This document shows positions 1-28,342 of a DNA stretch of 28,342 nucleotides, in pieces. Numbering within the stretch: position 1 is the first letter of the stretch; every line of letters begins with the position of its first letter. The position numbers and the translations under genes are program-made. This DNA comes from a virus: the IMG/VR virus record IMGVR_UViG_3300026478_000706, positions 1-28,342 of that record; one strand, written 5' to 3'. Under the pieces are notes generated by a model that worked only from the letters and a program-made list of their open reading frames with translations, was not told where the DNA came from and searched no databases.

Positions 1-65
1 ACATAACCCTCTCTTCTGGGACAGCCGCAGCTAGGGGCAAAATTGTAGCAACTCGCATTGTCTAA
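1..65 (+). CDS. C-terminal end of an upstream gene, probably a virion/tail protein (partial)
   Basis: An open frame enters from the left edge and ends at TAA 63-65. Its last visible residues read ITLSSGTAAARGKIVATRIV. Only about 20 codons are seen, so no domain can be named. The small-residue, beta-prone end and the position directly before a tail-type gene on the same strand suggest a structural or fibre protein, which is inference. A 36-base gap separates it from the next start. Confidence 0.5.
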   Translation, partial: ITLSSGTAAARGKIVATRIV

Positions 66-101
66 TTTTTACATTAATTTACTCAAATAAAAGGACTAAA
101 T

Positions 102-1139
102 GTGGCTAACGTAAATTACTTAGGATCGTACGGGGATGGAATCAACTCCTCATTGATGTTTAGGAATAAACTTATCAATGGCGGGTTTGATATTTGGCAA
201 AGAGGGACGAGTCAAACTAGTGATGGATATGGCAGTGATGATCGGTGGTTAAATAGCCATTCTGGTAGCACTAAAACTGCGTCTAGGCAAACATTTACGC
301 TAGGACAAACGGATGTTCCCGCAAGTCCAAAATATTGGTCTAGAACCGTTGTAACAAGCGCTGCTGGATCTGCTAACTATTGTCACAAACGACAAGCCGT
401 GGAAAGTGTACTTAGTTTTGCCGGTCAAACGGTAACGCTTTCGTTTTGGGCCAAGGCTGACGCTTCAAAAAATATCGCGATTGAGTTCAAGCAATCGTTC
501 GGCACTGGAGGATCACCGAGTGCAGATGTGAACGGAGCTAGTGTTACGACGGTCGCTCTTACATCGACGTGGGCTAGATACACAGTGACAGCAAATATCC
601 CAAGCATTTCTGGAAAAATTCTTGGCACCGATGGCAATGACAATTTGCAAATAGTTTTTTGGTTTGATGCTGGTTCATCTTTTAACTCCCGCACAAACTC
701 CCTAGGCCAACAATCCGGCACATTTGACATTGCCAATGTGCAGTTAGAATCTGGTACAGTAGCAACACCTTTTGAGCAAAGACCAATTGGTTTAGAGTTA
801 AATCTTTGTCAGCGTTTTTATCAAGTACATAGTGCTGGATCAAATAGTATTTTCAATTCAACGTTTCAAAGTTCAACCTCAGTCGAGACACAATGGATTG
901 GATTTATTGTGCCTATGAGGGATTTCAACACCGTGACGCTAGAACAAACCATTACATCTGGAATTAGTGCTCAATCATTTAACGGAACAATAATTGGTAC
1001 TGCAACCAGTTTGCAACTTGGTGCGACATCAAAGGGTGAAAGTGCTTTTAGATTATATTTAATTGGAACCGGCTATGGAACTGAAGCCAAATTTGTATTC
1101 ATAGGAACTAATAAAGTTAGACTAACGAACGAATTATAA
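102..1139 (+). CDS. Tail fibre/receptor-binding-type protein with carbohydrate-binding-like beta-sandwich
   Basis: The start is GTG at 102, preceded by AAGGA at 91-95; the ATG at 100 is out of frame and stops at once. The 345-residue protein opens with FRNKLINGGFDIWQRG (about 20-35) and has a beta-rich middle with TLSFWAKA near residue 113. This leads to the phrase DIANVQLESGTVATPFEQRP followed by LCQRFYQ (about 208-240). That combination recurs in phage tail and fibre proteins and resembles carbohydrate-binding modules of the jelly-roll type. The last 100 residues are a separate beta-rich stretch without recognised motifs. It sits directly upstream of three repeat-bearing adhesin genes on the same strand, supporting a role at the virion tip. 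No enzymatic motif is visible. Family placement is from remembered sequence pattern, not a search. Confidence 0.72.
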   Translation: MANVNYLGSYGDGINSSLMFRNKLINGGFDIWQRGTSQTSDGYGSDDRWLNSHSGSTKTASRQTFTLGQTDVPASPKYWSRTVVTSAAGSANYCHKRQAVESVLSFAGQTVTLSFWAKADASKNIAIEFKQSFGTGGSPSADVNGASVTTVALTSTWARYTVTANIPSISGKILGTDGNDNLQIVFWFDAGSSFNSRTNSLGQQSGTFDIANVQLESGTVATPFEQRPIGLELNLCQRFYQVHSAGSNSIFNSTFQSSTSVETQWIGFIVPMRDFNTVTLEQTITSGISAQSFNGTIIGTATSLQLGATSKGESAFRLYLIGTGYGTEAKFVFIGTNKVRLTNEL

Positions 1140-1183
1140 AATGATTTAAAAGTTAGTTTTAGTAAGCGATTAAGGGTTTTAAA

Positions 1184-2458
1184 ATGTCTAATTCATCAGT
1201 TTCAGTATCTCAAAACTTTTCTCAAATAATGTTTGCTAATCAAAGTCAAACATTCGCAGGAATTAAAACCTTTGATGAAGTTCTAATTAACAACGCAATG
1301 CCAGCCCTAACTGGTACCCAAGATGTAAACCAGTGGCTAAAATCTTTAAGACAGCTACACATTAAAAACGCAAACACCTATACCAGAGTAGTACAGTATG
1401 CACATGGCGTGACAGCGGTTGATTATGCCTACACTGGCGGCGTCTACTCACCCACGCAGAATCGGATTTATTTGGCCCCCGATGGTCAAGCCAACCAAAC
1501 TAACTGGCACTATATTGACTGCAACACCGGTAGCGTAGTGGCTTATGCCCATGGCGTGACAGCTGTTTCAGGAGCCTACACTGGCGGCGTCTACTCACCC
1601 ACGCAGAATCGGATTTATCTGGTACCTAGTGGTCAATCAAACCAGACCAACTGGCACTATATTGACTGCAATACCGGTAGCGTAGTAGCTTATGCACATG
1701 GCGTGACAGCGGTTCTAAGCGCCTACACTGGCGGCGTCTACTCACCCACGCAGAATCGGATTTATTTGGTTCCATATAGTCAAGCCAACCAGACCAACTG
1801 GCACTATATTGACTGTGCCACCGGTAGCGTAGTGGCTTATGCCCATGGCGTGACAGCTGTTTCAGGAGCCTACACTGGCGGCGTCTACTCACCCACGCAG
1901 AATCGGATTTATTTGGTTCCATATAACCAATCAAACCAAACTAACTGGCATTACATTGACTGTAATACCGGTAGCGTAGTGGCTTATGCGAATGGCGTGA
2001 CGGGAGGTCTTCATTGGGGCGGCGTCTACTCACCCACGCAGAATCGGATTTATTTTATTACAGCGGGTAATCAAACTAACTGGTACTATATTGACTGCAA
2101 CACCGGCAACGTGGTGGCTTATGCGCACGGTGTAACGTCGGTTTTTCTATTTTATTTGGGCGGCGTCTACTCACCCACCCAAAATCGGATTTATTTGGTT
2201 CCATATAATCAATCTACTGTTGCCAACTGGCATTACATTGACTGCAACACCGGCAACGTGGTGGCTTATGCACATGGGGTGACCGCAGTTGCAGGAGCAT
2301 ACAGGGGCGGCGTCTACTCGCCCACGCAAAACAGGATTTATTTTGTTCCATATCGTCAGGGTAACCAAACCAACTGGCACTATATACAATTTGCTGGAGA
2401 TAATTCTGGCATTATTCCGTATATGTTTGGATCAACTATATTAAGTTCTACACTTTAA
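1184..2458 (+). CDS. Seven-repeat beta-propeller fibre protein, copy 1
   Basis: ATG at 1184 has AAGGG at 1173-1177 upstream. Residues 1-65 form a fibre-like head (SQTFAGIKTFDEVLINNAMP, then a TGTQDVNQWLKSLRQLHI segment). Residues about 70-400 hold seven copies of a repeat with the core GGVYSPTQNRIY, a variable P-x-x-Q loop, NQTNWHYIDCNTGSVVAY and AHGVTAV. Most units are 49 residues (147 bp); unit boundaries around repeats 5 and 6 are 141 bp. The VYSPTQNRIY...IDCNTGSVV pattern resembles YVTN/Kelch-type blades, and seven units suit a closed propeller. The protein ends with IIPYMFGSTILSSTL, also present in the two following paralogues. Likely role: distal tail fibre or receptor-binding adhesin. 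The fold and function are inference; the repeat count and periodicity are seen. Confidence 0.75.
   Translation: MSNSSVSVSQNFSQIMFANQSQTFAGIKTFDEVLINNAMPALTGTQDVNQWLKSLRQLHIKNANTYTRVVQYAHGVTAVDYAYTGGVYSPTQNRIYLAPDGQANQTNWHYIDCNTGSVVAYAHGVTAVSGAYTGGVYSPTQNRIYLVPSGQSNQTNWHYIDCNTGSVVAYAHGVTAVLSAYTGGVYSPTQNRIYLVPYSQANQTNWHYIDCATGSVVAYAHGVTAVSGAYTGGVYSPTQNRIYLVPYNQSNQTNWHYIDCNTGSVVAYANGVTGGLHWGGVYSPTQNRIYFITAGNQTNWYYIDCNTGNVVAYAHGVTSVFLFYLGGVYSPTQNRIYLVPYNQSTVANWHYIDCNTGNVVAYAHGVTAVAGAYRGGVYSPTQNRIYFVPYRQGNQTNWHYIQFAGDNSGIIPYMFGSTILSSTL
1391..2386 (+). repeat. Seven tandem 141-147 bp repeats in fibre copy 1
   Basis: Successive GGCGGCGTCTAC cores begin at 1436, 1583, 1730, 1877, 2018, 2159 and 2306, giving spacings of 147, 147, 147, 141, 141 and 147 bp. 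Most codons are identical between units, including third positions. Differences cluster in the codons after GTNACAGCNGTT and in the loop after the next proline. Confidence 0.95.
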
Positions 2459-2475
2459 ACTTATTAAGGTTTTAT

Positions 2476-3783
2476 ATGAGTAGCTCATCTGTAACATTTC
2501 AAAATAAATATATTGTTCCTGCTTCCCCTACCCAAGATGGTGCAATAAGCACTTCTGCTCAAACATTCACAGGAATTAAAACCTTTGATGAAGTTCTAAT
2601 TAACAACGCAATGCCAGCCCTAACTGGTACCCAAGATGTAAACCAGTGGCTGAAGTCATTGAAACAACTACATATTAAAAATACAAACACTTACACCAGA
2701 ACAGTACAGTTTGCACATGGCGTAACGGCAGTTCAATATGCCTACATTGGAGGCGTCTACTCGCCCACGCAGAATCGGATTTATCTGGTACCTAGTGGTC
2801 AATCAAACCAGACCAACTGGCACTATATTGACTGCAATACCGGTAGCGTAGTAGCTTATGCGGCCGCCCTGAATACGATTGCGTATAGCTACATTGGCGG
2901 CGTTTACTCACCCACGCAGAATCGGATTTATTTTGTTCCAGACAACCAAACCACCTCAGGCGTTTGGCACTATATTGACTGTAATACCGGTAGCGCAGCG
3001 GGTTATGCACATGGGGTGACCGCAGTTGCAGGAGCATACAGGGGCGGCGTCTACTCGCCCACGCAAAACAGGATTTATTTTGTTCCATATCGTCAGGGTA
3101 ACCAAACCAACTGGCACTATATTGACTGCAATACTGGTAGCGTAGTGGCTTATGCACATGGCGCAACGGCGGTTGATTATGCCTACGCCGGCGGCGTCTA
3201 CTCACCCACGCAAAACAGGATTTATTTTGTTCCTAGTGGCCAAACCAACCAAACTAACTGGCACTATATCGATTGTTCTACCGGTAGCGTAGTGGCTTAT
3301 GCCCATGGCGTGACAGCACTACTGTATGCCTACGCCGCCGGCGTCTACTCGCCCACGCAGAATAGGATTTATTTTGTTCCAAATCGTCAGGGTAACCAAA
3401 CCAACTGGCACTATATTGACTGCAATACTGGTAGCGTAGTGGCTTATGCACATGGTGTAATAGCAGTTGAGTACGCCTACTTTGGCAGCGTCTACTCACC
3501 TACGCAAAACAGGATTTATTTAATTCCATATGGCCAAGGCAATCAAGCCAACTGGCATTACATTGACTGCAACACCGGCAGCGTAGTGGCTTATGCCCAT
3601 GGTGTAACAGCAGCTGCAAATACTTATTGGGGAGGCGTCTACTCACCCACGCAAAATAGAATTTATCCTATTCCATACAGTCAATCAAACCAAACCAACT
3701 GGCATTATTTACAACCTACCTGCGACGCCTCTGGTGTTATTCCGTATATGTTTGGGTCAAGTATCTTAAGTTCTACACTTTAA
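2476..3783 (+). CDS. Seven-repeat beta-propeller fibre protein, copy 2
   Basis: This is a paralogue of the preceding gene, starting at ATG 2476 after AAGG at 2466-2469, with 17 bases between the genes. The head is longer and contains SPTQDGAISTSAQTFTGIKT, a phrase type common in phage fibres. It then shares 82 identical bases with copy 1 (2570-2651 versus 1257-1338). Seven repeats follow, each with the GGVYSPTQNRIY core, though repeat 5 has AGVYSP and repeat 6 GSVYSP. Variable residues differ from repeat to repeat, while flanking codons are mostly identical. Repeat 3 is base-for-base the same as repeat 7 of copy 1 over 120 bp. The C-terminus again reads IPYMFGSSILSSTL. A receptor-binding propeller is the likely role, by inference from repeat type and context. 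Confidence 0.75.
   Translation: MSSSSVTFQNKYIVPASPTQDGAISTSAQTFTGIKTFDEVLINNAMPALTGTQDVNQWLKSLKQLHIKNTNTYTRTVQFAHGVTAVQYAYIGGVYSPTQNRIYLVPSGQSNQTNWHYIDCNTGSVVAYAAALNTIAYSYIGGVYSPTQNRIYFVPDNQTTSGVWHYIDCNTGSAAGYAHGVTAVAGAYRGGVYSPTQNRIYFVPYRQGNQTNWHYIDCNTGSVVAYAHGATAVDYAYAGGVYSPTQNRIYFVPSGQTNQTNWHYIDCSTGSVVAYAHGVTALLYAYAAGVYSPTQNRIYFVPNRQGNQTNWHYIDCNTGSVVAYAHGVIAVEYAYFGSVYSPTQNRIYLIPYGQGNQANWHYIDCNTGSVVAYAHGVTAAANTYWGGVYSPTQNRIYPIPYSQSNQTNWHYLQPTCDASGVIPYMFGSSILSSTL
2704..3710 (+). repeat. Seven tandem ~147 bp repeats in fibre copy 2
   Basis: Seven units of the same type as in copy 1 lie in this span, recognised by the repeated GTCTACTCRCCCACGCA core. Unit 3 (3003-3122) is identical to unit 7 of copy 1. 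The 5' half of unit 2 uses a different sequence (GCGGCCGCCCTG) where others have the AHG codons, a sign of local replacement. Confidence 0.93.
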
Positions 3784-3800
3784 ATTTATTAAGGTTTTAT

Positions 3801-5117
3801 ATGAGTAGCTCATCTGTAACATTACCAACAAGTGTCTGCGTGCCCTTGGCATCCTCTACCCAAGATGGTGTAGTTAGCACTACTGTTCAAGCGTTTTCAG
3901 GAACTAAGACCTTTGATGGCGGATATTTAATCAACAACGCAATGCCCGCCCTAACCGGTACCCAAGACGTAAACCAGTGGCTGAAGTCACTGAAACAGCT
4001 ACATATTAAAAATACAAATACCTACACCGGAGCAGTACAATTTGCACATGGCGTGACGGCGGTTTCGGGTGCCTACTTTGGCGGCGTCTATTCACCCACG
4101 CAGAACAGAATTTATTTAGTTCCAAACCAACAAGCCACCTCAGCTAATTGGCACTATATTGATTGCAACACCGGTAGCGTAGTAGCTTATGCACATGGTG
4201 TGACGGCGGTTTCAGGAGCATACAGAGGCGGCGTCTACTCGCCCACGCAAAATAGGATTTATTTTGTTCCATATGGTCAGGGTAACCAAACCAACTGGCA
4301 TTACATTGACTGCAATACCGGTAGCGTAGTAGCTTATGCACACGGTGTGACGGCGGTTGCAAGCGCTTACACTGGCGGCGTCTACTCACCCACCCAGAAC
4401 AGGATTTATTTAGTTCCTGACAGCCAAGCCAACCAAACCAACTGGCATTACATTGACTGCAATACCGGTAGCGTAGTTGCTTACGCACACGGTGTGACCG
4501 CAGTTATAAGTGCTTATTGGTGCGGTGTATACTCGCCTACGCAGAACAGGATTTATTTTGCTCCCAATAGTCAAGCTAACCAAACCAACTGGCACTATAT
4601 TGATTGCGCTACCGGTAGCGTAGTTGCTTACGCACATGGAGTAACGGCAGTTTCGGCTGCCTACTTTGGCGGCGTCTACTCGCCCACGCAAAACAGGATT
4701 TATTTTGCTCCCAATAGTCAAGCCAACCAAACTAACTGGCACTATATTGACTGCAACACCGGTAGCGTAGTAGCTTATGCACATGGCGTGACAGCTGTTT
4801 CAGGAGCCTACTATGGTGGCGTCTATCTGTCTACACAGAATAGAATTTATTTGGTTCCAAGTTTTCAAGCTAATCAGACCAACTGGCATTACATTGACTG
4901 CAATACCGGTAGCGTGGTAGCTTATACCAACGGCGTGACAACGACTATAAATAGTTGTTATGCCGGCGGTGTTTATTCTCCTATGCAGAATAGGATTTAT
5001 TTTGCTCCTAATACACAAGCCAACCAAACCAACTGGCACTATATGCAACCTATGAGCGATAGTACCGGCATTAACCCACACATGTTTGGTTCTACTATCT
5101 TAAGTTCTACATTTTAG
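3801..5117 (+). CDS. Seven-repeat beta-propeller fibre protein, copy 3
   Basis: The third tandem paralogue starts at ATG 3801. Its leader and first codons (about 3787-3823) are nearly identical to those of copy 2, including AAGG 10 bases upstream. The head contains SSTQDGVVSTTVQAFSGTKT and TFDGGYLINNAMP; the extra GG makes this module slightly different from copies 1 and 2. Seven repeats follow. Repeat 6 has GGVYLSTQ instead of GGVYSPTQ, and repeat 7 has a longer variable loop and SPMQ. The end is NPHMFGSTILSSTF. It closes the + strand fibre block and converges with the opposite-strand gene only two bases past its TAG, leaving no room for a hairpin terminator. Function as an alternative adhesin or hetero-oligomer partner is inference. 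Confidence 0.75.
   Translation: MSSSSVTLPTSVCVPLASSTQDGVVSTTVQAFSGTKTFDGGYLINNAMPALTGTQDVNQWLKSLKQLHIKNTNTYTGAVQFAHGVTAVSGAYFGGVYSPTQNRIYLVPNQQATSANWHYIDCNTGSVVAYAHGVTAVSGAYRGGVYSPTQNRIYFVPYGQGNQTNWHYIDCNTGSVVAYAHGVTAVASAYTGGVYSPTQNRIYLVPDSQANQTNWHYIDCNTGSVVAYAHGVTAVISAYWCGVYSPTQNRIYFAPNSQANQTNWHYIDCATGSVVAYAHGVTAVSAAYFGGVYSPTQNRIYFAPNSQANQTNWHYIDCNTGSVVAYAHGVTAVSGAYYGGVYLSTQNRIYLVPSFQANQTNWHYIDCNTGSVVAYTNGVTTTINSCYAGGVYSPMQNRIYFAPNTQANQTNWHYMQPMSDSTGINPHMFGSTILSSTF
4035..5045 (+). repeat. Seven tandem ~147 bp repeats in fibre copy 3
   Basis: Seven units of the same family lie here. Synonymous differences are more common than in copies 1 and 2, especially in the last two units, where the core becomes GTCTATCTGTCTACAC or GTTTATTCTCCTATGC. 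This suggests that this copy, or its end, is homogenised less often. Confidence 0.92.
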
Positions 5118-5119
5118 AT

Positions 5120-5500
5120 TTATTCAAAAAATATTGACGTTAAATCTATTAACTCTTTATCGTTGAGTTTATTTCTTGTACGATAATCGTTTCCCCAACT
5201 TACGCTTACGCCCTCTAAGCGCATATTTTCGATATCGTCGCCAAACCAAACCAATTCAATTTCTACATCTGGATCAATTCTTCGAATTGAAGCTAAAAGT
5301 CTTTGAGATTCAGCTTCAATTAGCCAATATTTTTCTACGACTGAGGTTGCCGTCCGTAACTGTTCATTAAATTCACCTAAAAATTTTATAACAATTTCTC
5401 GCGCTGTAAGACCGACCTTCTCTTCCTTCATCTTTTTGGCCCGCGAGACTCTTCTGCGGATCATCGCCTGAACTAGCTCGCGTTGTGAACTCATTCTCAT
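5120..5500 (-). CDS. Unknown 126-residue charged protein
   Basis: I do not recognise this protein. It begins MRMSSQRELVQAMIRRRVSR, a basic helical start, followed by a probable helical stretch (REIVIKFLGEFNEQLRTAT, about 34-52). An acidic, beta-prone C-terminus contains EIELVWFGDD. Two starts are possible: ATG 5500, or the in-frame ATG two codons later at 5494, which is better spaced from the AGG upstream. It is the last gene of the leftward operon, separated by 3 bases from the preceding 83-residue gene, so the two are surely co-transcribed. It has no signal peptide, membrane segment or metal motif. It overlaps no fibre codon but ends only two bases from the converging fibre gene. Confidence 0.7.
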   Translation of the reverse strand: MRMSSQRELVQAMIRRRVSRAKKMKEEKVGLTAREIVIKFLGEFNEQLRTATSVVEKYWLIEAESQRLLASIRRIDPDVEIELVWFGDDIENMRLEGVSVSWGNDYRTRNKLNDKELIDLTSIFFE

Positions 5501-5503
5501 CGC

Positions 5504-5755
5504 CTAATCAAGAGGTTGTTTTTCTTCTTCTGTAAGATCAGAAGGTTTTACATCTCTTGCGTATCCTAAACGGCGAATCAAAGCATCAGCAATAGCTACA
5601 CACTCTTCTGCTAAAGAATCCGGATTTTTATATCCCTGATTAAGCATAATTAGTCCAGATAAAGCTTGGCCGGCAAACCGAACGCGCATCTCTTCGCGGA
5701 TCTTTGCTCTCTTCTGTCTTCCGTCTTCTTGTGCTTTTAGATAACTGCTGCTCAT
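5504..5755 (-). CDS. Unknown 83-residue helical protein
   Basis: ATG 5755 has a good ribosome site, AGGAGA, in the correct sense upstream. The N-terminus is rich in Lys, Arg and Glu (KAQEDGRQKRAKIREEMRVR), followed by FAGQALSGLIMLNQGYKNPD and SLAEECVAIADALIRRLGY. The layout of an 'A-L-x-x-L-I' helix, a short break, then an 'A-x-x-x-A-D-A-L-I-x-x-L' helix recurs in small phage and prophage proteins of unknown role. It has no transmembrane segment. A 147-base gap precedes it, so it may have its own promoter, whereas the downstream 126-residue gene follows after 3 bases. The function cannot be told from sequence. Confidence 0.7.
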   Translation of the reverse strand: MSSSYLKAQEDGRQKRAKIREEMRVRFAGQALSGLIMLNQGYKNPDSLAEECVAIADALIRRLGYARDVKPSDLTEEEKQPLD

Positions 5756-5902
5756 ATCTTCTCCTATCTGATAATACTCATAGGTGGATCATTGAAGCTT
5801 CGCCACAAGCTCGGCGAACCTATTACTCGAAGCCTATATGTTACTTTTTTAAATCGACGACACAAAAGATATTTTTGTATCTTTTCATCTGTGTTGTGTG
5901 TT
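5756..5902. other. 147-bp gap in the leftward operon with two hairpins
   Basis: No convincing gene lies here; an 87-residue + strand frame crosses it but runs antisense over the genes on both sides. Two inverted repeats are visible. TTCGCC...GGCGAA (near 5797-5817) has an 8-base loop and no T-run. AAAAGATA/TATCTTTT (near 5864-5886) is AT-rich with a T-rich flank and could act as a weak terminator for the leftward transcript. In the leftward sense, TATTAT occurs about 15-20 bases before the ribosome site of the 83-residue gene, a weak -10 candidate. Confidence 0.35.
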
Positions 5903-6037
5903 TCATCGTGTTTCATGGTAACGTCTTGAAACTTTTAACTTATTCAACAAATTACGCAGTATTATGATCCATACCAAACGCTCAACTTCAACAGTAAGAC
6001 TATCTAACTCATCGTTCATGCTGGAATTAAAAACCAT
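5903..6037 (-). CDS. Small 44-residue protein, TGATG-coupled
   Basis: The frame starts at ATG 6037, sharing one base with the TGA stop of the upstream membrane-protein gene, the TGATG arrangement typical of translational coupling. An AGGA lies 8 bases upstream inside that gene. The product begins MVFNSSMNDELDSLTVEVER and continues with a hydrophobic helix (RLVWIIILRNLLNKLK), then a basic end (RRYHETR). A longer frame exists from GTG 6088, but it would overlap the membrane gene by 52 bases and has no better start. It could be a peripheral membrane peptide. No family is recognised, and the gene is supported only by the start arrangement and the operon context. Confidence 0.45.
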   Translation of the reverse strand: MVFNSSMNDELDSLTVEVERLVWIIILRNLLNKLKVSRRYHETR

Positions 6038-6369
6038 CAATGGGTTCCTAGCTTCATCAACGTCAGACCAGCCAAAACCAAACCGCACCCAATACCAGAT
6101 ATTAAGTTAAATCGTACACCAAAGAACACTATCGGAACCAATATGAACGAAACAGTTATCATTGAATCCCAGAGCATACCGTAGTAAACTAGAACAGCCG
6201 GCTGATGTATCGATCTTGCCATCATGATCCATAGAAAGTTGCCGGCAACAGCCATCCCAATCCCAAGTGGGATCAAATACGAAGACATCTTCATGCTTGG
6301 AGAAAAAGTTAACCAAGCATAAAACGTATATATTAAAGTACCAATTGCCAACATCAACGTCGGGTTCAT
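6037..6369 (-). CDS. Small integral membrane protein, four predicted helices
   Basis: The 110-residue protein is almost entirely hydrophobic, with likely membrane helices at about 4-21, 30-50, 57-82 and 87-106, separated by short polar turns (PSMKMSS, RSIHQP). The Gly-rich last helix (SGIGCGLVLAGLTLM) resembles the packing helices of small drug/metabolite transporters. The membrane-embedded Glu of classic SMR pumps is absent from helix 1, so I would not call it a transporter. The start ATG 6369 overlaps the stop of the upstream lipoprotein gene by four bases (ATGA), and the stop overlaps the next small frame. A host-envelope role during infection is possible; no specific function can be assigned. 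Confidence 0.72.
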   Translation of the reverse strand: MNPTLMLAIGTLIYTFYAWLTFSPSMKMSSYLIPLGIGMAVAGNFLWIMMARSIHQPAVLVYYGMLWDSMITVSFILVPIVFFGVRFNLISGIGCGLVLAGLTLMKLGTH

Positions 6370-6578
6370 CGCACGCTCTTTAAACAGGTCATTGAGTTGC
6401 TATCGCTGTCACGATAGACGTAGCAAACTACATTCTTTTCTTTATCCTCAAAGCGTTGAATGCCGTAATCTGCAACCTGCTTGGTCAGCATTGTGTAATC
6501 ACGCGTAGAGCATCCACCAAGAGTACCTAAAAATACTGTAATTGCAGCCAATGTCAAGATTATTGCTAAAATCTTCAT
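6366..6578 (-). CDS. Small lipoprotein (lipobox LGGC)
   Basis: The 70-residue product has a signal peptide (MKILAIILTLAAITVFLGT) ending in a lipobox LGGC, with the lipidated Cys at residue 23, so the mature chain is 48 residues. The mature part contains VVCYVYRD...SMTCLK, two cysteines that could form a disulfide in the periplasm. Small phage-borne lipoproteins with a VVCY-x(n)-SxxC ending are familiar, but without a proven role. ATG 6578 follows AAGG by 8 bases. An outer-membrane spanin would also be a short lipoprotein, but the usual proline-rich mature chain is missing and no inner-membrane partner overlaps it, so that name is not justified. Confidence 0.75.
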   Translation of the reverse strand: MKILAIILTLAAITVFLGTLGGCSTRDYTMLTKQVADYGIQRFEDKEKNVVCYVYRDSDSNSMTCLKSVR

Positions 6579-6581
6579 CGT

Positions 6582-6893
6582 TCATGCCTTTTCTAAAAGA
6601 TGTTGGGGAATCTTAATAGATCTGCGTGTATATGTTTTACTATCGTTTGATTTGCAAATCATCTCAACTTGATAGTAGAGAGTTCCCTTTTCCCAGCCCA
6701 TCAGTTCAAGAACTCTACCATTTTTTAGACAACTATTCTCGTAGAACGAAAGTTTTTCCTCGAACAGGATATTCACTCTTTCGTTCTGCTTAAACCTTAC
6801 TTCGTCGTCTAGGAACGAGTCTTCGGCGCACTGGTTCTTTACAATAGTCATGCATCCAGATAGCAGTACTATCAAAAACAAAATGTACTTCAT
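6582..6893 (-). CDS. Lipoprotein (lipobox LSGC), unknown role
   Basis: The 103-residue product begins MKYILFLIVLLSGCM, a very short signal peptide with lipobox LSGC and the acylated Cys at residue 14. The mature chain is about 90 residues with three more cysteines (NQCAED, NSCLKN, MICKS) and a probable small beta domain (GTLYYQVEMICKSND, TYTRRSIKIP). ATG 6893 overlaps the helicase stop codon by four bases (ATGA), so its translation is probably coupled to that of the helicase, an odd pairing of fork enzyme and envelope protein. It is followed after three bases by a second lipoprotein gene. No family is recognised; envelope modification or superinfection exclusion are possibilities only. Confidence 0.75.
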   Translation of the reverse strand: MKYILFLIVLLSGCMTIVKNQCAEDSFLDDEVRFKQNERVNILFEEKLSFYENSCLKNGRVLELMGWEKGTLYYQVEMICKSNDSKTYTRRSIKIPQHLLEKA

Positions 6894-7948
6894 TGCTCTT
6901 CTTCCTTGTCCATCTTTGACGTTAGGTCGTTGAGGGCATCTATTTGTGCCTGATCTTTTATCTCCTGAAGCTCGCCCTTTGAGACGTAGGTAAACTTGCC
7001 GTTTTCGTACTTGCAGGAAATAGATACTTCGGCTTTAGAGAAGCGGCCTTTTGCGATATAGAACGTAGATACCGGAATCCCCTTAATCTTGATGATCTCG
7101 ATGGCTGCTGCGGCTGCCTCATAAAATCCGCGGCTCCACTTAATACGACTTTCAAAGTTTCTTTCAGTTTCATCTGATGAAAGCGGAACTAACTGGGTCA
7201 TGACGATCACGGGAACCTTTGCGTGCTGTGCATAATCCGTTGCTATGTCTTTGAACCTATAAAGAGCGTCAACCCTTTCAATGCTCGGTACAACCGTTGA
7301 TTTGTTAATCCGTTGAAGGAAGTCTACAATTACGCAACTGTAGGCACCAGATGTGTTCACCTCTTGAAGTATGGATTCGATCTTCTCGAGAGTTGTAGAC
7401 GCGATAGGATCGTCCATTACAGTTACGTAGGGTTCAATTTCTAATATTTTATGCGCGACCTGCTTTCTAAATGACGTAGGAAGTTTATCCTGCACATATA
7501 GGTTGAAATCGAGCCCAAGCTCAATACATGCGATCCTTGCTAAAATCTTAGCTTCCGTCTCTTCGTTTGAGATGATGAATGTCTTAAGGCCCTGGGTAAA
7601 TAGTCCATGTGCTGTTGCAGCTGTAAACGTAGATTTACCAGTACCAGAGGCGGCACCGACAAGATAGATACCGCCAGGACATAGCGGGCAGACAGTAGAT
7701 AGTGCTCCGTTTACAAACATCACTGCTTTGCGGATCAGGTCTGCATCTCGCTCAAGGACACCAACTAGACGTTTAGCGTTGTCCTTTCCCTTACGCGCCT
7801 CGATCTCTGCAAGAGAGTAATTCTCTAACCTTTCTTGAAGAACTTTCTTCTGGTTTAACTTTGCCAAACCTTCTTGGACGCGTGCCTTCTCAAGCTCCTG
7901 CTTAGCTTCGAACAGATCAACTCTTGAATTTATCTTTAGCTCATTCAT
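6890..7948 (-). CDS. DnaB-type replicative DNA helicase
   Basis: This RecA-fold helicase drives unwinding at the fork. With the ATG at 7948 it is 352 residues. Walker A is GAASGTGKST (98-107), the putative catalytic Glu is in SNEE (about 128-131), Walker B is CVIVDFLQ (206-213), VIVMTQL (248-254) matches DnaB motif H3, and KGRFSKAE (301-308) fits the region of the arginine finger. Cellular DnaB is about 470 residues; the N-terminal primase-interaction domain is reduced here to about 80 helical residues. I chose 7948 because GGGAG stands 8 bases before it and it overlaps the upstream stop by only 8 bases; an in-frame ATG at 7990 would add 14 residues. It lies directly after the primase and the DnaD-like gene, as expected for a replisome operon. 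It ends in an acidic tail (KMDKEEEQ). Confidence 0.9.
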   Translation of the reverse strand: MNELKINSRVDLFEAKQELEKARVQEGLAKLNQKKVLQERLENYSLAEIEARKGKDNAKRLVGVLERDADLIRKAVMFVNGALSTVCPLCPGGIYLVGAASGTGKSTFTAATAHGLFTQGLKTFIISNEETEAKILARIACIELGLDFNLYVQDKLPTSFRKQVAHKILEIEPYVTVMDDPIASTTLEKIESILQEVNTSGAYSCVIVDFLQRINKSTVVPSIERVDALYRFKDIATDYAQHAKVPVIVMTQLVPLSSDETERNFESRIKWSRGFYEAAAAAIEIIKIKGIPVSTFYIAKGRFSKAEVSISCKYENGKFTYVSKGELQEIKDQAQIDALNDLTSKMDKEEEQ

Positions 7949-8831
7949 CTTCGAAGCTCCCAGATAATGCAGGCCTACTTCTGATCTCATCGTATTCTCT
8001 CATCATCTGCTGAATTACGTCGTCGTTGGTGGTCATAGCAATTGCCGCATCTATCGATATTTGTCCGTCTTGACGCTTTATCTTTACCCCAGATATTTCT
8101 TTAAGCTCCGGTACGACTAAAATAATCTTAGAGTTAAACGTGGCGCCGACAGCCTTGTCCCACCAAGCCGCATGCTTGTCAGGATATTTAGAGCGTGCCC
8201 AGCGAGCCATTATCTTCTTTTTAAGCGAAGAAGAAATATCTGACTCTGCATAGCCGCAGGATTTGAGGGACTCGAATAGGACTAGAAGCTCTTCGTAGCA
8301 AGCCTTGAAGTCTGGTTGTTCAGGAACTTCGGATAACCACTTTCGATAAACATCTTCCTGCGAAACTTTCTCCTCTCTCTTCTCTTTATTCTTATTAGCG
8401 GCATCTTTTTCAGCCCTGTTGTCGGCTGGCTTTTCAGCCCTGTACTGGGCTGGCTTTTCAGCCCACTGAAAATCATTAGACTTTTTGACATCTTCGTCTA
8501 AGATCTTAACGATATCAGCATCCTGTACATAATAGTAGTTTTTGGAAGGAAGACCCTTCTTGACGATCCTAATAAAGCCAACAGATTCTAGTTGTTTAGT
8601 TAGCTTCTGTCTTGCTTCCTTTGTAAGGTTTAGATCTTCTTCGATGGACTCAGAAAGAGCAAAAAATCCGCCCTCAGCATCTAGTTCATTTCGTGCTTGG
8701 AAATAATCTCTGCGCGAGATGAGATCTGCCAAAAGAAGAGCAGCATCATTGCTCTGAAGATAGCGCGCTATCTTCTTGTTTACCATCCAAAAAGCACCTT
8801 GACTTACAGTGCTTGTTAATAGACCCTTCAT
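7941..8831 (-). CDS. Winged-helix replication protein, DnaD-like; possible helicase loader
   Basis: Residues about 18-103 look like a winged-helix domain: KKIARYLQSNDAALLLADLI, then GGFFALSESIEEDLNLTKEA and LESVGFIRIVKKGLPSKNYY. This is the pattern of phage replication initiators and DnaD-like proteins. A charged linker follows with three copies of an eight-residue repeat (AEKPAQYR, AEKPADNR, AEKDAANK; 124-147). A helical region (about 160-235) contains ARWARSKYPDKHAAWWDKAV. The gene lies between primase and DnaB-type helicase, overlapping each (ATGA with the primase, 8 bases with the helicase), so loading helicase or marking the origin is a reasonable inference. There is no ATPase motif, so it would not be a DnaC-type loader. 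ATG 8831 has GAGGA five bases upstream. Confidence 0.68.
   Translation of the reverse strand: MKGLLTSTVSQGAFWMVNKKIARYLQSNDAALLLADLISRRDYFQARNELDAEGGFFALSESIEEDLNLTKEARQKLTKQLESVGFIRIVKKGLPSKNYYYVQDADIVKILDEDVKKSNDFQWAEKPAQYRAEKPADNRAEKDAANKNKEKREEKVSQEDVYRKWLSEVPEQPDFKACYEELLVLFESLKSCGYAESDISSSLKKKIMARWARSKYPDKHAAWWDKAVGATFNSKIILVVPELKEISGVKIKRQDGQISIDAAIAMTTNDDVIQQMMREYDEIRSRPALSGSFEDE
8391..8462 (-). repeat. Three 24-bp in-frame repeats in the DnaD-like gene
   Basis: Three consecutive 24-bp units encode AEKPAQYR, AEKPADNR and AEKDAANK in the linker of the winged-helix protein. The first two differ at only a few bases, the third more. Copy number could change by slippage without breaking the frame. 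Confidence 0.85.
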
Positions 8832-9694
8832 GCTTTCCTCAAGCGTGAGGCGAAGTACGAAGCCAGATCCATATCTGGCTTTCGCAAGACGTCATTCCAA
8901 TCCCTGCCATCTTCTTCGACAAATGCATAATGCGTGCATGCACTATCGTTTGCCATCTTCTCAAACATCTTTATTCCGGCTTCATCGTTGTCAGGTGCTG
9001 CTATTACTTTTAGACCAGAATCAATGAGCTCTTTGAGCTTTTCGGCATGGTACTTTGTTATGCTTGCACCTGATGTAGATATGCAACGGTATGGATTTTT
9101 TAATAAGTTACCAAACTTTTTATTTAGAGCCTGTTGAAGGCTAGCGGCATTAATTGCACCCTCGGCAACTACAATATACTTCACGTTCGTAGAGAATGGC
9201 TGCTGAGACCAGCCCCAAAACAAATAACCCAAACGAGTGCCAGGCATTGTTGTGATTTTCCACGACCCCCCATTCTCATCAATTTTTGGCACAATGAATC
9301 TTATTTGTGCGCCTACAAAAGTATTGTTTAAATAGTAGGGAAAAACAATGCCTTCGCGAGAAGAGTCGAAATACATTTCGCCTGGCGATTCTAACCCCCT
9401 AGATTCTAGGTAATCTAAGCCTGGACGCGATATTGGATCCGATAAGGCATGAAAAGATCTTGGCCAAGACATCGCATTAACTTCTAATGGTCGTGCTTCC
9501 TCAAAAGAAAGATTTGAACCTAGAAAGTCCTTTAGGGAAATTCCTGCTAAGAAACAATACTCATATAGTGAGTATGCTCGCTTGCACTTACCTTGACACC
9601 AAGCCCATATTTCACCAGTTTCTGGATCTTTATGCCAATAAAGACATTCATTCTTTCGAATGCAAATTAAACATTTTTTGCTATTAAAATCCAT
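8828..9694 (-). CDS. DnaG-type DNA primase (zinc finger plus TOPRIM)
   Basis: The 288-residue protein makes RNA primers at the fork. An N-terminal zinc-binding region has C8, C11, C33 and C37 as likely ligands, with C17 and H21 between. The TOPRIM core shows the catalytic Glu in VVAEGAINAASL (E178), the acidic motif PDNDEAG (234-240) and GRDWNDVL (263-270). Cellular DnaG is about 580 residues; this compact form lacks the C-terminal helicase-binding domain, like many phage primases. The stop overlaps the winged-helix gene's start (ATGA) and its own start overlaps the stop of the upstream 84-residue gene by 11 bases. No helicase domain is fused; the helicase is separate, two genes downstream. 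Confidence 0.9.
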   Translation of the reverse strand: MDFNSKKCLICIRKNECLYWHKDPETGEIWAWCQGKCKRAYSLYEYCFLAGISLKDFLGSNLSFEEARPLEVNAMSWPRSFHALSDPISRPGLDYLESRGLESPGEMYFDSSREGIVFPYYLNNTFVGAQIRFIVPKIDENGGSWKITTMPGTRLGYLFWGWSQQPFSTNVKYIVVAEGAINAASLQQALNKKFGNLLKNPYRCISTSGASITKYHAEKLKELIDSGLKVIAAPDNDEAGIKMFEKMANDSACTHYAFVEEDGRDWNDVLRKPDMDLASYFASRLRKA

Positions 9695-9938
9695 CTTGAC
9701 CTCGGATCACGCCAGACGACAAAAGAACTTCAAGCAATGTCTCTGCATCCGAGTCTTGTGATTTATTTTTAGTATTTACTATACGAATTTTTACTGATTT
9801 ATTAGATACGTCGATTTTTTCTAGAAAAATAACATATTCATCGCCAATATGGAATGGCCGCTTAGAATTTAACCACCAATACATTTCTGTATCAATACTC
9901 TTCTTGCGCTCGCCTAAGATTTTTTTCAGGTCTTCCAT
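9684..9938 (-). CDS. Unknown 84-residue protein, first gene of the replication operon
   Basis: No family is recognised. The chain starts MEDLKKILGERKKSIDTEMY, then a beta-rich centre (RPFHIGDEYVIFLEKIDVSN, KSVKIRIVNTK) and an acidic helix (DAETLLEVLLSSGVI). The centre could be a small OB- or SH3-like barrel, but that is a guess. It is the first gene of the leftward transcript, starting 50 bases from the divergent helicase gene, with AGGG about 8 bases before ATG 9938. It overlaps the primase start by 11 bases, so it is translated with the replication proteins and may regulate or assist them. Confidence 0.7.
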   Translation of the reverse strand: MEDLKKILGERKKSIDTEMYWWLNSKRPFHIGDEYVIFLEKIDVSNKSVKIRIVNTKNKSQDSDAETLLEVLLSSGVIRGQDGF

Positions 9939-9988
9939 GTAAAATCCCTTCCAACACGTATGGGTTTATATATTTATACGAAAATCAA
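9939..9988. promoter_or_regulatory. Divergent promoter region between the two major transcripts
   Basis: These 50 bases must feed both the leftward replication operon and the rightward recombination block. The centre is AT-rich (GTTTATATATTTATAC, 9964-9979). Read leftward it contains TATAAATA at 9978-9971, which equals the T4 late promoter consensus, about 33 bases before ATG 9938. Eight-base AT matches of this kind also occur inside genes in this window, near 4946 and 25186, so chance is a real possibility. No good sigma70 -35 is evident. Confidence 0.4.
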
Positions 9989-11380
9989 ATGAAATCAATT
10001 GCGCACATCTTTAATGACATTATCCGTATCGATCATATTGATATGGATATCGAATCGGAATTACGAAACCAGCTTTCGTATGTCGATAAGTCAAAGCAAT
10101 ATCAGTTAAAAAGAATGCGTCGAAATCCGTTTGCTGCGTCGCCTGCGCTTCTGGCTCAATTAGAAAGCGAATCGCAGGGAACTCTTCTTAAGAAGGACAA
10201 TAATTCACTCATAGTTCCGTCTGGATTTGCTTCGTTGGTGCAATCTTTAATACCAAATACAATAGACAACCGTAAAGAAACAGGGGACATAATCCCACTT
10301 CCTTGGGCCAACGCTAATCAAGCTATACAGCTTAGACCATATCAAGAAGAAGCTGTTGACAAGGCTATGACAAGCTGGCGAGGCATTATAAATCTTGCGA
10401 CTGGACTAGGGAAGTCTAAAACCGCAATAATGTTGATTAAAAAGCTAAAGCGTAAAACTTTAGTAGTTTGCCCAAGTAAATCAATTGCTTATCAGTTCTA
10501 TAATGAACTTGCCGAATGCTTCGGCAAAACTAAAGTTGGCTTTATAGGCGATGGGAAGTATAAACCGTCTGCAGTAACCGTAGGCATAGCCGCCTCAGTA
10601 TCAAACCGTATAGATGACATCAAAAATCTCGGTCTTGGTGTCATTATCTTCGACGAGACCCACCACACACCCGCAAACACTTTCTACGCTATTGCCGAAG
10701 GACTAGGAGCCGTGGGCCGGATTTACGGACTCACGGCTACCGCTTTTAGATCAGACGGAAAAGATGTATTTATTCACGCGGCTTGCGGTGATATTCTGGT
10801 TGAACGAGACGTATCCTGGGGAGTAGCAAATGGCTGGCTTTCTCAACCTTATTTTATAGTAAGAGCAATAAATACAACTGGTTACGATTACAAAGACGAT
10901 AAATTAAAAGCTTATAAAGCGCACGTCTTAAATTGTAAAGAGATGAACGAACGGATAATTGCGGATGCAAGAGCGTTCATTAGTGCAAACAAGAATACTC
11001 TTATATTGGTCGATCAAATCGAGCACGGAGACATGATATCATCAGCTTTGGGCATTTCCTTCGCGAATGGCCGCGATAAGGGCTCAGAGAAGTTCATCGA
11101 TGAATTTAACCGCGGGAAAATACGTGGACTCGTCGCGACTGACGGCCTTGTCGGTGAGGGAGTCGACACCAGAAGCGTTGAGGTTCTGCTTCTTGCTAAC
11201 TTTACGGCGTCTAAGTCTGCTGTCCTACAAGCAGTGGGAAGAGGACTTAGGAAAACTCCAGAAAAGTCAACCTGCATAATATTAGACTATATCCCAACTG
11301 CATCAACGATGCTGACGCGTCACGCAAAGCAGCGAATCTCTTACTATAAAGAGATTACGCACAACGTGAAAGTACAATAA
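9989..11380 (+). CDS. SF2 DNA helicase, UvsW/XPB/RadD-like
   Basis: This ATP-dependent DNA translocase probably remodels forks and recombination intermediates. The first 110 residues are a specific N-terminal region without known motifs. The helicase core has LRPYQEEAV (Q-like motif, 115-123), ATGLGKSKTA (motif I, 137-146), VVCPSKSIAYQF (Ia), DETHH (motif II, 222-226), GLTATAFRSDG (motif III, 247-257), a GEGVDTR motif V and QAVGRGLRKT (motif VI). T4 UvsW is close in size (about 500 residues), and the neighbours include other T4-type recombination proteins. A DETHH box is usual for the XPB/RadD/UvsW branch. ATG 9989 has no visible Shine-Dalgarno sequence, unlike most genes here, so its message may be leaderless or use another start such as ATG 10043. 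Confidence 0.87.
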   Translation: MKSIAHIFNDIIRIDHIDMDIESELRNQLSYVDKSKQYQLKRMRRNPFAASPALLAQLESESQGTLLKKDNNSLIVPSGFASLVQSLIPNTIDNRKETGDIIPLPWANANQAIQLRPYQEEAVDKAMTSWRGIINLATGLGKSKTAIMLIKKLKRKTLVVCPSKSIAYQFYNELAECFGKTKVGFIGDGKYKPSAVTVGIAASVSNRIDDIKNLGLGVIIFDETHHTPANTFYAIAEGLGAVGRIYGLTATAFRSDGKDVFIHAACGDILVERDVSWGVANGWLSQPYFIVRAINTTGYDYKDDKLKAYKAHVLNCKEMNERIIADARAFISANKNTLILVDQIEHGDMISSALGISFANGRDKGSEKFIDEFNRGKIRGLVATDGLVGEGVDTRSVEVLLLANFTASKSAVLQAVGRGLRKTPEKSTCIILDYIPTASTMLTRHAKQRISYYKEITHNVKVQ

Positions 11381-11383
11381 TAC

Positions 11384-11596
11384 GGCCTTTTAGGCAGGAG
11401 CGTGGGCATCTCCGTTCCTCGAACAAAGTGTTTGTAGGTGTGTCCTGACTCGTTAGGACGGGTGTGGTTCAAGAGAAATAATGCCATGTTTTCTCTTGGT
11501 TTCGAAAGAAATCTATCTGCACAAGCGAGTCTTTTTATGGCAGAAGTGGCATTCTAGTCATAGAAGCAACCTAGGCATGTTGAGAAAAGGCCTTTT
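11384..11596 (+). ncRNA. Candidate structured RNA between the helicase and dut genes
   Basis: This 234-base non-coding gap (11381-11614) is the longest in the window and is rich in pairing. An 8-bp closing helix joins GGCCTTTT (11384-11391) to AAAAGGCC (11585-11592). Inside are AGGAGCG/CGTTCCT (11396-11402/11413-11419, one G-U pair), ACAAA/TTTGT (11423-11427/11431-11435), GTCCTGA/TTAGGAC (11442-11448/11453-11459, loop CTCG), CAAGAGAAA/TTTCTCTTG (11470-11478/11490-11498, 11-base loop), TTCTA/TAGAA (11552-11556/11561-11565) and CAAC/GTTG (11567-11570/11579-11582). The loop AATGCCA (11480-11486) is complementary to TGGCATT (11547-11553), a possible pseudoknot. No tRNA fold, rRNA or known riboswitch was recognised. 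It may be a processed RNA or a cis leader of dut. Confidence 0.55.
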
Positions 11597-11614
11597 AATT
11601 ATTAAGGAGTAGCT

Positions 11615-12106
11615 ATGAGCAAGATCGTTAAGGTTAATTTAGTTGAAGGTGGACAACTGCCGGTTAAGGCGCACAGATCTGACGCCGGATTTGATTTGTT
11701 TGCGGCATCTGACTTTTCAGTGCTTCCCGGACAGGTTGTCAAGCATGCCGTAAACGTTAAGATCCAGCTGCCGGAATCTACATACGCAGAAATTACTTCT
11801 AAATCTGGAAATGGATCTAAGGGTCTTTTGGTTTATGCAGGGATCATTGACGAAGGATACAGAGGCGTTATCCATGTCGTTATGACCAATTTAAACCACA
11901 CTCCCCACACTACTTGGGTGGATGGTTTTCAAAGAACGATACTTTTCGCTGGTGAAACGTTGCATTTCAAGAAGGGGCAAAAAATCGCGCAGATGATCCT
12001 GCACCCTTATTCAAGCGACTATACACTTGAGAAAGTCGATCAACTAGATGAAAATACGTCTCGCGGTATGGGTGGATTCGGTAGCACAGGCAATTCTTTA
12101 GTATAA
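11615..12106 (+). CDS. dut: dUTP pyrophosphatase (dUTPase)
   Basis: The enzyme converts dUTP to dUMP and pyrophosphate, keeping uracil out of phage DNA and supplying dTTP synthesis; it works as a trimer. All five family motifs are present in 163 residues: HRSDAGFDLFA (20-30), TSKSGNGSKG (61-70, where many relatives have an R-S-G/S-x-x-x-x-x-G form), GIIDEGYRG (76-84), FKKGQKIAQMILHP (118-131) and RGMGGFGSTG (150-159). Motif 3 holds the catalytic Asp and motif 5 the glycine-rich lid. A segment between motifs 3 and 4 (about 91-117) is longer than usual. ATG 11615 has AAGGAG (11604-11609). It follows the structured RNA and precedes a methyltransferase-fold gene by 22 bases. Confidence 0.93.
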   Translation: MSKIVKVNLVEGGQLPVKAHRSDAGFDLFAASDFSVLPGQVVKHAVNVKIQLPESTYAEITSKSGNGSKGLLVYAGIIDEGYRGVIHVVMTNLNHTPHTTWVDGFQRTILFAGETLHFKKGQKIAQMILHPYSSDYTLEKVDQLDENTSRGMGGFGSTGNSLV

Positions 12107-12128
12107 CTGGATCAAGCTGGAGAAAGTT

Positions 12129-12836
12129 ATGCCAAGCAACCTGTCATCAGTCTTTGGAACATCGGTAAAGATAAACCAAACGGACCTCTTTGATCGTGAT
12201 TCCGTTTGGCCGCAGAATGTCGAAGTCTGCGTAACCAGAGTGCCTATCCGAAAAAGAGATGGGTACTCTGACGAGTTTATTAAGAACTTCTCACAAAGGC
12301 TTAAAGCCTCGATGGCCCAAAACGGTCTAGTGTTTTTGGTCTGCTATGCACCAACCGAGGCAAAGTTTAGACCTTTTGAAGTGGCAAAAGCAATGGTCGA
12401 TGCTGGCTTTAATCACATTGACAATATTGTAATTGAGAAGACCTGGCTCCCAGGTAAGCGTGCAGAAAACATGCTGGTCAACTCGCACGAGTACGTCTTG
12501 TTCTTCTGTAACGGCAATATCTGGAAGATCGATCGTCAGCCAATTAAAAAATATCTTATGCTAGAAGATTCAACGCCATGTATTGGTAACACATGGCTTG
12601 TTGAAACTGGCTCACTTGATGAGGCGTATTCAGAGGATCTAGCAGAGTTGATCTTGAGAATGGCTTCGTGTCTTCCTGGTAGCTCTGTGTTCGATCCTTT
12701 TATGGGGACATCGGCGTCTTTAAAAGCTTGTCTAAAGTTAGGTCATTCTCTTACTGGATTCGAGACAGATCAAAGAAAGATTGCCCAGTATAAAAAGGTG
12801 ATCGACGATCATTGCAAGAAGGGCGCGCTCGCTTAA
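12129..12836 (+). CDS. DNA methyltransferase-fold protein with degenerate catalytic motif
   Basis: The chain resembles N6-adenine/N4-cytosine methyltransferases of the circularly permuted beta class. The SAM-binding loop is near the C-terminus (SVFDPFMGTSASLKACLKLG, 187-206, then GFETD), and the middle has NSHEYVLFFCNG (118-129), typical of these enzymes. The catalytic DPPY box should follow the strand VEVCV; instead the sequence is TRVPI (36-40), with Asp replaced by Arg and the aromatic residue lost. Either the protein no longer methylates, or it uses another active site. At 235 residues it also lacks space for a target-recognition domain of normal size. ATG 12129 has GGAG at 12120-12123. 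It sits between dut and the chaperonin. Role in modification or binding is open. Confidence 0.65.
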   Translation: MPSNLSSVFGTSVKINQTDLFDRDSVWPQNVEVCVTRVPIRKRDGYSDEFIKNFSQRLKASMAQNGLVFLVCYAPTEAKFRPFEVAKAMVDAGFNHIDNIVIEKTWLPGKRAENMLVNSHEYVLFFCNGNIWKIDRQPIKKYLMLEDSTPCIGNTWLVETGSLDEAYSEDLAELILRMASCLPGSSVFDPFMGTSASLKACLKLGHSLTGFETDQRKIAQYKKVIDDHCKKGALA

Positions 12837-12855
12837 TTATTCTTTGGAGATGCAG

Positions 12856-14565
12856 ATGCTTTACGTAAAGTCAAAATCTAAAGATATGGTCGATGATCCC
12901 GTACAGATCGACGATATCGTTAAAACCACCCTCAGCCGTATGGCAAATATTGCTTCTAAAACACTTGGACCTGGCGGGCGTCCAGTTCTTATTGAGCGCG
13001 AAGGTCTTCCGCCTTTGGTTACAAAAGACGGTATCACGGTTATCAAATCATTAGGTATGCCTAATGCAGCAGCAAATACAGTTCTGGATACTTGCAAAGA
13101 GATATCGCTCAACACCGCGCGGGACGCAGGTGACGGTACGACTACTGCAATCGTTTTGGCGGATGCGATTGTTAGAGCAGGATCGGTTTTCATGATGCGC
13201 AATAAGCGCTACAATCCTCAGCGCTTTGTTAATGAGCTTCGTCAATGCTATGAAAAGGTGATCAAACCTTACCTTAATGATGTGGCAATTAAAGTTAAAT
13301 CTGATGACGATCTCAAACGCGTTGCTTTAATTTCTGCGAACGGTGATCAAGACGTCGCAGAAGTTGTGGTAAAGGCCTTTATGGCTGCAGGCGAAGACGG
13401 GCACATCCTGATTCAAGAAGACCAAGGCGGCGGAATGCGCGTTGAAACCGTAGATGGTTTCATCGTTACTTCTGGTCTAAAAGATCTTGGATCAATTGGT
13501 TCTGTATTCATCAATGATCGCGCCAACCAGCAAGTCCGCATGGACGAGGGCCTGGTGGTTCTATTTGATGGAACGTTAAACGACCTCGTTCTTCCTGCTG
13601 CTATTCAATCTGCATGCGAAGGTGACGCAGATTTATTTGGCAAACCAATCATTATCATGGCTCATGGTTTTGCAGATCCAGTTATTGAAAAGTGCCTTAA
13701 GACATCTAAAAGCGGCGTTACCGTACTCCCCGTGAAAGTTCCAAAATCAACACTCGCAAATTCTAGAACTATGTTTCTTCAGGACATGGCGGCGTACACA
13801 TCTGCAACAATTGTTGATCCAGCTACTGCTGCTTCGTTTAATGCTGAACATTTTGGTCACTTTAGCGCAGTAAAGGTAAATACCTACGAAGCATTTGTTC
13901 AATGTGAATCAGATAGCGAGCTAATTGATGAGCGCGTCTCTGAACTTAAGGCAATCATGGCCTCTGCTCACTCCGAGCACGATCGTGCGCATCTAAGAGC
14001 TGCAATTGCAAAACTTACTGGCGGAATTTCTACAGTATGGGTTGGCGGCATGACCGATGCTGAGGTTAGAGAACGTAGAGATAGAGTTCAAGACGCCGTA
14101 GAAGCCGTGCGTTCTGCTGTAGCTGAAGGTATTGTTGCAGGTGGTTGCGCTACTCATTTGGCTCTTGCAAAGAAGATCCGCGATGCTGATTCCTTCTATG
14201 CTTCACCTGCATGGTCTATTCTTGCCGAAGCTCTTGAGCACCCATTTAAGGTGCTTTTGGCAAATTGCGGTGAATTTGATCGACATGCAGAACTTTATTC
14301 CGCTATCATTGAAAGTTCCAACAATTATATTCCTAAGGTTGTCTTTGACGCAAATCAGCATGAAGTTGTAGATCCATTTAAATCTGGTATTGTTGAACCC
14401 GCAAAGGTTCATCGTGTAGCTATTGGCAATGCACTATCAGTTGCATCATTGATGGTGACCCTTGGCGGCATCGTTGTCGCTCCTCGTGACTATAATCTAG
14501 AAACGCAAATGGAATTAAGTAAAGCAGCCTTAAAAGATATGATGAACGAGGCGGGGCAAGAATGA
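12856..14565 (+). CDS. groL: GroEL-type chaperonin (phage-encoded)
   Basis: This is a 569-residue HSP60 protein-folding chaperonin. Signatures: SKTLGPGGRPVLIE (34-47), VTKDGITV (55-62, Asp as E. coli D52), ARDAGDGTTTAIVLA (88-102, Asp as D87) and the C-terminal equatorial motif RDRVQDAVEAVRSAVAEGIV, whose Asp matches D398 of the ATPase site. So ATP binding and hydrolysis should be intact. The apical region (about 190-380) is more diverged, and the usual C-terminal Gly-Gly-Met tail is missing. No GroES-sized gene is in the window; phage EL also encodes a GroEL that works without co-chaperonin (established knowledge). I chose ATG 12856 because GGAG stands six bases before it; the same frame opens at TTG 12844 and ATG 12850. 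It overlaps the next gene by ATGA. Confidence 0.92.
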   Translation: MLYVKSKSKDMVDDPVQIDDIVKTTLSRMANIASKTLGPGGRPVLIEREGLPPLVTKDGITVIKSLGMPNAAANTVLDTCKEISLNTARDAGDGTTTAIVLADAIVRAGSVFMMRNKRYNPQRFVNELRQCYEKVIKPYLNDVAIKVKSDDDLKRVALISANGDQDVAEVVVKAFMAAGEDGHILIQEDQGGGMRVETVDGFIVTSGLKDLGSIGSVFINDRANQQVRMDEGLVVLFDGTLNDLVLPAAIQSACEGDADLFGKPIIIMAHGFADPVIEKCLKTSKSGVTVLPVKVPKSTLANSRTMFLQDMAAYTSATIVDPATAASFNAEHFGHFSAVKVNTYEAFVQCESDSELIDERVSELKAIMASAHSEHDRAHLRAAIAKLTGGISTVWVGGMTDAEVRERRDRVQDAVEAVRSAVAEGIVAGGCATHLALAKKIRDADSFYASPAWSILAEALEHPFKVLLANCGEFDRHAELYSAIIESSNNYIPKVVFDANQHEVVDPFKSGIVEPAKVHRVAIGNALSVASLMVTLGGIVVAPRDYNLETQMELSKAALKDMMNEAGQE

Positions 14566-15314
14566 TTAATAAGCTCTTAAAAACGCAAATCGGTAAATAT
14601 GTTTTAGTATTTACGGCAGGAGCTGGATTAGCAGCTTTAATCCTTCCTTCTATTACCTCTAGTAAAGACGAGTACCTAAAACGCGAAAAGGAAATATCTG
14701 AATCATATGAAAAGAAACTTTCTGAAAAAGAAACAGAATTTCAACAACTTAAATCTAAACACCAAGAAGAAGTCACAAATCTTACTCAAGAAAGATTGGC
14801 GCTCGAATTCGAATACAGAAGAAAAGTCGACTCTCTCGTCTCTGAAAACAGTTCCCTAAAGAAGTCTACTGAAAAAGTAACCGTAATCACCAAGTATCCA
14901 GATGGACGAGTTGAAAAGAAGATCGTTTCTAGGGAAGTGATTGAGAAAGAGTCTCAAAAGATTTCTCAGGTTAAAGAAGAGGCAGAGCAAAAGCTTAAAG
15001 AAACAACAGAAAGACTTCAAAAAGAATTCGAAGTTCGATTGGTTGAAGTTAATTCTGTTCATGAGACCGAGAAACAAAAGTTAAATTTAGAATTGTCTCA
15101 GTTTCAAGAAAAATTAAAAGAAGAACAAGAAAAACACACCAAATTAGTAATAAATCCACGAAAACTTAGCCTTGGTTTGGGTAAGAAAACTAATGCCGTG
15201 AACTTTGTATCTGCTGAATATGACTTTAGTGGACCTCTTTATGCAGGCTCTATATTGGATTTCAGGGGTACATCTTATGATGCAATGGGATTATCTATTG
15301 GGGTCAGATTTTAA
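14562..15314 (+). CDS. Membrane-anchored long coiled-coil protein with beta C-terminus
   Basis: The 250-residue chain has an N-terminal membrane helix (KYVLVFTAGAGLAALILP, about 12-29) with a short cytoplasmic-type start. A highly charged coiled coil (about 35-195, Glu, Lys and Gln dominated) is interrupted near 105-120 by a beta hairpin-like stretch (VTVITKYPDGRVEKK). The last 50 residues are beta-prone (KLSLGLGKK, VSAEYDFSGPLYAGSI, AMGLSIGVRF) and end in Phe with alternating hydrophobics, like the last strand of outer-membrane proteins. The layout would let it reach across the periplasm. It is translationally coupled to the chaperonin gene (ATGA) and to the next gene (TAATG). No known family is recognised; a spanin-like or virion role is inference only. 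Confidence 0.65.
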   Translation: MINKLLKTQIGKYVLVFTAGAGLAALILPSITSSKDEYLKREKEISESYEKKLSEKETEFQQLKSKHQEEVTNLTQERLALEFEYRRKVDSLVSENSSLKKSTEKVTVITKYPDGRVEKKIVSREVIEKESQKISQVKEEAEQKLKETTERLQKEFEVRLVEVNSVHETEKQKLNLELSQFQEKLKEEQEKHTKLVINPRKLSLGLGKKTNAVNFVSAEYDFSGPLYAGSILDFRGTSYDAMGLSIGVRF

Positions 15315-15664
15315 TGCCTAAGTACAGGTTTATATGCAGTTGCGACGCCGAAGTACAGAAATATACTTCGGCGTCAACCATTTCAATTAAATGTACCAAC
15401 TGCGGTTCCTCTATGGATCGTCAAGTTCCATCAACCGTTGAGCAATCAACTGTAAAAGAACTCGTTGATTCATATACTGGTGTTCATCTACCGCCAGACA
15501 ACAAAGAGATCCTAGAAGCTAGACGATCTGAGTATTTTTGGAAAGTCGAAGTTCCCAGACTCGTTATGCAGTATCCGGCTGATCACTGCTTAAAAGAGGG
15601 CTGGATGTATGTTGATGAACAGGGTAAGCTTCAAGTTCATACAAAACCTCCTCATAAGAGGTAG
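15314..15664 (+). CDS. Zinc-ribbon protein of unknown role
   Basis: A short N-terminal zinc ribbon has C8-x-C10 and C27-x2-C30 (FICSCDAE, KCTNCGSS), similar to FmdB-type ribbons. It is followed by about 80 residues rich in charged and aromatic positions (RRSEYFWKVEVPRLVMQYPA, LKEGWMYVDEQGKL). Proteins with a ribbon plus the 'EYFWxVEVPRLV ... GWMYVDexGKL' tail are familiar from large phages as unknowns. ATG 15314 shares its first base with the preceding stop (TAATG). The next start is three bases past its TAG, so all of these form one unit ending with the SbcC-like ATPase. A DNA- or RNA-polymerase-binding adaptor would fit the ribbon, but nothing proves it. Confidence 0.68.
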   Translation: MPKYRFICSCDAEVQKYTSASTISIKCTNCGSSMDRQVPSTVEQSTVKELVDSYTGVHLPPDNKEILEARRSEYFWKVEVPRLVMQYPADHCLKEGWMYVDEQGKLQVHTKPPHKR

Positions 15665-15666
15665 CG

Positions 15667-17421
15667 ATGTATATTAAATCAGTAGCGATAGAGAATGTTC
15701 TCTCGATAGAGAATGCTTCAATTTGCTTTCCAGATTCTGGTCTTTTACTTATTGACGGATGGAATCATGACACAGAATCGGCCAATGGGGCCGGTAAATC
15801 GGCAATATTTCATGCCTTATCGTGGGGGCTCTACGGACAATATCCCCGCGGAGTGTCTATCACTGATTTCGTACGTCAAGGCTCTAGAGTTACTAAAGTT
15901 ACAGCCGACATTGAACTCTCCGCAAACCGAATTCTCAGAATTGAGCGCTGCCGTCCGAAATCCTTCTATGCTTCTATCAACGACGTGGAGATTTCTGAGT
16001 CTGAATATGAAAAGATACTCCCCCTCGACTATGAACAATTCATAGTTGCCCAGTATTTTGCTCAAGGTCTTGGTACGCGTTTTTTAGATCTAAACGATTC
16101 CGGGAGGAAAGACCTTATCCTCAAGTTGATGCGCGCCGACGGGTTTGCGGATGGAAGAAAGAAGATCGATCAGGATCTTAAAGCTCTAAATTTAGAAAAG
16201 AATAATATTGTAAATGCGCTATCCGCATTGGATGGAAAGTTATCCGCCTTTAAAGAGTCTCAGGTGGATGTTAATTTGCTACGGCACGAGCTTAAAAAGC
16301 TAGAAGACTCAATTGCTTCAGTTGCCCCCAAGATAAACCAGCTTGCTACAATTCAGCCACCAGATGATGTGGATAAGTATTCTGAGTTAATAGAGAAGTT
16401 AAATATTAAGCTTAGAGAAATATCAACTAACGGTGGAAGATTAAGGGCATATCGTCAACAACTTCGCGATCTTGAAAGAGAGCAAGAGCCCTGCGACTCA
16501 TCCGATGGTTCCTGCCCTTCATGCGGTGCAGAATTAGATATCGTTTCTGGCCGATTTGTTCGACATGATTCTTCTTCTGCTGCTGAAAAAATAAACGCAC
16601 ACCGCCAGCAGATTCTTTCAAAGAAAGAATCATTAACATCCTTAATAACAGGATTAGAGGGCGAAGTTGGCAAAGAGCAATCGATACTTGATACAATTCT
16701 TTCTCTTAAGAAGAAGATCAAAGACTCTATGTCTGAGTATGATGCGGCTCAAAACAGACTCAATGAGTTAAAAAACTTCTACAAAGAAAAAGACTTAGAG
16801 CGCAAATCTATACTTAAGACCATAGATCAGCAAGACGATCTAAGCGTAAAAATTAAAAACATTGAATTGTCTATAGAAAAATCAAATGAACTACTGCATG
16901 TTAAAGACAATGATATTCTTAAGTTAGAAGCAGCATCGATGGTGCTTTCGCCAACTGGTGCTCCAGCTTACGTCATGGATTCAGTTATTCAAACCTTAAA
17001 CGATCGTATCCAAGAGATCATTCAACTCATATGGCCCAATTCCTCATATGAGCTTCTTTCTTTCAAAGAAAACAAGTCAGGCTCCATCACATCAAAGATG
17101 TCTGATTCTCTAACGATAGATGGCGCAAAAAGACCAGTAGGATCGTTGTCGGGTGGCGAAAGAAGGTGTCTATCGCTTTCTATTGATTTTGCTATAGCAG
17201 AGGTTGTGTCTCGCTATACAGGTGCTCAACTTAACCCATTGATTTTAGATGAACCTTTTGATCATCTAGATGCCTCAAACCGCTCTAGAGTCATTGAGTT
17301 CTTAAAAGAGATGGCCACAAAGCGGTGTATAGTAGTAATAGATCACGCGTCTGAAGCTAAAGCGTTGTTTGATCAATCCATTACAATAGTCAAGCGAAAT
17401 GGTGTTTCAACGGTTTCATGA
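15667..17421 (+). CDS. Recombination nuclease ATPase subunit, gp46/SbcC/Rad50-like
   Basis: This SMC-type ATPase processes DNA ends with a nuclease partner (gp47/SbcD in relatives). The P-loop is SANGAGKSAIF (38-48). Long coiled-coil arms surround a zinc hook with CPSC (283-286) and a nearby Cys at 276. The ABC signature SLSGGERR is near 493-500, and Walker B LILDEPFDHLD near 524-534 is followed by VVIDHASEA. At 584 residues it is close to T4 gp46 (about 560) and much shorter than bacterial SbcC (about 1050). No gp47/SbcD-type gene lies next to it; the phosphoesterase at 19954 has a different architecture. ATG 15667 has GAGG nearby, and its stop overlaps the next gene. Confidence 0.9.
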   Translation: MYIKSVAIENVLSIENASICFPDSGLLLIDGWNHDTESANGAGKSAIFHALSWGLYGQYPRGVSITDFVRQGSRVTKVTADIELSANRILRIERCRPKSFYASINDVEISESEYEKILPLDYEQFIVAQYFAQGLGTRFLDLNDSGRKDLILKLMRADGFADGRKKIDQDLKALNLEKNNIVNALSALDGKLSAFKESQVDVNLLRHELKKLEDSIASVAPKINQLATIQPPDDVDKYSELIEKLNIKLREISTNGGRLRAYRQQLRDLEREQEPCDSSDGSCPSCGAELDIVSGRFVRHDSSSAAEKINAHRQQILSKKESLTSLITGLEGEVGKEQSILDTILSLKKKIKDSMSEYDAAQNRLNELKNFYKEKDLERKSILKTIDQQDDLSVKIKNIELSIEKSNELLHVKDNDILKLEAASMVLSPTGAPAYVMDSVIQTLNDRIQEIIQLIWPNSSYELLSFKENKSGSITSKMSDSLTIDGAKRPVGSLSGGERRCLSLSIDFAIAEVVSRYTGAQLNPLILDEPFDHLDASNRSRVIEFLKEMATKRCIVVIDHASEAKALFDQSITIVKRNGVSTVS

Positions 17422-17867
17422 TGGAAAAGTTCGTTAAAAAACTCAATGAAATCAAAGATCTACTTAAGGCTGGACTAATGCCAAGCTTAAGGATGCCTTC
17501 AATTGAGCCGCCAAAGCCCCCGAAAGCTCCATCCTTGGCACCTAAGTCAAAAAAGAACCCTGTTAAGGTTGCGCAACAGGTCCAGGCCCCTCAAGCAAAA
17601 GATTTTGCTATGGGACAAGCAGTTATGCAGGTCAAGGCGAACACTAATCCTCTTGCTTTTGCCACAAAATCAGAAGGCGAATCTTATCACTATCACATCC
17701 TTCAAAACGGCCAACGGATCACCGATACGCCCGTAAGTATGCAAGAGATAAACATTAAACACGGTGGGGTAAAAAGGCTAGAGAACGCTGGCTTTAGATT
17801 AGTCCCTGTTGTTAAAGAAAAATTAAAGCTTGAAAAAAATGGCCAGTGGTCTATTGTTAAAGAATAA
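17418..17867 (+). CDS. Unknown protein with proline/lysine-rich linker
   Basis: The 149-residue chain has an amphipathic N-terminus (MEKFVKKLNEIKDLLKAGL), a proline/lysine-rich disordered stretch (about 25-62, PPKPPKAPSLAPKSKK) and a compact C-terminal domain (about 80-149). That domain contains ESYHYHILQNGQRITDTPVS, then VKRLENAGFRLVPV. I do not recognise the domain; the small beta-alpha pattern could be a binding module. Two ATGs in a row (17418 and 17421) serve as start, overlapping the TGA of the SbcC-like gene, so translation is likely coupled. Its position between the end-processing ATPase and a Holliday junction resolvase suggests a recombination accessory role, which is inference. Confidence 0.68.
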   Translation: MMEKFVKKLNEIKDLLKAGLMPSLRMPSIEPPKPPKAPSLAPKSKKNPVKVAQQVQAPQAKDFAMGQAVMQVKANTNPLAFATKSEGESYHYHILQNGQRITDTPVSMQEINIKHGGVKRLENAGFRLVPVVKEKLKLEKNGQWSIVKE

Positions 17868-17878
17868 CGAGGCCACAA

Positions 17879-18514
17879 TTGAAAACCATACTTGCTATCG
17901 ATCCGGGTGGATCATCTGGATACGCAGTTGCTCGTATTTCACAAAATCACTGTGAGATAGTAGAGTACGGCTTTATAGATGTCGATACTTCTTCTCAATA
18001 CATCGGCGACTGGTGCATAGATCTAAAGAAACGCATCTCTGGATTGCAGGATCGTGTCCAGGCTGACGAGATTGCGGTCGAGGACTACTTCTTCGGGGCA
18101 AGGTTCGCATCAGGTTCTAACGTGAACCCTGCGTATCGGACAGTTATCCATATGTGGGCTAGGGAACTCAATCTTCACTATGAGGTTCTTAATATTTCCA
18201 ATTGGAAGGTTTTTGTAGCTGGAAGATCAACCCCAACTAAACTCCAAAAACAACGATGGGGTGCTGCACCAGCTAAGAAGTTGATGATAGTGCAAGCTCT
18301 TTGGGAAAGGTTTGGTATCAAATTTCCAAATCACAGCATATCAGAAAACACAGGAAAACCTATACATTTTCGTTTTGATGTGGTTGATGCAGTTGCTCAG
18401 GCTATATATGCTTCATATTTAAGATTTAATTGTAAAACATTTTCATGCACGGTACCGATACCGCCAGACGTAACGTTTAAGAAGCTAAATAAAAAGCAAT
18501 TCTTATACGAATAA
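17879..18514 (+). CDS. RuvC-like Holliday junction resolvase/endonuclease
   Basis: This RNase H-fold endonuclease likely cuts four-way junctions made during recombination or resolves branched DNA before packaging. Active-site acids fit the RuvC set: D8 in ILAIDPGGSSGYAV, E68 in IAVEDYFFG, and D167/D170 in FRFDVVDAVAQAIYAS. At 211 residues it is slightly longer than E. coli RuvC (173). An inserted basic segment (RSTPTKLQKQRWGAAPAKK, 116-134) may bind DNA. The start codon is TTG 17879, with GAGG six bases upstream; no ATG lies nearby in frame. It follows a recombination ATPase and precedes small unknowns. T4 uses an unrelated endonuclease VII for this step, so the resolvase comes from a different source than the T4-type genes. 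Confidence 0.82.
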   Translation: MKTILAIDPGGSSGYAVARISQNHCEIVEYGFIDVDTSSQYIGDWCIDLKKRISGLQDRVQADEIAVEDYFFGARFASGSNVNPAYRTVIHMWARELNLHYEVLNISNWKVFVAGRSTPTKLQKQRWGAAPAKKLMIVQALWERFGIKFPNHSISENTGKPIHFRFDVVDAVAQAIYASYLRFNCKTFSCTVPIPPDVTFKKLNKKQFLYE

Positions 18515-18548
18515 GTACAATACGAAACGATCAAATAAGGAGTCTATT

Positions 18549-18860
18549 ATGGCTAAAGGTAAGATCAACTACGGCAAAGCTAGCAGCATTTTATCTAAAG
18601 CATTTGTCGAAAACCATGCGTCTATTTCTCAAGATGAAGCAGAGCATCTGATCGCTAAATCTGAACAAAAAATTAAAGCTCTAAAAGAAGAGCAAGCAAA
18701 CGACGAGAAGCTTATCGCTGCCCAACAGATTGTTAAAGACCTTAAGAGTGGATACTCTTCTGTCGTTAAACTGGAGCGAGCGAAGATCGACTTCCTTCTC
18801 GGCAAAATTCAAGAGATTGAAGACGGTGACGTAAATCCAACATCTGGTTTAAATGTTTAA
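18549..18860 (+). CDS. Unknown helical 103-residue protein
   Basis: The product is predicted to be mostly helical and highly charged: NYGKASSILSKAFVENH, then SISQDEAEHLIAKSEQKIKA and AQQIVKDLKSGYSSVVKLER, ending with GDVNPTSGLNV. Leucine/isoleucine spacing suggests a coiled-coil or helical bundle. Similar unknowns with 'IVKDL-x-S-x-Y-x-x-x-x-K-x-E' followed by 'NPTSGLN' are familiar from other large phages, but no function is known to me. ATG 18549 has a strong ribosome site, AAGGAG (18537-18542), consistent with high expression. A 34-base gap upstream contains TACAAT (18516-18521), a weak -10 candidate. Confidence 0.7.
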   Translation: MAKGKINYGKASSILSKAFVENHASISQDEAEHLIAKSEQKIKALKEEQANDEKLIAAQQIVKDLKSGYSSVVKLERAKIDFLLGKIQEIEDGDVNPTSGLNV

Positions 18861-18861
18861 A

Positions 18862-18972
18862 ATGATTATCGTATTGTATCAATTATTGATTGCAACTGTT
18901 GTTAGTGTAATTATTTTTTACAATACGAGAGATTTTATAAAACGCTTTAGCCAACACAAAAATCAGGAATAA
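18862..18972 (+). CDS. 36-residue single-span membrane peptide
   Basis: A short frame of 36 codons reads MIIVLYQLLIATVVSVIIFY as one membrane span, followed by a basic tail (NTRDFIKRFSQHKNQE). That is a classic positive-inside single-pass arrangement with the C-terminus in the cytoplasm. An in-frame ATG at 18853 would add three residues and overlap the previous gene by eight bases. Neither start has a strong ribosome site, so re-initiation after the preceding stop is likely. It fills the space between two well-supported genes exactly, ending two bases before the next start, which favours a real gene. Small phage membrane peptides can be holins or host-modulating peptides; no assignment is possible. 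Confidence 0.5.
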   Translation: MIIVLYQLLIATVVSVIIFYNTRDFIKRFSQHKNQE

Positions 18973-18974
18973 TT

Positions 18975-19577
18975 ATGACCACACTGAAATCCCTATATCT
19001 TGACGGAGCCAATGGCTTAAACAAGAAGTTGGCCGATGCCTTTGACCTGGGGAGAAGGTTTATCCTTCCGCAGTACGAAGATGTTGTGCTTGAAGATGCC
19101 GTAGACATTAGCATCACCAGCCCGATGTTCACAATTGCCAACTCAGGATCAAACGCGGCTATTTTAGCTGGTTATACGGTCAAATACTTTGATGACGGAG
19201 CTCAGGCTGAGCTTACGGTGGCCTCACCTGTCGTTGCTGGCTCTACGTTCGACACGACCGACGCTCCTGCGGCTGCACTTACTGCAAAATCGCTGAGATA
19301 CTCGAGTCCTCGTCCCACCTCATACACCACACTCCTGCAGGGTCTACAAGCTGCTGCGGCAGCTGGTAAATCAGTATTTTCAGTTTCTGTTACAACGATG
19401 GATAATCCCACATATCTTCGTCTAAATGGCAATTATCTAAAAGCTTATTTTGCTGGTATTTACTACGCATTAGATCAAGAAGGCATCTTTAATACCTACG
19501 AAGTGACTTTGTCATTAGACACCTCAGACACCGCCACCACAAAGGTGGTATTTAACTTTACTTTTACTTATAGCTAA
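18975..19577 (+). CDS. Unknown Ala/Thr/Ser-rich beta protein, possibly structural
   Basis: The 200-residue chain starts with MTTLKSLYLDGANGLNKKLA and a helix (DAFDLGRRFILPQYEDVVL). The remainder is beta-prone and low in charge (SITSPMFTIANSGSNAAI, AGYTVKYFDDGAQAELTVAS), ending in TTKVVFNFTFTYS. The small-residue, Thr-rich composition is more like a virion or decoration protein than its DNA-metabolism neighbours. No signal peptide or metal motif is seen. ATG 18975 is preceded by AGGA with seven bases between. A 50-base gap and hairpin follow. An abundant DNA- or capsid-associated protein is conceivable; I do not recognise a family. Confidence 0.65.
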   Translation: MTTLKSLYLDGANGLNKKLADAFDLGRRFILPQYEDVVLEDAVDISITSPMFTIANSGSNAAILAGYTVKYFDDGAQAELTVASPVVAGSTFDTTDAPAAALTAKSLRYSSPRPTSYTTLLQGLQAAAAAGKSVFSVSVTTMDNPTYLRLNGNYLKAYFAGIYYALDQEGIFNTYEVTLSLDTSDTATTKVVFNFTFTYS

Positions 19578-19601
19578 CGATAAAAACAGATGTTTGTGTA
19601 G

Positions 19602-19626
19602 AATCCCTCGCATAATGCGGGGGATT
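19602..19626 (+). promoter_or_regulatory. RBS-sequestering hairpin before the DUF1599-like gene
   Basis: AATCCCTCGCA (19602-19612) pairs with TGCGGGGGATT (19616-19626) over 11 bp, with one G-U pair and a TAA triloop. The 3' arm contains the only Shine-Dalgarno-like sequence (GGGGGA, 19619-19624), and the ATG follows one base later at 19628. In the folded state the ribosome site is fully paired. With no T-run after it, it is not a normal terminator. Confidence 0.65.
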
Positions 19627-19627
19627 T

Positions 19628-19972
19628 ATGCTTTGGTCGGAGCAAAAAGAGATCTTCGAAAAGATGGTAGAAGCCGAGCGCCAACTGTTGACTAGCAAGG
19701 GCGTTGAATACGCAGGCGATCAAGACTGTCTAGCAAACTTCAAGGACGCTGATATTATTGGATTAGACTCAAAGCAAAAACTATGGGTTTATTTGTCAAA
19801 GCATATGGCTTCCATAGCCTCTTACATAAAGAACGGCAAAGAATTTTCCAATGAACCGATAGAGAGCAGAATAGCTGATGCTAGGAACTATCTTGCGTTA
19901 CTATATATGCTGGTTCAAGAAGAAAAATCTGCTGCACCAATCAAGGTATGTCAATGCAAAAGAAGTCAGTAA
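19628..19972 (+). CDS. DUF1599-like protein (nucleotide-modification-associated type)
   Basis: The 114-residue helical protein has the pattern SKGVEYAGDQDCLANFKDAD (23-42), a K-H pair in YLSKHMASIASYIKNGK (55-71), and EPIESRIADARNYLALLYML (77-96). This matches my memory of DUF1599-type proteins (K-x-x-x-Y-x-x-x-D-x-L-x-N-F; K-H-x-x-S-I; E-P-I-x-x-R-I-x-D-x-x-N-Y). These occur in phages and have been linked by context to nucleotide modification or nucleotide-pool functions. No experimental function is known to me. ATG 19628 lies directly after a hairpin that covers its ribosome site. The stop overlaps the next gene by 19 bases when that gene starts at 19954. Assignment is from pattern, not a search. 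Confidence 0.6.
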   Translation: MLWSEQKEIFEKMVEAERQLLTSKGVEYAGDQDCLANFKDADIIGLDSKQKLWVYLSKHMASIASYIKNGKEFSNEPIESRIADARNYLALLYMLVQEEKSAAPIKVCQCKRSQ

Positions 19973-21570
19973 ACACACCAGACAAAAAAGCCCAGATCAC
20001 AAAATCCTTTGCTGCTTTAGCTAAAAAATTAAAGCGCGAAATTCGCATGGAAGATCTGAAGCAACTTGGCATAACCAAAGATATGGTTGCCCACCATTTT
20101 GGGTCTTTGACCTCTCTAGAGAAAGAAGCAAGAGAAGCTTATTCTGGTAGTTTCTTTGATGTTGCGGTTGAGAACCTTTATTCTCAAAAGGCTCTAATCA
20201 AACTTAGAGAAGATGTAGCTTCTTCTAAGAGATTTGTTGTGACAACTGCTGTAAATGGATGCGAAGTACACGATAAATTTTATGCATCGATAAAAAACTA
20301 CTGCAAGGAAAACGACGCCCAGCTTCTGATTCTAGTCGCCTCAGATCCTGCCCACAATCGAGATAAGCAGTGGGGAACAATATCGGCACGATTAAAGAAC
20401 GAAACACTTGTGCTTGAGGATACGAGTCTTAACTCCAATGTTTTTCTTTCTACGATCAAGCTTTCAGCTAAGCATATCGATCCCACAACCGGTCTTGGCC
20501 GAATTGGCCAACGTAACGGCACCTTCATCTATGCTTCTCCAAAACAACGACTAAAGGCTGTGCCGGTTTCCAATAGCGCTCTTCCTCATTTTATGATGAC
20601 TACTGGTGCTATTACTGTTAGTAATTACAACTCCGATATGTATATGTCTCAACGCACTGCGTACATTGCACACAACGATCACGTTCTTGGTGCAATAATT
20701 GTTGAAATAGCGGATGACAAGCATTACCACTTCAGACAGATTCAGTCTGATTCTAAGGGTTGTTTTTACGATCTTGGCGTTAAGTACACCCCAACCACTA
20801 AACAAAAGGTAAGACCGGAAGCATTTGTTCTAGGTGATTGGCATGCTGGATCTACAGATCCCAAAGCTAAAAAAGCTTGGTTTAATATATCGCAACTCAC
20901 ATCTCCAAAAAGAATCTTGCTCCACGATGCGTTCGACGGAATGTCGATCAATCATCATGAAAAGCACGCAAAAATCCTTAAGGCTCAGCGCGCAGAAAAT
21001 GGGCAATTGTGCCTCTCGTCAGAGTTAGAGATTCTTGCAGAAGACATCAAAGAACTTTCTTCTGTGGCTGATGAGGTTGTCGTAGTCAAGTCGAACCACG
21101 ATCAATTCTTGGAAAGATATCTTCAAGAAGGTAAGTATGTTGATGATCCGCAGAATCATCGTATTTCTCTTGTTCTAGCGCTTCAGGTGCTGGATAAAAA
21201 AGACCCATTAAAATATGCAATAAATGAACTCTGCCTCAAGAACGACAAGAAGATTACCGATAAAGTTAAATGGCTATCAATTGATGATGATTATCGAATT
21301 GAAGGTATACAGTGCGGAGCTCATGGACACCTTGGCGCCAATGGTGCGAGAGGTAGTTTAGAGGCTATGGAAAGTGCTTATGGCAATTCCGTGTCAGGAC
21401 ACTCCCATACTCCTCAAATTCTGCGTGGTGCGTGGTGCGTTGGTACTTCTTCGCTTCTTAAGCTAGAATACAACCGTGGAGCATCTTCGTGGCTCCATTC
21501 ATCTTGTTTAATATATCCGGGCGGTGCAAGGCAGTTAATCAACTGCATTGACGGCAGATGGAAGCTCTAA
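19954..21570 (+). CDS. Metallophosphoesterase, T5 A1 (DNA transfer protein)-like
   Basis: The 538-residue protein has three parts. A basic helical N-terminus (1-75) contains a likely helix-turn-helix (MEDLKQLGITKDMVAHHFGS). A middle domain (about 90-280) carries FVVTTAVNGCEVHDKFYASI and HIDPTTGLGRIGQRNG. The C-terminal calcineurin-type phosphoesterase has metal motifs GDWHAG (294-299), LLHDAFDG (324-331), SNHD (380-383), then GHLGANG and SGHSHTPQ. This middle-plus-phosphoesterase layout resembles the T5 A1 protein, needed for second-step DNA transfer and host DNA breakdown; similar proteins occur in many large phages. SbcD/gp47 has its phosphoesterase first, so this is unlikely to be the SbcC partner. 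Start 19954 is preferred over ATG 19948 because AAGG (19943-19946) is seven bases before it. Confidence 0.65.
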   Translation: MQKKSVNTPDKKAQITKSFAALAKKLKREIRMEDLKQLGITKDMVAHHFGSLTSLEKEAREAYSGSFFDVAVENLYSQKALIKLREDVASSKRFVVTTAVNGCEVHDKFYASIKNYCKENDAQLLILVASDPAHNRDKQWGTISARLKNETLVLEDTSLNSNVFLSTIKLSAKHIDPTTGLGRIGQRNGTFIYASPKQRLKAVPVSNSALPHFMMTTGAITVSNYNSDMYMSQRTAYIAHNDHVLGAIIVEIADDKHYHFRQIQSDSKGCFYDLGVKYTPTTKQKVRPEAFVLGDWHAGSTDPKAKKAWFNISQLTSPKRILLHDAFDGMSINHHEKHAKILKAQRAENGQLCLSSELEILAEDIKELSSVADEVVVVKSNHDQFLERYLQEGKYVDDPQNHRISLVLALQVLDKKDPLKYAINELCLKNDKKITDKVKWLSIDDDYRIEGIQCGAHGHLGANGARGSLEAMESAYGNSVSGHSHTPQILRGAWCVGTSSLLKLEYNRGASSWLHSSCLIYPGGARQLINCIDGRWKL

Positions 21571-21599
21571 TTATCGGATATTAAATATAGATGTATAAT
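21571..21599 (+). promoter_or_regulatory. Candidate sigma70-type promoter for the DNA polymerase gene
   Basis: TATAAT at 21594-21599 is a perfect -10, with TTATCG (21571-21576) 17 bases upstream as a partial -35 (three of six consensus bases). Transcription would start near 21606, giving a leader of about 19 bases that includes the GAGGG ribosome site before ATG 21625. It lies in the 54-bp gap after the phosphoesterase stop. Confidence 0.5.
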
Positions 21600-21624
21600 C
21601 TGACAATCCAGACACGAGGGTCAG

Positions 21625-24600
21625 ATGAAGGCTTATCTATATTTAGACGTTGAGACAACCGGATTAAGTTCGTCGATAAACGATATCGTGCAATTAGCAT
21701 GTGTTCCGGTTATAGACGGAAAATGCGGCGTGCCGTTTAATGAGTTTTGCCAACCAGCAAACTGGAATACTATTGATGCTAAATCTATAGAGGTTCACGG
21801 CATCACCGTTGAAATGATGAAAGGATTTCAATCGCCCTCTGCGATGTTGGATAAATTTGTTGCATATCTTTCTCAGTTCGGTACGAAATTTGTTATTGCT
21901 GGATATAATTCAAACTTTGATAAAGCATTCTTGGGCGCAATTTTTGCTAAAAACGGAAGATCAAACGAGTATTCGAGGTTTTTTCTAAACGAAATACGCG
22001 ACGTTCATGCCAGAGCTAAGGCAGTTAAAGATAAGTTAACCTCAACAAAACTAAAACTAGTAAATCTTGCCGAAGAGTTTGGCATACAAATCAAGGCGCA
22101 CGATGCGTTAAGCGATATTCAGGCCACCATTGAGGTAGATAAGAATCTATCTGCAATAATCGGCGAAGACTTCGAAGAGATATCTATCAAAGATGACAAG
22201 TTATCTCTTTCTCTTCCTGAGCTTCCTCAGTTGCACCTTCATTCAGAGTACAGCAACACAGATTCCGTGTCTTCCATTGAAGAATGGGTCTATTGGGCAG
22301 CATCTAAGGGGGTCAAAGCTATTTCTTTTCCAGACCACAATTGGGCTGCATCTCTTTATAAATCAATCAATGTCAAATCTGTTATAGAAAAAGTAAACAA
22401 GACACACAAACTATCTCTAACAGATCAAGATATATCGATAGTTCCTGCTATCAGTATCAATGTCATAGACACCGAAAACGGTCTCAATAAACCATTTAGA
22501 ATCAACGCATGGGCAGTATCTAATGTTGGTTATAGCAATCTTTTAAAGCTTGCATCCATGGGATGGGACTGCGGCGTAGAGGATTCTGGCATCCCTATCG
22601 CTATAATTAAAATAGAAGATGTTCTTGCCCATCAGGAAGGAGTCGTTTTTGGCACAGGATGCGAAAATGGGTTGGTTGGCTCTATTGTCTTGGGCGAAGA
22701 CGACGAGAAGGTTAAAGCTTCAAAGCTCGATAAGGTTGTCCGACAATTTGATCGAGTCGTATTGGAGTTACTGCCTTTCGACGTCATTAAGTACTTCGAC
22801 AAAGGCCTCGGCTTTAGGAACTTTTCAAAGACACCGTCTATCCCAGACGGAAACTTGACAAAAGCCATTAATAATCTCATTAAGAATTCAATAGATAATT
22901 ATGGCTATAGATTCATAATCTCAACTGCTGCTCATTTTATAAAAGAAGAAGATAAGATATTTCAAGACGTAGTATCTAAATCCTCATTTAAAGATAAGCG
23001 CTTTTTTTATGATACGCGCTACCAAAGATCGCTTGATGAATGCGCTGCTATACTGCAGCGCCATCTTGGGGATTGGCTTACTTTAGAGCAGATAGATCTC
23101 GCCAGGGTCGCAGCTGAAGATATTGCCTCAGCAGCGCAACAAATAAGCATTAAACATGAGTACCATTTACCACGTATTTCTATACCAGATCACATATCCC
23201 AAAAGACACAAGAATACGGTAAGCAGCTTTACCTGCTCTTAATGGCAAAGATAAAAGAACATGGTCGCTGGTCGAATGATCCAGAGTATGTTCAGCGCTT
23301 TAAAAAAGAATTAGACGTAATTTGGAAGAATTCCAAGCTTAATTTTATCCCATACTTTCTAATGTATGAGGATATTTGCTCCTACGCCAGGTCGCAAGGT
23401 ATTTTGCAAAATCTAGCTCGTGGCTCTGCGGGCGGATGCTTAATATCTTATTATCTCAAGATAATCCACATCGACCCCATCAAAGAGCATCTGCCCTTCG
23501 AAAGGTTCCTATCGCATGCTCGTATTAATGCTGGCAGCTTTCCAGATATAGATCTAGATCTTGGCCAGCGTGGACCGGTGCTAAAGTATTTGGCTAAAAA
23601 ATATAAAGCTGGTTTTGCTCAAATAGGTACATTTCAACGGTTTAAAACTAAAAATGCTATTAAAGATGCCATGTTTGCTGTTTTTGGTAGAAACAGGGCC
23701 GACAAAGAGATCATGGACGTCTGCGACACTATTCCAGATTCGCCTCAAGGTTTGGATGAAGATAAGTTTCTGTATGGATACACGGACTCCGAGGGTGTTG
23801 TTCATAAAGGCCACCTAGAGCAAAATGAGACACTTCAGATATTTTTTAAACAATACCCAGAGATTGAGCAGGTAACCAAGAAGTTAATTGGTTTGCCGAA
23901 GGGCATGGGTCGCCATGCATCTGCGTTTGTGATATCTACGTTAGACTTATCGTCAGAGCGCGTTCCAACAATGCTTTTCGACGACCCAGACATCGGAAGG
24001 GTTGCTGTAACTCAATTTGAGGCCCCAATGGTAGAGAAATCGGGCCTTGTTAAGGCTGATGTGCTTGGTCTTACAACTGTCAAAACACTCGAGAGCGTCG
24101 TTTCCTTAATTAAGAATAATGCTGGTGTAGATCTGTTAGAAGAAGATGATAAAGGGGTTCAGCTACTTTACCGCCTTCCTGAAGACAACAAAGTCTATGA
24201 AGATTTCTATAAGCGTAAGACAGATTCAGCTTTTCAGTTTAACACAGATCTTATTAAAGGATATATTCAAAAGTTTGCTCCGATAAGAAGACAAGATTTG
24301 TCTGACCTTACGGCGCTATGTCGACCTGGTGCACTGGACGTGGAATTTATTCCAGGTGTTTCTGCTACTCAGTTCTATATCGATGTTAGAAACATGGTTA
24401 GAGATCCAGAGTACATCCACGAAGACCTAGCTGAAGTTTTATCTGAAACCAATGGCGTTGTTGTCTATCAAGAACAACTTATGTCCATCTTGGTTAAGTT
24501 TTGCGGATATTCTCTTGAAGAATCAGATCAGATTCGTTCAGCCATCGCTAAGAAAAAACGCGACGTTATGTTGAAGACGTTCGATAGGATCAGGTCTGAA

Positions 24601-25671
24601 ACCATGAAAAGGGGCTGGACTCTAGATCAGGCTAACAAGCTCTGCGACGTCGTAACCGCATACTCAAACTATTCATTTAACCGTTCTCACTCAAGGGCAT
24701 ATGCAGAGCTTGGATACATTACCATGTATCTGAAACACCATTACCCGCTAGAGTGGTGGGCGGCAGAGCTCAATAATTCAGACGAAAACAAGATACGACA
24801 TTATGTCACGATCCTGGGTGACAAGATCACGCCTCCTTCGCTTCACGCGCCAGACGACAGGTTTACTATTGTGGGCGATAGGATCGCAGCGCCTCTTTCT
24901 GCTGTAAAAGGTTTGGGCCCATCTAGCATTAAGGCAATTATTAGTCGTGGGCCCTATTCTTCTGTCGAAGACTTCATCAGCAAAATGTCGTCCGGCGTAA
25001 ACTCTTCGCATTTTTGGGCTCTACTTAGAGCCGGTGTGTTCGACGAGATGGCCCCAAGCAGCGTGTCGATACCAGAAGCCCGTAAGCAGTTTGTGACACT
25101 ATTTAAGTCAACCAAAAAAATAAAGAACGTACCAGAGGAAGTCCTAGATACCTCGCCTCTCAGCATATTCCTTAATCAAAGAGATATTTATAAGTGCTTT
25201 AATAAGGCGCTTTTAGCCGATCCACTTATTCGCAATGAGATATCGGCGATGTGGCCTTCTATGCGTGAAACTAAAAGAAAGGATATACCATTAGCATTTG
25301 GCACTTCGCCAACTATCCCGGTCATATCGTCGGTTGCTGTTGCTGCAAAACTAATAGACGCTCAAGAAAGATCTGAGTCCACAGATAAGATTAAGGTTGC
25401 TATGGTGGGGTTGTTTCAATCGTCTACCCACAGAAGCGGCACCTCAAAACGAGGCAAGCCATGGTCAAAGGTTGACGTCGTTGTATCGGATGGTCTGTCT
25501 ACTATAGAATGTACTTTCTGGGACCAGAGGCGCGCTTTGAGATTTCCCACAAACACGCTTGTATATGTAATGGGTTATGTAAAAAGAGGGTGGAAGGGAT
25601 CTCCCTCCCTTGAGGTGTTAGAACTTGAACGCTTAGATCGCTTTGATAATTCAAAGCGCAAACTATCTTAA
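21625..25671 (+). CDS. DNA polymerase III alpha (DnaE-type) with fused N-terminal exonuclease
   Basis: This replicative polymerase, 1348 residues, has the proofreader on the same chain. A DnaQ-type exonuclease at about 1-185 shows YLDVETTG (ExoI, D8/E10), GYNSNFDKAFL (ExoII) and HDALSDIQAT (ExoIII). A PHP domain starts near 204 (HLHSEYSNTDS, then FPDHNW). The C-family polymerase core has ARGSAGGCLISYYL, FPDIDLD with two catalytic Asp (about 641-647), and KADVLGLTTV with the third Asp (about 811). It continues with GRHASAFVIS, LCRPGALD, VYQEQLMSIL, FNRSHSRAYAELGY and a helix-hairpin-helix-like VKGLGPSS. An OB fold (about 1256-1340) follows. PolC carries the exonuclease inserted in the PHP domain; here it precedes it. 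No sliding clamp or loader gene is in the window. ATG 21625 has GAGGG upstream. Confidence 0.95.
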   Translation: MKAYLYLDVETTGLSSSINDIVQLACVPVIDGKCGVPFNEFCQPANWNTIDAKSIEVHGITVEMMKGFQSPSAMLDKFVAYLSQFGTKFVIAGYNSNFDKAFLGAIFAKNGRSNEYSRFFLNEIRDVHARAKAVKDKLTSTKLKLVNLAEEFGIQIKAHDALSDIQATIEVDKNLSAIIGEDFEEISIKDDKLSLSLPELPQLHLHSEYSNTDSVSSIEEWVYWAASKGVKAISFPDHNWAASLYKSINVKSVIEKVNKTHKLSLTDQDISIVPAISINVIDTENGLNKPFRINAWAVSNVGYSNLLKLASMGWDCGVEDSGIPIAIIKIEDVLAHQEGVVFGTGCENGLVGSIVLGEDDEKVKASKLDKVVRQFDRVVLELLPFDVIKYFDKGLGFRNFSKTPSIPDGNLTKAINNLIKNSIDNYGYRFIISTAAHFIKEEDKIFQDVVSKSSFKDKRFFYDTRYQRSLDECAAILQRHLGDWLTLEQIDLARVAAEDIASAAQQISIKHEYHLPRISIPDHISQKTQEYGKQLYLLLMAKIKEHGRWSNDPEYVQRFKKELDVIWKNSKLNFIPYFLMYEDICSYARSQGILQNLARGSAGGCLISYYLKIIHIDPIKEHLPFERFLSHARINAGSFPDIDLDLGQRGPVLKYLAKKYKAGFAQIGTFQRFKTKNAIKDAMFAVFGRNRADKEIMDVCDTIPDSPQGLDEDKFLYGYTDSEGVVHKGHLEQNETLQIFFKQYPEIEQVTKKLIGLPKGMGRHASAFVISTLDLSSERVPTMLFDDPDIGRVAVTQFEAPMVEKSGLVKADVLGLTTVKTLESVVSLIKNNAGVDLLEEDDKGVQLLYRLPEDNKVYEDFYKRKTDSAFQFNTDLIKGYIQKFAPIRRQDLSDLTALCRPGALDVEFIPGVSATQFYIDVRNMVRDPEYIHEDLAEVLSETNGVVVYQEQLMSILVKFCGYSLEESDQIRSAIAKKKRDVMLKTFDRIRSETMKRGWTLDQANKLCDVVTAYSNYSFNRSHSRAYAELGYITMYLKHHYPLEWWAAELNNSDENKIRHYVTILGDKITPPSLHAPDDRFTIVGDRIAAPLSAVKGLGPSSIKAIISRGPYSSVEDFISKMSSGVNSSHFWALLRAGVFDEMAPSSVSIPEARKQFVTLFKSTKKIKNVPEEVLDTSPLSIFLNQRDIYKCFNKALLADPLIRNEISAMWPSMRETKRKDIPLAFGTSPTIPVISSVAVAAKLIDAQERSESTDKIKVAMVGLFQSSTHRSGTSKRGKPWSKVDVVVSDGLSTIECTFWDQRRALRFPTNTLVYVMGYVKRGWKGSPSLEVLELERLDRFDNSKRKLS

Positions 25672-25705
25672 GTATAAATTGTTTTAATTCGTAAAAGGAG
25701 AAAAA

Positions 25706-26467
25706 ATGGACAGCGTATATGTTTTCACGCAGAATCCACCAGAAAATCTCTCTGAAAAAGAGATGGTTTTGTCTAAACCAACATTTCTTGAAGAAATTAA
25801 GGCTTGTTCGCGTAGAAAAGGTTTTTCTGCAACTCTAGGACCAAACTATCTAAGAGCTATTGCAGAAGAAATCGGTCGTCGGTATGACAAATATTTTAAC
25901 GCATACAGGCACGTAGTGCCCCAAGATTTTATGGGACGTGTTGCAGAAACAGATGAGCAAGTTGCAGAAGTGATACACGAGATGTTTCAAGCGCGATACC
26001 CCGCCATCTATCAAAGATATTATGAATCCGTCTTAAGATCTAGACCATTTACAACTAAAGTCATCTATTTCACAGGATCTGCAGACGATGTGGCGGTTTT
26101 TAAACGTCTCGGTATCGATCAAATTAACGAAAATCAAATTTTAGATCATCTTGGCATTAATAAGTCATTAAAAAAACAAACTCAAAAACTAGAAAAACAA
26201 CAAAAAGAATTGCCGGTGCCTGAAGTTAAAAAACAAGAAATGGAAAATTTTTCTAAAGAGCTGGAACTTTTAGCATCTCTGGGTGATTCTAATCCCCCTG
26301 CCATTAAAGAATCCTATGCAAAAGAAGTTGTCTTGCAAAATAAAAAGCCGCAGCAAGTAAGTCCGCAGCAAGTAAGTCCGCAGCAAGTAAGAATAACCGA
26401 TCCAAAAACGACACCTGTTAAAGAGCAACTAAAAACAATTCAATCCACAGATCCATTAAAATCTTAG
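25706..26467 (+). CDS. Unknown 253-residue protein with Gln-rich C-terminal repeats
   Basis: The N-terminal 150 residues look folded: KPTFLEEIKACSRRKGFSAT, GPNYLRAIAEEIGRRYDKYF and HEMFQARYPAIYQRYYESVL, followed by FTTKVIYFTGSADDVAVFKR and LGIDQINENQILDHLGI. The C-terminal 100 residues are probably disordered (many Lys, Gln, Glu, Pro) and hold three copies of PQQVS/PQQVR. I recognise no family. ATG 25706 has an excellent ribosome site, AAAAGGAG (25695-25702). The position between DNA polymerase and the ssDNA-binding protein makes a replisome or recombination accessory role plausible, perhaps with the tail as a flexible tether. This is context only. Confidence 0.68.
   Translation: MDSVYVFTQNPPENLSEKEMVLSKPTFLEEIKACSRRKGFSATLGPNYLRAIAEEIGRRYDKYFNAYRHVVPQDFMGRVAETDEQVAEVIHEMFQARYPAIYQRYYESVLRSRPFTTKVIYFTGSADDVAVFKRLGIDQINENQILDHLGINKSLKKQTQKLEKQQKELPVPEVKKQEMENFSKELELLASLGDSNPPAIKESYAKEVVLQNKKPQQVSPQQVSPQQVRITDPKTTPVKEQLKTIQSTDPLKS
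26348..26392 (+). repeat. 15-bp tandem repeat, three copies
   Basis: CCGCAGCAAGTAAGT occurs three times in a row inside the 253-residue gene, the last copy differing at its final base. It encodes PQQVS, PQQVS, PQQVR. The near-perfect DNA identity points to recent slippage or duplication that keeps the frame. Confidence 0.92.
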
Positions 26468-26471
26468 GTTT

Positions 26472-26502
26472 TTATGCTTTATGTGTTTTATATGGGTATA
26501 AT
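26472..26502 (+). promoter_or_regulatory. Candidate promoter before the ssDNA-binding protein gene
   Basis: TATAAT at 26497-26502 is a perfect -10. Upstream, TTATGCTTTA (26472-26481) matches the T4 MotA box of middle promoters ((A/T)(A/T)TGCTT(T/C)A). The gap to the -10 is 15 bases, slightly longer than the roughly 13 usual in T4. Transcription would start near 26508-26509. No motA gene is visible in this window, so the match may be accidental. Confidence 0.42.
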
Positions 26503-26547
26503 TAAATTACCCAATGTTGGGTATTACTGCCTTTTTAGGCAAAGGAG
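26493..26547 (+). promoter_or_regulatory. Folded leader/operator of the ssDNA-binding protein gene
   Basis: TACCCA (26508-26513) can pair with TGGGTA on either side (26493-26498 or 26518-26523), so two hairpins exclude each other. A third hairpin TGCCT/AGGCA (26528-26532/26537-26541) with a TTTT loop abuts the ribosome site AAAGGAG (26541-26547). The start codon GTG follows at 26553. T4 gene 32 is known to regulate its own message through a folded leader, so self-control is a reasonable hypothesis here. Confidence 0.5.
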
Positions 26548-26552
26548 AACTT

Positions 26553-27602
26553 GTGGCTAAGTCCAATTTGAAACTAAACCTAGATTCTTTGAAAGAGCGC
26601 AAGGAATGGAAACGTCACCCTATTAATCAGGGGGAAAACATTTACCGCGTTCTTCCGCCCTTCGGCGAAGGTTCTGATGGATACGCATATCGTAGATGGG
26701 TGATTGCATGGCTTGCCGATCCCCAAACTGGCCGCCGGCGTCCCTACGCTTCCCCTAGGTCATTCGCCACAGATAGTGCCTGTCCCGTATCTGAGTATGT
26801 CTCTCTTGTTGAGAAGAAAAAAGAAGCACTGGAAGCTTCCCTTAAAAATCGTAACGCTTCTCGCGAAGAAGTTAAAGAGGCTCTTAAGCCATTTACAGAT
26901 ATGCTATGGGCCATTAAGCCTAAGGCTACATACATCTACAATGCCTGCAATAAAGCTGGTGAAGTGGGTCTTCTTGAGCTTAAGAAGACGGCTCATGATG
27001 CAATGAAAAAGCAAATGATGCAATATGTGACCGATTACGGTCAAGACCCTACTTCTCTAGAATCCAATCCAGACGATTCTGGTATTTGGTTTAAGATTCG
27101 TCGTGAAGGCGAAGGCACGAATACCGAGTATTCGGTCTCTAAGAACCAGACCAAAAAGAAGACCTCTGAGGGCATTGTTTGGGTTGACGATCGCGATCCG
27201 CTTCCAACCAACGTCATGGATAATTACGATAGCCTTGGCTACGATTTGACTACTCTTTATAAACGTTATTCTTACGACGAACTTAAAGAAGTACTGATGG
27301 CCAATTTGGCAAATCTTTATGCTCAAGCTCCGGAACTCCAAGTTCCAGGTTTTGAGGTTGACGCACCGAAACCTGTAAAAGCCGTTGCCAAAGTTGAAGA
27401 AGACGAAGATGTTGAAGACTACAAGGCGCCGATTAAAAAGCCTGTCAATATTCGTTTCGACGACCACGACGACGATGATGAAGAAGCACCTGCACCCAAA
27501 AAGCGTCAAGTAGAAGCCACAACTAAAGTAGTTACAAAAGCTACCAGATCGCAATCCGATGACGAGATCTTTGCGTTTGCTGAGTCACTCCTCGATAACT
27601 GA
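26553..27602 (+). CDS. Single-stranded DNA-binding protein, T4 gp32-like
   Basis: The 349-residue protein probably coats ssDNA in replication and recombination. The N-terminal region has LKERKEWKRHP and NIYRVLPPFGEG (29-40), matching the 'RxLPP' strand of gp32-type OB folds. Then come WVIAWLADPQTGRRRPYASP, ACPVSEY (77-83) and, after a helical insert, AIKPKATYIYNACNK, comparable to the 'rKTSYWANILV' strand of gp32. The C-terminus is very acidic (EEDEDVEDY, DDHDDDDEE) and ends DDEIFAFAESLLDN, the partner-binding tail expected in this class. Only one Cys sits where gp32 has zinc ligands, so zinc binding is doubtful. GTG 26553 follows AAAGGAG by five bases; the frame also opens at ATG 26514, which lies in the hairpin leader without a ribosome site. 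The genes for a mediator and a recombinase follow at once. Confidence 0.8.
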   Translation: MAKSNLKLNLDSLKERKEWKRHPINQGENIYRVLPPFGEGSDGYAYRRWVIAWLADPQTGRRRPYASPRSFATDSACPVSEYVSLVEKKKEALEASLKNRNASREEVKEALKPFTDMLWAIKPKATYIYNACNKAGEVGLLELKKTAHDAMKKQMMQYVTDYGQDPTSLESNPDDSGIWFKIRREGEGTNTEYSVSKNQTKKKTSEGIVWVDDRDPLPTNVMDNYDSLGYDLTTLYKRYSYDELKEVLMANLANLYAQAPELQVPGFEVDAPKPVKAVAKVEEDEDVEDYKAPIKKPVNIRFDDHDDDDEEAPAPKKRQVEATTKVVTKATRSQSDDEIFAFAESLLDN

Positions 27603-27610
27603 GGTGCACC

Positions 27611-28081
27611 GTGGGTACCGATCTCCAGACTATCGAGTCTAACTTGGATTCGATAGATCTAAAACACATAGCAGCATTTACTCGCAAGCTAGGTGATATC
27701 GGTCAAGGTTTCAATAAGATGATGGCTCCCGTGTATCTACGGGAGTTCATCATCGCTTATGACGTATCGTCAGTTATGCATGCAAAGGCCGTTCAGGCAG
27801 AGCTGAATGCCAAGACTGCATTAGATACGGCAGAGGCAATTGCTTACCTTGATCGTGCGCCTGATTTCTTTAAAAAGAGAGATGAAAAGCCCACGGTGGA
27901 ATCTCGCAAGGCATATGTAGCCCTTGATCCAGATGTCCAAAGGGCAAAAGAGATTTATGCACGAGCTCAGGCTCTTTCTCTCTTATTAAAGAATAAAGTT
28001 CAAGAATTTAGATTTGCTATCGATGCCGTCAGAAAGCTTTCAGAAGACGGTTATATGACGCCATGGGAAGGCATGAAATAA
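27611..28081 (+). CDS. Probable recombination mediator, UvsY-like
   Basis: The 156-residue chain is helical and lies exactly between the gp32-like and RecA/UvsX genes, where a loader of recombinase onto coated DNA is expected. Its order of segments parallels T4 UvsY (137 residues). A tyrosine/charge-rich helix with repeated Ala and Lys (REFIIAYDVSSVMHAKAVQA) comes first, then a charged linker (LDRAPDFFKKRDEKPTVESR). After it come AYVALDPDVQRAKEIYARAQ, which parallels the 'L-S-A-D-K-D-V' part of UvsY, and a final helix FRFAIDAVRKLSEDGYMTPW with a Gly near the end. Similarity is weak and remembered, not computed. The start is GTG 27611 with GAGG six bases before it. A different helper, such as a gp59-type helicase loader, is possible. 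Confidence 0.5.
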   Translation: MGTDLQTIESNLDSIDLKHIAAFTRKLGDIGQGFNKMMAPVYLREFIIAYDVSSVMHAKAVQAELNAKTALDTAEAIAYLDRAPDFFKKRDEKPTVESRKAYVALDPDVQRAKEIYARAQALSLLLKNKVQEFRFAIDAVRKLSEDGYMTPWEGMK

Positions 28082-28102
28082 ACACTAAGAAAGGAAACAG
28101 AT

Positions 28103-28342
28103 ATGAGTGCTAATAAATGGATGTCTAAACTTACTAACGATTTAGGTGTTGCCGCGTCTAAGTTAAAGGTTCAGCAACCAGATCCTATTCCCACCTGGTC
28201 GCCATCCTTAAACTGGGCTACCGCGCAGGGAGGGCTTATCCCCGGAAAGATTAATATATTTTATGGTCCAGAGAGCGCCGGTAAGTCGATGTTGGCCATG
28301 ATGGCGATTGTTGAACTTCAAAGAAGAGACCGAGAAGCACTA
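28103..28342 (+). CDS. RecA/UvsX-family recombinase (N-terminal part)
   Basis: The gene starts at ATG 28103, with AAGGA seven bases upstream, and runs off the window after 80 codons. The visible part contains PTWSPSLNWATAQGGLIPGK, the usual substrate-anchoring segment, then INIFYGPESAGKSMLAMMAI, in which GPESAGKS is the Walker A loop. The loop is closer to bacterial RecA (GPESSGKT) than to T4 UvsX. The N-terminal region before it is short, as in UvsX. Walker B, the DNA-binding loops and the C-terminus lie outside the window. It would form the strand-exchange filament with help of the two upstream products. Confidence 0.85.
   Translation, partial: MSANKWMSKLTNDLGVAASKLKVQQPDPIPTWSPSLNWATAQGGLIPGKINIFYGPESAGKSMLAMMAIVELQRRDREAL

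Follow-up and report, generated by a model that had tools for sequence, protein, structure and literature searches.

What lies between a helicase gene and dut in a viral genome, and does it encode a genuine folded RNA? The question arises from a virus record of 28,342 bases, which was analysed over its whole length and is referred to here as the window. The gene of a DEAD/ResIII-type helicase (9989–11380, plus strand; Pfam PF04851) is followed there by the dUTPase gene dut (11615–12106, plus strand; Pfam PF00692, E 4e-26), whose ribosome binding site AAGGAG lies at 11604–11609 on the same strand. The original prediction had placed in the gap a structured RNA of no recognised class, closed by an 8-bp helix of GGCCTTTT (11384–11391) with AAAAGGCC (11585–11592), containing a pairing of a loop (AATGCCA, 11480–11486) with a downstream segment (TGGCATT, 11547–11553), and able to adopt two alternative states as in leaders that sense a ligand. 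All four strings lie where they were described, and both the 8-bp helix and several hairpins are part of the minimum-energy fold of 11381–11614, but the energy of this fold, -71.5 kcal/mol, is only mildly unusual (z -2.0, 9 of 200 shuffles being equally good).

The Helicase–dut Gap in Related Viruses

A search with dut led to 14 close viral loci, 12 of which carry an RNA of similar size between the helicase and dut genes. The carriers fall into four lineages (the window with L001 and L007; L002–L006; L010 and L011; L012–L014), while L008 and L009, which form one clade, lack the element and have a gap of just 94 nt; a wider search with the dut alignment found no intermediate relatives. Judged from folding models and from the comparison of these sequences, the gap encodes a genuine folded RNA of about 200 nt that lies between the helicase stop and the dut ribosome site (11395–11594, plus strand; conserved in L001–L007 and L010–L014), with an anatomy unlike the one first proposed. 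The 5′ half of the 8-bp helix is reduced to 7 bp in L007 and to 4 bp in L002, and nothing of it is left in L010 and L012, so that a structured RNA is present in the gap but is not closed by a conserved GGCCTTTT/AAAAGGCC helix. AAAAGGCC is nonetheless invariant, because it is part of another structure, a 28-nt pseudoknot at the 3′ end. Compensatory changes among the related phages are likewise found for the loop pairing but not for the closing helix.

Conservation of a 43-codon frame had been named as an observation that would speak against an RNA. This frame is not conserved, and since it is broken in L007, by a one-base deletion and two stops, the region is considered non-coding and a protein-coding use of the gap was rejected. 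The absence of a known RNA class was borne out as well: Rfam 15 gave no match at the gathering threshold anywhere in the window, and relaxed scans of the relatives and of the pseudoknot loci gave none at the element, the best score being that of the Guanidine-I riboswitch with 13.2 bits (E 6.6) against a gathering cut-off of 63.

Elsewhere in the window, a phage chaperonin of the Cpn60/GroEL family (12844–14565; PF00118) with a TTG start is encoded two genes after dut, and three tandem paralogous proteins of 424–438 aa with near-identical repeats (WHYIDCNTGSVVAYAHGVTAV...) are encoded at 1184–5117, which are probably tail-tip or adhesin proteins that diversify by repeat exchange.

The 5′ Domain

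Upstream of the 3′ pseudoknot, about 170 nt that are particular to this phage group are predicted to fold into several hairpins, together with a pseudoknot formed by a loop and with a kissing loop. The first hairpin, H1 (11396–11419, plus strand), pairs AGGAGCG (11396–11402) with CGTTCCT (11413–11419) around a 10-nt loop and is 100% paired in 9 relatives, where one of its pairs has a double change and four have single changes. The H1 loop (GCATCT, 11406–11411) can in turn pair with AGGTGT (11436–11441) to form the 5′ pseudoknot PKa (11406–11441, plus strand), which is 96% paired and which RNAalifold also predicted, independently, from a plain MAFFT alignment made without structure. Three of its six pairs are compensatory (C-G/G-U/U-G; A-U/U-A; U-A/G-U), and it is on this covariation in the aligned sequences that the assignment of PKa is based, the count of matches between the loop and its partner being not significant in any single lineage alone.

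The minimum-energy fold further contains a long-range helix, H2 (11447–11531, plus strand), of GACTCGTT (11447–11454) with AGCGAGTC (11524–11531), which encloses two hairpins. Both H2 and the hairpin H3 have counterparts of different sequence in each lineage; those of H2, GACCUGU/ACAGGUC in L002 and GCCGGUC/GACCGGU in L010 as well as one in L012, were read by eye with the aid of individual folds, and the minimum-energy folds of L004, L006 and L012 differ in part. Hairpin a (11470–11498, plus strand) carries TGCCA (11482–11486) in its loop and H3 (11533–11565, plus strand) carries TGGCA (11547–11551), and these form the two sides of the predicted kissing loop, while hairpin b (11498–11513, plus strand; GGTTTC-GAAA-GAAATC) resembles a GAAA-capped hairpin in L012.

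The loop-to-downstream pairing of the original prediction is thus retained as a kissing loop, which covaries in four lineages. The cores are UGCCA/UGGCA in the window, GUCAC/GUGAC in L002, UAGCUG/CAGCUA in L010 and UCUGC/GCAGA in L012, and a loop of one lineage does not match the loops of another. The fractions of shuffled loops that reach the same lengths are 0.0065 (window), 0.0097 (L002), 0.0016 (L010, taken by hand with two predicted hairpin pairs opened) and 0.011 (L012), and the product without L010 is about 7e-7. A covariance model of H1 and PKa matches this phage group only, among 98 sources, the next best match scoring 16.8 bits (E 0.02), and the 5′ domain has no match in plasmids.

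The 3′ Pseudoknot

The 3′ end of the RNA (11567–11594, plus strand) is a predicted H-type pseudoknot of 28 nt, which occurs in a single copy in the window. P1 pairs CAAC (11567–11570) with GTTG (11579–11582) and P2 pairs AGGC (11573–11576) with GCCT (11590–11593), the outermost P2 pair being a U-U mismatch in this copy; L1 is C11571, L2 is AT (11577–11578) and the A-rich L3 is AGAAAAG (11583–11589). The invariant motif was first met elsewhere downstream of hsp20 genes in unrelated phages, and a relaxed search revealed that the bases flanking it change in a complementary fashion. When two P1 pairs were left free, they were paired in 58 and 72 of 77 distinct copies, compared with at most 45 and 55 after shuffling. 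Two more patterns set no condition on P1 and fixed P2 as either GGC/GCC or AGC/GCU, which yielded 43 and at least 120 viral stretches, respectively, whereas the mismatch control AGC/GCC, with one A-C pair in P2, yielded 1 match.

Altogether 131 distinct relatives of 28 nt were collected, in which two interleaved stems are seen with compensatory changes in each. Pairing is found in 94.8% of the cells against 77% after shuffling, with 221 double-change cells against 80 and a covariation score of 0.478 against 0.160; none of 500 shuffles reached the observed paired cells, double changes or covariation score, and slid structures collapse. Both searches prescribed the G-C/A-U change at columns 8/26, so that independent support there comes from the mismatch control, whereas the covariation of P1 was unconstrained by the search: its second pair is G-C in 80, C-G in 30, A-U in 11 and other in 7 copies, and its third is A-U in 65, U-A in 52, C-G in 13 and other in 1. 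As far as the alignment tells, both stems are conserved through matching base changes.

The consensus is NNNC-C-UNRGC-AN-GNNN-NUAAAAG-GCYNA with complementary stems, and a second form has AAACU in loop 3. P1 and P2 together amount to only 9 bp, and the single-stranded bases are strongly conserved, namely the C in L1, the A in L2 and AAAAG in L3. H-type pseudoknots as such are already known from phage mRNA, but the present family appears to be new: no description was found in the open-access literature, and one may have been given elsewhere.

Occurrence at Phage Gene Boundaries

The pseudoknot was sought with fixed patterns and in a sample of phage DNA, and relatives were found on hundreds of phage contigs; a structure-aware scan of the sample gave 236 copies versus 6 in reversed sequence. 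Named carriers are phages of Bacillota, Bacteroidota, Actinomycetota, Cyanobacteriota and Pseudomonadota, with copies in unannotated gaps of Lactobacillus mv4, LL-H and CV244, Streptococcus MissE2 and Javan308, Staphylococcus phiIPLA7, Leuconostoc LLC-1, Anoxybacillus A403, Bacillus poppyseed (a divergent copy), Ruegeria DSS3phi2, Rhizobium RHph_TM40, Stenotrophomonas BUCT702, Vibrio 1.238.A, Streptomyces ClubPenguin, Nostoc NMeng1 and crAss-like cr52_1/cr56_1. One subset pattern gave no match in 399 genomes of the class Bacilli and one, non-pairing, in 369 genomes of Gammaproteobacteria, and the matches of an earlier, looser scan of bacterial genomes were discarded as chance, none having the partner of CAAC. 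An element of host genes or prophages was rejected on the ground that the sampled bacterial genomes lack a pairing match to this subset of variants, which leaves room for rarer prophage copies; contigs of the prophage type do carry the pseudoknot.

According to a simple gene caller, 43 copies lie within a called frame and the remainder are intergenic, mostly on the coding strand. The conserved part is confined to the 28 nt of the two stems, without conserved flanks. The distance from the preceding stop codon peaks at 5–7 nt (39 of 164), with three copies at 0–3 nt and a long tail, and the distance to the next start codon is broad, commonly 12–60 nt; in LL-H the pseudoknot itself contains the stop codon of the preceding gene. 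Frameshift-stimulating pseudoknots stand at a similar spacing, and the fold resembles the luteoviral ones, so a recoding signal that drives readthrough or frameshifting at the upstream stop might be suspected. The phase of the spacing is unbiased (25/21/16), without frame preference, and the frames after the stop are short (median extension of 12 codons, frame 0), so that recoding is hardly credible; moreover, 39 of 54 close upstream stops are TAA, and many copies have no stop codon nearby. Very improbable, too, is an unconventional intrinsic terminator composed of P2 and a following U-run, since TTTT is found within 8 nt in just 40 of 232 copies and a terminator scan calls none at the window copy, despite UUUUUU after some copies (L040, CV244 and TMW 1.1393 P1).

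The neighbouring genes are diverse. Downstream proteins belong to 152 PHROG families in total, with head scaffolding proteins (phrog_194, PF06810) in 14 of 104 cases and SSB in 2 of 104, and in several Firmicutes phages the pseudoknot precedes the pair of scaffold and major capsid genes; upstream proteins include Hsp20 (10 of 88), and some copies lie between a gene and a tRNA or directly after a tRNA. Up to six copies were seen in one contig of 12 kb, all on one strand and with differing yet self-complementary stems, and several contigs carry three to six copies each, again on a single strand with different stems.

This diversity bears on the ligand-sensing leader of the original prediction. 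A riboswitch would suit a compact knot with invariant loop bases and a topology like that of small H-type aptamers, as well as the complex 170-nt domain upstream of it in this phage. But neither the closing helix nor the alternative self-fold, AAAAGGCCTTTT, survives in the relatives (the latter is lost in L010 and L012, which have AAAAAGGCCCAA and AAAAGGCCCACC), no alternative pairing with the ribosome site is conserved, and in other phages the conserved pseudoknot adjoins unrelated genes, either before or after it. A ligand switch is less likely because of this gene diversity and the lack of a conserved alternative state, and, with an Rfam score as far below the cut-off as that of Guanidine-I, it is regarded as quite improbable.

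Several other features were observed on the contigs of this collection. In Firmicutes phages, the interval between the pseudoknot and the scaffold gene holds a second conserved leader (L313:2527–2585, L316:2526–2585, L458:2029–2086 and L471:1228–1288), in which a hairpin (CGAG..UCGU..CUCG or similar) is followed by UAAA..AACGU.AGGAG, possibly a second pseudoknot by the ribosome site. ROSE_3-like matches upstream of phage hsp20 (L023:4254–4311 and L040:7350–7403, both on the minus strand; 31 and 23.8 bits, cut-off 43) suggest, at the level of sequence, a phage RNA thermometer. A type II Hammerhead (L257:2202–2271, plus strand) and a Pistol ribozyme (L283:3366–3432, plus strand) exceed the Rfam thresholds on pseudoknot-carrying phage contigs. 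In the crAss-like cr56_1 and cr52_1 (L463:1376–2421 and L317:2530–3463) an unannotated gap of about 1 kb begins with the pseudoknot; the first part of this gap is conserved between both, and a large non-coding RNA is possible. Finally, one copy (L247:5059–5082, minus strand) directly follows a tRNA-like sequence that seemingly ends past the anticodon arm and may be a broken tRNA gene.

Possible Function of the Pseudoknot

We infer that the pseudoknot acts as RNA in cis, and tentatively favour, with somewhat less than even confidence, a boundary or stability element of polycistronic phage mRNA. Its mechanism would be as follows. The pseudoknot would keep its fold even while a ribosome occupies the stop codon ahead of it, the near-absence of copies at 0–3 nt from the stop being read as a need to stay folded during termination. 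Once folded, it could physically obstruct ribonucleases and help to split the message into parts that differ in stability; the following cistron (dut in this phage, scaffold and capsid or a tRNA in others) might then differ in fate from the preceding one. The 170-nt domain ahead of it in this phage may be a further protective or protein-binding module. The covariation, the mismatch control, the stop spacing, the repetition, the intergenic placement and the diversity of downstream genes are consistent with such an element. The flaviviral xrRNA shows that a folded RNA is able to halt RNase J1 in vitro (PMC5760640), and among the mRNAs of T4 the most stable is that of gene 32, which has a pseudoknot in its leader (PMC3014915).

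Other observations argue against a boundary element. Hosts with differing decay enzymes share the pseudoknot (phages of Vibrio, Stenotrophomonas, Bacillus and Streptomyces), which rules out any one nuclease, for instance RNase J, as its target, and this breadth likewise excludes a target restricted to one group; a block specific for RNase J was rejected because copies also occur in phages of hosts that are not known to have RNase J. The 9 bp of P1 and P2 are modest for a nuclease block, and the conserved loop bases would also suit a specific contact with a protein or small molecule. Furthermore, the window copy has U-U as the outermost P2 pair, and the clade of L008 and L009 does without the element.

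The strongest alternatives involve a general RNA-binding protein or RNA polymerase. For the former, the pseudoknot would be a translational operator on which a phage or host protein nucleates to control the next gene, as gp32 does on the leader of gene 32; in T4 and T2 this leader has a functional H-type pseudoknot ahead of the gene (PMC3014915). The common position 12–60 nt before a start codon and the conserved loop bases, which could contact a protein, fit such an operator, but the genes that follow are unrelated to one another (104 proteins with 152 PHROG families) and some copies adjoin tRNAs, while six copies in one phage do not fit autoregulation by a gene product and would call for one general protein; we consider it unlikely. 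The put RNA of HK022 modifies the transcribing polymerase, and the pseudoknot could similarly, as a fold of the nascent RNA, affect pausing or antitermination and keep long phage operons transcribed. The copies are all on the transcribed strand and repeated along gene clusters, polymerase is common to all hosts, and covariation suggests an RNA function. Put sites act near the promoter, whereas the pseudoknots follow many individual genes, and in Streptococcus and Leuconostoc phages some copies stand right behind, rather than ahead of, terminator-like hairpins (by eye), so that a polymerase-directed element is judged unlikely.

ToxI, the antitoxin RNA of a type III system, is a small pseudoknot as well, and a decoy against host defence might mimic such RNAs. 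Phages are reported to evade ToxIN by RNA mimicry (PMC3475682). Beside the window copy there are neither tandem repeats nor a toxin gene, its neighbours being helicase and dut, and a fixed intergenic place in phages of many unrelated hosts does not fit a decoy of one toxin family, which makes this explanation extremely improbable.

Comparison With Known Pseudoknots

The luteovirus frameshift pseudoknots (BWYV, PLRV) are short two-stem folds with a C in loop 1 and an A-rich loop 3, situated about 6 nt from the A-site codon. The phage pseudoknot shares the fold, both loop features and the spacing, but it is non-coding and phage-borne and has neither a slippery site nor a frame bias. Among documented phage examples, the closest is the pseudoknot in the gene 32 leader of T4, T2 and RB69, which is likewise of the H-type and lies in a phage mRNA leader upstream of the ribosome site of a stable mRNA (PMC3014915). 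That pseudoknot belongs to a single gene and the protein which this gene encodes, whereas the family described here occurs at many unrelated gene boundaries; the window copy precedes dut rather than an SSB gene, which is found downstream in just the 2 of 104 cases elsewhere. The conserved loop signature (C; A; AAAAG) belongs to the present family. A copy before gene 32 of S-CRM01, considered as a link to the T4 operator, was dropped as evidence, as its P2 pairs improperly.

With the flavivirus xrRNA, which also stops the bacterial RNase J1 (PMC5760640), the pseudoknot shares the proposed mechanical block to ribonucleases; xrRNA forms a ring-like three-way junction, whereas the phage knot is a simple H-type for which resistance is proposed. 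The HDV-like theta ribozymes of gut phages are also phage RNA pseudoknots, often beside tRNA genes (PMC10879173), but they form a nested double pseudoknot with a catalytic C, whereas the family here is a single two-stem pseudoknot of 28 nt, mostly without an adjoining tRNA and without an Rfam HDV match.

Implications for Phage mRNA Control

Taken as a whole, the observations may describe a small, previously undescribed pseudoknot class of tailed phages from at least five host phyla, which acts at mRNA gene boundaries by one conserved mechanism directed at universal machinery (the ribosome, RNA polymerase or a universal ribonuclease) and is fused here to a 170-nt RNA with a tertiary fold; we hold the chances of this being right and wrong to be evenly balanced. 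The family speaks for a common device by which phages manage their messages. Across unrelated phages, only a handful of conserved cis-acting RNA elements are known, and a recurrent, stop-proximal, covarying knot would bring to light a general level at which phage mRNA is controlled, would aid the annotation of phage intergenic regions and could be a portable part for setting expression ratios within operons. The gene 32 pseudoknot has been called possibly the sole viral pseudoknot in translational autoregulation (PMC3014915), and if any copy of the present family proves regulatory, its breadth would change this picture of an only viral case.
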